Notes under the pieces: generated by a model
Databases searched by the model: none
The model's input: the letters and a program-made list of their open reading frames with translations, nothing else
Told to the model about the DNA's origin: nothing
Position numbers and translations under genes: made by a program
Shown: positions 1 to 46,816 of the stretch, piece by piece
Position numbering within the stretch: position 1 is the stretch's first letter
How the letters are laid out: the number at the start of each line of letters is the position of its first letter
Virus record (IMG/VR): IMGVR_UViG_3300037042_002543
Coordinates: 1 to 46,816 of that record
From: a virus
DNA: 46,816 nucleotides
Strand: one strand, 5' to 3'

Positions 1-330
1 TTACGTTAGGGTTTACGTTAGGGTTTACGTTAGGGTTTACGTTAGGGTTTACGTTAGGGTTTACGTTAGGGTTTACGTTAGGGTTTACGTTAGGGTTTAC
101 GTTAGGGTTTACGTTAGGGTTTACGTTGGGGTTTACGTTAGGGTTTACGTTGGGGTTTACGTTAGGGTTTACGTTGGGGTTTACGTTAGGGTTTACGTTA
201 GGGTTTACGTTGGGGTTTACGTTAGGGTTTACGTTAGGGTTTACGTTAGGGTTTACGTTAGGGTTTACGTTGGGGTTTACGTTGGGGTTTACGTTAGGGT
301 TTACGTTAGGGTTTACGTTAGGGTTTACGT
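1..330 (-). repeat. 12-bp tandem array encoding an NPNV repeat
   Basis: About 27.5 units of a 12-bp sequence (top strand TTACGTTAGGGT) run from the window edge to about 330. Read on the minus strand in the frame of the giant gene that contains it, each unit is AAC-CCY-AAC-GTA, giving Asn-Pro-Asn-Val. Six units (starting at 121, 145, 169, 205, 265 and 277) differ from the rest, always at the third base of the Pro codon (CCT to CCC), so the peptide is unchanged. The array resembles a plant-type telomere repeat only by chance. Its left end lies outside the window. Confidence 0.95.
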
Positions 331-3300
331 TTGTTACCGCGTTTGCGTTTGTTGCCGCGTTTGTTGCCGCGTTTGTTGCCACATTAACATCCACGCCTGC
401 ATTTACAGCCGCAGCGACAGCCGCATTTATCGCCATACTCGTGTCCACCCCGGCACTTACCGCATTCGTTACAGCAGCTTCTACAGCGGTTGTTACAGCA
501 GCGGAAGTACTAGTTCCCGCTTGCGTTGCAGCTGCGGCTGCAGTGTCTACAGAATTGCTGATTGCGGTGGAAGCTGCTGCATTTACATCAGCCCCTGCCT
601 GTGTGGCGGTGGCTATCGCAGAAGCAACGGTGTTTGCGGACTCAGTGGTTACAACAGATGCCACTGCAGTGGATACGTCCGCTCCAGAACTTACCGCTGT
701 ATCAACAGCAGTGTTAATGGCTGCAGTGGCATCTGTTTCGGTAGCTGTGTCCGCCCTATTAGCGCCCTCTATCTTGGATGCAAGACTCACTGCGTCTTCG
801 TTAGACATTCCTGTTAGCCCGAGGTCAGACACCATTTGTTGTGCGGTGTCCACATCGACCGTAGCGCTACCAGTGGTTTGGGCGCCTGTGCCCCCCGATG
901 CAATGCTGGTTTTTGTAGCCCCCGTAATATCACTTAGGGTTCTTGCTGCAGCGTCTTCAGCAAGCCCCGCATTCTGCAGCGTAGCTATTGTGTCCCCGTT
1001 GCCGACGGTAGTTTCCGTCTGCGCAATGTCCGTCGGCGAGGTTGTAGTAGACGTGCCTGAGCCCACAGCGGCCCCAGCAACAGCCTGTGTCAGTGCCTTA
1101 TTTATATTTAGGCTGTTGCCTAGAATTGCGTCTACCGCAAGGGAGGAGCCCCCCTCTTGACCGCCCTCAACGAACCCCTCACCAATTACCTTAGCGCTGG
1201 CCTTGCCGGCTACGTTACCAATCTTCCCTGCAACAACGTCTGCAACCTTGCCTAGCGTTAGCTGAACCGCAGCTTCTGCAGCGCCTGCGGCAGCGCCTGC
1301 CTTTCTAGCAGAGGACAACGCATCTTCGTGAGTTGCCCCTTTTTTTACAGCATCGTCGTACGCGTCTAGTGCGGCATTGCCCGTTGTCTCTGTGGTATCC
1401 ATTGCACCAGTTGCAATCAAAATACCCTTGACACTTCCGCCACCAAGGAATAGCCCGGGTAGCTCTTGCCGCAACTCCACCTCAACCTGCCGCCCTAGCC
1501 CACTGGTGCCGTCCATAATCCTACCCGCTATCACCCCTAGTTTTTCCCAGCCCGGTGCTTTTTCAAGCAGCGTCATTGTGTCGTTCCAGTTCTTGGTATC
1601 TACGACACCGCTACCGACGCTCTGCCCCAGCGCGGTCATGTCATTGCCACTCTTCACAAAAGCGTCTGCCAAAGGCTTGTTGTTAAATAGCAGCGCCGTT
1701 CCGCCAGCAACATTCTTCTGTAGGTTTCCCGCAGCTTCCAGCGCCGTGCTGACGCTGCTGGTAATTGGGCTGTTCGGGTTGTTCTTCAGGTAGGCTTCAG
1801 CCTCCGCGCTACTCAGCTTCATTTGATTTGAGATGAAGTCGGCCATCCTGCCAAAGAAACCAGTGCTCTCTGTTGCGGCCCCCTTACTTGTAGCATCTGC
1901 TGCCGCGTCATAGCCTGCGTATGTCCCTCTGCCTGCGCCAACAGAGTTGGAAGCATTGTTGGCTAACTCTGTAGCAGTTGCCCCACCAGTTACGCCGCGC
2001 CCTGCACCGGCTGTGCTAGGTACTGTAGCCGCAGTCAAGTCCGTAGTAAATGTGTCTTTTACCCCAGTTACTGGGTTAGTCCAAGTGAACGTCTTGCCGG
2101 CACCGAGGTCCCCTCTAGCAGCGTTGAATGCCTCGCCAAAGTTTGTGTAGAAATCATACTTATTTGCTGCAGCATCTGCTGCAGCATTGGCGTCAATAGC
2201 GCCTTGCAGGTTCCCAAACTCAGTATCATCGACAGCCGCCATAGTACCAAGGGCTGTCCCTGTTGCAGAACCCTGTGTCACAGGAGTTGTGGTTGCTCCA
2301 GACACCACTTCTGCAAGAGACTGCGTCCCTGTGGTGTCCTGCAGCCCTGCGTTTGTTAGCGTCTGCGTGACGCTAGGTGCCTTAACCGTAGGTGCACCGG
2401 AACCCCCAAGTGCCTTATCAAGCCCGCCAGCAGCAGCTGCAATGCGCGTCCATTTACCTGAATCCACTGCATCGACAAGCGCAGACGCCTTGGCTGCTAC
2501 GTTTAAATCGGAACTTCCGGAAAGGGTACTTGCGCCACTGAGTACCTGAGATAAGTCACCGGACTCAAGCCCGTATTTTAGGTTGGCGGCACCTGTTATA
2601 TTGGCCTTTGTGAGCCAGCCGGGAAGATCAACCGAAGTTATTCCAGTGAGCTTGGATAGCCCATCAATACCCATGCTTAGGCCCGCAGTGACAAGCCCTT
2701 CTGTGTTTCCGGTCAGCCCAGCTATAGCCACGTTAACAGCATCTTTTGCGCTTATGCCCGTGTTTGCAAGCACCCCGCTGGCGTTTACAGCGTCTATCGC
2801 AGATGTGGTTAGTGTGTTGATGGCCCCGGCAGTAAGTCCGCTCTTAACCCCGCCTTTGACTGCATCCCAGAAGTCCTGCCCTTTTGCAAGGTTTGTAACG
2901 GTGCTAAGAACACCAGAGCCAACCATGTTGGCGGCAGTTCCGGTGAGTCCTAGCTGTGTGCCGATGGTTGTTGGCAGCGCACCAAGGGTGCTTAGAATGC
3001 CAGACCCTGCCGTGGAAGCAACCGTGCCTGCGATACCGGGGGTAGCTAGACCCGCACCAGCGAGTTCCGCCGCACCACTTGCACCAACTGCTGCACTGCC
3101 GCCCATTAATTCTGCTGCCAACTGCGGGGCAAAATAGGCAGCTACCGCCGCTGCACCGAACTTAGCCAGATCACCCAGCCCGTGATACGGACCCTGCCAT
3201 TCATACGTAGTTGGCGCTTCCACGGGAACCATCTTCCCGTCAACTTCATGGTAGGTAACAGTGGCGTGCTGGTCGGAACCGGGCTGGCCTAATAGCGCGG

Positions 3301-4729
3301 ATAGGTCTCCAGAAACCGTGTAATAGCCGGTTGTTGGATCATACGTTATCCCTGAACTAGCCCCACTTGGACGCCACACCTGCCCGTTAGCCAGCGTAAG
3401 CTGCGCCCCGGTAGCCAAGTCCCCGTTAGGGTCATTCCATGAGTTGTACTGCCCCATGAGCGGGTCAACCTGCGCATGAAACAAATCAGCGTCAACACCC
3501 CATATCTTTGCTGCATCTGCCGCAGCCGCATTCCTTGCGGTAACAGCCGGGTCAACGCCCTCGTTCCATTGAAAGGAGCTAGTAGGGTCTACTGCACTTC
3601 CGCCAGTTACGCTTGAGGAATACCCGCCAGTTGGCTGCACATCCGATGGAGCAAATACAGCTTGCGCAGCATCCCCGTATCCTTCGGTAACGTACTGCCC
3701 CCACCGGCCAGTCTGGGAGTTGAATATGTCTGCGGGTGCTTGACTCGTATCCTGCAGCCCAGCGTTCTGCAGCGTGGAGACTACGTCGCTAGACCCCCTA
3801 CCCGTGGTATCCACCGCAGTCTGTATAGCTGTCGGTGTTACGGCGTACGTGCCCGTACCCGATGTTGGCGGTTCCACATAAGTCCCATTTGCGCGCATCA
3901 TCGCCACTTGCGCAGCGGGGTAGCCATAGGCATCGAGTCCAGCAGCAATGCGTGCGTTATACGTAGGGGTTCCAACCGCAGCAGCCTGCGCTCCTGTGCC
4001 CTCTGGTGTAGCCGCAAACGCGCCGCTATCGATCATGCTCTGCCCTGCTGCCCAATCTGCAGCAGTGGCCCCCGGAAGTGACATGAATATCTCTTGGGGG
4101 ATACCTAACTGAATAGCGGCCTTTGCCCCCAGTGCCATGTCCTTGCCCTCCCCCAACCTAGAATTTACTTGTGCAAGGAGGTCATCGTAGTTCATGGTCT
4201 CGCCGGTATTAGATGCGAGAAATGTTGTATGGAGGTAGGGATTTGTTGCAGCAGCCTGTACTGGCGTAGGCGTCACAGGAGCCGCAGCAGCCTGTACTGG
4301 CGCAGGCGTTTTCATATAGGGCGCCAATATCCCTGCAATCGTGGCCTCATCTATACCACTGTCTCTAAAGCGCTGAACCATTGCATCCGTTGCTTCTTTG
4401 CCCCCGAAGGACGCGTACGCATTGGTGTAGTAGGTTGGCGCAACTGTGGCCGCAGCTTGGGTAGCCACCGGAGTCACAGGCGTCACAGGCGTCACGGGAG
4501 CAGGAGTAGCTGCAGGAGCCGAAGTCCCGGCCAGCTGTCTCAGGTAATTCCAATCGGCATTGTCTTCCGCTACTCCCCCAAAAGCGCCACGTATATCCGC
4601 GTCGGTGTACCCCTGTCCAAGCAGCCCGCTATAGTAGTTGGCCTTCTGCTGCGGCGTCTGGCTGAAGATCGTCGGGTCGATCTGGATTTCTTGCATCCCT
4701 GCGTTTTGAAGGCTATTTATGATTCCCAT
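1..4729 (-). CDS. Giant Ala/Gly/Thr-rich virion protein, probably an ejected internal protein (partial)
   Basis: Open for 1,576 codons from ATG at 4729 and still open at the window edge, so the C-terminus is missing. It begins [16 protein letters not shown], has a Pro/Thr-Val-rich stretch near residue 80, and long low-complexity Ala/Gly/Thr regions. A short motif (LQNAGLQ-like) recurs about four times. Near residues 1,130-1,200 is a glycine-zipper-like segment containing [12 protein letters not shown], of a kind seen in large ejected phage proteins; the end seen here is the NPNV tract. It starts 1 nt after the preceding stop and lies last in the virion cluster. Size, composition and place fit an internal or ejected virion protein; a fibre or tail-tip protein is the alternative. 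No enzymatic motif was recognised. Confidence 0.7.
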
Positions 4730-4730
4730 A

Positions 4731-5369
4731 TCAACGCAACCCCGATACAAATGTTACGGTCATGATAGCCGAAGGGATGGCGGGGCAGAAGGCTGTTGCT
4801 GCTTCCAGTGAAAGCTGTACATGGGTATTACTAGCCGCCCACATGAGTTCAAAGTAGCTGCCCTGCTGCATTGGAAGCACGAAGTTCCAAGCGGCTACAA
4901 CCTCTGCAGCTGTGCCCTGCACGACGAGTTTCGTTGCTGAGTCAGGAATATCCACTCCATCAACACGCGCCCACACATACGCATACGCAGCGCTGGCGGA
5001 GGTCTTGGCAACCTGCAAGGAGAACTGGAAGTTGTAGTGGCCTTCGATGTCCGTGACAAACTTCGTCTTTGGCGTGCCTGTGACCGATACCCCTTCGGAG
5101 TCTGTAGTTGTGTCGAACCTGACAGGATACGCCGTGTTTATTACCGCAGCAGTTTGCGTGGAGGTAGCGTCATAGAACGCCCCGTGGGGCAGTTGTAGCA
5201 GCGTGTTCTGGTTGGTGATGATGACACCAAGCGTCTTCGATAGCTGGTTGAAATACAGGCGCAGCACATTGGCAAACTGATCCTGATACCGGCGTTCGTA
5301 CTCCACTGTACCCAGCGGCAATGCTGGGGGAGCAGGGCTTGTTACAGAGGTGAGGATGGTAAGCATCAA
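4731..5369 (-). CDS. Virion-associated protein of unknown function
   Basis: 212 residues, starting MMLTILTSV and overlapping the upstream gene's stop by 4 nt (ATGA). The N-terminal third has a helical segment ([20 protein letters not shown]), the rest is predominantly beta-like with alternating hydrophobic residues, which would suit a small trimeric fibre or jelly-roll-like virion protein. Its place between the stabilisation-like protein and the giant protein makes a structural role likely. I do not recognise a named family. Confidence 0.65.
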
Positions 5370-7459
5370 CCCCCCCTGCGACCATCAGGGCGCAAATCTA
5401 TTCTGGGGTAGCCAAGTTGCCACTGCGTACCTATCGTAGTGCTCTCGATCCTCAAGGACATCTGCCGCGCACGGATGCGGGTATTGATCTGGCCTGTGAA
5501 CTGATCCACATCGTAGCTGCCAATACGGACAACCGGAGCCGAAGCGCTGCCGCCAACCGAAGGTGGAACGGTGTACCCTGAACCGGAGTTCTGCAATGGG
5601 AGCAGTGTCATCGTCACCTGCGGCGTCACAGTTTCATCTGAGCCACGGAACGTCAGGTCAGGCAGCATACGCCATACGAATGCGAAATTGTGTCCGTCCC
5701 CGATGTCGAACTGACTTGATACTATGTAGGAGTTAATTGCCGCATCTGTCGCGCCCTCCCCGTCAACGACGCCGGTTTCCTGATACACAAGCTGGTTGTT
5801 GTACGTTGCGGCAATGGGGGAGTCCTCCAAGCCGGCGTCAAGCCAAGCTGTGCGGCCCATCGTGCCGTAGTACCAGATTTTCTCAAGGTAGTTGTACACA
5901 ACGTAGCGGTCAACCGTAGTGGATTCAGCAGAGCAATAGAACCACCAGACCTCATTGAAGGCTTCGTTGGTCGTGCCAAAAACCTGATACTCCTGCTCAA
6001 GATTTATGTCACTGAATACATACTGCCGCAGATCACAGTTGAGCGTCTGCACCCGGCCATCGTACATATAGAACTTGTTGATCCCCATCCAATAGACAAC
6101 ACCGGATGCCAGCACCACGCTGTTTGGGTGCGTCGAGGAGATATTACCGTCCATGAGCGTAGCGCCCCAGACAAGCGGAGCGCCAAGGTACTGAAGGGAG
6201 TACAGCGAGGTGTCTGTCCAGACCAAGATTTCTTGCCGCACCTGCAGCGCAGAGTAGATTTCAGACCCGTGGGACAAGCGCAAGGAGCCAGCCTGATTTG
6301 TAGCTTGCGGATACCAATCCAATATGTTTTCCTGATCTGACCAGCGGATCAGCATGGGGTCGAGCACCGTGGAGCCAAGCTCATTGCAGCCGAATGCCAG
6401 CGTGAACCGGGAAACGTCAGACACCATCAAATTGTGCTGGTACAGCGGAACGTCCAGAAGGATAGCGATTGAGTTGACCCCAGACCCCGCGCCTGTAACA
6501 TCAACCTCAGTTCCGCCCGGTGTAGTTACGATGGTGGCTACATTCCCCGTGAGAGTCTCGATGTAGTACGTGGTGCTGGCGGACAGTCCAGTGGGCAGCG
6601 CTCCAGTTGTTTGCAGGGTGAAGGACGTTCCAATAGACACTAGGTTTGTCAGCGTCATCTGCGTCGGGTTAGCAACTGTGAACGTGACGACACCCCCCAT
6701 CGAACTGACTGCTACAGCCCGTGTGCCCGTACCTGCACTCGCATCCCAATAGTAGATAGCTGCATAGCGGGGGCCAAAGATCAAATCTTCCCCGTAGTTG
6801 CTCTGCGACCAGAGTCGGATTTCACCACCCGGATACTCGTTGGAGTTGTTCCATGTGCCCTGACCCCACCACCCCGCGCCCCATCCGTAAGCAGGCATTT
6901 GCGTTGCTGGGCCGGTATTGATTTGATAGACCGCTACGACTGCCGCACCGCCGCCTGTGGTCGTTGCGTTTGCTGCGCTGGCAGCTTGAATCTGGAATGA
7001 ATTTGCGCTGGTACTAAGCGTGATCTGGTACTCCCCGTCCAGCCCAAGTCCAGCAACATCCTCGCACCCGCTGAAAGTGACAAAGTCTCCTACATTGGCC
7101 CCGTGTCCTGTGGCTGTTACCGTAACGGTTGTGGACGTATCTACGGTTGCGAATGGGTCTGCGCCAAGGGTTACAGTGGAGCGAATAGGAGTAATGTCGT
7201 AGAACGTACCGTCCCGGCTAACGTAGAACTTCAGGTTTGTCCCAACCCCGATGTACGTGATAGAACTAAGCGTAGTCCATGAAAATAGGGAGCGGCAAAC
7301 GCCAAGGTAGGTGTTGTCAGATACTTTAACCCAACCACCTATTTGCTCGGGAAGGCCGGAACGAAAGCGCACTTTATCGGACTCATACCATTTTCCTTCT
7401 GCCGATAGTCGCGTCCCTTCACGATTTACACCGGGGGCTATCTTAAGTTGCTGGAGCAT
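5366..7459 (-). CDS. Podovirus head-completion/tail stabilisation-like protein
   Basis: 697 residues. The N-terminus, with KIAPGVNREGTR, then WYESDKVRFRSG and PEQIGGWV, matches my recollection of a widespread podovirus family annotated as packaged-DNA stabilisation or tail protein (P22 gp10-like or tail tubular protein B-like). The rest is rich in beta strands and aromatic residues, fitting a beta-propeller-like virion protein; a GWGAGWWGQGTW segment is conspicuous. It begins 6 nt after the endolysin stop, with only a weak GGGA ribosome-binding site. The virion role is likely, the exact position (tail hub or stabilisation factor) is inference. Confidence 0.7.
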   Translation of the reverse strand: MLQQLKIAPGVNREGTRLSAEGKWYESDKVRFRSGLPEQIGGWVKVSDNTYLGVCRSLFSWTTLSSITYIGVGTNLKFYVSRDGTFYDITPIRSTVTLGADPFATVDTSTTVTVTATGHGANVGDFVTFSGCEDVAGLGLDGEYQITLSTSANSFQIQAASAANATTTGGGAAVVAVYQINTGPATQMPAYGWGAGWWGQGTWNNSNEYPGGEIRLWSQSNYGEDLIFGPRYAAIYYWDASAGTGTRAVAVSSMGGVVTFTVANPTQMTLTNLVSIGTSFTLQTTGALPTGLSASTTYYIETLTGNVATIVTTPGGTEVDVTGAGSGVNSIAILLDVPLYQHNLMVSDVSRFTLAFGCNELGSTVLDPMLIRWSDQENILDWYPQATNQAGSLRLSHGSEIYSALQVRQEILVWTDTSLYSLQYLGAPLVWGATLMDGNISSTHPNSVVLASGVVYWMGINKFYMYDGRVQTLNCDLRQYVFSDINLEQEYQVFGTTNEAFNEVWWFYCSAESTTVDRYVVYNYLEKIWYYGTMGRTAWLDAGLEDSPIAATYNNQLVYQETGVVDGEGATDAAINSYIVSSQFDIGDGHNFAFVWRMLPDLTFRGSDETVTPQVTMTLLPLQNSGSGYTVPPSVGGSASAPVVRIGSYDVDQFTGQINTRIRARQMSLRIESTTIGTQWQLGYPRIDLRPDGRRGG

Positions 7460-7465
7460 GGTCTT

Positions 7466-7924
7466 TTATCCCAATAATGCTGCACGGGCTTGGCAACGCT
7501 TGGTCAGCCCCGGTAAAACTCGTCCACCGCCCTTATTCCAGCGCAGGCACTCAACTTTGGCACCTTCCCAATCTTCTGCGTCGATGCGTTTTCTCATGGT
7601 GCTGGCCCGGTAGCGAGGAACACCTGCATTGTAGGCAAAATCCACTATCGCGCCAAGCCTACTGGCAGACTTCAGCAACCCCGGAGAAGCCTTGACCACA
7701 CCGGGTAGGTAGTCTCGGCGCAGTGTCAGTTGTAGCAAGAACTCTGCTCGTTCTGCGGTTATTGGCGGGTCTTGCAGGGTTACGCGTGTTCCATCTTCGT
7801 ACAAAGTAGAGCCGATTCCGATAGTCGGGACACCGGCAGGGCAGAGATATGGCTTTAGGTACAACCCCTCAAACGTGCGGCACAGGGCGGCAGTTATCTC
7901 AAGGGCTTCCTGAGTGACGCTCAT
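7466..7924 (-). CDS. Endolysin, T4-type lysozyme (GH24 family)
   Basis: 152 residues that would hydrolyse beta-1,4 bonds of peptidoglycan at the end of infection. The catalytic region reads FEGLYLKPYLCPAGVPTIGIG, with Glu19, Cys28 and Thr34 in the spacing Glu-8-Cys-5-Thr; the middle position is Asp in T4 lysozyme and Cys in some P21-type relatives. Length is typical of a single-domain lysozyme. No signal-anchor segment is visible, so release should depend on a holin. The start overlaps the preceding stop (ATGA), coupling it to the holin-like gene. Confidence 0.92.
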   Translation of the reverse strand: MSVTQEALEITAALCRTFEGLYLKPYLCPAGVPTIGIGSTLYEDGTRVTLQDPPITAERAEFLLQLTLRRDYLPGVVKASPGLLKSASRLGAIVDFAYNAGVPRYRASTMRKRIDAEDWEGAKVECLRWNKGGGRVLPGLTKRCQARAALLG

Positions 7925-8385
7925 TTTTTATCAATCGAGCGACCAACAAACCAGAACACCAAGATCATGGACAGGATTGACATATCCGACTCACCCCAAT
8001 TCATGATTAGCATATCTTTCCAGCCGCCGCCTGTTTGATATGCCAGCACCATGCTTGCGACCTTGACCGAAGTCCAAAGACCCACAACCCAATAGGTGAC
8101 GACAGGACGAACCAGCGCAGAGATACCAGCCACAAACTTACCCGCTGCGGTAGCCATCTTCTCTTGGCCTTCAAGCGCTTTACCAATGGCGTCGAACTGG
8201 CTCATGTCTACCTGAGCGTCAACGGTGTGCATAGCTTGTTCAGCTTTGATCTGTGCAAAAGCCATCTCTTTGTCGAGCATGGATAGCTCATGGGCGCGTT
8301 CGTCCTTACGATCAAGCCACTTCAACACTTCCGGAGCAAGCCGGAAGATGCCGCCAAGCAACCCCCCGAAAATAGATTCAAACAT
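7921..8385 (-). CDS. Holin-like membrane protein (3TM type)
   Basis: 154 residues from the ATG at 8385, which lies 5 nt after GGAGG; an in-frame GTG at 8391 overlaps that ribosome-binding site and is less likely. An N-terminal hydrophobic/amphipathic segment (FESIFGGLLGGIFRLAPEVL) is followed by a charged helical part (about residues 28-75) and two further hydrophobic segments (about 88-118 and 132-150), ending with charged IDKK. This fits three-segment phage holins that form the membrane lesion releasing endolysin. It sits immediately before the endolysin gene. Identification rests on topology and position. Confidence 0.72.
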   Translation of the reverse strand: MFESIFGGLLGGIFRLAPEVLKWLDRKDERAHELSMLDKEMAFAQIKAEQAMHTVDAQVDMSQFDAIGKALEGQEKMATAAGKFVAGISALVRPVVTYWVVGLWTSVKVASMVLAYQTGGGWKDMLIMNWGESDMSILSMILVFWFVGRSIDKK

Positions 8386-8467
8386 CATCACCTCCGAAGT
8401 AAATACACGCGCCTACGATCCCGAAGACAATCAAGAATACGATCAGCAGGATGGTGGGGAAGCTCAT
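8378..8467 (-). CDS. 29-residue single-span membrane microprotein in lysis cassette
   Basis: A tiny gene beginning ATG at 8467, 1 nt after the upstream stop, and ending with TGA at 8378-8380, so that it overlaps the ATG of the holin-like gene by 8 nt. The product starts MSFPTILLIVFLIVFGIVG and ends YFGGDDV: almost wholly one transmembrane helix with an acidic tail. It fills a gap between two lysis-type genes exactly and would be co-translated with the holin. A pinholin, antiholin or holin regulator is possible; that is inference. Confidence 0.6.
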   Translation of the reverse strand: MSFPTILLIVFLIVFGIVGACIYFGGDDV

Positions 8468-8468
8468 G

Positions 8469-8834
8469 TCATTTCCCGAAGTAGTTCTTCCAGATGGACA
8501 CGGCTACCATGCCGATGAACCAACCAAGGAAACCGATCAGCCCCCACTTGGAGATTTCAAAGCGCATCTTGCTCCAGAACTCAGCATTTGCCTCTGCCCT
8601 CTTGATGCTTGCTTCGTGATACGCCCGGTGGCCTTCGGGGTCGCCTTGGGGAAAACTCTTGTTCATCAGGTGCGCTATTTCCGCTGCCAGCGTTAGCGTT
8701 TCATCGTGAATATGTTGGGTTAACTTCGCATCCATGCTTTCAATCTTGTCATGCACGACCTGAAGTAAAAAGATAATCGCATCTTGATCCCTGCGTTCAG
8801 TGAAAGGTTGATGGATTTCCATTTCCTCGGCCAT
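8469..8834 (-). CDS. Coiled-coil protein with C-terminal membrane anchor
   Basis: 121 residues. Residues 15-90 are charged and helical (coiled-coil-like), and about 95-115 form one hydrophobic span (WGLIGFLGWFIGMVAVSIW) followed by a short basic tail KNYFGK. The layout recalls XhlA-type holin accessory proteins, which place a soluble helical part on one side of the membrane. A good ribosome-binding site (GGGAG) precedes ATG 8834. It lies between two membrane-protein genes of the lysis cassette. Function is inferred from topology. Confidence 0.65.
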   Translation of the reverse strand: MAEEMEIHQPFTERRDQDAIIFLLQVVHDKIESMDAKLTQHIHDETLTLAAEIAHLMNKSFPQGDPEGHRAYHEASIKRAEANAEFWSKMRFEISKWGLIGFLGWFIGMVAVSIWKNYFGK

Positions 8835-8846
8835 TGGTGATTCTCC

Positions 8847-9350
8847 CTAAGTGCTTTTCAGCGTAAAAACCGGCACGGCAAGAAAGGAGTCGTCCAGACG
8901 CCTGTAAACCTGCCATCCCGCAACAATGCGTATCGGGCCAATCGGTAGGCTGTAGCGCCAGATGTCATCACGTTCCCAGAAGCCATTGCCTTCGGGTATG
9001 TAGTCCGTTGTCTCTTTGCCCAAGGCTGCTGCAAGTCCCATGAGTTGATTTCTGATACCGAGGTTCCAGTACGTGGTGAACGTCTTGCCGTACTTCCCCA
9101 GCATCACCATCATGTCCGGTTCAAAGGAGTTGCAGGGGCAGCGTTCATCTGGAGTTGAGAACCAACTCAGCCACCACGGTAGATCACCACGAACGATCTT
9201 CGGTACAGTCGGATCATCTGCGTAGCTTCCTGCTGTTGGCTCGGAGTCCCACTTCACAAACCAGACTGCGAAGGCCATCCCGACAGGAGCCACGATCAGG
9301 CTGACTAGGGCCAGCAGGAGGCCGACGAGGGGAGTGATGATGTATTTCAC
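8847..9350 (-). CDS. Membrane-anchored phage protein of unknown function
   Basis: 167 residues from a GTG start at 9350 that overlaps the previous stop (GTGA). The first 33 residues form one or two hydrophobic segments (YIITPLVGLLLALVSLIVAP), the rest is soluble, with CPCN near residue 72 and aromatic-rich stretches. I recall similar proteins next to phage lysis genes (annotated DUF7338), but cannot confirm it here. An accessory lysis or superinfection role is possible. Confidence 0.6.
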   Translation of the reverse strand: MKYIITPLVGLLLALVSLIVAPVGMAFAVWFVKWDSEPTAGSYADDPTVPKIVRGDLPWWLSWFSTPDERCPCNSFEPDMMVMLGKYGKTFTTYWNLGIRNQLMGLAAALGKETTDYIPEGNGFWERDDIWRYSLPIGPIRIVAGWQVYRRLDDSFLAVPVFTLKST

Positions 9351-9643
9351 GGCACCGTACGTTCAGCCTGTGCCGCCTGATAAGCCGCCACCACTTCTTG
9401 CGTCCACGCTGCTGCGGCTATGGATTTCAAGCGGTCAACGTCAGCTTGTGGGATTGGAGCAAAGTTCTCCGCTGCCATGTGGTTATTCACAGCAGCTACT
9501 TGTGCGTCAATGTCGCCACCGGGTTCGATGCTGGTGCGATGGTTTCCGATCATGTCCCCATCGCTGGAGAGTTTGTGCATACGGATTTGGATAGTGCCGT
9601 TTTGAGTTACTTCAATTTGGTCAATGATGAGTTGTTTTGGCAT
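9347..9643 (-). CDS. Small virion/fibre-associated protein, unknown
   Basis: 98 residues. The first half is beta-like (KQLIIDQIEVTQNGTIQIRM), the second half Ala-rich and helical. It directly follows the 590-residue fibre-like gene and has a good AAGGAAAT ribosome-binding site before ATG 9643. The position suggests a fibre accessory or chaperone; no family was recognised. Confidence 0.55.
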   Translation of the reverse strand: MPKQLIIDQIEVTQNGTIQIRMHKLSSDGDMIGNHRTSIEPGGDIDAQVAAVNNHMAAENFAPIPQADVDRLKSIAAAAWTQEVVAAYQAAQAERTVP

Positions 9644-9653
9644 TTTATTTCCT

Positions 9654-11426
9654 TTAAGATTGATAAGTTATAGTAAATTCAACATAAGCGGCACTTCCCA
9701 AAATGGCAACATTTGAATTTGTAGTTGTTGTTCCAGAACTGTTATTTGCTTGAAAATATATTGAAGTATTACCTGTGTTGGAATAAGCACATAGTGCCAA
9801 AACACTTGTTGCTAGATTTGAAAAATAACGAACACAACCCACTGCATTTGTTCCAGATTGAACGGGTGTAAATGGATTACCTGAAATTATGGTAGCTGAA
9901 CCACCACCTAATGTAGTAATACCAAATGTTGCCCAAATAGTTACTAATCTACCTACCTTAATATAATATCCTGATTGGGCGGAATATGAGGTGCTACTAT
10001 TTGCAGGTGTCCAAGTCCCTTCTTCATAATCATCCAGCGTATTCGCATTAGCCGATGCGTTCTGAGTTGCGGGGAAGGTGATGCCGGTGCCTACAACAGG
10101 TACAGCAGAATCAAGTGCTAAGGAGTAGCCTTCTTTTGCTGTTATTTGCCGCTTTGCTCCAACGGATAGAACCACATACTCATCTGCCGTTCTAATGTCA
10201 AGCCCATCTGCATTTCCGTCAAACCCACCTACAATTACGTTATTCGATCCAGAGGTGACGTAGTATCCTGCGCCTGCTCCTGCAGCACTGCCAAATCCAA
10301 GAAAGGTATTACCTGAACCTGTAGAAAGAGAGTATCCCACCGTTGCACCAAACAGGCTGTTACCGTTACCTGTAGCGTCCTTGCCTGTGGCCGCACCAGT
10401 GAACGTATTAAAATTATTTCCACTGGTAAGCGAAGCGCCTGCTAAATACCCAATCATTGTCTGATAAGCACCGGTAGGATTTGCCGCCAGAGCACCTACA
10501 CCAACCACCGTATTTGTATCAACCGCCCCCGCGCCTTTGCCCACAGTCAATCCTTGAATCGTTCCCGCTCCCGTCGCACTCAGCGTAGTAAAGCTAGCAG
10601 GTAACGTACCGTTATTCAGCGTAGTTTGTGTAACCGCAGTGCCAGTTACGCCAGCAGCAGGTAGGCCAGTTGCGTTTGTCAGTGTGATTGAACTTGGCGT
10701 ACCGCCTGCACCGTTCAGGACTACTGGTGCGCCTGCGGAGCCTACTGCTACTGCTAGGGCTGTGGCTACTCCTGTGCCGGGGGTTACGCCTGCCCAAGTA
10801 GTCAGGTCAGCATCGTATGCCTGCACGGTAGTACCGATAGCTGCTGCTACAAGTGCAGTACCTGTAACGCCTGCCGGTGGGAGTCCTGTTGCATTTGTGA
10901 GCGTGCCTGAACTTGGAGTGCCTAACGCGCCACCATTAGCGACGAGGGCACCCGCAGAGCCTACATTTACGGCCAATGCGGTTGCGACCCCTGTACCGAG
11001 TCCTGTGATGGAGCCAACTGCCATTACGGAGGCCGCGACAACCACGAAATCAGAGCCGTTCCAAGCGATCAGCGCCTTGACTCCGGTGGCAATCGTGACC
11101 CCCGTTGTTGCAGCGCCTTTGACGACGATGGAGCCGGTACCCGCATTGATGACGATGTACGCCTTGGTGTGCGATGGTACGGTGATGTTCCGGGGTGTTG
11201 CCCCGTTGCTTGCTGTCCAGAGGATAACCGCGCTACGTGCTTGATTCGCTGCACCATCGGTTACTGACAGGGTTACGTCCGCATCGGCGGACAGTGTGGT
11301 TGTGCCTGCGATGGAGGAATCGAGAAGCTCCGTTACTCCCGTATTGACGGTGCTCCCCCACGTACCTGCAAGTTCGCCCGTAGTCGGAAGCGTGAGTCCG
11401 AGGTTGGTGGTATATGTACTCGCCAT
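9654..11426 (-). CDS. Tail-fibre-like receptor-binding protein
   Basis: 590 residues with AGGAG upstream. The N-terminal 50 residues (STYTTNLGLTLPTTGE, then GTWGSTVN) match a module I recall at the start of many environmental phage fibre proteins and presumably attach it to the virion. The middle is Gly/Ala/Thr-rich with repeated G-hydrophobic-ATAL and TNATGLP segments, typical of a fibrous shaft. Around residues 330-400 are Asn/Gly-rich turns (TGSGNTFLG, SGSNNVIVGG) like head-domain repeats of fibre proteins. A short DDYEEGTWTP motif precedes the C-terminal beta domain, which probably recognises the host. Trimeric assembly is inferred. Confidence 0.75.
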   Translation of the reverse strand: MASTYTTNLGLTLPTTGELAGTWGSTVNTGVTELLDSSIAGTTTLSADADVTLSVTDGAANQARSAVILWTASNGATPRNITVPSHTKAYIVINAGTGSIVVKGAATTGVTIATGVKALIAWNGSDFVVVAASVMAVGSITGLGTGVATALAVNVGSAGALVANGGALGTPSSGTLTNATGLPPAGVTGTALVAAAIGTTVQAYDADLTTWAGVTPGTGVATALAVAVGSAGAPVVLNGAGGTPSSITLTNATGLPAAGVTGTAVTQTTLNNGTLPASFTTLSATGAGTIQGLTVGKGAGAVDTNTVVGVGALAANPTGAYQTMIGYLAGASLTSGNNFNTFTGAATGKDATGNGNSLFGATVGYSLSTGSGNTFLGFGSAAGAGAGYYVTSGSNNVIVGGFDGNADGLDIRTADEYVVLSVGAKRQITAKEGYSLALDSAVPVVGTGITFPATQNASANANTLDDYEEGTWTPANSSTSYSAQSGYYIKVGRLVTIWATFGITTLGGGSATIISGNPFTPVQSGTNAVGCVRYFSNLATSVLALCAYSNTGNTSIYFQANNSSGTTTTNSNVAILGSAAYVEFTITYQS

Positions 11427-11435
11427 CTTTAACTC

Positions 11436-12200
11436 CTATGCAGCTATCTGCTGCCAATTTGCTGTTTGCTCGTCAATTATATTTGACCAACCCGGTGTTT
11501 GGCTATTGTTTATCAGCCCCCAGATCAGCGCTTCGCCTGTGTATCCGCGCCCTTGGACTCCGGTGACGTAGACATTGGCACCTGCAGTGACCGTTACATC
11601 GCCTATTACGCCTGTTCCTTGCGCTCCTGCTGCGATCACGTTACCGACCCCGGTAACTACAACATCCCCGATTGCACCAACGCCTTCGACGCCTGTAACG
11701 TCTACGTTGGCTTCCTGAATGACTACAACATCGCCTATAACCCCGGTGCCCTGAACGCCTACGGCGCTTACATTGCCAATCCCGGTGACTGTCACATCGC
11801 CAACTGCGCCGGTTCCTTCTACTCCTGTTGCAGCCACATCTGCGCCTGCGGTGGCTACTACATCCCCAACCGCTCCGGTTCCCTCAACTCCGGTGACGGT
11901 TACCTCGCTAACACCCGTGACTGTCACGTCCCCTGCTTCACCAGTCCCCGCAACGCCAACTGCAGTTACATCTACGGGTATTGAAGCAATAACATCGCCG
12001 ACTGCCCCGGTGCCCTGCACCCCATTGACAATGACATTCGCAGGGTTCACTGCGTAAACAGTTACGTCCCCGACTGCGCCTATAGCCTCTACCCCGGTAA
12101 CAATCACATCACTGGTAGGCTCGGCTCCCCAAGGGCCGTAACCCCATCCGTAACGGCCCCAACCTACTTGATCGACAAGATTGTTGAGGATGAAGATCAT
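11436..12200 (-). CDS. Beta-repeat fibre-like protein (nine 22-residue repeats)
   Basis: 254 residues. After an aromatic/Gly N-terminus (GWGRYGWGYGPWG) come nine tandem repeats, residues 31-230, each close to V-x-V-x-G-V-x-G-T-G-A-V-G-D-V plus a variable 5-7 residue tail. Regular hydrophobic spacing predicts a stacked beta structure, as in fibre shafts or beta-rolls. The C-terminus ends WSNIIDEQTANWQQIAA. Neighbours on both sides are virion proteins, so a virion decoration or fibre role is likely. Its receptor or partner cannot be told from sequence. Confidence 0.65.
   Translation of the reverse strand: MIFILNNLVDQVGWGRYGWGYGPWGAEPTSDVIVTGVEAIGAVGDVTVYAVNPANVIVNGVQGTGAVGDVIASIPVDVTAVGVAGTGEAGDVTVTGVSEVTVTGVEGTGAVGDVVATAGADVAATGVEGTGAVGDVTVTGIGNVSAVGVQGTGVIGDVVVIQEANVDVTGVEGVGAIGDVVVTGVGNVIAAGAQGTGVIGDVTVTAGANVYVTGVQGRGYTGEALIWGLINNSQTPGWSNIIDEQTANWQQIAA
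11511..12110 (-). repeat. Nine 66-bp coding repeats
   Basis: The repeats of the beta-repeat protein are 66 bp long at DNA level (first copy 72 bp). Copies are well diverged in DNA while the residues G-V-x-G-x-G and G-D-V persist in most, so the repeat is old and kept at the protein level rather than freshly amplified. Confidence 0.85.
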
Positions 12201-12208
12201 GGGTTGCC

Positions 12209-13555
12209 CTAAAGGTCCTCACTCCAATTTAGCGACGCACTGATGCTGGCAGACGCCGTTGCAAACCCGCTGACCGTTAAGATTTCGCCGGGGGAAAAGT
12301 ACAGGTCGAACGGAGCCAGATCGACAACCGAATTAGACTGCCCCGACACAGACAAATTGAAGATGTACGTACCGCCAGTGGCCGTTGTATGCACGGTATT
12401 TGCACTGGCGATTGAGTTGCCTGCAGTGATCGTCACACCGTTGTCCGCAGTTGTTCCGTTGATGGTAGCGTAGGTGGCCGTGCCGCCGAGTGTTGCGCCG
12501 ATACGCAGCCTGCAGACCGCAAGCAGATTTGCCGTGTTCGCGGTGACTGCAAAACTCAGGGAGTTCAGCCGCAGCATACCCTTGTTCTCTACACCGTTGT
12601 AGGTGGTAGCATTCCTCAGACTGAACAGGTTCGTTTCCGCAGTTATACCTGTCTTGTTGTTGTCAAAGGCCCACTTTGGATTGGCCGTAAACGAGCGCGA
12701 GCCGGACAGAAGGGCCGCGTACGACCCAGCGTAGCTGATTATGTTGGTGGTGTTCCCTGTATTCAACACCTGATCGAAATAGTTCAGGTTTGGGTTCGAC
12801 AACTGCGTTGTGGCAGTCGTATTCGGGTACTGAATCATGTGCGCCAAAAGCCAGCGCCCTATTGCCGGGTTCAGAACCCAGAATGTGATGACACCGTAGC
12901 CCAAGTAGGGGTAGCGAATCTGGTACACGTTGCCAAAAGCAGGGTTAATCGTGAACCCAGAAGCCCCTGTGCCATTACACTTGTCCCCGTTCCACGAACC
13001 CTGTGCTACCCACGTATCTGCGCCTGCATTTCTATGCAGGATACCGTAGTCCACTCCGTTGTAGCCGAAAAAGTACCCGTTGCTCGTGCTACCGAAGCCT
13101 GCTATCTGCTGCGAACTCGCTGCGCCCGCCGTGAACACCTTGGTGAACCGCCCCGTGACGCCTTGGCCGGCGCGGTACTTGGCTGACTTACGAGACATGA
13201 ATGTGGCTGCGCCCGTAGCGCCTGTGCCCGTCTGCAAGCGTAGCCGCGCCGCATTGGTGTCCGCAACCCCGGTGCCTACAACGGAAGTCACGCCTGTCTG
13301 GGTGTTGATCCCATAGACGAAGTCGCCCTGAATGAGCGGCGTGTTCTCGGAGGTAATCAAATCCCCGAAGGCTCCCACGGAAGCCCCACCCATCTCGACA
13401 ACCATCGGGTTGGTGCCGGATACATCGCCAAGGTCTTGCCCAGACGAACCCAGCGCCAGCTTCACGCGCTGGAACTGAACACCACCAATGTCTTCAGTGG
13501 CAATGGTAGAACCGCCGCCTACTGTTGGGGCGTTAAGAGTTACGTTGGAAGTCAC
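12209..13555 (-). CDS. Virion structural protein, unknown
   Basis: 448 residues from GTG 13555, with AGGGG a few bases before it. The first 60 residues (STIATEDIGGVQFQRVKLAL) recall a module often seen at the start of phage structural proteins of aquatic phages. The remainder is Thr/Ser/Asn-rich and beta-like, with regularly spaced aromatic residues, fitting a jelly-roll or lectin-like virion protein. It stands between a conserved small virion protein and the beta-repeat fibre. No catalytic motif is visible. Confidence 0.65.
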   Translation of the reverse strand: MTSNVTLNAPTVGGGSTIATEDIGGVQFQRVKLALGSSGQDLGDVSGTNPMVVEMGGASVGAFGDLITSENTPLIQGDFVYGINTQTGVTSVVGTGVADTNAARLRLQTGTGATGAATFMSRKSAKYRAGQGVTGRFTKVFTAGAASSQQIAGFGSTSNGYFFGYNGVDYGILHRNAGADTWVAQGSWNGDKCNGTGASGFTINPAFGNVYQIRYPYLGYGVITFWVLNPAIGRWLLAHMIQYPNTTATTQLSNPNLNYFDQVLNTGNTTNIISYAGSYAALLSGSRSFTANPKWAFDNNKTGITAETNLFSLRNATTYNGVENKGMLRLNSLSFAVTANTANLLAVCRLRIGATLGGTATYATINGTTADNGVTITAGNSIASANTVHTTATGGTYIFNLSVSGQSNSVVDLAPFDLYFSPGEILTVSGFATASASISASLNWSEDL

Positions 13556-13564
13556 GGGCTACCC

Positions 13565-13987
13565 CTATGCTATCCGAACCAAGGCCGTTGCCGCAGCCGC
13601 TGCTGGCATAATAACCGTGAAGGCCCCGGCAGTACTGATCTTGTCCGAGCCAAAGTCCAGAACCGCAATAGCTTTGTCTGACTTGCTGGAGTTGTAAATC
13701 AACGCGCCCCGAGCAGTAATTGTTGCCGCAGGCCACGTGGCGTCAGCGAAGTCACAGATACCTGTGGTTCCGTCGAGCGTGATTACCGGGCTGGTAAGCT
13801 GAATCCCGCCTGCCGTGTAGCCGCCTGCGGTGGCGACTTCATTTGTCGCTGTGTATGCCGTTGTTGCCGCCCCGAGAGTAGCGGAGCTTGTGTACAGCGC
13901 GATCATAATCACATCCGTATCGAGGTCGTGGATGCCACCGAGGATTTCTGGTTTAAAACTGCTGCACATTGCTTGCGAGATTGCCAT
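13565..13987 (-). CDS. Conserved small virion protein
   Basis: 140 residues beginning MAISQAMCSSFKPEILGG, with GGAGAA upstream. The motif order (DLDTDVIMIALYTSSATLG, then a GYTAGG turn, then a TWPAATI strand) is one I recall from many phage structural clusters. It is predicted to be small and beta-rich, suited to a decoration or neck protein. Position after the connector genes supports a virion role; the exact site is unknown. Confidence 0.68.
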   Translation of the reverse strand: MAISQAMCSSFKPEILGGIHDLDTDVIMIALYTSSATLGAATTAYTATNEVATAGGYTAGGIQLTSPVITLDGTTGICDFADATWPAATITARGALIYNSSKSDKAIAVLDFGSDKISTAGAFTVIMPAAAAATALVRIA

Positions 13988-14002
13988 GAGAGATTCTCCT
14001 AA

Positions 14003-14659
14003 TTAACTAACTGATACTCTTACTTGCCCGTCACGGTACGCGTCCATACGTTGTTTACCGTCCCCAAGATTCTTGAGCAATGAGATAGACTGTACGTACC
14101 TGTCTTGGTACAACTTCACTAGATCCGCTTCACCCTTCATATAGGTAATTGCTTCAACCATTACCCCGTTAAAAAGCGCGGAGTCGAAGTTATCTCCAAG
14201 CCATGTAGTATGCGATGCTGTATCCACGATTGACTCTGGATAGTAGTAGTAGTGAAGCTCTGCTACATAGGATGCATCAGGCGTGGGCCCCAGAATAAAC
14301 GATAGCTCATTTGCGTTATCTGATCTCGGTCCAAAAATGGCGTAGTGTTTTGGGACCCCGGTACTGGTTGGGTTTGGGTACGCATCCCGGATAAAGTTCA
14401 CATCCTTGTTCAGCAGGTATACGTAGTCCCCATTGGTCTTGGCTATTGCCAAGGAATACGTAGACAAAAAGTCATCTGGGGCCGCTAGATACTTATTACC
14501 AGTAGATAGCGTGCCAGACACGTTCTTCCGTAGGTTGGCAAGCTGTACTGAGTTGTATATACGTTGCTCAGCCTGACGGATCATGGTATTCATGTCCGCT
14601 ACGGGGAACGTATTTTCGCAGTAGTCGGATACTGCGGTTACAAGCTCGGTATAGTTCAT
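14003..14659 (-). CDS. Head-tail connector/adaptor-like protein
   Basis: 218 residues. The N-terminal half is helical (YTELVTAVSDYCENTF, then MIRQAEQRIYNSVQL), followed by a mixed beta part with ELHYYYYP and a C-terminal helical region (ALFNGVMVEAITYMKGEADL). This arrangement fits adaptor proteins that stack below the portal in podoviruses (P22 gp4 or T7 gp11 type). Its ATG overlaps the stop of the preceding small gene (ATGA). Assignment is by layout and position. Confidence 0.68.
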   Translation of the reverse strand: MNYTELVTAVSDYCENTFPVADMNTMIRQAEQRIYNSVQLANLRKNVSGTLSTGNKYLAAPDDFLSTYSLAIAKTNGDYVYLLNKDVNFIRDAYPNPTSTGVPKHYAIFGPRSDNANELSFILGPTPDASYVAELHYYYYPESIVDTASHTTWLGDNFDSALFNGVMVEAITYMKGEADLVKLYQDRYVQSISLLKNLGDGKQRMDAYRDGQVRVSVS

Positions 14660-14862
14660 GCCATCGGGCCTCTTGCCATAACCCCACGTTCAGCAGCACC
14701 AGTACCGCGAATCTTGATACCAGAAGTCTTTGTCCCCCCCGGGGTACTAATACCCACACCATCCATCGGAGTCCAATCAGGGTTGTTCATCTTCTTGGCA
14801 GTGCGTTTCCCGGCGGTTGCTACTGGGGCCGACTGGGGCTGTTTATATGTACTGGTGACCAT
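14656..14862 (-). CDS. Small basic protein ending in RG-rich motif
   Basis: 68 residues, rich in Lys, Thr and Gly. The C-terminus GIKIRGTGAAERGVMARGPMA is a motif I recall as conserved at this place in aquatic podoviruses. Start and stop both overlap neighbouring genes (TAATG and ATGA), supporting real translation. It belongs with the other tiny basic proteins between the capsid and connector genes. A DNA- or capsid-binding role is possible but unproven. Confidence 0.72.
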   Translation of the reverse strand: MVTSTYKQPQSAPVATAGKRTAKKMNNPDWTPMDGVGISTPGGTKTSGIKIRGTGAAERGVMARGPMA

Positions 14863-14996
14863 TACTTGCTCCGTTTCTGGTTTGCAACCTTAGCCAAGCC
14901 ACGACCCAGCTTCAGCATATCTTCGTTCGTCTTGCCGCCACCGCTACCGGGCTTCTGCTTCTGCACCGGAACTGTCTTGTCTTTCGTAGCCATCAT
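14862..14996 (-). CDS. 44-residue Lys-rich small protein
   Basis: A short gene with AGGAG just before tandem ATGs at 14996 and 14993; the TAA at 14862-14864 overlaps the next ATG. The product begins MMATKDKTVPVQKQKPGSGG and continues with a helical KTNEDMLKLGRGLAKVANQK tail. It carries about a dozen Lys/Arg and two acidic residues, so it is strongly basic. It fills an otherwise empty gap in a tightly packed operon. Function is unknown. Confidence 0.65.
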   Translation of the reverse strand: MMATKDKTVPVQKQKPGSGGGKTNEDMLKLGRGLAKVANQKRSK

Positions 14997-15002
14997 TTTC
15001 TC

Positions 15003-15392
15003 CTAAGAAACCACAACTGTGACTGTACCTACTTGTCCCTGCATTAGCAAGGAATCTGGAGTGGTTGGCGTAAGGGCTGTGTTGTTCCCACCAACCGGGT
15101 TCCAGTTCCACTCAATTACCCGCGAGCCCTCCGAAGGGTTACCAAGTACGTTAATCCCGGAAACGTAATACGTCGGGTCCCGGCGTGGGTTCCTGACAGC
15201 CTGCGGGTCATCAACCGGATACATCCCTAACTGCAACTGCGGATGATCAGGATCCCAGCACTCTGGGCAGACCAACAGGTTGTACTGCTTGGTCTTGATA
15301 ACCTCTGTTTTTAGCTGTTTTAACTTAAAACGCTGCCCACACCTATCGCACTCGGCAATCGAGTTCTTGCCGGATGCGAATCTGTTACCCAT
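15003..15392 (-). CDS. Zinc-ribbon protein of the connector region
   Basis: 129 residues with two zinc-binding pairs: Cys15/Cys18 (ECDRCGQ) and Cys42/Cys45 (VCPECW), followed by a conserved-looking DPDHPQLQ and a Pro/Thr-rich C-terminal part. I recall this family as a fixed member of podovirus connector clusters. TAATG overlap ties its start to the stop of the connector gene. Likely a small virion or assembly protein; DNA binding cannot be excluded. Confidence 0.7.
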   Translation of the reverse strand: MGNRFASGKNSIAECDRCGQRFKLKQLKTEVIKTKQYNLLVCPECWDPDHPQLQLGMYPVDDPQAVRNPRRDPTYYVSGINVLGNPSEGSRVIEWNWNPVGGNNTALTPTTPDSLLMQGQVGTVTVVVS

Positions 15393-16321
15393 TACGTCCC
15401 GCCACCTATAAATGACTGCCGAGGGACAAACCTAATTGATGCCTTCTCTCGATCCTCGCCCGCAGCCATATCAAACTGTTCCTCGTACACCATCTTCAAC
15501 ATATCCAAACGAGGCTGCAATTCTGGCACCTTCATTGCAATATAGTACGCTAAGCCAGCGATAACCGCAGGTAGGAAGCGAAAATTCATATCTGCTGTCT
15601 CTACCCCCGCGCCCGCATCCTGAACCCGGCGTAGCCTCCAGTAGACGAACGTATAAGTAGTGACGTTGTCTGGTGTCGGCCATACAGTAATAGCCGGTAG
15701 TTGGGGTACATACACCGCCGTCAGGTCCGTATGAGTCGCGGCTGCAGTATTGTTCTGGGCCCTGAAACAACTCGTGAGCGTGTTACCTGAGACAAACCCG
15801 TAGTAGATAACTTCACTATCCAACTTTATATAACCCGACGCCGCTAACCCGGCAGTGGAGTCAAGCGGGACTGTGGTAGCAGAATCAGAGAGCGCCCCAC
15901 TGAGCCGCAATGAAGTTGAGTTTGTTTGCCCTGACATACGCTGAACCATTACTTGGATGGGTCGCGCTGGCTGTAGCTTGTTTGGGATCGTAGCGTAGGT
16001 GGGCATACTAATCCGGGTGATACTTAGATCCGCCTGCGTCGAAGCAGTGCCCTGTCCTGTCCGAATTACATGTTCCAGCAAATCAATAGTGTCTACGGGT
16101 AACGGATAGGTATTGAGGCCCGCAGTCAGTGGGAATGAGCCCTGCTCGATAGTCCACATGTTGATACCACGATTCTGCCATTCAATGGTCATCAAATTCA
16201 TGGACCGCCGCGCCGTTCGGAGGTCATAGCCCGAACGCATCTCCCGGCCCGCACGCTCCCACGCTTCCTCGGCAATCTCCGTGAAGTCTAGGTCAAACGC
16301 GGTTGTGCCAGATGTGGTCAA
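15392..16321 (-). CDS. Tail accessory/connector protein (gp4-like)
   Basis: 309 residues from a TTG start at 16321 whose TTGA overlaps the preceding stop; the family, as I recall it, begins with the same residues (MTTSGTTAFDLDF), which supports this rare start. The N-terminal helical region contains EEAWERAGREMRSGYDLRTA and RRSMNLMTIEWQNRG, and the C-terminal part YEEQFDMAAGEDRE. Such proteins attach below the portal and close the head in podoviruses. A beta-rich insertion (about residues 130-215) has an NTLTSCFRAQ turn. Confidence 0.72.
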   Translation of the reverse strand: MTTSGTTAFDLDFTEIAEEAWERAGREMRSGYDLRTARRSMNLMTIEWQNRGINMWTIEQGSFPLTAGLNTYPLPVDTIDLLEHVIRTGQGTASTQADLSITRISMPTYATIPNKLQPARPIQVMVQRMSGQTNSTSLRLSGALSDSATTVPLDSTAGLAASGYIKLDSEVIYYGFVSGNTLTSCFRAQNNTAAATHTDLTAVYVPQLPAITVWPTPDNVTTYTFVYWRLRRVQDAGAGVETADMNFRFLPAVIAGLAYYIAMKVPELQPRLDMLKMVYEEQFDMAAGEDREKASIRFVPRQSFIGGGT

Positions 16322-16488
16322 TATAGATTCCCCTTGCGTGCAGCGGAAACAGCTTTCTTTGGCCTCTTTTTGGCACTACCACCTCTAGCATACATAGCCA
16401 CGTCATTCGGGTTATCTTTACGGACAATTTTCTTTGCCCCCGGCATTTTGCTCGGGGCTATGTCGCCCATACCCCGGCTCGGCATCAT
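16318..16488 (-). CDS. 56-residue basic protein of the RG-rich micro-cluster
   Basis: ATG 16488 overlaps the stop of the upstream small gene (ATGATG) and is preferred to a longer upstream start. The product begins MMPSRGMGDIAPSKMPGAKK and contains MYARGGSAKKRPKK: about a quarter of its residues are Lys or Arg. It ends against the TTG start of the connector gene (TTGA overlap), so both ends are coupled. Function unknown; possibly a DNA-condensing or minor virion protein. Confidence 0.68.
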   Translation of the reverse strand: MMPSRGMGDIAPSKMPGAKKIVRKDNPNDVAMYARGGSAKKRPKKAVSAARKGNLY

Positions 16489-16676
16489 ACGATCTTCGCA
16501 GCCCGTGCGCCCCGTGCTTGGCCCCATCCTTTGACCTTGCCACCTTTAGCTAACTTCTTTGGGGCCGAAGCAGCAGACGCAGGGGCTGCTGGAGTCTTAG
16601 CCGCCGCGTTGTATGCCTTCTCCGCTTTGGGGGCGTCACGAAGATCCTTAATCTCTTGGGCAGTTGGTTGCGTCAT
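16485..16676 (-). CDS. 63-residue Ala/Lys-rich small protein
   Basis: N-terminal half is an amphipathic helix (TAQEIKDLRDAPKAEKAYNA), the middle Ala/Pro-rich, and the C-terminus basic and Gly-rich (KLAKGGKVKGWGQARGARAA) ending KIV followed by TGA in an ATGA overlap. The same KIV ending and junction occur in the next gene upstream, suggesting duplication. Function unknown. Confidence 0.68.
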   Translation of the reverse strand: MTQPTAQEIKDLRDAPKAEKAYNAAAKTPAAPASAASAPKKLAKGGKVKGWGQARGARAAKIV

Positions 16677-16855
16677 ACAATTTTCCCCCGAGTTTTTCCA
16701 CGGATTTCAATACCGCCGCCCCGGGCCATCTTCTTGACCTTGCCACCGCATTTCATTGCAGCAGCTTCAGCAGCTTCTTCCTTAACGTACTTCTGCGGAA
16801 CGCCAGCCTTTTTCATGGCCGCAACGTGCTTCAGTTCTTCGGCTTTGGAGACCAT
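16673..16855 (-). CDS. 60-residue small protein with RGGGIE-RGKT motif
   Basis: The N-terminal helical part has Lys/Ala repeats (AEELKHVAAMKKAGVPQKYV), the C-terminus is MARGGGIEIRGKTRGKIV. A GGGAGG ribosome-binding site lies inside the end of the upstream gene, which stops directly before this ATG. The C-terminal motif is shared with the neighbour at 16856-17053. Function unknown; the paired motif suggests a common binding partner. Confidence 0.7.
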   Translation of the reverse strand: MVSKAEELKHVAAMKKAGVPQKYVKEEAAEAAAMKCGGKVKKMARGGGIEIRGKTRGKIV

Positions 16856-17053
16856 CTAGCACCTCCCGCCTTTCTTCATAGTAATCATCGTGCCCTTGGT
16901 CTTCCCACGGGACTCGATGCCACCACCACGGGCGAACTTCTGGGTTTTGTCAAAGGCTTCCTCTTTCTTGGAGCCTTCTTTGCCGCCCTTGCCTTCTTTG
17001 TCCGCTTTGGACTTCTCGAATTTTGCGAAGGGGTTTACGCCTTTTGTAGCCAT
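16856..17053 (-). CDS. 65-residue small protein with RGGGIE-RGKT motif
   Basis: Begins MATKGVNPFAKFEKSKADK, highly charged in the middle, and ends FARGGGIESRGKTKGTMITM plus KKGGRC. AGGAG is well placed before ATG 17053. It shares the RGGGIE-x-RGKT segment with the next gene downstream. First of the chain of four tiny basic genes that leads into the connector genes. Function unknown. Confidence 0.7.
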   Translation of the reverse strand: MATKGVNPFAKFEKSKADKEGKGGKEGSKKEEAFDKTQKFARGGGIESRGKTKGTMITMKKGGRC

Positions 17054-17065
17054 GATTTTCTCCTG

Positions 17066-17815
17066 TTAAATTGCTTGACCGTTATTTGCAATCAGTACGC
17101 CAATGGCTAGGATAGCAATACCCAGCCCTGCGCCGCTGGACTTGCACTGCCACTGGACATCCGTTTTCTCCGCATACCCAATAGGGTAGGGGCGGGTAAC
17201 ACTAAAATCATTCAAAAACGGGATCGTCAGCGTAACATTGGCAACACCTGTGGAGCTAGTGAGCAGCGCCCTGAAAGTTGCGTACACCCCGGACGTAACA
17301 GAGGTAGATGAAAACCCGTTAAATTGTGTCCAGAACGCTGTGTATCCTGCAGGCACCGTGTAGATCGACATATTGGTGCGCCCACTACCGATAGTGATTT
17401 GCGCGTATGTAGTTCCGCCAGCGTTTTTGACGTACACCGTGCCAACTGCAGCGCCTGCCGTTGTAACAACGCTGTTGATGCGCCAGTATGTGTTTGCAGT
17501 TGTCACAGCATCAGTGCCGGTCAGCGTAACCAACTCACTGATACGGGCGTAGTTTGCGTCCAAGCCGCTGATAAGGATCGTTACCGCCGTGTCCGAAGCG
17601 GAACTGCTTGTCACCAGCATGGTTGAAGCAACTGTGGGGAATGCGTATGCGCTGTTGTTTTCCCAAGCGGCGATGAAGCCTGTATTGGGCGTTGCAGATG
17701 AGTAGCCAAAAACATTGACCACTTCATGCCCGGTAATCTGCCCCCGTGCAACCTGTAGCTCAAACGGTTCAATCGTCCCCATGCGGGAGATTGACGATAC
17801 GACTGAAGTAACCAT
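17066..17815 (-). CDS. Virion structural protein, unknown
   Basis: 249 residues with TAGGAG before ATG 17815. The N-terminus (SSISRMGTIEPFELQVARGQ) is followed by a Thr/Ala/Val-rich beta domain and a Gly-rich hydrophobic C-terminal stretch (GAGLGIAILAIGVLI). It resembles environmental phage proteins encoded between capsid and connector genes. A capsid decoration or head-fibre role is plausible. A hairpin terminator separates it from the gene upstream. Confidence 0.62.
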   Translation of the reverse strand: MVTSVVSSISRMGTIEPFELQVARGQITGHEVVNVFGYSSATPNTGFIAAWENNSAYAFPTVASTMLVTSSSASDTAVTILISGLDANYARISELVTLTGTDAVTTANTYWRINSVVTTAGAAVGTVYVKNAGGTTYAQITIGSGRTNMSIYTVPAGYTAFWTQFNGFSSTSVTSGVYATFRALLTSSTGVANVTLTIPFLNDFSVTRPYPIGYAEKTDVQWQCKSSGAGLGIAILAIGVLIANNGQAI

Positions 17816-17825
17816 AAAAGTCTCC

Positions 17826-17848
17826 TAAAAAGATGGGGCCGAAGCCCC
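17826..17848 (-). terminator. Hairpin terminator between virion genes
   Basis: On the minus strand GGGGC-TTCG-GCCCC is followed by ATCTTTTT. It lies just after the 162-residue virion gene and before the next ribosome-binding site, so it could lower downstream expression of the connector genes compared with capsid genes. Confidence 0.65.
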
Positions 17849-17856
17849 GGAGCGTA

Positions 17857-18345
17857 TTAGGTTGCCGTGGAAGTGATGCTTGCCTTCAGCGTAGACGCTG
17901 CAGTTACACACCAGTTGGTTCCGTCGCAAATCACGTCAACACGATCCCCAAGGACTGCGCTGTTATGCACAATGGTGATGATATCTGCGCCTGCGATTGC
18001 AGTGCCGCCGCCCGTAGCCGTGACGCTATGCGTACCCGACATGACGTTGCCACTTGCATTGGTCAGGATGGTGTAGCCATTGCTTGTCGGGGGAGTCAAC
18101 ACAACAAAGCTGAATTCAAGGCCGACTGCCGGGACGGGGAGGGTCGAGGCGAAGCCTGCAGCAGCAGAAAGGAAGAAGGTTGTGCCGGATTCGGCAGCGG
18201 TGATGACATTGGTTGCCAGAACAACTTCGGTAGTGGCTACGCCTGCGTTAACAACGCCCGTGACGTTTCCAGTGACGTTTCCAGTGAGATTGCCGATGAA
18301 GCCATTGGTCGATGTAACCGGGCCGCTAAATGTGGTTGAAGCCAT
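17857..18345 (-). CDS. Small capsid-associated/decoration-like protein
   Basis: 162 residues, good AAGGAA before ATG 18345. The start SGPVTSTNGFIGNLTGNVTG contains short GN-x-TGNVTG repeats seen in virion proteins of aquatic phages; the rest is a beta-rich domain with little charge. The 95-bp gap upstream holds no gene. A capsid decoration role is inferred from size and place. Confidence 0.6.
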   Translation of the reverse strand: MASTTFSGPVTSTNGFIGNLTGNVTGNVTGVVNAGVATTEVVLATNVITAAESGTTFFLSAAAGFASTLPVPAVGLEFSFVVLTPPTSNGYTILTNASGNVMSGTHSVTATGGGTAIAGADIITIVHNSAVLGDRVDVICDGTNWCVTAASTLKASITSTAT

Positions 18346-18440
18346 GATGGTTCCTTACATACAAGTTAGGCACATCAGTCTGTATGTCGTCAGCCGGGGC
18401 TGTCTGATGCACCGGAAAGCCCGGAGTTATGCGTAGCATA

Positions 18441-19040
18441 CTACTTTATTTCTGGGGGTGCAAGTTTATTTGACTTCTTCAGATTTTCTTCGCGGGTGAT
18501 GACGCGTAGGTTCCAAGGTACGTGCAAGCCACACACAACTTCAGAGCGCAGCGGAACGATATGATCCGCAACGTATTGCTCGCCGGTTATTCGCGTCATG
18601 GTTATGGCAGTCTTGTACATCTCCCGAATCTCTGCTTTCTGCTTGGCGCTTAACCAAGGAGGTGTAGCCTCCCGATGCTTTCGCCTTCTTGCCTTTGTGT
18701 CCGCACGCACCCATAGCGTGTTGTTAGCTTTCCAAGTATCCTGATACTGTCTGCGTAGCGCAGGTGGGCAAGTCTTCGCTGCTGCTATAACCTGCTCCCG
18801 GTTCGCAACGTACCACTCGTTCTTCTTATCCTTAACATCCTCACGTTTGTTGTACTCCGTGAAATACGCTGCGCGAGTAGCTGCTGCTTCTTTCCACTCG
18901 ACCTTCATACACTCCACACATACGCCCTTGGTCTTGCGCGGGGCTACGTGCCCATGCTTGCAGACCTCGCCAGTGAAATAGTATTTGGCCCCGGTAGCTT
19001 TGGCTTCGGTACGGGACTTAGGTAAGTTGGTTGTATCCAT
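18441..19040 (-). CDS. Free-standing HNH homing-type endonuclease
   Basis: 199 residues from ATG 19040, preceded by AGGAG; a longer frame exists, but this start has the ribosome-binding site. Near the N-terminus are C27-x-H29 and C41-x2-C44, a possible zinc finger. The C-terminal HNH core reads ADHIVPL (D159, H160), then GLHVPWNLRVI (H173, N177) and a final N-L-K-K-x-N. Such enzymes nick or cut DNA at intron or intergenic sites. It carries its own promoter and is insulated by a terminator, interrupting the capsid gene cluster, which is typical of a mobile endonuclease cassette. Confidence 0.88.
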   Translation of the reverse strand: MDTTNLPKSRTEAKATGAKYYFTGEVCKHGHVAPRKTKGVCVECMKVEWKEAAATRAAYFTEYNKREDVKDKKNEWYVANREQVIAAAKTCPPALRRQYQDTWKANNTLWVRADTKARRRKHREATPPWLSAKQKAEIREMYKTAITMTRITGEQYVADHIVPLRSEVVCGLHVPWNLRVITREENLKKSNKLAPPEIK

Positions 19041-19066
19041 ATCGGCTCCTAGATTTAGTAACAGGT

Positions 19067-19094
19067 AATGTACCATACCTGATCCAAAAGTCAA
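19067..19094 (-). promoter_or_regulatory. Sigma70-like promoter of the HNH gene
   Basis: Minus strand TTGACT (19089-19094), 16-bp spacer, TACATT (19067-19072). It lies between the terminator and the HNH start about 27 bp downstream of the -10, so the endonuclease could be expressed independently of the capsid genes. Confidence 0.5.
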
Positions 19095-19100
19095 CACCAA

Positions 19101-19129
19101 AAGAAAAAGGGAGCCGAAGCTCCCTTTTT
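19101..19129. terminator. Bidirectional-looking terminator after the capsid gene
   Basis: GGGAGC-CGAA-GCTCCC is flanked by A-rich sequence on the left and TTTTT on the right, giving a U-run on either strand. On the minus strand it ends transcripts of the major capsid gene 35 bp after its stop codon. Confidence 0.8.
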
Positions 19130-19163
19130 AATAGCACAGAACCTAGATTCTATGCGGGTTCGC

Positions 19164-20081
19164 TTAGGTCGAACCGGGACTCCCAAAAATTCCCAAAGGA
19201 TCAGAGGCTCCAAATGAGTAGCGCTCACGGCTCTTGTAACGCACGTTACCGGTGTCGAAGTCTCCATCCATTTTGTTATCCAAGGGCATACGCACAAAGT
19301 GCTTCAAGCCGTTGGGAACATCAGTGGTCAGGAACCAAGCGTTCGTATCCGTCAGGTAGTGGTTAATTGCGTAACCGTCTGGGATCGAGCCGTTATTCTT
19401 CAATGCGTTGAGATCGTTGTCTGCGGTGCCAACACGAAGATTGGTTTCCAAGATACGAGTCGCAACGAACTGGAGTGCAGGCGGGATAATCAGCTTGCGG
19501 GGTTTAGCCGCAATCAGCAGACCGCGCTCATCAGTCCACGCAGCAATCTGGATCACAGCGTTTTCCAATGAAGTCTCGTTCAGATCCGCACCAGTGGTAG
19601 GGCGGTTGCTGTTCGTACTACCATTCACCAGAGGGTGGGCGGTAGAGCACAGAACCTGACCGTCACCGTAAGTCGGGTTACCCGTACCAGTGAAAGCGGC
19701 GTTCAGGAGATACGCAGCCTTAACTTGTTTGGTGTATGCCATTGCACGGGCCAGAGCCTTGGTGTAACGAGCAGACAAGCTGTCATACAGGTTATCTTCC
19801 ACAGCTTCCTCTGTGATGGAAAAGCCCATCGCAATGGTTTCGTGGTTGTAACGTGCGGTCCATGCTTCTTGCGCGTTGTCATAAGCGATGGCTTGGCCTT
19901 CGTTTTTGACGGGCGCAGCGGCAAAGCCAGCCAGTTTCGTTTCTTCTTCAAAAGAACGCTCAGACGACTCAGTTTCATAAATCTCTTTATGTTCCTCACC
20001 GTAACGGGCGTACTCCAGACCAAACAGCGCGTTCAGACCGGGAAGGAGTTCCTTCAGTAGTTGGGCACGAGAAATTGCCAT
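19164..20081 (-). CDS. Major capsid protein
   Basis: 305 residues; GGGAG before ATG 20081. The sequence (LLKELLPGLNALFGLEYARY, then RSFEEETKLAG, then RYNHETIAMGFSITEEAVED) matches the Mu gpT-like/HK97-fold capsid family that I recall from aquatic podoviruses. DERGLLIAAKPRKLIIPP and WFLTTDVPNGLKHFVR are further family-like blocks, and the protein ends near RERYSFGASDPLGIFGS. It should form the icosahedral shell on the scaffold encoded two genes upstream of its partner. It is followed by a strong terminator, consistent with high expression. Confidence 0.9.
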   Translation of the reverse strand: MAISRAQLLKELLPGLNALFGLEYARYGEEHKEIYETESSERSFEEETKLAGFAAAPVKNEGQAIAYDNAQEAWTARYNHETIAMGFSITEEAVEDNLYDSLSARYTKALARAMAYTKQVKAAYLLNAAFTGTGNPTYGDGQVLCSTAHPLVNGSTNSNRPTTGADLNETSLENAVIQIAAWTDERGLLIAAKPRKLIIPPALQFVATRILETNLRVGTADNDLNALKNNGSIPDGYAINHYLTDTNAWFLTTDVPNGLKHFVRMPLDNKMDGDFDTGNVRYKSRERYSFGASDPLGIFGSPGST

Positions 20082-20083
20082 GA

Positions 20084-20710
20084 TTAAACTCCCTTAACCG
20101 TGTTGTACGAGTGCCAGCCGATGTTGATTTTCACCAAGATATCGGTAAAGGCATCCCCTACTACTGAGAAACCCTTCATATCAACAAAACCGATGACACG
20201 GAAGGGGGCGGTGGTCTGGATAGCTGCACTGCCAGCAACCACAGACATTGTGGAATTGCCGGTTGCAGTAGAACCCGTCAATACAGCGCTGGTCGTGCAG
20301 AAGGTGTTTGCACCCAGAGCAGCGATAGTCACCGTACCAGCAGATTGCACTTGGAACACGCAATCAGGATCATCAACCACGTAGGCAACGCCGTTCAGCG
20401 CACCAGACGGGTAGTATTGACCGTAGACCGTTTGGCCCATCGAGTTGGTGTAGGAACAGCCAACAAATACGCCAATCGTGCCCGTGTTGTCGGTAGAACC
20501 GACAGGCCAAGAGTTCGTGGTGGCATCAGCACCCGTAGCAGACACAAGCTCAATGTACCCGGTGCTCTTGACGTAAACCAAGCTACCTGTGTACACATTT
20601 GCCGCATAGCCAGCGGGGTCAATCAGGAACGAACGGGTACTACCAGCATACGGCAGACCCCCGATCCGGTTTACAGGCTTAAGCCCGTAGGGAGAAGCAA
20701 CAGCAGCCAT
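20084..20710 (-). CDS. Capsid-associated (decoration-like) protein
   Basis: 208 residues, AGGAG before ATG 20710, ending only 2 bp before the capsid gene. It begins with SPYGLKPVNRIGGLPYAGST and is otherwise beta-rich with few charged residues, and ends IGWHSYNTVKGV. Position immediately before the capsid gene and composition suit a minor head or decoration protein made in similar amounts. Confidence 0.7.
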   Translation of the reverse strand: MAAVASPYGLKPVNRIGGLPYAGSTRSFLIDPAGYAANVYTGSLVYVKSTGYIELVSATGADATTNSWPVGSTDNTGTIGVFVGCSYTNSMGQTVYGQYYPSGALNGVAYVVDDPDCVFQVQSAGTVTIAALGANTFCTTSAVLTGSTATGNSTMSVVAGSAAIQTTAPFRVIGFVDMKGFSVVGDAFTDILVKINIGWHSYNTVKGV

Positions 20711-20732
20711 GTTAATGGACTCCTATAAACGG

Positions 20733-21200
20733 TTAACTACCAGAACCGAAAACTGCACCCTTGGTAACCGTAGATTTCCGTTCCCGGAACAGCGGCATAC
20801 GGGGGTCGTTCTCGCGCATAAAGTTATTGTCCACTGACTGCATCTGCGTAGCCGTCTGTTGACGGAAATACGCGTCACGCTGTTCAGTAAACTCACTCGG
20901 GGTCTTACAGAGGATGAGGCCACCGACTTCGATTGCATCCTTGAACCGAGATGTTGGCTCGTTAAAGGAGTAGGTCTCAGGGTGGTCCGAAGCCTTTACA
21001 GGCTCCCAACCCTCGCGGAATTTAGCGGAAATGTTTCTGGCGTCATCTTTACCAGCAAGGCTGGTGCGAATCCAACGAAACGAATATCCCGGCTCTGGTT
21101 CAACATGGGGTAATAGCTCCGCAGGGGTCCACTGTTTAAGTGGGCGGATCTCTTTATCCCGAGATTCAAGAGCGCGATTCATACGGTTTTGTTCTGCCAT
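20733..21200 (-). CDS. Conserved head-region protein, unknown
   Basis: 155 residues; GAGGAAG before ATG 21200. Charged, with a YSFRWIRTSLAGKDDARNIS segment followed by GWEPVK and later VGGLILCKTPSEF, a pattern I recall from other phages between scaffold and capsid genes. It is not repetitive and lacks membrane segments. Probably a minor head or assembly protein. Confidence 0.65.
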   Translation of the reverse strand: MAEQNRMNRALESRDKEIRPLKQWTPAELLPHVEPEPGYSFRWIRTSLAGKDDARNISAKFREGWEPVKASDHPETYSFNEPTSRFKDAIEVGGLILCKTPSEFTEQRDAYFRQQTATQMQSVDNNFMRENDPRMPLFRERKSTVTKGAVFGSGS

Positions 21201-21201
21201 T

Positions 21202-22161
21202 TCACTTCCTCGTTAATTCCACAACTTCACGAGCATAGCGTTCCAAAGGAACTCCAAGCCGCTTAGCGAGTTGTACCTGCGTGGTACTCAGCACGATTTT
21301 CTTGGGTGCAGTGCTGCGTGTCGCGGGTGCAACTACATTTGCTTTCGGGCGCTGAGAGTTTGGTGCATCAGCGGATTCACCGGAGGCAAACTTCTCCGGG
21401 AATACTTGTCGAATCCGTCCGTTGAGCCGTTTATAGTACTCATCCGAAGTCGGGTCCAGACCATCTTCCACGACCAGCTTTTCATGCAACGCAAACGCAT
21501 AGCCAGTCATTTCCCTGTCTTTCCCAAACCACTGGTTCTTGGTTTTCCAAGCCTCAGCTTTTGGGTCAACAGGAGGTGCTTGCGCGATATTGGTAGTTTG
21601 TACCTCATTTTTTTCGTCTTGTAAAGGGGTAGGCCGGAAGTTATTAACTCGCTCAGCCTTCATTTTGAGCGAAGTCAACTCTTCTTGGGCCTCCAATAGC
21701 GCATCCCCATCCCCAGATTCATATGCCTGCTTATACTTAACCTTGGCCTTATCAATCTCGGTAGCTACTACCCGCTTAGCCTGCTCCAATAGGGCAGTCT
21801 GGTTGGTATTCACAGTGCCACGGAGTTTCTTGTTCTCCTCAACCACGGACTGCGCAACCCGCACTGCCTCATCACGCTCCCGCGCAGCAGCTTCCTTGGC
21901 CCGCCGCTCGTCGTGATACCCCTTACCCAGATGCGCCAGCCGTTCTTTCAGCCGCTTGTCGGTATATTTGGAAAGCTCATCCTCCGTAACATCTTCGGGT
22001 GGCTCTGGGAGTGCAGGCTTGTTACGGTCCTCCTCTGGAGTATCGTCAACAATTTCGATCTCCGGATCGGGTTCAGGGGTTACTACCTTACTACCAAGCC
22101 GGGATTCTTTAGCTTCCACCTCGTCTGGAAACTCAAATTCTGTTTTCTCAAATTCGGCCAT
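21202..22161 (-). CDS. Capsid scaffolding protein
   Basis: 319 residues. The N-terminal third is very acidic (EPDPEIEIVDDTPEED) and is followed by a long coiled coil (about 80-190, for example ERLAHLGKGYHDERRAKEAA). The C-terminal 50 residues are basic (APKKIVLSTTQVQLAKRLG), as expected for the part that binds the capsid protein. AAAGGAG precedes ATG 22161. Composition, length and the location between portal and capsid genes all fit a scaffold that leaves before packaging. Confidence 0.82.
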   Translation of the reverse strand: MAEFEKTEFEFPDEVEAKESRLGSKVVTPEPDPEIEIVDDTPEEDRNKPALPEPPEDVTEDELSKYTDKRLKERLAHLGKGYHDERRAKEAAARERDEAVRVAQSVVEENKKLRGTVNTNQTALLEQAKRVVATEIDKAKVKYKQAYESGDGDALLEAQEELTSLKMKAERVNNFRPTPLQDEKNEVQTTNIAQAPPVDPKAEAWKTKNQWFGKDREMTGYAFALHEKLVVEDGLDPTSDEYYKRLNGRIRQVFPEKFASGESADAPNSQRPKANVVAPATRSTAPKKIVLSTTQVQLAKRLGVPLERYAREVVELTRK

Positions 22162-22172
22162 GGTGTACTCCT

Positions 22173-22577
22173 TTAGGCGCGGGTAATACCGCGAGGATCC
22201 TGTACAGTCGCCTCGACAGAATCATCATTGATAAGCCGAAACTCTTTACCGTGGATCTTGATCCGTGTGCCCGTATTAGGGCGTACCAGAACAAAATCCC
22301 CTGCCTTACAGGATGGACCGTTTGGAAACCGCTTCGCGTCCGCGTAGGCGTCCGGGCCGAGCTTCACTACAAACAACACTGGGGATAAAACCTCTTCAAA
22401 CCGCATGGTCTCGCCCGCCTTTACTAGCCCGCTCTCTCCAAACTCCTCATCAATGTCTGGAAGGACACAGAGTAGGTGGAAGGTAGCAGGATCAGGGATC
22501 TGGTGAGCTTTCTCTTCAGCCGATACGGGAAGTACAGTAGATGTTGCACCGTCTTGACTTATGAGTATTTCAGTCAT
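22173..22577 (-). CDS. Phage-encoded GroES-like co-chaperonin
   Basis: 134 residues with a Cpn10-like layout: a first strand with LLCVLPDI, a loop (EEFGESGLVKAGETM) in the position of the GroEL-binding mobile loop, then FVVKLGPDAYAD, and VLVRPNTGTRIKIHGKEFRL plus INDDSVEATV at the end. This would cap host GroEL and help fold the capsid protein, as T4 gp31 does. It overlaps the upstream small gene by 8 nt. The gene lies between portal and scaffold genes, fitting a head-assembly job. Assignment is by motif recall. Confidence 0.82.
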   Translation of the reverse strand: MTEILISQDGATSTVLPVSAEEKAHQIPDPATFHLLCVLPDIDEEFGESGLVKAGETMRFEEVLSPVLFVVKLGPDAYADAKRFPNGPSCKAGDFVLVRPNTGTRIKIHGKEFRLINDDSVEATVQDPRGITRA

Positions 22578-22761
22578 TATTTTCTTTCTCTATGCGTTGT
22601 TTGAGGTCTTGCAGGTTGTAATTGGCATGGTCAAGACCCCTAATAACACCAACCAATTCTCGATACTCAGCGTAGTCTTTGACCCCGCCAGTAACAAGTT
22701 TCTCTACCGCTTGGGTGCGGAACTCATCATTTTGCTTCTTTAGTAATTCGATTTCGGTCAT
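22570..22761 (-). CDS. 63-residue helical protein
   Basis: A small charged helical protein (TEIELLKKQNDEFRTQAVEK, later VIRGLDHANYNLQDL) with a strong AAAGGAG before ATG 22761. I recall similar short proteins next to phage co-chaperonin genes, but no function. It overlaps the co-chaperonin start, so the two are likely made together. Confidence 0.7.
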   Translation of the reverse strand: MTEIELLKKQNDEFRTQAVEKLVTGGVKDYAEYRELVGVIRGLDHANYNLQDLKQRIEKENND

Positions 22762-22773
22762 TATCTGCTCCTT

Positions 22774-22875
22774 TCATAGTTCTATTGGCAAAACTGATAC
22801 CTGTGTAATCGTTGGGACCAACTCGGGGTCCCTATAGCTAGCTATCTGGACAAATATCTTGTCTTCTTTGCTCAT
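22774..22875 (-). pseudogene. Truncated N-terminus of a GlcNAc-type glycosyltransferase
   Basis: A 33-residue reading frame whose ATG overlaps the portal stop (ATGA). It starts MSKEDKIFVQIASYRDPELV and continues PTI, matching the signature start (FVxIASYRDPEL-PTI) of the glycosyltransferase family often annotated GlcNAc transferase (PF11397). After residue 23 the similarity ends and the frame stops within 10 codons. The whole catalytic region is absent, so it is a deletion remnant unless the short peptide gained a new use. Confidence 0.68.
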
Positions 22876-25478
22876 TCAGTGTCCCCCGGCTTATTCGACT
22901 TCGCCAACCGCTGCTGCTCCTGCATCTGGCGGAACTTCTGCCGGGCCATCAACTCCGTATGGGTCAATTTCTGCCGGGCGGTCATGCCGCCATGCGCCAT
23001 TTTCTGCCCATGGATCTGGTGCTGTTGCTGCAAATTCGCCTGATGCGCCTGTTGTGCTCGCATCATCTCCTGCATGTGTTTCTGCTGGAGCATCTGCTGT
23101 TGACCCTGCTGCGCCTGCATCTCCTGCGTGTGACGCTGCTGCACCATCTGTGGCGTTTCCTGCGGGGCCCCGGCCTGCTGCGCCTTAAGTGCCAACTCAC
23201 CCTGCTTGATCTGCAACTCACCATCAACCTTCTTGGCCTTGGTTGCGGAGTCCTGCTCTTTAATCTGCAGTTCTTTCTGCTGCATCTGGATGAGCGGATC
23301 CTGCTGCATCTGCTGGCTCTTGGCCTGTTGCGCCATCGCCATATTCTGCTGCAGAAGCTGGACCGACGCCTGCGCTACCAACTGTGACAACTGAACCTCC
23401 ACCTCTTCCGGAAGCTGCTCGTTCGGCTTGGGCATCGTGACACCCATCTGCTCCTCGATCTTCTGGCGATACAGGTACGCTAGGTGCTCAGCGATGTGCG
23501 ACTGAATTGCCGCCATCATCTGCTGCGCCATCGGGTTCTGCCCCATCTGCTGGGCAATCATCGGATCCTGCATGAACGTAGAGTGCGCGGCAATATGTGC
23601 GTCATGGTCCTGATAGATGAACGCCTTTGTGGGCTCCCCCTTGAGGAACGACATATTCTCGCTAATAGGGTCACGGGGAGTCTGGTCTTCATCCAGCGGG
23701 ACTAACTTTTCCGCGTTCTTGATCCCCAATACCTCAATCATCTGCCGATGTAACTGCGGCAAGTCGTAGATCTGCGGAGCGCCTTGTGACAACTGGATCA
23801 CGGCCTGATACTGCATGATCCGCTGGGCCATCGTGCTGCTGTTGGGATCACTAACCGGAATAACCTCAACCGTATCGTAGTCCTCCTGCTTGGCCGACGC
23901 CTCCCCATGCTCTGGCGTATAGTCGTAAGTCGAGGGGGTATGGTCGCGGATGATGGCCTTCAGAAGCTTGAACTCCTGCTTCATGGAGTTGTGGACCCGC
24001 GCCTGAACTGCGCCCATGATCTTCAACTGCCGCTCCAGCAACGCCAGCGTGGTCCCCACGGGCGATTGAGCGCTCATGTCACTGACCTTCATATCAGCAA
24101 TCGACCCTAATCTGCGGCCTTCGTCAGTAATCTGGTTTAGAAGGGCAAGCAGTACCTGACTCGGCTCCTTGTACGGGAGCGTCATGATGTTGTCTTTGAT
24201 CGCCCCGCTCGGGATATCCACATCACGGAACTCGCCCGGAGCAATGGGTGTATCGTCTCCCTTCACTCTCAGGCCACGCGATTTCAGCCCGCCCGGTAGA
24301 TTCGATAGCGTACCTGCGTCAACAAGTTGCCGGATCAGTGAGGTCCCTGCCCTAGCGTAGCCGCCAATAATATGGATGAGGCCCATACCGTAAGCACCAA
24401 ACCCGGGAATGTAGTCGTACTGCACAAGATGCTGGCGCTTCTGGTGCGTATCATCCCCATCTTCCCAATTCCGGTAGATTGCCAAGACCTTGTTGGTGCC
24501 CTTATCGATGGTGACAATGTACGGGATCGCAACCTCATCATCACTCTCGTACCCGGGCATATCCCAATCAACCTGCACCTCATAAAGCTGGTAACGGTCA
24601 TCGTCGGTCAACGAATACCCCTGCTCGTCGGCCTTCTTCTTCTCCACGTCCGTATGTGTAGCCACCGGCTCGCCAAGGTCCACCTCTCTGTAGAACCCCG
24701 CGACCTGCAGTTTCTTGATCTCGTTCTTTGTCTTGCGCATGACGTGCGTAACACGCTCAGCAGTCCTCGCTCCGCTTGACCCGTAAGGAATAATTACGTC
24801 CTCGGCGGGAATAAAGATCGCTGTCTGTCTTGCTAACCCCGGGTCATAATAAACTTTCTTGAACGCCGCGCCCGCCAACCCGAGATTAAACAGTAATCTC
24901 TCATGTTCCGGTCTGTACTCTGGCATCTCTTCTGTCAACCGGAAATTCATGTCATCTCTAACGCGCTCAGCAGCCTCTTCTTTCAGCCTGTCGATAGCGC
25001 CAATAATTTCTGTCTTTACTGGACCCGCTGCAGGGAAAGTCTCAGTGATCGTCTCGGACTGAAACCGTATCGCTGCCTCTGTCAGAATAGTCGAATAAAC
25101 ACCACACGCACCATTCCAAGGTTGTGTTCTTTCTTCATATCTCATCCCCAGAACCTCTAACCCTTTTACATAGGTTTCTGTCCAATCTTTTCTAGACGAA
25201 ATATCACTATCCACTAACTCTACAATCTCACCCGCGAGCTTCTGTAACTCGCTTTCTTCCATCTCTTCGGCTAGATTAGAATTAAACTCTCCCTCAGCTT
25301 TATCATCACCGGGCTCCAAGTCAATCTCCAACCCGTCGACCCCGATCTGTACACCCTCCGGGTCCTCAATCTGAATCTCTATCGCGGGCGATGAGTCATC
25401 CATCATCCCCATCATGCTGCCGAGACCCAAAAGCCCCGCTCCGGGGTCCAGTGCTTTATCAATACTTGAGGTAGCCAT
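22872..25478 (-). CDS. Portal protein
   Basis: 868 residues, AAGGA before ATG 25478. After an acidic N-terminal 70 residues comes a core with YVKGLEVLGMRYEERTQPWN and a long central region with YQLYEVQVDWDMPGYESDD, RNWEDGDDTHQKRQHLVQYD and KSRGLRVKGDDTPIAPGEFR, as in large P22-like podovirus portals. The C-terminal 200 residues are extremely Gln/Met-rich and helical, suggesting an extended barrel or tube. It forms the dodecameric DNA gate at one capsid vertex and docks the terminase, encoded next door. Confidence 0.88.
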   Translation of the reverse strand: MATSSIDKALDPGAGLLGLGSMMGMMDDSSPAIEIQIEDPEGVQIGVDGLEIDLEPGDDKAEGEFNSNLAEEMEESELQKLAGEIVELVDSDISSRKDWTETYVKGLEVLGMRYEERTQPWNGACGVYSTILTEAAIRFQSETITETFPAAGPVKTEIIGAIDRLKEEAAERVRDDMNFRLTEEMPEYRPEHERLLFNLGLAGAAFKKVYYDPGLARQTAIFIPAEDVIIPYGSSGARTAERVTHVMRKTKNEIKKLQVAGFYREVDLGEPVATHTDVEKKKADEQGYSLTDDDRYQLYEVQVDWDMPGYESDDEVAIPYIVTIDKGTNKVLAIYRNWEDGDDTHQKRQHLVQYDYIPGFGAYGMGLIHIIGGYARAGTSLIRQLVDAGTLSNLPGGLKSRGLRVKGDDTPIAPGEFRDVDIPSGAIKDNIMTLPYKEPSQVLLALLNQITDEGRRLGSIADMKVSDMSAQSPVGTTLALLERQLKIMGAVQARVHNSMKQEFKLLKAIIRDHTPSTYDYTPEHGEASAKQEDYDTVEVIPVSDPNSSTMAQRIMQYQAVIQLSQGAPQIYDLPQLHRQMIEVLGIKNAEKLVPLDEDQTPRDPISENMSFLKGEPTKAFIYQDHDAHIAAHSTFMQDPMIAQQMGQNPMAQQMMAAIQSHIAEHLAYLYRQKIEEQMGVTMPKPNEQLPEEVEVQLSQLVAQASVQLLQQNMAMAQQAKSQQMQQDPLIQMQQKELQIKEQDSATKAKKVDGELQIKQGELALKAQQAGAPQETPQMVQQRHTQEMQAQQGQQQMLQQKHMQEMMRAQQAHQANLQQQHQIHGQKMAHGGMTARQKLTHTELMARQKFRQMQEQQRLAKSNKPGDTE

Positions 25479-25487
25479 GATTCATCC

Positions 25488-27908
25488 TTAATAGAACGCC
25501 GCATCCCGGCGCTTGAACAATTTAACTTCTTCCTTCTCGTCAGAGGGTAATCGTAAAAACCCCCCCGCCCGGAAGCGCATCAGCGCCAGCGTGGTCGCGT
25601 CCACCAAGTCATCATGCTCGCCTGACGGGAACGCCCCGATCTCATCAACCAATTCTTCAGCCCAACGAGTACGTGGTAACCACACTTTGCCCGACGCAAT
25701 TATGTCCGACACGGAGTTCAAGCGGGCGATTTTGTCCTGCCCCCTGCTCGGCGTGTACTCCTGCACCGGGATCCCCATGGCCCGCAACTCATATATCAGC
25801 GGCGCTCCGGTAGCCTTCTTCTCTACCAACACCCCATCAGGTTCCCACTCGTTGTACTCGTTAAGCACGTCCCGCTTCAACTCAATCCACTCAACCCGCT
25901 TCTTGTACGTGTTGAGCAAGACGATGTTGGGTAGGCTATGGTCCTCGTCGTTGTAGAAAATCCCCCAAGTTGTGCCCGCTGAGTAGTCAGCCCTGTTGTT
26001 CTTCTCAAACGCCGTATCCCATGTCTGCAGAATATAGTCACAAACCGGGGGCCGCTCGTGGTCCCACCACTTCCACCAATCCCGCTTGATAATTGCTGAC
26101 TCATTACCTATTGGATTCTGCTGGTACTGCGCCTGCCACTTGGAATTTGGCAACTCCGTCCGCAACGCCTCCAACTCCTGCAACGACCAGAACTCTGGCC
26201 ATAAGGGTTTACCCGAGGGCATGATCGCAGGGAACTCAATCACCTCCCACTGCTCGCCACCCCGCCCGGCGGCTGCTTTCAGCACCTGCCCCGTCAGATC
26301 TCGCATCGCCCAGCGCGTATTGTGGCTTACAACTCCGTTAGCAATGAAGTTCTCGGTACGATCTATCTCGACATCGAATACTTCTTCCTCTCCAGCGGGG
26401 ACTATGCTAACTATTGGGTCCGCTGTGAAGTCGGAGGTATTCTGCAGCGCGTTCAAGAATATACGCTGTCTTTCCGTACCCCACTGCAAGGTTGCAGTCA
26501 TTGCACAGGAGCCCCCGGACTCGCCCGGTAGTGTGGTCATGGTCGATGCAGAGCTTCCCGTTCCAGTGTGCCCTAGTATTCTCTGCTGAAGGCTCCTTGC
26601 CACATACATCACACCTGTTACTACGCTCCGCAACCATCTGGGTGTACTTCTCAACCGTGATTCCGTACCTATGCTTGATACGAGCCGCTCTTGATTGCTC
26701 CGGGGCTTTTGTATACCCTTTTTGCTTAGCGTAGCAGGTAGCGCACATCCCTTTGGATACGGCTGGTTTGTCGCACTGGGAGCAGCTAACTCCTCTCCAC
26801 TTACCATGATGCCCGACTGGGTGTCTAGGAGCGTCGGGGTTTTTTCTGTGATAGCTTGCCGATGACATACAGGCCGCGCAAAGTCCCGGCTTTGTTTGTG
26901 ATCTGGCTGGTCTAATGCATCCTTCGTTGCTACAAGCAACATACCCGGCGCTAGGTTCTTTAGCCTTGTCCATTCCAGTACTCCTTCATTAAGCACGAGA
27001 AACGGATGCCTCTCGTTTGCTTGGAGTATTATACCAGATTGTGTTTGTATCCGGTGTATGGAATCAACACCATTTGACTGCCAATTATTGACCCGTGCAG
27101 TGGTTAACTTACCCTTATCGAACGTAGCCACCATATCTCCGGGGCGAATATCTCGTAACTTAGCGGAAGTACCATCTGCCATGAGTACATCTGTGCCCCC
27201 TACCATGCACATCACAATAATAATCGCCCCGCCCGGCTGCAAACGCTGCCGAGGACCCGACGTATACCACTCTGTAACCTTATCAAACACATCCGGGTTC
27301 GTTGCAGCGAGCGCAGCCTCCTGCTCTGAGTGCGGATCATCAATAATCAGTAGGTTTGCACCCTTTCCAGTGACCGTACCCCCTACACCAATGGCAAAAT
27401 AGTCACCACCCTTGCTCGTATTCCATCTTCCGGCGGCTTTGGAGTCCTGCTGAAGCTCCAAATTCGGAAAAATCTCCTTGTACGCGTCCGAATCGACCAA
27501 ATTCCGCACTTTCCGACCAAAACCCACCGCTAATTCCCCGGTATTTGAGCTTTGGATCACTTTCTTGGCCGGATATTTCCCCAAAAACCACGCTGGTAGC
27601 AGGTAACTCGCAAATTCTGACTTGGTGTGGCGCGGCGGCATGTTGATAATCAGTCTTTTACACTCCCCCCGCACCACTCGCTCAAAGGCAGCGGCCATAA
27701 TCTTGTGGTGCCGCCCGCCGATGAACTCCGGCCACATCTTATGCACAAACCCCATGAACGTATCCTGCGCTTTTTCCTTCTCAAGCATTCGCTCCCGCCG
27801 CTCCAGATCCTGCAAAATCTGATATTTCTGCGCTTCGGGCAACGTGGCTAGCTGCGCCAGTAGCACCTTGAACTCGTGATCCAAAACCTCAACGGTCTGC
27901 TCACGCAT
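25488..27908 (-). CDS. terL: Terminase large subunit interrupted by an intein
   Basis: 806 codons, of which 297 (residues 234-530) are an intein; the spliced enzyme would be 509 residues, a normal size. ATPase motifs: a Walker A-like INMPPRHTKSE (about 88-98) and Walker B LLIIDDPHSEQEAA (about 186-199). The intein sits exactly after AIIIVM, so splicing restores IIIVM-TRWAMRDLTG, the conserved C-motif strand of TerL. The nuclease domain follows, with D631 (QTWDTAFEK) and D766/D767/D770 (EHDDLVDATT). It pumps DNA into the prohead and cuts it. It overlaps the TerS-like gene by 8 nt. Confidence 0.95.
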   Translation of the reverse strand: MREQTVEVLDHEFKVLLAQLATLPEAQKYQILQDLERRERMLEKEKAQDTFMGFVHKMWPEFIGGRHHKIMAAAFERVVRGECKRLIINMPPRHTKSEFASYLLPAWFLGKYPAKKVIQSSNTGELAVGFGRKVRNLVDSDAYKEIFPNLELQQDSKAAGRWNTSKGGDYFAIGVGGTVTGKGANLLIIDDPHSEQEAALAATNPDVFDKVTEWYTSGPRQRLQPGGAIIIVMCMVGGTDVLMADGTSAKLRDIRPGDMVATFDKGKLTTARVNNWQSNGVDSIHRIQTQSGIILQANERHPFLVLNEGVLEWTRLKNLAPGMLLVATKDALDQPDHKQSRDFARPVCHRQAITEKTPTLLDTQSGIMVSGEELAAPSATNQPYPKGCALPATLSKKGIQKPRSNQERLVSSIGTESRLRSTPRWLRSVVTGVMYVARSLQQRILGHTGTGSSASTMTTLPGESGGSCAMTATLQWGTERQRIFLNALQNTSDFTADPIVSIVPAGEEEVFDVEIDRTENFIANGVVSHNTRWAMRDLTGQVLKAAAGRGGEQWEVIEFPAIMPSGKPLWPEFWSLQELEALRTELPNSKWQAQYQQNPIGNESAIIKRDWWKWWDHERPPVCDYILQTWDTAFEKNNRADYSAGTTWGIFYNDEDHSLPNIVLLNTYKKRVEWIELKRDVLNEYNEWEPDGVLVEKKATGAPLIYELRAMGIPVQEYTPSRGQDKIARLNSVSDIIASGKVWLPRTRWAEELVDEIGAFPSGEHDDLVDATTLALMRFRAGGFLRLPSDEKEEVKLFKRRDAAFY
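26319..27209 (-). mobile_element. TerL intein with HNH gene nested out of frame
   Basis: Residues 234-530 of the terL frame. It begins at Cys234 with CMVGGTDVLMADGTS (block A) and VRPGDMV-like RPGDMV; block B is ILQANERHPFLVL, with the Thr usually three before the His replaced by Asn. Block F is EEVFDVEIDRTENFIANG and block G VVSHN, followed by Thr531 as the +1 residue. These are all parts needed for splicing. The 165-odd residues between the halves have no protein-like motif in this frame, because the same DNA encodes an endonuclease VII-like protein in another frame. Splicing is predicted, not shown. Confidence 0.92.
26407..26973 (-). CDS. Endonuclease VII-like HNH protein nested inside the intein
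   Basis: 188 residues, encoded on the same strand as terL but in a different frame. Three cysteine clusters: C14/C19 with C32/C35, C64/C67 with C77/C80, and C121/C124 with C157/C160. The last encloses a catalytic LCIDHDHTTGRVRGLLC (D144, H145, D146, H147) followed by N161, the recombination endonuclease VII/HNH signature. AAGGAG lies 7 nt before ATG 26973, and TAA-TGA in this frame lie five codons upstream, so it cannot be an extension of the intein. Its borders coincide with the two intein splicing halves. Presumably the homing enzyme of the intein. Confidence 0.88.
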   Translation of the reverse strand: MDKAKEPSAGYVACSNEGCIRPARSQTKPGLCAACMSSASYHRKNPDAPRHPVGHHGKWRGVSCSQCDKPAVSKGMCATCYAKQKGYTKAPEQSRAARIKHRYGITVEKYTQMVAERSNRCDVCGKEPSAENTRAHWNGKLCIDHDHTTGRVRGLLCNDCNLAVGYGKTAYILERAAEYLRLHSGPNS

Positions 27909-28638
27909 TTGGCCGGATCTCGCTAGGCGGGCTGGAAACCTGTATCTGATCCGGGATTACTGGCCCCTCCTCCACCATCTCTAACGACGGCTTCGGTTTT
28001 AGCCCAAGCTCCACATCTATATCAATATCCAGCGCCGTAACATCCGTTGCATGTATCCGCATCATCTTACGGATCTTGTCCTTGATCGCTTCATCAATAT
28101 CCGACACTGACTTATACGTAACTGTAATCTCTGTCTTCTCTGAAAACAGGCCCACATCCGACATCTTCCCCAACATTTCCGTGGCCTTGATCTCGATTCT
28201 CGGATCCCCGCAGCCCGCCAGATCCAATAACTTATTTGTTACAACCAGCCGCAGTTGTGCAGCATCAGCAACGAACTGATTGTCGTACTCCCGCAACATC
28301 GTGCCGATCCGCTCCGCAACAGACGGGCGTTGCAGCGGGGTCAAATCCATCTTGGGTTTTGGCTGACGTAGTACGCGAGGGCGGCTCAGCCCGCCACTTG
28401 GTGTCTCCGTCCTCATCGCTTCGTGGTACTGCCGCTCCGCTAGTTTGGCAAAATCCGCAAATACCTTATCCGCCTCTTCCTTATCTTCAGGCGTCTGATC
28501 GTATTGGGCACCATACTCTTTAAGCACAGCCGCTGTGTTTGCAGCAATGTGCATGTTCTCGCGCAAGGTCGAGACTTCGTCCGGGTCCAGCGTATCGGGA
28601 TACGGGACCGTCTTATCCGGGGTGATCTGAATTGTCAT
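27901..28638 (-). CDS. Terminase small subunit-like protein
   Basis: 245 residues from ATG 28638 (MTIQITPDKTVPYPD); an ATG 45 nt further upstream is also possible, and neither has an ideal ribosome-binding site. The middle is helical (LREYDNQFVADAAQLRLVVT), then KIEIKATEMLGKMSDVGLF-like sequence (IEIKATEMLGKMSDVGLFSE) and a charged, Pro-rich C-terminus. Position directly before terL with an 8-nt overlap supports a DNA-recognition subunit; the DNA-binding motif itself is not obvious. Confidence 0.65.
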   Translation of the reverse strand: MTIQITPDKTVPYPDTLDPDEVSTLRENMHIAANTAAVLKEYGAQYDQTPEDKEEADKVFADFAKLAERQYHEAMRTETPSGGLSRPRVLRQPKPKMDLTPLQRPSVAERIGTMLREYDNQFVADAAQLRLVVTNKLLDLAGCGDPRIEIKATEMLGKMSDVGLFSEKTEITVTYKSVSDIDEAIKDKIRKMMRIHATDVTALDIDIDVELGLKPKPSLEMVEEGPVIPDQIQVSSPPSEIRPNA

Positions 28639-28670
28639 GGAGGAAAGTGTGCACTCCAAAATATGTGGGG

Positions 28671-28700
28671 AGTATAACCACATGGAACCTAAATTAGCAA
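28671..28700 (-). promoter_or_regulatory. Possible promoter of the leftward virion operon
   Basis: Minus strand TTGCTA (28695-28700), 18-bp spacer, TATACT (28671-28676). Transcription would start about 30 bp before the TerS-like ATG. It is the only sigma70-like match I found at the head of the cluster; a phage-controlled late promoter is the alternative. Confidence 0.35.
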
Positions 28701-28715
28701 GGGGGGGTCTTCTAT

Positions 28716-28833
28716 AAATATACCCCGCCCGCTGAGGGGACCCAAAAACATGACGGGGGGTGTTCCCAGCCCAAAAAATATACCGTGCCCGCTGGAGAAA
28801 TAAATATACCGTGCCCGCTATGCCCGCTGGGAA
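28716..28833. repeat. Three direct repeats in the divergent control region
   Basis: AAATATACCGTGCCCGCT occurs at 28776-28793 and 28802-28819, with a copy two bases different at 28716-28733; an extra partial TGCCCGCTGG follows at 28821. They lie upstream of the leftward operon promoter. Spaced GC-rich repeats with an AT-rich head suit a regulator-binding array or packaging-site signal. Confidence 0.65.
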
Positions 28834-29149
28834 ATTTTAAATTTTACTAATCGTTTGAGCGGAACACTGTGTAGCAGCGGGGGCCCCGAGCTTGCACAGC
28901 TTTGGGGGGTGGGGCGGCGGTGGAGTGCTGGTTGGCCCGTTTATATCGCGGCGCTGGCGTGGCCCGGCGCTGCCCGCGTGATACATCAGGTCGTTCTATC
29001 ACGGCTCTACCAGCATTGACCCGAAATTTTTTCCGCTGCTCGCAGGGGAAGCGCGGCAGAGCATGGCGCTGTCCGATGTGGGGATTCAACCTATTCTCTA
29101 CCATAGTGCTATTATACATCCATGGACAGAGCGATCACTCTGTGCATCG

Positions 29150-29178
29150 GGAAGTGTCGACACTATGTCGATTGTTCC
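29150..29178 (+). promoter_or_regulatory. 29-bp dyad element, copy 1
   Basis: GGAA-GT-GTCGACA-CTA-TGTCGAT-TG-TTCC: inner 6-bp arms match perfectly, outer arms GGAA/TTCC pair. Forty bases before the ATG of the 218-residue early gene. Its downstream leader (TTCCTTTATTTGGAG) resembles that of copy 4. Confidence 0.85.
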
Positions 29179-29217
29179 TCGGGCAATATTGCCGTTCCTT
29201 TATTTGGAGAATTGATC

Positions 29218-29874
29218 ATGAGTGAATCTACTCAAAGCGGCACGGCTCAAAGTGCGGTGGCGGTTGTCGTGGCAATGATTGGCGGCGTTCCTGCCGTGGA
29301 GATGCAAGAGACAATCTTTGGCATCGGTGAGGAAACTTTCGCGGCTGAGCAACTTATGGCTAAGGGCAAAGCGGCGCTTGATGTGCTGGATACAAACCTA
29401 CACGATATCGTCAAGGGCCTGCCATATTCTGAGTTCATGCTGGTTCGGGATTTCCATAAGGCGGGCACGATTGATAAGGGCCGAACTGATGACGCGGCGC
29501 AGAAGGTCTGGGAGCGGCAGATCAATCGGCTCATGTCTACGTTTGAGTTCGTCAAGCCAAAGTCCGAAGCAAAGGACGCGGTCCGGAAGCAGGAAGCAAA
29601 GGCAAAGGAAGTCGCGGCGCTGGCTGAGTTCTCGGACGGTGCGCTGGATGAGCGCAAAGTTGAGTTGCTGGCGAAGGGTGACACAAAGTCAGTGCGTGAA
29701 GCGCTGAAGTTGAACAAAGAGATTGAGCGGCGCAATGCCGATTCCATCTCGGCTGAGACTGCGCAGCGCAAAGCAATGGTCGACAAGCTGATCGTCCGTG
29801 TGAAAGAGTTGGGCAAAGCGGGCACGGCTGATGCGGATGAATTGCTGATCAAAGCGCTGGCTCTGCTGGCATAA
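29218..29874 (+). CDS. First early gene: helical protein of unknown function
   Basis: 218 residues from ATG 29218, with GGAG 8 nt upstream; an earlier in-frame ATG (29122) would run through the dyad element and is rejected. The N-terminus is Ala/Val-rich (AVAVVVAMIGGVPAVEMQET), the rest charged and helical (for example RKQEAKAKEVAALAEFSDGA). It stands alone between a dyad element and a strong terminator, so it is probably highly expressed early. No family recognised. Confidence 0.75.
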   Translation: MSESTQSGTAQSAVAVVVAMIGGVPAVEMQETIFGIGEETFAAEQLMAKGKAALDVLDTNLHDIVKGLPYSEFMLVRDFHKAGTIDKGRTDDAAQKVWERQINRLMSTFEFVKPKSEAKDAVRKQEAKAKEVAALAEFSDGALDERKVELLAKGDTKSVREALKLNKEIERRNADSISAETAQRKAMVDKLIVRVKELGKAGTADADELLIKALALLA

Positions 29875-29880
29875 ACCCTC

Positions 29881-29904
29881 GGGGCTTCGGCCCCTTTTCT
29901 TTCT
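29881..29904 (+). terminator. Rho-independent terminator
   Basis: GGGGC-TTCG-GCCCC followed by TTTTCTTTCT, 6 bp after the stop codon of the first early gene. Confidence 0.88.
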
Positions 29905-29927
29905 CTAGAATAGGATGAATCATAGCT

Positions 29928-30095
29928 ATGAACTTCGATCAATGGATGGCGCTGGTGAACACTAATCTGTTCATGTTGTGTGGCATGGACGCCGACACGC
30001 TGCCGGACTACACATATAGTAAGGCGTTCAAGGCGGGCCGCACGCCATGGGCGGCGGCGAAGGCTGCGCTGCGCTACGCTAAAACCTGCTTCTAA
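29928..30095 (+). CDS. 55-residue early protein
   Basis: Starts MNFDQWMALVNTNLFMLCGM, continues DADTLPDYTYSKAF and ends AAAKAALRYAKTCF: a small, mostly helical protein. It is bracketed by two strong terminators, so it is its own transcription unit. AGGATG 12 nt upstream is the only ribosome-binding candidate. Short isolated early phage genes often encode host-takeover factors; nothing here identifies the target. Confidence 0.62.
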   Translation: MNFDQWMALVNTNLFMLCGMDADTLPDYTYSKAFKAGRTPWAAAKAALRYAKTCF

Positions 30096-30098
30096 GTT

Positions 30099-30130
30099 AC
30101 CGGGTCCCTTCGGGGGCCCGGTTTTTTTTT
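30099..30130 (+). terminator. Strong rho-independent terminator
   Basis: A 10-bp stem (ACCGGGTCCC paired with GGGGCCCGGT, one G-U) with a TTCG loop followed by nine T. It closes the 55-residue gene. Confidence 0.93.
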
Positions 30131-30340
30131 CGCCCAAAATCTGGCAGGGGTTTCGCCGCCCGCCGGTTCCGAGCGGCGCGGCGGGCGCGGGATACCAGTT
30201 CCGTCCGAGCAACGGTGTAGTCCTTGTGTGCTAGAGAATACGATGCGGGCTGTGTTAGGGGCAAGGCAGGTGCTATGTATATAGTGTGATCGCGCCCGTA
30301 TAGCTATGCCAGTTCCCTGAGCAACGGGCTAGGCTTTCAT

Positions 30341-30369
30341 GGAAGGATCGACAGATTGTCGATAAATCC
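30341..30369 (+). promoter_or_regulatory. 29-bp dyad element, copy 2
   Basis: GGAA-GG-ATCGACA-GAT-TGTCGAT-AA-ATCC. Inner arms perfect; one mismatch in the right outer arm. The only copy with no gene within 900 bp downstream; it lies at the start of the probable origin region. Confidence 0.8.
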
Positions 30370-30437
30370 GAGGCTGAGCGAGGGTGTCGGCAAGTGCGGG
30401 CATAGTCCAGCGGGCATGGCTTGATGCGGCAGAAGGG

Positions 30438-30500
30438 CGGTTTTGGGTTGGAATGGGCGGGGTTGCGGGCCCGATTAGCACGGTTTTGGGTTGGAATGGG
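30438..30500. repeat. Pair of 20-bp direct repeats
   Basis: CGGTTTTGGGTTGGAATGGG occurs identically at 30438-30457 and 30481-30500, 43 bp apart; a related GGGAATGGGCG follows at about 30604. Part of the probable origin region. Confidence 0.85.
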
Positions 30501-30616
30501 TAGATCTGTAGTCCAGACAAGCGGGCAAGAAGCACAGGAAATCCCCCAACGCTGTAGTCTTTCCGCAACGTCCTTAGCCCCCTTACGCACCCCCATTTCA
30601 AATGGGAATGGGCGAG

Positions 30617-30625
30617 TTATCCACA
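30617..30625 (+). other. DnaA box
   Basis: TTATCCACA, the bacterial consensus, next to a palindrome on the left and an AT-rich stretch on the right. A single 9-mer can occur by chance, but the surroundings support a replication role. Confidence 0.5.
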
Positions 30626-30927
30626 ATTTACTGCTATCATTTTTATAGTAGTAATATGATTGAACACTAAACGTGAACTGGACTTTGGACACATTGGTGC
30701 CTCTCTTAACCCACCGTTCCCTCATCAATGGAAGCACACCAGCAAAAGCCTAAGTCCTTGTTTTATATATATATTTTATTAGAGTAGTAGTAGTAAAGAG
30801 ATTGAGGATGGATAGCAATCCCATTTTGGGGGTAAAACAGTGAGAGGAGTTTTTTTTGTCAAGTTTAAATTTTCTGGCTGAGAATAGGATGATGACGCAA
30901 ATCCTCTCTCCGGAAATCTCTCTCACT

Positions 30928-31164
30928 GTTATATGATGTACCGACAGCCCGAACCATTCTTTCCTCATATAACTCCGTAACCCCTTGATTTTATTAGGCC
31001 CTACCCTTATAATAATATGAGGAAACGCCTAATTACGAGAGGTCCCAATGCGCAATAAACACCAAAAAAAAGTGCTGAAAATCACACTAGATTTTCTCAC
31101 GTTCCATGTTCAATCATATAATCATCCTATTCTTAACTTTTTCTATGTTTTCCACGTTATATGA
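30928..31164. repeat. GTTATATGA motif copies
   Basis: GTTATATGA at 30928-30936 and 31156-31164, the reverse complement at 30965-30973, and a near copy TCATATAAT at 31114-31122. Possible iterons or regulator sites in the AT-rich part of the origin region. Confidence 0.45.
30985..31013 (+). promoter_or_regulatory. Sigma70-like promoter
   Basis: TTGATT (30985-30990), 17-bp spacer, TATAAT (31008-31013). It points to the gene at 31269 through a leader of about 250 bases. Confidence 0.6.
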
Positions 31165-31268
31165 CCCACCGTGTCCAGTTATAGACAATGTCAAGTGTTT
31201 TTTCCGTTCGCCTTCCCTCACATAACTCTGCCTCTTTTTTAAGCACCCTTAACCCTAGGAGAATTACC

Positions 31269-31994
31269 ATGGCCCGCCCTCAAAAATACCGCAACGCCGA
31301 CGACCTTCTGAACAACACCACCGAACATGGGGACTGCCTACTCTGGCCTGATCGGGGTGCCAACGTAGTAGGTCCGATCATCTCCTCCAACTGCCCGCTG
31401 GCTAAGCTGTTCATGACAAACTCAGTTCCCCGCATCCTGTTCACCATCTGCAGGTTTGTGCCAGAAGGCCGACTCGTGCGGTGTTGCGACAATCCCTTCT
31501 GCGTCAACCCATACCATTTCGTAGAATCACATAAGGTCCGCCGCAAGCGCATCACGCTCAGCAAACCAGACCGTCCGTTCCGTACCGCAGCGGGCAAGGA
31601 TCTGGATCGTATGACCACGCCCACTGATCTCCTGCCGACGCAAGCCGTTAAGCGCCACCTGATCGCGCCAGACGAAGAAACCCTCCAGACCCTGCGCCCG
31701 ACGGATACCAAACGGTTGCTCCGACTTGCCAATTCCGCAGCACAGGCGGGCTTCGATGGTAAAGGCATCCTGAGCCCCCAACATAGGTTCGTGCCTATCC
31801 GCGAGGCTAGGATCGTGGACCCGTCGATGCCCGTTCTCCGCATGCGGTTCAACGACCCCCGCAAGGATCCGACCAAGGATATCGTATCCGTCAGCATCGC
31901 GGATATCGAAGCCGAGGTCATGGATGACGGCTGGCTCGACAAGATCAAGGCGTACAAGCAGCAGCAAGCTGAGAAGAAGGCCACCCAGAAATAG
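31269..31994 (+). CDS. HNH-like early protein
   Basis: 241 residues from ATG 31269, with AGGAG upstream. Starts MARPQKYRNADDLLNNTTEH. Residues about 60-85 contain VRCCDNPFCVNPYHF, the C-x-NP-x-CVNP-x-H block of HNH_3-type nucleases, after GDCLLWPDRG. Whether it still cuts DNA is unclear, since the upstream His block is not obvious. The C-terminal 150 residues are charged, with repeated Lys at the very end. I recall a similar family in aquatic phages without known function. It sits alone, next to the origin region. Confidence 0.7.
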   Translation: MARPQKYRNADDLLNNTTEHGDCLLWPDRGANVVGPIISSNCPLAKLFMTNSVPRILFTICRFVPEGRLVRCCDNPFCVNPYHFVESHKVRRKRITLSKPDRPFRTAAGKDLDRMTTPTDLLPTQAVKRHLIAPDEETLQTLRPTDTKRLLRLANSAAQAGFDGKGILSPQHRFVPIREARIVDPSMPVLRMRFNDPRKDPTKDIVSVSIADIEAEVMDDGWLDKIKAYKQQQAEKKATQK

Positions 31995-32094
31995 GGGGGC
32001 GTAGTGTAATGCTGCGGGTTATGTCAGATTGCGTTTATGGGTGCGGAGGGGTTCTCTATATTGGGGAATGGGTGCCCAAAACGCGGAGAGCCTC

Positions 32095-32123
32095 TTGACA
32101 TTGTCCAATATCTGTGTTATAAT
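32095..32123 (+). promoter_or_regulatory. Perfect-consensus sigma70 promoter
   Basis: TTGACA (32095-32100), 17-bp spacer, TATAAT (32118-32123): both hexamers and the spacing are ideal. It would drive the rightward operon from 32252 on using host RNA polymerase, hence early. The first 14 bases (TTGACATTGTCCAA) recur with one change at 39424. Confidence 0.88.
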
Positions 32124-32136
32124 GTACGAAGTACAT
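32122..32136 (+). promoter_or_regulatory. Palindromic operator at the promoter start site
   Basis: ATGTAC-GAA-GTACAT, a perfect 6-bp dyad with 3-bp centre overlapping the end of the -10 and the expected start of transcription. Binding here would block the strong promoter. Confidence 0.55.
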
Positions 32137-32179
32137 TAGTGAAGCTGGTTCAGGATGTACAGGGTTCCGCAGGTGCCGG

Positions 32180-32208
32180 GGAAACGTCGACAGGTTGTCG
32201 ATAGTTCC
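32180..32208 (+). promoter_or_regulatory. 29-bp dyad element, copy 3
   Basis: GGAA-AC-GTCGACA-GGT-TGTCGAT-AG-TTCC, all arms intact. It lies within the leader between the strong promoter and the gene at 32252. Confidence 0.88.
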
Positions 32209-32251
32209 GGATCTGCGGGTTGTTTGGTAGTTTGTTTATTCGGAGGGCTTT

Positions 32252-32554
32252 ATGGCTCAAACAGTGATGGTTGATGGGGTTGCACGTTGCAGTTCCAATT
32301 TGGAGTTCATCGTCAAGCGGGAGAAGTCCCGCTTTGAGACCGATCCACCTGACGGTGCGTTGATCTCTGCCGACGTGATCTCCACCCCTAACGGGCGTAT
32401 CTATGGTGTGCCGGGGCACATTCCCTGTGATCATGTGGTGCGCTACATCTACGAGAACTGCGTCAAGGAGTTCGACGGGTGGTACTCCACCAAGGTCGTG
32501 AAACGTCGGACCGCGTCCGCAGCCGAGTGGATTCAGTGGGCCCTGTCAGCATGA
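32252..32554 (+). CDS. 100-residue early protein, unknown
   Basis: Starts MAQTVMVDGVARCSSNLEFI; compact, mixed alpha/beta, with PDGALISADVISTPNGRIYG in the middle and an Ala/Trp-containing end. GGAGG stands 6 nt before ATG. It is the first gene behind the strongest promoter in the window, so probably abundant early. Its stop overlaps the next ATG. No family recognised. Confidence 0.72.
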   Translation: MAQTVMVDGVARCSSNLEFIVKREKSRFETDPPDGALISADVISTPNGRIYGVPGHIPCDHVVRYIYENCVKEFDGWYSTKVVKRRTASAAEWIQWALSA

Positions 32555-32637
32555 AGTTGGCTGCTCGTGCCTATTGGGCTGTTATTGTGCTGTCAGTACT
32601 TGTTGTGCTGGCTGACCTTTTTATCTGGCGTCCGTAG
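32551..32637 (+). CDS. 28-residue single-span membrane microprotein
   Basis: ATGA overlap with the previous gene. The product starts MKLAARAYWAVIVLSVLVVL and ends ADLFIWRP: one transmembrane helix with a positive N-terminus. Coupling to an early gene suggests co-synthesis. Possibly a superinfection-exclusion or membrane-targeting peptide; that is speculation. Confidence 0.55.
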   Translation: MKLAARAYWAVIVLSVLVVLADLFIWRP

Positions 32638-32678
32638 GACAGCTAGAGAATAGGTATTGGTTAGTTATTTTCCATCCG

Positions 32679-32707
32679 GGAATCCCCGACACCATGTCGA
32701 AGATTCC
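32679..32707 (+). promoter_or_regulatory. 29-bp dyad element, copy 4
   Basis: GGAA-TC-CCCGACA-CCA-TGTCGAA-GA-TTCC. One base of the left inner arm differs (C for T). The end is 14 bp before the GGAG of the AAA+ gene. Confidence 0.8.
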
Positions 32708-32730
32708 TTTCCTTTATTTTGGAGTTTCTC

Positions 32731-33810
32731 ATGTCAGAAGTAAATTTTAGTGTTCGCCGCCTCAACTATGCCGAGGCAGTTTCCGTCATTCTCAATTCCG
32801 GACTCAACTCAGTCCACCTGACCGGCGAGCCCGGCACCGGCAAGACAGCGATCCAGAATGATATCGTCGCACAGACAGGTTACCGGAAGGTCTACATCGA
32901 CGGGCCAAACACCGATGTGGGTCAGGCGGGCATGCCGATCCCGAACCATCAGACCCGCACGTTGGATTTCTACCCAGCCGATTCCTTTGGGTTGCATACT
33001 GGCGAGCCGCTCGTCATCATGATCGATGAGTGGACCAAGACCGATGACTACGTCCGCAACACGCTGCACCCACTGCTCCATGAGCGCCGCTTGGGTAACT
33101 TTGAGTTGCACCCGAGCAGCATCGTGTTTACTACGGGCAACATGGAGGGCGACGGCGTTGGCGATTCCAGTAAGGCGCACACACGCAACCGTCAGTCATG
33201 GATCAACTACATGAAGCCGACTGCCGATGAGTGGATGGTGTATGCCAGCAACCACAACATCGTGCCTGAGATCATGGCGTGGGTAAAAGAGTATCCCCAT
33301 TGCCTAGCATCGTACATGGACGGCGGGCAGAAAGAAAACCCATACATCTTTCAGCCCTCGGATGCGTCACAGGTTGCGTTCGTGTCTCCGCGCTCGCTGG
33401 AGAAGGCGAGTCATTGGGTGGCTGTGCGGGATCGTATTACAGAGAACAGCCTGATCGCTGCGCTCGACGGAACCCTCGGCTTCAGTGCCAGCCGTGACTT
33501 GCAGGCGTACATCACGCTGGCAGACCAACTGCCGACGCGGGAATCCATCCTCAACTCACCGGATACGGCGACTGTGCCCACATCCCCGGCGGCTCAGTGC
33601 ATCCTGATGTTCAAAGCTGTGCAGGCGTGCAGCCGTGAGACGTTCGCAACGTGGATGCGCTACGTTAAACGCTTCCCCAAGGAAACGCAGGCACTGTTCA
33701 TCAACTCACTGCTGGAGAACCGTGACAAGAAATCGTGGGCGATGGTGCACCCGTCGTTCGTTACATGGGCCCGCGAGAACCAGTACATGTTTGCTGGCCT
33801 CAAGGGATAA
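32731..33810 (+). CDS. MoxR/CobS-like AAA+ ATPase
   Basis: 359 residues from ATG 32731; an upstream TTG is less likely because GGAG directly precedes this start. Walker A GEPGTGKT (32-39), Walker B VIMIDEW (about 96-101) and a sensor-1-like FTTGN (about 130). Sequence after sensor 1 is helical with no membrane segment. MoxR/CobS-type ATPases act as remodelling motors with a VWA-domain partner; here a VWA metallopeptidase-like gene lies four genes downstream in the same stretch. Phage homologues are known, substrate unknown. Confidence 0.85.
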   Translation: MSEVNFSVRRLNYAEAVSVILNSGLNSVHLTGEPGTGKTAIQNDIVAQTGYRKVYIDGPNTDVGQAGMPIPNHQTRTLDFYPADSFGLHTGEPLVIMIDEWTKTDDYVRNTLHPLLHERRLGNFELHPSSIVFTTGNMEGDGVGDSSKAHTRNRQSWINYMKPTADEWMVYASNHNIVPEIMAWVKEYPHCLASYMDGGQKENPYIFQPSDASQVAFVSPRSLEKASHWVAVRDRITENSLIAALDGTLGFSASRDLQAYITLADQLPTRESILNSPDTATVPTSPAAQCILMFKAVQACSRETFATWMRYVKRFPKETQALFINSLLENRDKKSWAMVHPSFVTWARENQYMFAGLKG

Positions 33811-33833
33811 ATCGACAACGTGTCGAAGATTCA
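33805..33833 (+). promoter_or_regulatory. 29-bp dyad element, copy 5
   Basis: GGAT-AA-ATCGACA-ACG-TGTCGAA-GA-TTCA; inner arms perfect, outer arms each one change. It starts within the last codons of the AAA+ gene and ends just before the GGAG of the next gene. Confidence 0.78.
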
Positions 33834-33845
33834 AGGAGAAACAAA

Positions 33846-34166
33846 ATGAAGATCAAAACATCTGAACTGACAGGCGCTGCCCTTGACCGGGCGGTGCATG
33901 AGGCACTCGGGGCTGAGTCGCTTAAATGTGGGAACACGGCTCCCAAGTATTCCGCCGACTGGTCACAAGCCGGGCCGATCATTGAGAGGGAGCACATCTG
34001 TACCACCGTCGAACACTCGGGGGTGTGGATTGCGTACAGTATGTGGAACTACGCAGATGAAAAGCGGTTCATGTGTAGTGGCCTGACCCCGTTAATCGCA
34101 GCCATGCGCTGCTATGTGGCATCGAAGTTAGGGGATGAAATTGAATTACCGGAGGAACTGGAATGA
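33846..34166 (+). CDS. ninX: NinX-like protein (DUF2591)
   Basis: 106 residues from ATG 33846, AAGGAG upstream; a longer frame starting inside the AAA+ gene is rejected. It begins MKIKTSELTGAALDRAVHEA and contains YSADWSQAGPIIERE and LTPLIAAMRCYVASKLGDE, which match the NinX/DUF2591 family of lambda-type and other phages. The family function is unknown. It overlaps the next gene by ATGA. Confidence 0.85.
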   Translation: MKIKTSELTGAALDRAVHEALGAESLKCGNTAPKYSADWSQAGPIIEREHICTTVEHSGVWIAYSMWNYADEKRFMCSGLTPLIAAMRCYVASKLGDEIELPEELE

Positions 34167-34471
34167 AAACAACCAAGCAAAAGGTTCTGGCAACGCTGGC
34201 GGGCTTTCAAAAAGCTATTCTGGACCTGTCTGTGTTTATTGCAGGGCAAGCTGATGAGTGCGAGATCATGCTCACCCAAGGCAACGAGGTGCAAGTGAAA
34301 GTTGTGGCCGACGGGCAGGGCGGGTACGACTTGGAAGAGTGGGACACGCATACTGGCGGCACTACGGTGCATAGCAACGACGAGTTCGTGTATCTCACGG
34401 GCTATATCACTGCAGCGTGGGCTCGCTATTCTCACTCATACGTCTGCGATGAGTTGAGGGATATTGAATGA
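34163..34471 (+). CDS. 102-residue protein, unknown
   Basis: Starts MKTTKQKVLATLAGFQKAIL. A helical N-terminal third followed by a beta part with EVQVKVVADGQGGYDLEEW. No membrane segment or metal-binding motif. Overlaps both neighbours by 4 nt, so it is part of a coupled run (33846-36449). Confidence 0.65.
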   Translation: MKTTKQKVLATLAGFQKAILDLSVFIAGQADECEIMLTQGNEVQVKVVADGQGGYDLEEWDTHTGGTTVHSNDEFVYLTGYITAAWARYSHSYVCDELRDIE

Positions 34472-34668
34472 GGACGCGTAGCAAGCGGGCAGAGTACCGC
34501 CGCTTCCGTGTGTTCATGAGGGATGTGACTACGCTTCCTTCACCCGATGCTTCGTATGTTGAAGCAATCCGCGATGCGCTTATCAAAGCCCGTCGAATAC
34601 AACAGGTTGGGATCCCCATAGCTGGTGGGTTTCTCGTTAGCCGTAAAGATTGGAAGGATCTGAAATGA
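34468..34668 (+). CDS. 66-residue basic protein, unknown
   Basis: Begins MRTRSKRAEYRRFRVFMRDV, with seven Lys/Arg among the first 13 residues, then a helical stretch ASYVEAIRDALIKARRIQQV. A nucleic-acid-binding role is possible. Its end overlaps the start of the VWA gene. Confidence 0.62.
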   Translation: MRTRSKRAEYRRFRVFMRDVTTLPSPDASYVEAIRDALIKARRIQQVGIPIAGGFLVSRKDWKDLK

Positions 34669-36053
34669 GTAAGCCAAGATTGTCTGCTGAGAAGCGGATA
34701 GAGTTAGTGCATGTATCGCTGATGCGTGCGCCTGCGTTTCAAGCGTTCGTGGGTCTGTTCATGGTAGGCAAGATATCCGTAGAGGATGGCGTGCGTACTG
34801 CGTGCACCAACGGGCGTGACGTGCTGTACGGGCGCAGCTTCGTGGACGGGCTGAGTGACAAGGAGTTAGCCTTTCTTGTTATGCACGAGAACATGCACAA
34901 GTGTTACCGCCATCTCACAACGTGGCGGGCGATGCACGATGTGAATCATTCACTGGCTAACCAAGCGTGTGATTACGTGGTCAATATCCAGCTTACGGAT
35001 ATGGATGCGAGCGAGACCATGATTGCGTTTCCGCGTGACCCTGCAACTAACAAACGCATTGGGCACTATGACGAACGCTTCCGTGGTATGAACGCCAAGC
35101 AAGTGTTTGATATTCTGCGGGACGAGGAGAAGAAGCCACCCCCGGGGCGCAAGCCGCCACAACCACCGGGACCCAAGGGCGATGGACCCAAGCCACCACC
35201 GGGGGATCAGCCGTGCGATGAGCCGGGGGATGAGCCGGGGGATGAGCCGAGCGACGATGGAGAGAACGGGCATCAACCGGGCGACGGGAATGATCGACAA
35301 GATGACGACAATTCCGGCGGGGCTGGCGAGCCGGATGACTCTGGCGGGTTCGATGAGCATGATTGGCAAGGTGCCAAGGATATCCCCGCAGAAGAGAAGC
35401 AGAAGCTTGAGCATGAGATCGAGCAGGCTCTGCGCCAAGGCGGGATCTATGCTGGCAAGATGGGCGGCAAGATGTCCCGCGAGATTGGCGACATGCTCAA
35501 GCCGAAGGTTGACTGGCGTGAAGTTCTGCGTCGGTTCGTCAAGACGTATCTCAAGGACCGGCAGTCACCGAGTTGGAGGAAGGCGCATAGGAATTATCTG
35601 TGGCAGGACGTGATACTGCCCTCTATTCTTGGCAAGCGGATGAAGCATCTGGTGATTGGCATCGACACATCCGGCTCCATCCAAGGGCCGATCCTAACTG
35701 CGTTCCTGAGCGAGTTAAACCGCATCGTTACAGACTCAAACCCCGAACGTGTAGACGTGATCTATTGGGACGCACAGGTTGCTGGGCACGAGATCTACAA
35801 AGGTACGGACAGCAAGACCATCGTGCACAAGACGAGCCCCACTGGTGGTGGCGGGACTGACCCCGATGTAGTCGCGGCGTTTATGGTCAAGGAGAAGCTG
35901 GAGCCCGATGCTCTTGTGATTCTCTCGGATGGGTATATGCACAGTTCCCCGGCGAACTGGACCGCGATTCGGTGCCCATCTCTGTGGTGCATCATGGGTA
36001 ACAGCAACTACAAGCCCCCACACGGGCAGGTCGTTAACGTGAAGGAGGAATGA
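34665..36053 (+). CDS. Metallopeptidase-like/VWA domain protein (DUF2201/CobT type)
   Basis: 462 residues from ATG 34665. The N-terminal domain has HENMH (74-78), a zinc-peptidase HExxH motif, followed by N99, D103 and N107 in the ANQACDYVVN block typical of DUF2201. Residues about 155-235 form an acidic, Pro/Gly/Asp-rich linker. The C-terminal VWA domain has the MIDAS residues DTSGS (334-338), T398 (GGTDPD) and SDG (421-423). Known partners of this architecture are MoxR/CobS AAA+ ATPases, as encoded at 32731. Likely a metal-dependent scaffold or protease for a remodelling complex; the phage role is unknown. Confidence 0.85.
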   Translation: MSKPRLSAEKRIELVHVSLMRAPAFQAFVGLFMVGKISVEDGVRTACTNGRDVLYGRSFVDGLSDKELAFLVMHENMHKCYRHLTTWRAMHDVNHSLANQACDYVVNIQLTDMDASETMIAFPRDPATNKRIGHYDERFRGMNAKQVFDILRDEEKKPPPGRKPPQPPGPKGDGPKPPPGDQPCDEPGDEPGDEPSDDGENGHQPGDGNDRQDDDNSGGAGEPDDSGGFDEHDWQGAKDIPAEEKQKLEHEIEQALRQGGIYAGKMGGKMSREIGDMLKPKVDWREVLRRFVKTYLKDRQSPSWRKAHRNYLWQDVILPSILGKRMKHLVIGIDTSGSIQGPILTAFLSELNRIVTDSNPERVDVIYWDAQVAGHEIYKGTDSKTIVHKTSPTGGGGTDPDVVAAFMVKEKLEPDALVILSDGYMHSSPANWTAIRCPSLWCIMGNSNYKPPHGQVVNVKEE

Positions 36054-36054
36054 T

Positions 36055-36294
36055 ATGAGCGAGATTGTTCTCAATATCGAGGCCGGGGCGTTCATGCTTA
36101 GCTACGAGGAGGCAATGCAGGTCGCAGAAATTCTGTGTTCTTGCTCGCGGATCGACTCAACGTGGAAGAACGGACGCACGGTTGAGTTTATCGCGGGGCC
36201 CAACCACAAGGCCGCGTTCATTACACCATATACAGCAATACGGCGGCTGGATCACGAGTCCTCTGCTAGAGAAATGACGGAGGCAAAGAAATGA
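36055..36294 (+). CDS. 79-residue protein, unknown
   Basis: Starts MSEIVLNIEAGAFMLSYEEA, 1 nt after the VWA stop with GGAGG inside the VWA end. Mixed alpha/beta, with CSCSR in the middle and a C-terminal helix. Part of the coupled AAA+/VWA run; possibly accessory to it. Confidence 0.62.
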   Translation: MSEIVLNIEAGAFMLSYEEAMQVAEILCSCSRIDSTWKNGRTVEFIAGPNHKAAFITPYTAIRRLDHESSAREMTEAKK

Positions 36295-36449
36295 AAGAGC
36301 CTGCGTTTGTTGTGAATCTGAACCAAGAGACTTATGAACTCTTGCAACAGGTGCGAGTTAGTCTCGCAAAGACGTTGGGGTTTTCCCCGACGTATGGGCA
36401 GGTGGTTCGCCACCTGATTTCGATTTATTTCAAAGGAGAAACGACATGA
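36291..36449 (+). CDS. 52-residue protein, possible ribbon-helix-helix regulator
   Basis: Begins MKEPAFVVNLNQETYELLQQ and continues VRVSLAKTLGFSPTYGQVVR, then HLISIYF. One beta strand followed by two helices with a TYGQVVRHL turn resembles CopG/Arc-type ribbon-helix-helix proteins, which bind palindromes as dimers. Candidate binder of the dyad elements, purely inference. Both ends overlap neighbours by ATGA. Confidence 0.6.
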   Translation: MKEPAFVVNLNQETYELLQQVRVSLAKTLGFSPTYGQVVRHLISIYFKGETT

Positions 36450-37474
36450 GTTGGGGAAACAGCGGCTATGGAAATAGCTACGGTCTCTGCATAAGCAGGA
36501 TCAAGGACTTCGCACAAGCGAAGCGAAAGTTTGAAACAACAGCACCGATTCGTCGGCGCGTACCAGAGGTGCGTCCGCTGGGTAACCGCAAGGATTGGGA
36601 GCAGGCGAATATCGCCATGCCCAATGCGGATACTGTGGAGTTAAGTTTCGCGGGCTCGGTGTTGATTAGCTGGAGGTCTGATGACTCGTTCACGGTGTTC
36701 CATCCCCGCTACTGCACCGCCTATGTTCCAAAGCACATTACGGAGTTCCTGCCTACCGGGTTTTTTGAGCGGTACGACGGGCGGCTCTTTCTTGTGATGG
36801 GTGAGGGGAAGCGCTACCTGCTGGAGGAGGGGGGTTCGTTTAACATCCAGTTGACTGAGCACAAATACTTCATGCTCGACAAGCCCGTAGCCTACGCGGT
36901 GCGGGTGAAGCGCGGTGTAGCCCAGAAACTAATGGGATCCTATACACCGTTTCTGGATTGGCTTACGGTTGTACTTGCGTGTGATGTTGATTGCCCGGTT
37001 CCGGATATAAAGCACTCTTGCGCGTGGCTCAACAAGGTATCGGGTGTAAAGGATCCGGAGTACTACCACGCAGTTGCGAGACAACACAGTGGAGGCAAGG
37101 ATTATGCGACCCGCAATAAGGCATGGCAAGAGGAACGGCTGCTTCATTTTGTGCCCTTCTCCATGAGAAACGTGGAGCTTGGGTTCCATCGGGGCGGGTG
37201 TGAGACCTTGCACGCGTGGATCACGGGCACTGATGCGGAGCAGTGGGTGAAGGCGCGGGGCGTAATCACATTACATGTGGGCGCGTATATTGGATATCAC
37301 TCAGGGGACAACGCGAAGATGCGGCTGTCCGTGGCTAAGGCTATCGACTATCTGACGTGCATCATCTCGTTCCTTAACCGGGACGTGGTGTTTACCAAGG
37401 TAAAGTTGGAAGATGGTGAGCGTCCATCTGTCCGCAACACCGAGTACTTCAAAGAGATTGTGTTTGTGTTATGA
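36446..37474 (+). CDS. 342-residue protein, unknown
   Basis: Starts MSWGNSGYGNSYGLCISRIK. AAAGGAG is well placed in the preceding gene. Rich in aromatic residues (YCTAYVP, WLTVVLACDVDCPV) and mixed alpha/beta, no membrane segment or obvious catalytic motif. Followed by dyad copy 6, so it ends a transcription or translation block. Confidence 0.7.
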   Translation: MSWGNSGYGNSYGLCISRIKDFAQAKRKFETTAPIRRRVPEVRPLGNRKDWEQANIAMPNADTVELSFAGSVLISWRSDDSFTVFHPRYCTAYVPKHITEFLPTGFFERYDGRLFLVMGEGKRYLLEEGGSFNIQLTEHKYFMLDKPVAYAVRVKRGVAQKLMGSYTPFLDWLTVVLACDVDCPVPDIKHSCAWLNKVSGVKDPEYYHAVARQHSGGKDYATRNKAWQEERLLHFVPFSMRNVELGFHRGGCETLHAWITGTDAEQWVKARGVITLHVGAYIGYHSGDNAKMRLSVAKAIDYLTCIISFLNRDVVFTKVKLEDGERPSVRNTEYFKEIVFVL

Positions 37475-37502
37475 GAATTATCGACAAGGTGTCGACTATT
37501 CC
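37474..37502 (+). promoter_or_regulatory. 29-bp dyad element, copy 6
   Basis: AGAA-TT-ATCGACA-AGG-TGTCGAC-TA-TTCC; inner core perfect. It starts at the last base of the 342-residue gene and ends 10 bp before the AGGAG of the next. Confidence 0.82.
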
Positions 37503-37523
37503 TTTTTTAATCAGGAGAATATC

Positions 37524-38423
37524 ATGCTAGAGAATACATCTACGACGAGTCCAGTGGTCCTCACCGGCCCTGTGGCTTCCCTTTCATCCATGGCAATGCT
37601 GGTCGAACTTCGTATCAGCACATGGACTGCGCGTAAGCGTGACAACGAGACAACCATGGAGGTCAACACTTCCAAGGAAGCGGATCAGGATTCAGGCTCT
37701 GTTTATAAGTACCTGATGGCGGGCAGTAATCACCTGAAGCAGATTGAGAAGTACGCTGCCAAGTGCCGCGCATGGAACAACACGCAAACGCTGCCATGGA
37801 TGAAGGGTCTGTCGCTTCTGCCGATGGAGAACTTCTTCAAGTACCGTGAGCAGTTGGGCACTATGGAGGCTAACTTCTTCGCGTTAGTCGATGACTTCAT
37901 CAAGGTGTACCCGCAGCTTAAGAGCGATCAAGCGTTCAAGCTGGGTAAGTACTACCGTGCTGATGAGTTCCCCGATGTGGAGACACTGCCGCGTCGGTTT
38001 CAGTTTGGGTTTAACTTCTTGCCTGTGCCAGAGAGCGGTGACTTCCGCATCAACTGCGAGGCCCGCATTAAAGCAGACTTGGCAGAGCAGTACGAGAAGA
38101 TGTATTCTGACAAATTGGTTGAGGCTATGCGCGACCCATGGAACAGACTACACACGATGCTCGGGCGCATGGTTGAGCGTCTTACGGATGCCGAGGATGG
38201 TGAGCGCAAGATCTTTCGGGACTCCATTGTGGATAACGCTGTGGATATGTGCGATCTGCTGACGCGGTTGAATGTTACCAAGGATCCTGAACTTGAGAAG
38301 GCCCGTCGTATGCTGGAGAGGGCGATAACGCATATGGATCCGAAGGACCTGCGCGAGTCACAGGGTGCACGGTTGGAGTTGAAGACCAACGTGCAAGAGA
38401 TCATCAACAAGTTCAACTGGTAA
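37524..38423 (+). CDS. Conserved protein linked to phage AAA+/VWA pairs
   Basis: 299 residues from ATG 37524 with AGGAG upstream; an earlier start would lie inside the previous gene. Contains MLVELRISTWTARKRDNE, LPWMKGLSLLPMENFFKYRE and FGFNFLPVPESGDFRINCEA. I recall proteins of this pattern (DUF3150-like) beside CobS-like ATPase and VWA genes in other phages, which would make it a third component of the module. Largely helical, cytoplasmic. Confidence 0.7.
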   Translation: MLENTSTTSPVVLTGPVASLSSMAMLVELRISTWTARKRDNETTMEVNTSKEADQDSGSVYKYLMAGSNHLKQIEKYAAKCRAWNNTQTLPWMKGLSLLPMENFFKYREQLGTMEANFFALVDDFIKVYPQLKSDQAFKLGKYYRADEFPDVETLPRRFQFGFNFLPVPESGDFRINCEARIKADLAEQYEKMYSDKLVEAMRDPWNRLHTMLGRMVERLTDAEDGERKIFRDSIVDNAVDMCDLLTRLNVTKDPELEKARRMLERAITHMDPKDLRESQGARLELKTNVQEIINKFNW

Positions 38424-38434
38424 GGAGAAGCACC

Positions 38435-39301
38435 ATGGCGATATTTGCAAATATCAAACTGAAGGACGGGTGCATGCTGGATCCGTTTCTGGCAAAGCTT
38501 GTGGACAAGCTGGCACTAGACTACCCTGAGTACACGTTTCGCACCCACGGCACGGGCACTAAGGAGCAGGCTTCGTTTGCCTCCCCGGTACAGAGCCCGA
38601 GTCCGGTCCCTCTGGTAGCGGGTAATAAGTTCCTGCGGCTTGTGGAAGTGTTTGCAGGCAGCGAGCGTATGGGGGAGATAAGTGTTGACACCCGCTGGCG
38701 TCGGTATAACAGCGACGTTGTGTACCAACTGCGTTCGTGGCGCATACAGAAATCGCGGCGGCGTAACGTGGAACTTGCGCAGACCGCCAAGTATGATGCG
38801 GCTATACGCGAGTTCAAGCAATCGTTTTCCCCTAAGAACTACGATGAGTTGATGGACCGTGCGGGCAGGGAAATCGCACGCGGGTATAGCCAAGCCATAT
38901 ACGCACTCACTCGCCCTATCGACCACGGGGTGATGATGCCTGATATAAGTAAGCTACAGCACTACATCTTCATGTCACTTGGGACAGATACCGCCCGGGA
39001 GATGGATCCTGTGCTGAAGAAGGAAGTAGAGGCGGCAGTCACTTCTGATAAGTATCACAAGGCTATGCGGGAATACAAACTCGCCCTGAATATGACCAAC
39101 CGTAAGATGGTCTACATTGCGCGGTCCGGTGAGGGGTTTGTGTTGCTGGATGCCGAGAAGCAGCATCGTTGTTTCCAGTTTGAAGAGTTACCAGAACGTC
39201 GGCAGGAGCAGCTTGCTGTTCTACAGTTGATGGTCGACGGTGAGTTAGTAAACGACGTAGGGTTTCGACACAACGCTGATCAGTATTGCGTTATAGACTG
39301 A
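38435..39301 (+). CDS. 288-residue protein, unknown
   Basis: Starts MAIFANIKLKDGCMLDPFLA, with AAGGAG upstream. Central part helical and basic (YDAAIREFKQSFSPKNYDEL), C-terminal third ends VGFRHNADQYCVID. No motif recognised. Last gene before a perfect terminator, so it closes the AAA+/VWA operon. Confidence 0.7.
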   Translation: MAIFANIKLKDGCMLDPFLAKLVDKLALDYPEYTFRTHGTGTKEQASFASPVQSPSPVPLVAGNKFLRLVEVFAGSERMGEISVDTRWRRYNSDVVYQLRSWRIQKSRRRNVELAQTAKYDAAIREFKQSFSPKNYDELMDRAGREIARGYSQAIYALTRPIDHGVMMPDISKLQHYIFMSLGTDTAREMDPVLKKEVEAAVTSDKYHKAMREYKLALNMTNRKMVYIARSGEGFVLLDAEKQHRCFQFEELPERRQEQLAVLQLMVDGELVNDVGFRHNADQYCVID

Positions 39302-39317
39302 TATCATCCCACCCTAG

Positions 39318-39346
39318 AGAGACCCGCTATATGCGGGTCTTTTTTT
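39318..39346 (+). terminator. Rho-independent terminator
   Basis: GACCCGC-TATAT-GCGGGTC followed by seven T, 20 bp after the stop codon of the 288-residue gene. Confidence 0.93.
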
Positions 39347-39354
39347 GCCCCAAT

Positions 39355-39383
39355 GGAATCATCGACAAAGTGTCGATAGTTCC
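39355..39383 (+). promoter_or_regulatory. 29-bp dyad element, copy 7
   Basis: GGAA-TC-ATCGACA-AAG-TGTCGAT-AG-TTCC: all arms perfect, the best-matching copy. Between the terminator and the promoter of the polymerase operon. Confidence 0.9.
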
Positions 39384-39423
39384 GGTCTAAGGGTTTCTCC
39401 TTAGAATATTTATTAGAATCTAC

Positions 39424-39452
39424 TTGACTTTGTCCAACAGAGCCATTACATT
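39424..39452 (+). promoter_or_regulatory. Sigma70-like promoter of the replication operon
   Basis: TTGACT (39424-39429), 17-bp spacer, TACATT (39447-39452). It shares TTGACWTTGTCCAA with the promoter at 32095 and an AAGTACAT just downstream. Its expected start site coincides with the ATG of the nuclease gene. Confidence 0.7.
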
Positions 39453-39458
39453 AAGTAC

Positions 39459-39812
39459 ATGGCCTCTACACCTGAACGCAAAGTTAAAGACAAGGTGGTA
39501 GCCCTACTCAAGCAGTACGGTGCCTACCACTTCATGCCCCCGAGTAATGGCTTTGGGCGGGCGGGGATCCCCGATATTATTGCATGCTTTCATGGCCGCT
39601 TCATAGCCATAGAATGTAAGGCGGGCAAGGGGAAGACCACAGCACTACAAGACCGAGAACTAGAACGTATCGACGCAGCGGGCGGTGTGGCCTTGGTCAT
39701 CCGCGAGACAAATATAGAGGTGGTAGAAACTGCCCTACAACTCATCAGGAAACATCATGCTATCCAGACTCCTACGCTACTTCGCCCCCCAACAGATCCA
39801 AGCGCTTCTTGA
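39459..39812 (+). CDS. VRR-NUC nuclease
   Basis: 117 residues of the VRR-NUC branch of the PD-(D/E)XK nucleases, which act on branched or single-stranded DNA during replication and repair. Motifs: GRAGIPDIIACFHGRFIAIE with the catalytic D and E, then CKAGKGKT containing the K, and QDRELERI. There is no ribosome-binding site, and the -10 of the promoter lies 6 bp before the ATG, so the mRNA may be leaderless. It overlaps the next gene by 56 nt. Confidence 0.88.
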   Translation: MASTPERKVKDKVVALLKQYGAYHFMPPSNGFGRAGIPDIIACFHGRFIAIECKAGKGKTTALQDRELERIDAAGGVALVIRETNIEVVETALQLIRKHHAIQTPTLLRPPTDPSAS

Positions 39813-40032
39813 GATTCTGGATAACCCAGATGATGCCCGTTCCCTACAGGTCGAGCAGCTACAGCACCATCCCGGGGTTACGTTCTACGAACGGTGGCTG
39901 CTTAGACGGGCGCTCAGGAAAGTGTATCGGGCTAGGCTCATGGCTGCGGCAATGGGCACGGTTCTTAACTTCCTGAGATCCAAGGCAGACATGGTAACTA
40001 TTAAAAGACAGGGACCTAATGATAACTATTGA
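39757..40032 (+). CDS. 91-residue helical protein upstream of the polymerase
   Basis: Starts MLSRLLRYFAPQQIQALLEI; helical and basic, no membrane segment. It begins inside the nuclease gene in another frame with AGGA 7 nt before ATG and ends inside the polymerase start (14-nt overlap). The overlap arrangement suggests it is real; function unknown. Confidence 0.6.
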   Translation: MLSRLLRYFAPQQIQALLEILDNPDDARSLQVEQLQHHPGVTFYERWLLRRALRKVYRARLMAAAMGTVLNFLRSKADMVTIKRQGPNDNY

Positions 40033-41845
40033 CTTTGAGACTTTCTACAGTGTCGAGTTTTCGCTGACCCGCCTGACGACAGAAGAGTATGTACGGGACG
40101 ATAGATTCCAAGTGATCGGCGTGGCGGTCAAGGTTAACGATGGCGAGACTGAGTGGTTCACGGGAACTTTGGAGGAGACCGCTGGATGGTTGGCGGGCTT
40201 TGATTGGGCCAATCACTTCGTGTTAGCCCATAACGCGATGTTCGATGCGTCCATACTTACATGGGTATTTGGTCAGAAGCCCAAGGCGTGGCTTGATACG
40301 CTGTCTATGGCCCGCGCCCTGCTTGGCACACAGGTAGGTGGTAGTCTGCGCAAGTTGGCTGAACATTTTGCGTTGGGGGTCAAGGGTACAGAGGTCGAGG
40401 ACGCCAAGGGCAAGCATAGGGAAGACTTCTCCCCGGCGGATCTCGCACAGTACGGTGAATACTGCCGGAATGATGTGGAGTTGACCTATAAGCTGTTCAA
40501 GGAGTTGGATGCAGGGTTCCCGATGATTGAGAAGCGGTTGATCGACATAACCGTCCGCATGTTTAGTGACCCTATTTTGGAGCTAGATACAGAGCAGTTG
40601 GAGAAGCATCTTATTGGGGTTCGTGAGCGCAAGGAGAAGCTATTTGTTGAGGCGGGCATCACGAAGGAGGTGCTGAATAGTAGCGCTAAGTTCGCGGAGT
40701 TGCTGCGGATCAACCATGTAAGCCCACCCATGAAGATCAGCCCCGCTACAGGTAAGGAGACCTATGCGTTCGCTAAGAGTGATGCGGCGTTCATGGCGTT
40801 GCTGGAACACCCCGATGAGGTCATTCAGGCATTGGTTGCCGCACGGGTTGGTGCCAAATCCACGTTGGAGGAAACAAGGACAGAGCGATTCATAGCTATA
40901 TCGCGCAGGGGGCACATTGCGGGGGCGCTACGACGCCTACCTATTCCGTTGAAATACTACGCCGCCCATACGGGGCGCTGGGGTGGGGCCGATAAGGTGA
41001 ACCTACAGAATCTTCCGAGCCGGGGCAAGGAGGGTGGCAAGCTGAAGCGGTGCATCATTGCACCTCGCGGGCACGTCATCATCGACTGCGATTCATCCCA
41101 GATCGAAGCCCGTGTGCTGGCGTGGCTAGCAGGGCAGACAGACATACTGGAGTTGTTTCATCATGGTGCGGATGTATACAAGTATATGGCGTCGGGGATC
41201 TTCAATAAGGACGCAGCCGATGTAACCCCCGAGCAGCGCTTCATTGGGAAGACAACAGTGCTTGGCAGTGGATACGGTATGGGGGCGGTTAAGTTCCAAG
41301 CGCAGCTTTCCAACATGGGTACGTACCTTGACCTAGATACGTGCAAGCACATCATTAAACAGTACAGGTCGCTGAACCACTACATCGCAGATTGGTGGAA
41401 CCACCTGAACAGGGTGCTGGCAGTGATGCTTAGTAATAAGGAAGCAGAGGTGGACCGTGTTGGACTGATGACGCTCTCCCCCTTCACAGGTATATCACTC
41501 CCTAACGGGCTGTTCCAGAACTACCCCGACTTGCAGCGGCATACCAATGGTGAGTTTACCTACATGACGCGCACCGGGGTCAATAAGATTTACGGTGGTA
41601 AGGTTGCAGAGAATCTTTGTCAGGCTGTAGCTCGCTGTGTTATCGGTGAGCAGATGGTTCAGATCGAAAAGAGATACCGCGTAGCGTTGACTGTGCACGA
41701 CGCCATTGCTTGCGTAGTACGCGAAGAGGAAGCTGCAGGGGCACGGGCTTACATGGAAGAATGTATGCGGACCTCCCCTTCGTGGGCCAAGGGGTTGCCG
41801 CTCAACTGCGAGTCAGGCATGGCTCAGAACTACGGAGACTGTTAA
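40019..41845 (+). CDS. DNA polymerase, family A with 3'-5' exonuclease
   Basis: 608 residues. Exonuclease motifs: DFET (5-8), AHNAMFDASIL (D76) and YCRNDVELTY (D152). Polymerase motifs: A, VIIDCDSSQIEARVLAW (D356/D358 area); B, RFIGKTTVLGSGYG (R407, K411, Y419); C, LTVHDAIA (H560, D561). The residue aligned with Phe762 of E. coli Pol I is Leu415. It lacks the 5'-3' exonuclease domain and is short, as in many phages. It replicates the phage genome and is flanked by two nuclease genes. Confidence 0.95.
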   Translation: MITIDFETFYSVEFSLTRLTTEEYVRDDRFQVIGVAVKVNDGETEWFTGTLEETAGWLAGFDWANHFVLAHNAMFDASILTWVFGQKPKAWLDTLSMARALLGTQVGGSLRKLAEHFALGVKGTEVEDAKGKHREDFSPADLAQYGEYCRNDVELTYKLFKELDAGFPMIEKRLIDITVRMFSDPILELDTEQLEKHLIGVRERKEKLFVEAGITKEVLNSSAKFAELLRINHVSPPMKISPATGKETYAFAKSDAAFMALLEHPDEVIQALVAARVGAKSTLEETRTERFIAISRRGHIAGALRRLPIPLKYYAAHTGRWGGADKVNLQNLPSRGKEGGKLKRCIIAPRGHVIIDCDSSQIEARVLAWLAGQTDILELFHHGADVYKYMASGIFNKDAADVTPEQRFIGKTTVLGSGYGMGAVKFQAQLSNMGTYLDLDTCKHIIKQYRSLNHYIADWWNHLNRVLAVMLSNKEAEVDRVGLMTLSPFTGISLPNGLFQNYPDLQRHTNGEFTYMTRTGVNKIYGGKVAENLCQAVARCVIGEQMVQIEKRYRVALTVHDAIACVVREEEAAGARAYMEECMRTSPSWAKGLPLNCESGMAQNYGDC

Positions 41846-42510
41846 TGGCAAACCTTACATGGTCGTACAGCAGCTTATCGCTGTATCAGCAGTGCCCTAA
41901 AAAGTACTACCACCTCAAGGTGGTGAAGGATATCAAGGAGCCGCTCGGTGAGGCTATCGTGTTTGGTAACACCATCCATAAGATAGCAGAGGAGTTCGTT
42001 GGTAGGGATGTACCTATTCCAGAGGCGCACAAGTCTATCGAACCTGCGTTGTTGGTGCTTAAAAATATCCCCGGCACTAAGCTATGTGAGAACAAGCTAG
42101 GACTGACCGCCGATCTAGAGCCGTGTGCGTTCTTTGATAAGCGGGTGTGGTGGAGGGGTATCGCGGACCTGATCATTCTGCAGGGGGATAAGGCCCTGAC
42201 CGTTGACTACAAGACGGGCAAGAACAGCAAGTATGCGGATCTCAAACAGTTGGAAGTGCTATCGCTTGCGATCTTCAAGCACTTCCCTGAAGTTAAGAAA
42301 GTCAAAGCGGGCTTGATGTTCCTGTTCGCCGATGACTTTATAAAGGCTGATTACTTATCGGACTCTCAAGAAGAATTATGGGGTCCGTGGGTATCAGATG
42401 TTGGGCAGTTGCAGTCCTCGGTTGAGAACAACGTGTGGAATGCAAAGCCTAACTTTACATGCCGTGGCTGGTGCCCGGTTTCATCATGTGTTCATAACCA
42501 AGGAAATTAA
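41845..42510 (+). CDS. RecB/Cas4-like PD-(D/E)XK nuclease
   Basis: 221 residues from ATG 41845 (TAATG overlap with the polymerase stop). The start LSLYQQCPKKYYHLKVVKDI and GNTIHKIAEEF are typical of the RecB-family nuclease; the catalytic region is WWRGIADLIILQGD followed by LTVDYKTGKNSK and QLEVLSLA. A Cys in QQC near residue 18 and three Cys in CRGWCPVSSC at the end could hold a Fe-S cluster, as in Cas4/AddB proteins. Likely processes ends or recombination intermediates during replication. Confidence 0.85.
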   Translation: MANLTWSYSSLSLYQQCPKKYYHLKVVKDIKEPLGEAIVFGNTIHKIAEEFVGRDVPIPEAHKSIEPALLVLKNIPGTKLCENKLGLTADLEPCAFFDKRVWWRGIADLIILQGDKALTVDYKTGKNSKYADLKQLEVLSLAIFKHFPEVKKVKAGLMFLFADDFIKADYLSDSQEELWGPWVSDVGQLQSSVENNVWNAKPNFTCRGWCPVSSCVHNQGN

Positions 42511-42512
42511 AA

Positions 42513-42881
42513 ATGGCTAAATTAACTGCATCCTCACGTATCCGTATGTATGCCCGTGCGAACCCCAAGGCAACCAGCACTGATATTGCTGAAGCGCTGA
42601 AGGTAAAGAAGAGCCTTGTGTACTCCGTTATCTGGAAGATGAAAAAGGGTCAAGTGGTAAAGACCACGCCCGTAGCTACACCTGCGGCCAAGCCTGCGGC
42701 CAAGCCTGCGATCCCTGTGTTCAAGGATACCGTGACTGGTACGGCGCTTCTTAATGCAAGGTTGATCAACTCCATAGACCACGAGGCCCGCTCTAAATCG
42801 ATTGACGTTGAGAGTCTCACGGTTAAACAGGCCATGGAACTCTACGCTAAATTGGATACATTGTTCGGTGGCGCGAAGTGA
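42513..42881 (+). CDS. Helix-turn-helix DNA-binding-like protein
   Basis: 122 residues. Residues 20-45 (KATSTDIAEALKVKKSLVYS) form a helix-turn-helix pattern and are followed by a basic WKMKKG. A Pro/Ala/Lys linker with two PAAK repeats leads to a C-terminal helical part. Just downstream of the nuclease gene with AAGGAAA upstream. May regulate or attach replication proteins. Confidence 0.68.
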   Translation: MAKLTASSRIRMYARANPKATSTDIAEALKVKKSLVYSVIWKMKKGQVVKTTPVATPAAKPAAKPAIPVFKDTVTGTALLNARLINSIDHEARSKSIDVESLTVKQAMELYAKLDTLFGGAK

Positions 42882-43084
42882 AACTCTGGACCGAAATGAA
42901 AAAAGCCTTTGGCAAGCTCACCCCGCTGGAGGAAGCTACCGCCGAACTGGTGGACGCAGAATTTGCCAAGCTGCAGGCCGAGACAGGCAAGGAGTTTGCT
43001 GAGGCGCTCGTCACCTACAACAACGCCCGCATCACCCGGCTGCGCAAGTACATTGCGAACTTGACCAAGGAGGAAGCAAAATGA
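42878..43084 (+). CDS. 68-residue helical protein
   Basis: Starts MKLWTEMKKAFGKLTPLEEA; strongly charged, helical through most of its length (LVDAEFAKLQAETGKEFAEA). Overlaps both neighbours by ATGA. Function unknown. Confidence 0.65.
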   Translation: MKLWTEMKKAFGKLTPLEEATAELVDAEFAKLQAETGKEFAEALVTYNNARITRLRKYIANLTKEEAK

Positions 43085-43254
43085 ACGACAGGAAACCCAC
43101 CCCCGTACCGGCACACCTCATCAACCCACTGGCCGGCACATACATCCCCTCACGGGACAACCCACCCGCGCCCGTAAGACCCGGTGCGGAGGATAACAAA
43201 CTGCACAAGAGCCTGCCTGCGCAGGGACACGCGGTTTATCGGAGGCATGTATGA
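43081..43254 (+). CDS. 57-residue Pro-rich protein
   Basis: Starts MNDRKPTPVPAHLINPLAGT and is disordered-looking, with many Pro. ATGA overlaps at both ends, with GGAGG before the ATG. A short but clean member of the chain; function unknown. Confidence 0.58.
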   Translation: MNDRKPTPVPAHLINPLAGTYIPSRDNPPAPVRPGAEDNKLHKSLPAQGHAVYRRHV

Positions 43255-43400
43255 ACTCAGACGACCAATACCGCCGCGCCCTGTCTCAAGGCATGACACC
43301 ATGCGAAGCCGAGCAAGAAGTTGCTGAGGCCGAGGAGTATGAGCGCATTGAGCAGGAGATGGAGGCGCGGGAAGCCAAGCTGCAGGAGAAACAACCATGA
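43251..43400 (+). CDS. 49-residue acidic helical protein
   Basis: Starts MNSDDQYRRALSQGMTPCEA, then very Glu-rich (EQEVAEAEEYERIEQEMEAR). GGAGG lies before ATG 43251; its stop overlaps the next ATG. A negatively charged helix could mimic DNA or serve as a decoy, but no family was recognised. Confidence 0.58.
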   Translation: MNSDDQYRRALSQGMTPCEAEQEVAEAEEYERIEQEMEAREAKLQEKQP

Positions 43401-43567
43401 CCCCCGGCACCCTAGTCACCGTGTTCAACAAACACCCCGGCGTGGTCAAAGCCAACGGCAAGATCAACCCACCACCGGGACATGTCCGCGTCGAGTTCAG
43501 GGGCGAGAGCGGGATGCCTGTCTCTGCGTACGTAGCACTAACTGATGTGAAGGAGAGAAAGAAATGA
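43397..43567 (+). CDS. 56-residue protein
   Basis: Starts MTPGTLVTVFNKHPGVVKAN; short beta-rich protein. GGAGAAA precedes it and ATGA overlaps link both sides. Unknown function. Confidence 0.58.
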   Translation: MTPGTLVTVFNKHPGVVKANGKINPPPGHVRVEFRGESGMPVSAYVALTDVKERKK

Positions 43568-43725
43568 AAACCTGCTGCGAGAACCACGACTGCAATCAAG
43601 GGCGCAACTGCCCAAATAGAGAACCCGCAAGCCAAGAAGCCGCGTTCAAGTACCTCAGTACCATCCTTGCAGGCATCGGGGTGTTCTCCCTTGTTATGGC
43701 TATTGCTATTTGGAGTGTGAAATGA
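43564..43725 (+). CDS. 53-residue Cys-rich membrane protein
   Basis: Starts MKTCCENHDCNQGRNCPNRE with four Cys and a His in the first 16 residues (metal-binding or disulfide-bonded) and ends with a membrane span (LAGIGVFSLVMAIAIW). GGAG precedes. Unknown function; early membrane protein. Confidence 0.6.
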   Translation: MKTCCENHDCNQGRNCPNREPASQEAAFKYLSTILAGIGVFSLVMAIAIWSVK

Positions 43726-43988
43726 TCCTGCCACCACTGCCCGAATCCCACCTGAATAACAAGGTGGAAAAGTTCTATACCGCTGCGGATATGGCGTTTT
43801 ATGGCGGACTCTGCATAAAAGCAGTGTGCGGAGGGAAGCATCGCGGCCCGAAGTTCAGCGCCAAGGACGTTGCCTACATACGCGAACTGTACGCGCAGGG
43901 CTTTGCTTACAAGGCTGTCAGTCGGCAGATTGAGATGAGCGAAGCCACATTTTACAACATCACCAAACGCAGAGGAGCTTACAAATGA
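43722..43988 (+). CDS. 88-residue helix-turn-helix-like protein
   Basis: ATG 43722 overlaps the previous stop; a TTG 12 nt earlier is less likely. Starts MILPPLPESHLNNKVEKFYT. The C-terminal 45 residues (AKDVAYIRELYAQGFAYKAV, then SRQIEMSEATFYNITKR) have the resolvase/invertase type helix-turn-helix pattern. Likely DNA-binding. Confidence 0.68.
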   Translation: MILPPLPESHLNNKVEKFYTAADMAFYGGLCIKAVCGGKHRGPKFSAKDVAYIRELYAQGFAYKAVSRQIEMSEATFYNITKRRGAYK

Positions 43989-44335
43989 ACATTGAAATTT
44001 TAGTCGGCCAGACTATGGCATCGGTTACGCAAAAAGATGACGATGAAATCATTTTCAAAACCACAGAGGGTAAGACCTACAAGCTGCACCACTATCAAGA
44101 CTGCTGCGAGTCAGTGACCATAGAGAGTGTGGTTGGTGATCTGAGTGATTTGGTTGGAGTGCCGATTCTGAAAGCAGAAGAAAGCTCAGGTGAGGTCAAG
44201 ACAGAAGATAACTACGGGTTGGCTACGTGGACGTTCTATAAGTTTGCCACGATAAAGGGTTACGTTGATATTCGCTGGATAGGCGAGTCAAACGGCTACT
44301 ACAGCGAGAGCGTGGACTTTGAGGAGGTTGTATGA
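43985..44335 (+). CDS. DUF7448-like phage protein
   Basis: 116 residues beginning MNIEILVGQTMASVTQKDDD, with YKLHHYQDCCESVTIE and VGDLSDLVGVPILKAEE, a pattern I recall from a common small phage family of unknown function. Coupled to both neighbours by ATGA. Soluble, acidic. Confidence 0.75.
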   Translation: MNIEILVGQTMASVTQKDDDEIIFKTTEGKTYKLHHYQDCCESVTIESVVGDLSDLVGVPILKAEESSGEVKTEDNYGLATWTFYKFATIKGYVDIRWIGESNGYYSESVDFEEVV

Positions 44336-44598
44336 ACACGATTGAACAACTGGTGGAGGCGCTGAAAGAAGCCAAGAAGTCGATACCTAGCACCTACTTT
44401 GTAAATGGTAATCGCACTGAATGGCTTATCGACAAAGCCATCGCAGCCGGTGAAGCTGAGTTGCGCAGGGAGCCGGTGGGGTTTCTTTTCCAGCACAGCG
44501 AGACAGGCAGAACTCGTGTAGTCATGCGGGATGGTGTGATGGACGCTGATGCAACATGGTTTAAGGTTGGACCGCTGTATCTTGGAGAAATCAAATGA
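44332..44598 (+). CDS. 88-residue protein, unknown
   Basis: Starts MNTIEQLVEALKEAKKSIPS. A helical N-terminal half and a beta C-terminal half with VGFLFQHSETGRTRVVMRD. GGAGG precedes ATG in the coupled chain. Function unknown. Confidence 0.62.
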   Translation: MNTIEQLVEALKEAKKSIPSTYFVNGNRTEWLIDKAIAAGEAELRREPVGFLFQHSETGRTRVVMRDGVMDADATWFKVGPLYLGEIK

Positions 44599-44915
44599 CA
44601 CAAAGAAAATGGCTGGACGAGTGCCATGCATGGCTTGATGATCCGGGGAGTGTGCAGTTTCAGAATGTAGAAGGCACTTGGTTTTCTTCTTGCAGACAAG
44701 GATGGAATCCGATAACGAATCCGGACTACAACTGGCGCATCAAACCCGTCGCCATCACGATAAATGGTACGGAACTGCCGAGGCCTGTGGAGAATTTTGA
44801 CCCCGGACAAATTTCATTCACTCTTGTCGGACCGGAGCGCAACACTTTCTGGTTCAACACCCGCGAAGACCGCGACGCCGTGTACAACAAACTTGTGGAG
44901 GTACTTGGGTCATGA
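44595..44915 (+). CDS. 106-residue protein, unknown
   Basis: Starts MTQRKWLDECHAWLDDPGSV; aromatic-rich and mixed alpha/beta, with DYNWRIKPVAITINGTELP resembling small phage proteins that begin with a Trp-containing helix. ATGA overlaps at both ends. Function unknown. Confidence 0.62.
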   Translation: MTQRKWLDECHAWLDDPGSVQFQNVEGTWFSSCRQGWNPITNPDYNWRIKPVAITINGTELPRPVENFDPGQISFTLVGPERNTFWFNTREDRDAVYNKLVEVLGS

Positions 44916-45448
44916 AAGAACTGATTGCCCGACTGCGCAACGACTGCTACCAAGAGGACGAGGTACGCGCCCATGCCAAAGAAGCCGCCGACGCACTGGA
45001 GCGCATGGCTTTCGAGAACGCACAACTCCAGAAGGACTACACCCGCATCAAAGAGTCAGCAACGCTATGGCATGGCAGATATAAAACAAAGTGCCAAGAG
45101 GCCAAGGATCGTCAAGCAATACTAGGCGCGGAGATTGTTGCACTTGAGGCAGAGCGTGACTCACTGAAAGAAGGACTCGACGGTTGGCACTCAAGGTATC
45201 TTGACTGCGAAGTTGAGCGTGATGTGGAAAAAGAACACGTCAGGCAATGCGTTGCGAACATAGCCAAGCTGGTTGCCGAGCGTGATGCGCTACGTGCTGA
45301 TGCACAGAGGTATCGGTGGCTGCGGGAGCGTAAGCGGAACCATGCGTCTGTAGGGCGTATTGTAGATGCCGAAGGGATACTTGATTACATCAGTGAGAAC
45401 ACACTCGACAGGCGTATCGATGCCGCAATCGTAGGAGAAAAGACATGA
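44912..45448 (+). CDS. 178-residue coiled-coil protein
   Basis: Starts MKELIARLRNDCYQEDEVRA; long coiled coil over about residues 20-125 (for example ALEAERDSLKEGLDGWHSRY), then AQRYRWLRERKR and a short C-terminal part (DRRIDAAIVGEK) as in the Ead/Ea22-like group of phage early proteins. No enzymatic motif. Coupled to the XRE-type regulator that follows. Confidence 0.65.
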   Translation: MKELIARLRNDCYQEDEVRAHAKEAADALERMAFENAQLQKDYTRIKESATLWHGRYKTKCQEAKDRQAILGAEIVALEAERDSLKEGLDGWHSRYLDCEVERDVEKEHVRQCVANIAKLVAERDALRADAQRYRWLRERKRNHASVGRIVDAEGILDYISENTLDRRIDAAIVGEKT

Positions 45449-45687
45449 CCCTCGGATCGCACCTGCGCGAGAAGCGGCTGGCGATGAAGCTGCCCTTCAG
45501 CAAGAAGGTATCGACAGCCAATTTGGCTGGTCTGGTGGGGTGCAGCACCACATTCATGTATCAGATTGAACGTGACATAAAACTTCCCTCGTTGCCAATG
45601 GCAGTCAAGGTGGCGAAAGCATACGGCACAACGCTGGATCAGATGGTGAAGGCAATGCAGAAACAACAGGAGAAAAGAAATGACTGA
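45445..45687 (+). CDS. XRE-family transcriptional regulator
   Basis: 80 residues with a clear Cro/C1-type helix-turn-helix: LGSHLREKRLAMKL, then STANLAGLVGCSTTFMYQIE, then LPSLPMAVKVAKAYG. No oligomerisation domain beyond a short helix, so a Cro-like repressor or activator. It could act on the dyads or the promoters at 32095 and 39424; inference only. Overlaps its neighbours (8-nt at the end). Confidence 0.85.
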   Translation: MTLGSHLREKRLAMKLPFSKKVSTANLAGLVGCSTTFMYQIERDIKLPSLPMAVKVAKAYGTTLDQMVKAMQKQQEKRND

Positions 45688-46060
45688 ATACCAGTTGCCT
45701 GAGCCAAAGATGGTAAAGCAATATCCAACAGGGCTGATTAAAAGTTTCTACAACGCCGACCAAATGCAGCAAGCCTACCAAGCTGGCCGTGAAGCCACCA
45801 TGCTCCCACTGATCGACCGCCTTGTTGTCCTACACATCTACCGCAAGGAACACGAGACCGACACCGCGCTTGCACTGAAAGACCTGATCGATTACGAAGT
45901 ACAAATCGCGCTAGATCCGCAGGTATCCAGCGATGCACAAGCATTGATTGACCGTGGCCGTGAAGCTATGCGGCAGGAGTGTGTGAAGCACTTCGATTCC
46001 AAGGGTTTTGTTGAAGACCATGGCAGCAATTTTGCTGATGAAATCAGGAGTCTCAAATGA
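45680..46060 (+). CDS. 126-residue protein, unknown
   Basis: Starts MTEYQLPEPKMVKQYPTGLI; two helical halves (MQQAYQAGREATMLPLIDRL and AQALIDRGREAMRQECVKHF). Soluble. In the coupled chain with AGGAG before ATG. Function unknown. Confidence 0.62.
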   Translation: MTEYQLPEPKMVKQYPTGLIKSFYNADQMQQAYQAGREATMLPLIDRLVVLHIYRKEHETDTALALKDLIDYEVQIALDPQVSSDAQALIDRGREAMRQECVKHFDSKGFVEDHGSNFADEIRSLK

Positions 46061-46317
46061 CCAAAGGCATCCTGATCTGCGGAGAACGGCGCTGCAACTG
46101 GCGCGGACCTGAGAGTGCATTGCTATCTGCACCAAACCCCTTTGAGCCGACAGAGAACATCTACGCCTGTCCTCAGTGCAAGGCGATTGACAACTACGCA
46201 GGTGAATGTGAAATTGATGGCTGCACAGCCATCGCATCGTGCGGCACACCGACAAAGGCTATGGGCTATATCCGGTGCTGTGGCAACCACTATGAAGAAT
46301 TTGGAGTGATGAAATGA
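46057..46317 (+). CDS. 86-residue zinc-binding protein
   Basis: Starts MTKGILICGERRCNWRGPES; Cys pairs C8/C13 and C38/C41 (ACPQCK), then C51/C56 and further Cys/His near CCGNHYEEFG: one or two zinc ribbons. Possibly nucleic-acid or protein binding. Coupled to neighbours by ATGA. Confidence 0.65.
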   Translation: MTKGILICGERRCNWRGPESALLSAPNPFEPTENIYACPQCKAIDNYAGECEIDGCTAIASCGTPTKAMGYIRCCGNHYEEFGVMK

Positions 46318-46559
46318 AAACCCAACTACAAAAATGCCTAGCCGCGCTGGAGGACTTGTGCGAATGCAGCAAGGGCATCTGCCTACCAGCGGAGATTGAT
46401 TTCACGATAGAAACGCTGCGGGAGACACTGGCGAAGCGGCCTACTTGCTACGTCTGCGCCGTTGACTTGGCGGAACTGAAGAAACCCGGTGTACGCCTTG
46501 TCGAAGTATCGAATGTAGAGTTTGACGCTTGGACTGTCCCGCTTTACAGGTGGGGGTGA
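46314..46559 (+). CDS. 81-residue protein, unknown
   Basis: Starts MKTQLQKCLAALEDLCECSK; helical first half, second half with CYVCAVDLAELKKPGVRLVE. Several Cys could bind metal. Function unknown. Confidence 0.6.
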   Translation: MKTQLQKCLAALEDLCECSKGICLPAEIDFTIETLRETLAKRPTCYVCAVDLAELKKPGVRLVEVSNVEFDAWTVPLYRWG

Positions 46560-46560
46560 T

Positions 46561-46698
46561 ATGAAATTCCGCATCGCATGGGAACCCCGGTGGCCTTGTG
46601 CCGCTATTGGCTTCTACCGGGGCAAGCGCACAGATAAGTACAGTAAGTTCAGCGTCATTCTGTGGGCGCTGGTGTTTGAAATAGGAGTGAAAGAATGA
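46561..46698 (+). CDS. 45-residue protein
   Basis: ATG at 46561, 1 nt after the previous stop, GTGGGGG before it. Product starts MKFRIAWEPRWPCAAIGFYR and ends ILWALVFEIGVKE. Aromatic, partly hydrophobic near the C-terminus. Its stop overlaps the next ATG. Function unknown. Confidence 0.55.
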   Translation: MKFRIAWEPRWPCAAIGFYRGKRTDKYSKFSVILWALVFEIGVKE

Positions 46699-46816
46699 GT
46701 GACTACGACCTGAGCATCCACACAAACCCTGATGCAGTGGCATGGGCCAAGTTCTTCATGAAAACTATGGAGGAAAAAGAAATTGTTATTGATGAGGGAT
46801 TGATGATCGCGTGGTT
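46695..46816 (+). CDS. Small protein running off the window (partial)
   Basis: ATGA overlap with the previous gene, AGGAG before ATG 46695. The first 40 residues (MSDYDLSIHTNPDAVAWAKF, then FMKTMEEKEIVIDEG) are visible and still open at the edge. Function unknown. Confidence 0.6.
   Translation, partial: MSDYDLSIHTNPDAVAWAKFFMKTMEEKEIVIDEGLMIAW

Follow-up and report, generated by a model that had tools for sequence, protein, structure and literature searches.

A short frame between the portal and small-protein genes

The window analysed here is the whole 46,816-nt stretch of virus record IMGVR_UViG_3300037042_002543. On its minus strand, a portal gene is followed by a 33-codon open reading frame, hereafter the stub, and then by genes for a small protein and a GroES-like co-chaperonin (Table 1). 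The co-chaperonin also matched Pfam Cpn10 below the cut-off (E = 0.004), and the 63-aa protein has no significant Pfam or PHROG family. By tblastn, the window portal is matched in 18 of 50,697 phage records. As an earlier note on this DNA had proposed, the start codon of the stub overlaps the portal stop, and the frame is a real one that ends abruptly, with similarity to its family gone by codons 23–25. Its TGA stands 12 nt ahead of the ATG of the 63-aa gene, in a spacer that contains AAGGAG. A perfect 12-nt palindrome (ATAGCTAGCTAT, 22834–22845) lies within the IASY codons of the stub and, in full or as its core, also occurs in three of the loci fetched for comparison (given L numbers here; L110, L150 and L154).

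Table 1 Features of the portal junction in the window and of cargo genes in related loci
Feature	Coordinates	Strand	Evidence or remarks
Portal protein gene, 868 aa, upstream neighbour	22872..25478	(-)	PHROG 1216 portal, E = 2.6e-18
Stub, 33-codon ORF	22774..22875	(-)	33 aa, MSKEDKIFVQIASYRDPELVPTITQVSVLPIEL; ATG on portal stop as ATGA
Stub residues 3–23, homologous to the N terminus of PF11397-type glycosyltransferases	22807..22869	(-)	Similarity to L153, exact 18-aa matches
Break-point region, codons 24–25, where family similarity ends	22800..22806	(-)	Residues beyond PT[IL]
Tail: stub codons 24–33, stop and 12-nt spacer with AAGGAG	22762..22806	(-)	Sequence
63-aa small-protein gene, downstream neighbour	22570..22761	(-)	Matched at least partly in 121 distinct related contigs
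GroES-like co-chaperonin gene, after the 63-aa gene	22173..22577	(-)	PHROG 3188, E = 7e-6
Oxygenase gene with common ~70-residue N-terminal domain	L010:3579-4469
Oxygenase gene with common ~70-residue N-terminal domain	L088:4828-5538
Oxygenase gene with common ~70-residue N-terminal domain	L059:3209-4207

The stub is homologous to the start of PF11397-type glycosyltransferases

The stub had been read as opening with the signature of GlcNAc-type glycosyltransferases, and two independent profile libraries bear this out over its first 25 or so residues. PHROG 24687 (glycosyltransferase) matched residues 5–25 at positions 2–22 of 409 (E = 1.7e-5). Pfam PF11397 matched residues 7–26 at profile positions 2–21 of 352 (E = 3.1e-4), with a score of 20.8 bits that falls 0.2 bits below the curated cut-off of 21 bits. 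The N-terminal signature of the stub, IFVQIASYRDPELVPTI, is thus in register with the start of both profiles (positions 2–22). In a six-frame search, the stub was the sole PF11397 match in the whole record (E = 7.4e-5, 17.5 bits), and the same search returned no PF11397 match in 14 control genomes.

Sequence comparisons with fetched loci agree with this assignment. A profile of 95 N-termini, taken from fetched relatives of full length, gave the stub 45.3 bits, against 5.9 for the runner-up among 1310 window frames and a best score of 10.8 bits in 100 shuffled windows; this test is partly circular because those sequences were fetched with stub-derived patterns, of which the Pfam and PHROG matches are independent. 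By tblastn, the stub aligned with 160 of at least 172 pattern-fetched viral loci at E up to 1e-3, all of which had been fetched by the motif itself, and the alignments mostly span residues 3–7 to 23–26. The segment KIFVQIASYRDPELVPTI is identical in 22 viral contigs, after which their sequences diverge from the stub. The enzyme of L153 is 95% identical to the stub over 21 aa, in a separate alignment the two agree at 20 of 25 residues, and the best DNA matches among the fetched loci were L150 (91% over 35 nt) and L122 (86% over 44 nt). A chance likeness would suit so short a frame with a Pfam score just under the cut-off, but the PHROG match, the absence of any other PF11397 match in the record, the 18 residues shared with 22 viral contigs and the L150 match refute it for practical purposes. 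The PF11397 and PHROG 24687 glycosyltransferases correspond to CAZy family GT60, of which a characterised member places GlcNAc on a hydroxyproline of Dictyostelium Skp1.

Most of the enzyme is missing

Complete frames of the stub's subtype in the fetched loci are mostly 395–430 aa long. Set against enzymes of 400–430 codons, the stub retains ~23, with roughly 370–400 gone. After PT[IL], the residues TQV occurred in none of the 23 loci that extend past its break-point. The catalytic body, the remaining ~330 profile positions, was not found elsewhere in the record by the six-frame PF11397 search. Since the frame ends at 33 codons without the catalytic part, the stub is not a working member of the family.

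Short blastn gave no significant match in the fetched loci for the tail, the 45 nt that lead from the break up to the next ATG. This bears on the idea that the true genome keeps a whole gene that assembly or sequencing skipped, as could happen in an assembled IMG/VR contig such as this one. With such a tail, the sequence is more than a direct fusion of two known ends, and the neighbouring genes are intact and in frame; we therefore regard an artefact as very improbable. NYERSR*, read in another frame of the tail and ending in TAATG at the next start, was considered as the 3' end of the lost gene and rejected, six residues being too few. RYEKNI or RYEKKL forms the C terminus of several complete family members. 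Early-ending PF11397-type frames were also seen in L172 (38 aa), L246 (129 aa) and L262 (34 aa), and may be further truncated genes or frameshift errors.

The portal junction is a variable cargo site

Relatives of the window were drawn from the best 80 of 456 loci in a portal scan and from 70 loci in a scan with the 63-aa gene. Merged by contig, these gave 121 contigs with the 63-aa gene, 119 of which also hold the portal end; L323 and L324, in which the portal end is absent, were left out. Five named distant phages (L082–L086) and 18 duplicate loci of counted contigs were dropped before counting. Also outside the 119 are L028 and L059, which carry cargo on contigs from which the 63-aa gene is absent, and L019, L033, L041, L050 and L055, whose sequence runs out at the portal or shortly beyond it.

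The junction is empty in 94 of the 119 contigs, where the 63-aa gene overlaps the portal stop or starts within 8 nt of it, and cargo lies between the two genes in 23. This cargo comprises oxygenase-type genes alone (172–173 aa, or 374 aa; nine contigs), a family-2 glycosyltransferase (seven), one or more oxygenase genes followed by an intact PF11397 gene (five: L010 and L088–L091) and a JmjC/cupin gene with a 280-aa gene (two). In the other two contigs (L040 and L047) the portal frame is interrupted, and they were scored neither empty nor as cargo. In both, the rest of the portal can be read as a following frame of 250–259 aa, which may reflect a sequencing error or a real split. The portal/63-aa junction is a variable cargo site in this phage group.

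The stub peptide occurs in none of the 119 related junctions, and thus is not a short peptide conserved among relatives. Among the best 80 of 456 relatives, no portal more than 85% identical to that of the window was found, and the nearest, at 84.7% identity or less, do not carry the stub. These counts weigh on the reading of the stub as a functional small gene or a leader peptide with a borrowed glycosyltransferase start, kept for translational coupling or binding. Its spacing to both neighbours is good, with AAGGAG ahead of the next ATG, and its conserved residues are undecayed, as the likeness to L153 attests; set against a site that holds no insert at all in 94 relatives and the stub in none, this reading seems improbable to us.

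The same survey separates two expectations of the earlier note. The gene that relatives were expected to keep on the 3' side of the portal is indeed there, as intact PF11397 genes directly before the 63-aa gene in L010 and L088–L091. As for the proposed clean deletion join to the leader of the next gene, that leader is not an ancestral one, as the 63-aa gene lacks a leader at the portal stop in the 94 empty junctions; a single deletion is a possible route of the loss. In L018 and L021, whose junctions are empty, a P4H-like oxygenase (58.9 bits to PF13640 in L018) and a 38-aa frame lie between the 63-aa and GroES-like genes.

Intact PF11397 genes and their oxygenase partners

The intact PF11397 gene of L010 scored 150.7 bits (E = 9.6e-44), over the cut-off, with its best stretch at profile positions 98–350 of 352; phmmer found no solved structure for this enzyme. 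All five junction genes are 317–319 aa long and belong to an IASYCDxQL subtype, and their contigs were also recovered by the independent scan with the 63-aa gene. ORF tables and alignment suggest that L088/L089 and L090/L091 are each a pair of closely related genotypes, so the five cases may be three independent ones. Only 3 of the 50,697 phage records, each 320–385 kb long, matched an intact PF11397 enzyme, in a search whose query began eight codons early and even so matched over 99%; isolates are thus of no help here.

These genes share with the stub their family and their flanks, the portal upstream of the cargo and the 63-aa gene after it, and differ from it in length, in subtype and in the oxygenase gene or genes ahead of them. 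They end a cassette of two or three genes, directly before the 63-aa gene, whereas the stub stands directly at the portal stop. Identity between the stub and the intact junction genes is 48–53% over 19–21 residues, and between these genes and the stub-type enzyme of L153 32–35%. In a tblastn search of 152 fetched loci, including the window's own L001, the only matches to the stub beyond L001 at E up to 1 were the five junction glycosyltransferases (E = 0.008–0.063).

The oxygenase partners matched 2OG-FeII_Oxy_3 (PF13640; cut-off 27 bits) at 53.2 bits for the 297-aa protein of L010 and 29.2 bits for the 237-aa protein of L088. Read from the sequence, their candidate iron-binding HxD ... H residues are HFD at 207 with H275 and HSD at 165 with H217, respectively. 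Among other cargo, that of L025 matched Glycos_transf_2 (104.1 bits) and that of L059 Cupin_8 (139.6 bits). The 172-aa gene has 'ferrochelatase' as its best PHROG name, an HTD motif and a sub-threshold 2OG match, and it matched no Pfam family at E ≤ 0.01; by judgement, we class it as putatively oxygenase-type. The 280-aa protein had no Pfam or PHROG match, and single-sequence structure prediction of the L068 copy gave a mean pLDDT of 31. In that copy (L068:6336-7175), which follows the JmjC gene, VLDGDMF resembles by eye the DxD motif of glycosyltransferases.

Three catalytic types of oxygenase encoded directly after the portal have a ~70-residue N-terminal domain in common (Table 1). This domain is 47% identical between L010 and L088 and 31–32% identical between these and the JmjC protein of L059, at E-values no higher than 3e-12 when three sequences were compared and no higher than 1.7e-8 across 12 cargo proteins. 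It is possibly a docking domain, and its distribution would reflect domain shuffling at one site. None of the 12 cargo proteins of relatives matched the window at E up to 0.1.

Origin of the stub

We consider it likely, with good confidence, that the stub is what remains of the 5' end of a PF11397-type cargo gene of ~400–430 codons that once stood whole between the portal and the 63-aa gene. The history we propose is that the longer subtype was acquired separately at the portal junction and then nearly all lost. A separate acquisition is probable because the intact junction genes are of the other subtype and follow a 2OG oxygenase; for the same reason they demonstrate that the site accepts the PF11397 family and do not represent the direct ancestor. 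The earlier proposal that an ancestor probably encoded a full enzyme here is partly supported: five junctions hold whole family genes, all of the other subtype.

Several observations count against a truncated cargo gene. The tail is unmatched, no portal above 85% identity turned up among the relatives, and the Pfam score is slightly short of its cut-off. The five intact genes are of another subtype and sit at the end of a cassette, and none of the loci of the stub's subtype (at least 172 pattern-fetched and 17 new) matches the window portal or the 63-aa gene. The stub might instead never have been whole here, its fragment having arrived by illegitimate or mosaic recombination and been tolerated because translation continues. 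Such an arrival would fit a junction that carried no intact gene of this subtype in any locus examined, a highly variable site with cargo in 23 of 119 contigs and a tail that matches nothing fetched. Yet a random piece would seldom begin at or near its own start codon, and the stub's ATG sits exactly on the portal stop, as those of whole cargo genes often do; we hold this origin to be unlikely and prefer truncation of a resident cargo gene.

Possible functions of the stub and the cassettes

With 33 codons the stub cannot encode an enzyme, and at most a 33-aa peptide would be translated from it. Ribosomes leaving the portal gene would read the stub and then move on to the 63-aa gene, which has an AAGGAG of its own. 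From the spacing, translation is probably coupled from the portal through the stub to the 63-aa gene, and what is useful in the remainder would be this layout.

In relatives with whole cargo, the 2OG-Fe(II) oxygenase would hydroxylate a protein, to which the glycosyltransferase would then add a sugar. Gene content thus suggests that the cargo likely modifies protein, with activity and substrate both read from the genes. On the earlier question of whether virion proteins or host-surface sugars are modified, the pairing of PF11397 genes with oxygenases tilts towards protein hydroxylation followed by glycosylation, and family-2 glycosyltransferases at the same site keep host-surface sugars among the possible targets. 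Collagen repeats, a candidate substrate, were not seen by eye in window proteins 4731-5369, 5366-7459 and 9654-11426, and a BclA_C match in the window fell below the cut-off.

More speculatively, the junction could be a plug-in site for a two-step cassette that the window phage has dropped, with an oxygenase to hydroxylate a protein of the virion or host and a PF11397 enzyme to cap it. We offer this as a tentative and rather doubtful extension. In such a scheme, the ~70-residue docking domain would be joined to P4H-like, second 2OG-type or JmjC catalytic domains, and the 280-aa protein would perhaps also be a capping glycosyltransferase. The cassette would then parallel, in phages, the hydroxyproline glycosylation of the Skp1 type. 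The stub alone is an ordinary remnant of a known family and the cargo site is the more useful result; the intact loci L010, L088 and L090 are concrete candidate places for phage protein hydroxylation and glycosylation.

Related systems

Skp1 of Dictyostelium and Toxoplasma undergoes a prolyl hydroxylation/glycosylation pathway, as the available parts of accounts such as PMC3515798 describe. There a prolyl hydroxylase acts before a glycosyltransferase that modifies the new hydroxyl, a possible model for the cassettes of relatives. That pathway is eukaryotic with Skp1 as its substrate; in the phage cassettes such chemistry would be a prediction from their genes. HTVC023P-type pelagiphages are distant kin (the window portal is 42% identical to that of HTVC027P). 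According to the available part of PMC9599517, their auxiliary genes include glycosyltransferases and 2OG-Fe(II) oxygenases of eight kinds, and their 'ferrochelatase' always adjoins an oxygenase; that part mentions neither placement at the portal junction nor an oxygenase–glycosyltransferase pairing. The literature searched, as far as its text was available, described neither cargo genes at the portal junction nor PF11397 cargo in phages.

An intein in the neighbouring terminase gene

The terminase gene (25488–27908, minus strand) carries an intein (PF14890, 50.4 bits). The intein stretch also contains, on the same strand but in a different reading frame, a 188-aa endonuclease VII ORF (26407–26973, minus strand; PF02945, 68.4 bits; PHROG 2914, E = 1.5e-27), and the intein frame is open throughout. 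Both halves of the terminase were matched in 111 fetched loci; there the halves lie at most 4 nt apart, and the intein had no match. The available part of PMC11855218 describes an HNH insertion hidden out of frame within a phage methylase, without splicing domains; compared with that insertion, the window terminase also has a detected intein.

Follow-up and report, generated by a model that had tools for sequence, protein, structure and literature searches.

Dispersed 29-bp dyads at conserved positions in the early region of a metagenomic phage clade, putative operators of a protein without a recognisable family

The window analysed here is an entire viral contig (46,816 bases). It contains a 29-bp two-fold symmetric dyad in eight copies, all within positions 29150-39383 and spaced about 0.5-2.2 kb from neighbour to neighbour across the early region (Table 1). 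Across 43 relatives the positions of such dyads are conserved while their sequence diverges by class. In comparisons of protein and site distances, the product of the first rightward gene (F) was shown to co-vary statistically with the inner-arm sequence of the dyads, and we lean, at somewhat better than even chances, toward reading the dyads as operators of F as candidate binder, that is, as stoperator-like sites of a dispersed repressor or roadblock.

The dyad has a 4-2-7-3-7-2-4 layout, each half-site being made up of two blocks, GGAA on the outside and RTCGACA on the inside. Searching with GGAANNRTCGACANNNTGTCGAYNNTTCC and allowing up to three mismatches gave exactly eight matches in the window, against none in 100 dinucleotide shuffles. 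Under a position weight matrix the eight dyads scored 33-42 bits and the next-best place in the window about -2, a gap of more than 30 bits; the maximum over five random sequences was 11.6 bits. Four copies (32679, 33805, 35287 and 37474) are imperfect, with 8-9 of the 11 arm pairs Watson-Crick. An earlier note on this DNA had listed seven copies, each of which we confirmed in the sequence, and had overlooked the one at 35287-35315, which was found by pattern search and weight matrix. Because this eighth copy lies inside the DUF2201 gene, the claim that all copies occupy gaps between genes was wrong; the copy at 33805 moreover overlaps a stop codon and that at 37474 begins on the last base of a gene. 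The absence of dyads from the leftward virion half and from the region right of 39383, also claimed there, was confirmed in the window.

Table 1. Coordinates of the dyads and of associated features in the window
Feature	Position	Strand	Basis and context
Dyad copy 1	29150..29178	.	~55 bp (centre to start codon) 5' of gene F; pattern search and weight matrix
Dyad copy 2	30341..30369	.	Non-coding, 3' of gene F; pattern search and weight matrix
Dyad copy 3	32180..32208	.	57 bp 3' of the promoter 32095-32123 (consensus sigma-70); pattern search
Dyad copy 4	32679..32707	.	5' of the AAA (MoxR-type) ATPase gene 32731; pattern search
Dyad copy 5	33805..33833	.	Overlaps the ATPase gene stop codon; directly 5' of the ribosome-binding site of 33846 (NinX)
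Dyad copy 6	35287..35315	.	Within the DUF2201 (metallopeptidase/VWA) gene 34665-36053; pattern search and weight matrix
Dyad copy 7	37474..37502	.	Begins on the final base of gene 36446-37474; 5' of the DUF3150 gene 37524
Dyad copy 8	39355..39383	.	Preceded by a terminator-like hairpin; 41 bp 5' of the -35 box in the promoter that serves the endonuclease/polymerase operon
Gene F, first gene in the rightward direction (218 aa), putative regulator that binds the dyads	29218..29874	+	Mantel test and tree incongruence following dyad class
Consensus extended -10 promoter (TTGACA, 17, TATAAT)	32095..32123	+	Small dyad TTGACATTGTCCAA, same as at 39424
Sigma-70-like promoter of the endonuclease/polymerase operon	39424..39452	+	Separate small dyad TTGACTTTGTCCAA in the -35 region
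52-aa RHH-like protein, possible accessory factor	36291..36449	+	Found in all contigs with 29-bp dyads that cover the locus; partial Mantel 0.26

With the window polymerase as query we recovered relatives at 38-79% identity. Among the first relatives recovered, the closest group (G1, G2 and L007, at 75%) was without the window's motif and carried instead a 29-bp dyad with the same geometry, GAACnnATCGAAtnnnaTTCGATnnGTTC. Other branches carried different dyads in the same region, namely GACAAAATAAGGnnnCCTTATTTTGTC, CCTAACAwTGTTAGG (in up to 17 copies), TTCGGGCAnnTGCCCGAA, GTTAGTGnCGCACTAAC and GGGGTGn6CACCCC, and the cultured Rhizobium phage RHph_TM3_14A had many copies of GTTACCTnnnnAGGTAAC; the CCTAACA type is a compact palindrome of 15-17 bp at comparable places. 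The window's own pattern was found in 37 IMG/VR stretches. G1, G3, G4 and G5 held 8-17 dyad copies each, with none above background in the rest of those contigs. The terminase-related cultured phages DSL-LC04, HTVC027P, HTVC023P and 023Pt_psg01 showed no comparable dyad family, and megablast against phages gave no match.

A motif scan of related genomes had been suggested in the earlier note. Using the conserved 52-aa protein at 36291 as bait we fetched 43 contigs, all of which had dyads of the 29-bp layout with class-specific variant arms, in 2-11 copies each. De novo scanning for dyads identified such a family in 38 of the 43, and in L165, L186, L189, L190 and L192 the class weight matrices gave 2-8 copies each, with scores far above background. 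The classes among these contigs combined outer GGAA with inner RTCGACA or ACCCT, and outer GAAC with inner CCGACA, ATCGAAT, ACCAACA or nCGACA. The slot upstream of the endonuclease gene was kept in 34 of 34 contigs, mostly 95-99 bp (usually ~97) from the start codon, and the slot within the DUF2201 gene in 34 of 36; those 5' of the DUF3150 gene, 5' of the AAA ATPase gene and 3' of the latter were kept in 32 of 35, 29 of 34 and 26 of 35 contigs, respectively. A dyad lay within 600 bp downstream of F in 21 of 25 contigs and within 150 bp upstream of it in only 13 of 25, so that autoregulation of F would not be universal.

Since near-identical phages can carry different dyads, the binder should be a protein that differs along with them, and we compared distance matrices over 24 phages for 12 gene families. 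For F, which was singled out after several families had been inspected and in whose comparisons the dyad class labels are phylogenetically clustered, protein distance correlated with inner-arm distance at a Spearman coefficient of 0.64 (partial correlation 0.59 given DUF3150). In partial Mantel tests given the AAA ATPase the value was 0.60 for F (P = 0.0005), 0.35 for P1 (the product of 36446), 0.26 for the RHH-like protein and 0.00 for DUF2201, with all others at or below 0.35. The inner-arm correlations of P1 and the RHH-like protein, weak as they are, were nominally significant, so a co-factor is possible. No family stood out in the comparison with the outer arm. The signal relating F to the inner arm was concentrated in residues ~36-110 of F.

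Tree incongruence points in the same direction. In the AAA ATPase, RHH-like and DUF3150 proteins the contig L188 shares 89-97% identity with L187 and its relatives, but only 39% in F; with the G1 group its identity in these three proteins is likewise 89-97%, and the inner arms differ. The F of L188 is 62-67% identical to the F proteins of L177, L179 and L196, and its dyad is theirs (CCGACA), not that of L187 (ATCGAAT). Trees place the L188 F with those of L196, L177 and L179 (support 0.99) and its core genes with those of L187 (support 1.0). By these identities and groupings L188 is a natural recombinant, combining the core of one class with the F and dyads of another. At column 113 of the F alignment, phages with a CG inner arm have K or R (with one exception) and all four CCAACA phages have S; we count this column among the candidate specificity residues. 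L194 and L196 share the same dyad, yet their F proteins are only distantly related, and CGACA specificity is spread over several F branches.

By sequence, neither a DNA-binding domain nor a known family could be recognised in F: it had no Pfam match at an E-value of 0.1, no PHROG match below 0.05, no match at 0.01 among 50,697 phage records and no convincing match among PDB sequences. Its match to G4 was weak (E = 0.02), and no homology was demonstrable with the gene at the same place in the CCTAACA class.

The earlier note had taken base pairing or symmetric recognition to be the property kept, and base pairing does not hold up. In 22 contigs the arm deviations from consensus were one-sided in 221 cases and two-sided in 14, where 8.1 two-sided cases would be expected if the halves were independent; the two spacer bases are unpaired, and variable spacer positions paired less often than expected. 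The DUF2201 copy, compared in 27 phages, is read in two phases (21 and 6 phages) that encode different residues. Uncompensated arm changes together with an intragenic copy in two phases indicate that the dyad is a pair of independently recognised half-sites, constrained at the DNA level and not at the RNA level. An RNA hairpin in early leader transcripts, serving antitermination or translational control, is accordingly a reading to which we give very little credence, even though the arms could fold into a triloop hairpin (-6.4 to -12.8 kcal/mol) and ribosome-binding sites lie just downstream of most copies: besides the one-sided changes and unpaired spacers, one conserved copy is intragenic and another stands upstream of a promoter, an Rfam search of 28500-40500 gave no match, and the CCTAACA-class phages use their compact palindrome at comparable places. 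The dyads differ from a nut- or put-type RNA antitermination element in the same respects, as arm changes are almost never compensated and no known RNA family matched. A role as operators at which a phage protein activates early operons, or lets polymerase read through, would suit the spread of the sites along the early operons and the copy at the endonuclease slot, which lies ~97 bp before the start codon and, where a conserved promoter was found, 28-61 bp upstream of it; at such a promoter-upstream place an activator would fit too. Around 219 dyad sites, however, no -10 or -35 element was enriched at a fixed offset, which disfavours a promoter-type site and leaves activation without a consistent promoter spacing, and activation fits neither the intragenic copy nor the one located 57 bp 3' of a consensus promoter; we regard activation or read-through as improbable. 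Sites in transcribed gaps, in one gene interior and at one place upstream of a promoter fit dispersed stopping or repression better than a single promoter switch, and we favour repression or roadblock by F over activation. Of the readings in the earlier note, a phage-wide regulon element of operator type is well supported, with conserved slots and class-specific sequences in 43 relatives and two half-sites kept independently; the RNA hairpin and promoter-type site offered beside it are disfavoured.

The same operators might be read by another protein: the RHH-like protein 36291, P1, P2 (38435), the helix-turn-helix (HTH) protein 42513, or F with one of these. Such an arrangement seems to us rather unlikely. 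It would draw on the presence of the RHH-like protein in every 29-bp-dyad contig that spans its locus, on the fast divergence of P1 and P2, and on the partial correlations of P1 and the RHH-like protein given above. As sole dyad reader, however, the RHH-like protein can be set aside, being 94-96% identical in phages with different dyads (96% between L187 and L188); nor is it a confident RHH, having only a ribbon-helix-helix-like sequence pattern and a profile-comparison probability of 12% against known RHH proteins (its own G4 homologue left out). The recognition helices of HTH 42513 do not track the dyads, being near-identical across different dyads and different with the same dyad, and the partial correlations of P2 and of this HTH protein are near 0. 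AlphaFold modelled P1 and P2 with fair to good confidence (mean pLDDT 78 and 85, respectively), and neither model matched a PDB fold, DNA-binding or other; L058 has P1 with no dyads detected in the partial stretch examined. In none of the 37 stretches with dyads was HTH 45445 detected. Of the regulators that had been put forward, then, 36291, 42513 and 45445 all fit less well than F, a protein absent from the earlier note's candidates; 43722 had a weak match to an HNH-endonuclease family. A BrnA-like protein was rejected as binder of the CCTAACA dyads, since G5 carries these dyads without it. A role for the dyads in DNA organisation, segregation or replication, as dispersed centromere-like sites akin to the ParB-type sites of N15, is again very improbable: their dispersal along the early region at ~0.5-2.2 kb, without a link to promoters, would suit it, but they sit at gene boundaries, are missing from the virion half, and no ParA-type ATPase (PF13614) was found in the window or 11 relatives. 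We also rejected the dyad as a recombination site, as no tyrosine or serine recombinase was found in the window and 11-12 long relatives.

We infer that F binds the dyads. The eight sites would be occupied by a single two-fold symmetric protein encoded by the phage, most likely F, whose gene has dyads on both sides. Given the outer and inner block of each half-site, it presumably binds as a dimer or dimer of dimers that contacts each half twice. Less certainly, accumulating F may limit its own synthesis and may repress or roadblock host RNA polymerase at the dispersed sites, so that the early and replication region would be turned down over the course of the cycle; co-infecting phages that share this specificity could perhaps be shut off as well. 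A fuller version, in which an undescribed DNA-binding family runs a dispersed operator network with no sign of lysogeny, for early shutdown and for specificity-class immunity between co-infecting phages, we hold only tentatively and consider doubtful. If true, the network and its immunity would explain both the diversification of the operators into many classes at unchanged positions and the exchange of F between otherwise near-identical phages.

Neither a tyrosine integrase, a serine recombinase nor a PF13614 ATPase was found in the window and 11-12 long relatives, possibly incomplete contigs, and PF00589 had no match in the window; as the relatives' records may be incomplete, we call a virulent life style likely only. 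Dispersed operators that keep position while their sequence is rewritten are best known from temperate phages under selection for superinfection immunity. The pattern now appears in a widespread metagenomic phage clade in which no integration genes were detected and whose candidate binder belongs to no known family. Sites that stay in place while their letters change, together with an early protein that changes along with them, suggest a phage-wide on/off switch, a kind described so far chiefly in phages able to lie dormant. Natural recombinants in which candidate binder and operator class are exchanged jointly would make a tractable system for joint change of specificity in a regulator and its sites, and F, a protein family now blank, is offered a testable function.

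The dyad system most resembles two known ones in how it would work. Stoperators of Cluster A mycobacteriophages (L5 type) are 13-bp asymmetric motifs, mostly in one orientation, dispersed in up to ~30 copies per genome; the motif diverges with the repressor between related phages, forming specificity classes, with a site near the repressor gene, and the repressor, a protein already characterised, belongs to temperate phages that have an integrase or parABS (PMC6550527, PMC9283540). The dyads likewise come as many dispersed copies mainly outside the virion genes, diverge with the putative repressor F (by the partial Mantel test above), form specificity classes and include a copy near the candidate regulator's gene. 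The SPBRE elements of Bacillus prophage SPbeta, first recognised in silico and only afterwards identified as operators of a single phage repressor, lie in promoter regions and are bound by the master repressor MrpR, which has a tyrosine-recombinase fold (PMC10516654). Both SPBRE and our dyads recur in many gene gaps, but the dyads have no fixed promoter geometry (219 sites) and one copy is intragenic, and F has no fold recognisable by sequence. We do not place the dyad system as a member of either type, because its site is symmetric and bipartite (over 29 bp, unlike a stoperator), because searches of the window and 11-12 relatives (possibly incomplete contigs) detected neither an integrase nor ParA, and because the candidate binder has no known family in Pfam or PHROG.

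In the plasmid-prophages P1 and N15 one protein also serves many genome-scattered sites, the dispersed C1 operators and the ParB sites, respectively. The dyads differ from these in that no partition ATPase was found in the window and 11 relatives, and resemble them in the many scattered sites of what we propose to be one phage protein.

A second regulator, which would act through a small dyad in the -35 region of sigma-70-like promoters, is suggested by two such promoters in the window together with the TTGACnnnGTCnAA elements, similar to the small dyad, that many relatives carry 28-61 bp after the endonuclease-slot dyad (the copy of the 29-bp dyad preceding the endonuclease/polymerase operon). 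Among cultured phages, Rhizobium phage RHph_TM3_14A has numerous and dispersed GTTACCTnnnnAGGTAAC dyads, and could become a laboratory model of dispersed-dyad networks.

Features located in the window
Feature	Position	Strand
Sigma-70-like promoter whose -35 region contains the small dyad (TTGACwwTGTCCAA)	32095-32123	
Sigma-70-like promoter whose -35 region contains the small dyad (TTGACwwTGTCCAA)	39424-39452	
Terminase large subunit, 806 aa	25488-27908	-

A module conserved throughout the clade (32731-38423) encodes a MoxR-type AAA ATPase, a DUF2201 metallopeptidase/VWA protein and a DUF3150 protein. The DUF2201 linker contains a 12-bp tandem repeat, CCGGGGGATGAG, at 35199-35258, near the copy of the 29-bp dyad that lies within this gene. 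Two further proteins, P1 (encoded at 36446-37474) and P2 (38435-39301), are both fast-evolving; their predicted folds, of fair to good quality, found no match in the PDB.

When compared with terminases of phage records, the terminase large subunit aligned in two pieces that together covered ~60% of the protein, which therefore carries a large insertion within it, possibly an intein.

Beyond the terminator at 30099 lies ~1 kb of AT-rich, non-coding sequence with several short repeats (30130-31188), a possible origin region. Immediately left of the divergent region, a ATATACCGTGCCCGCT-like repeat occurs in three copies at 28713-28819.
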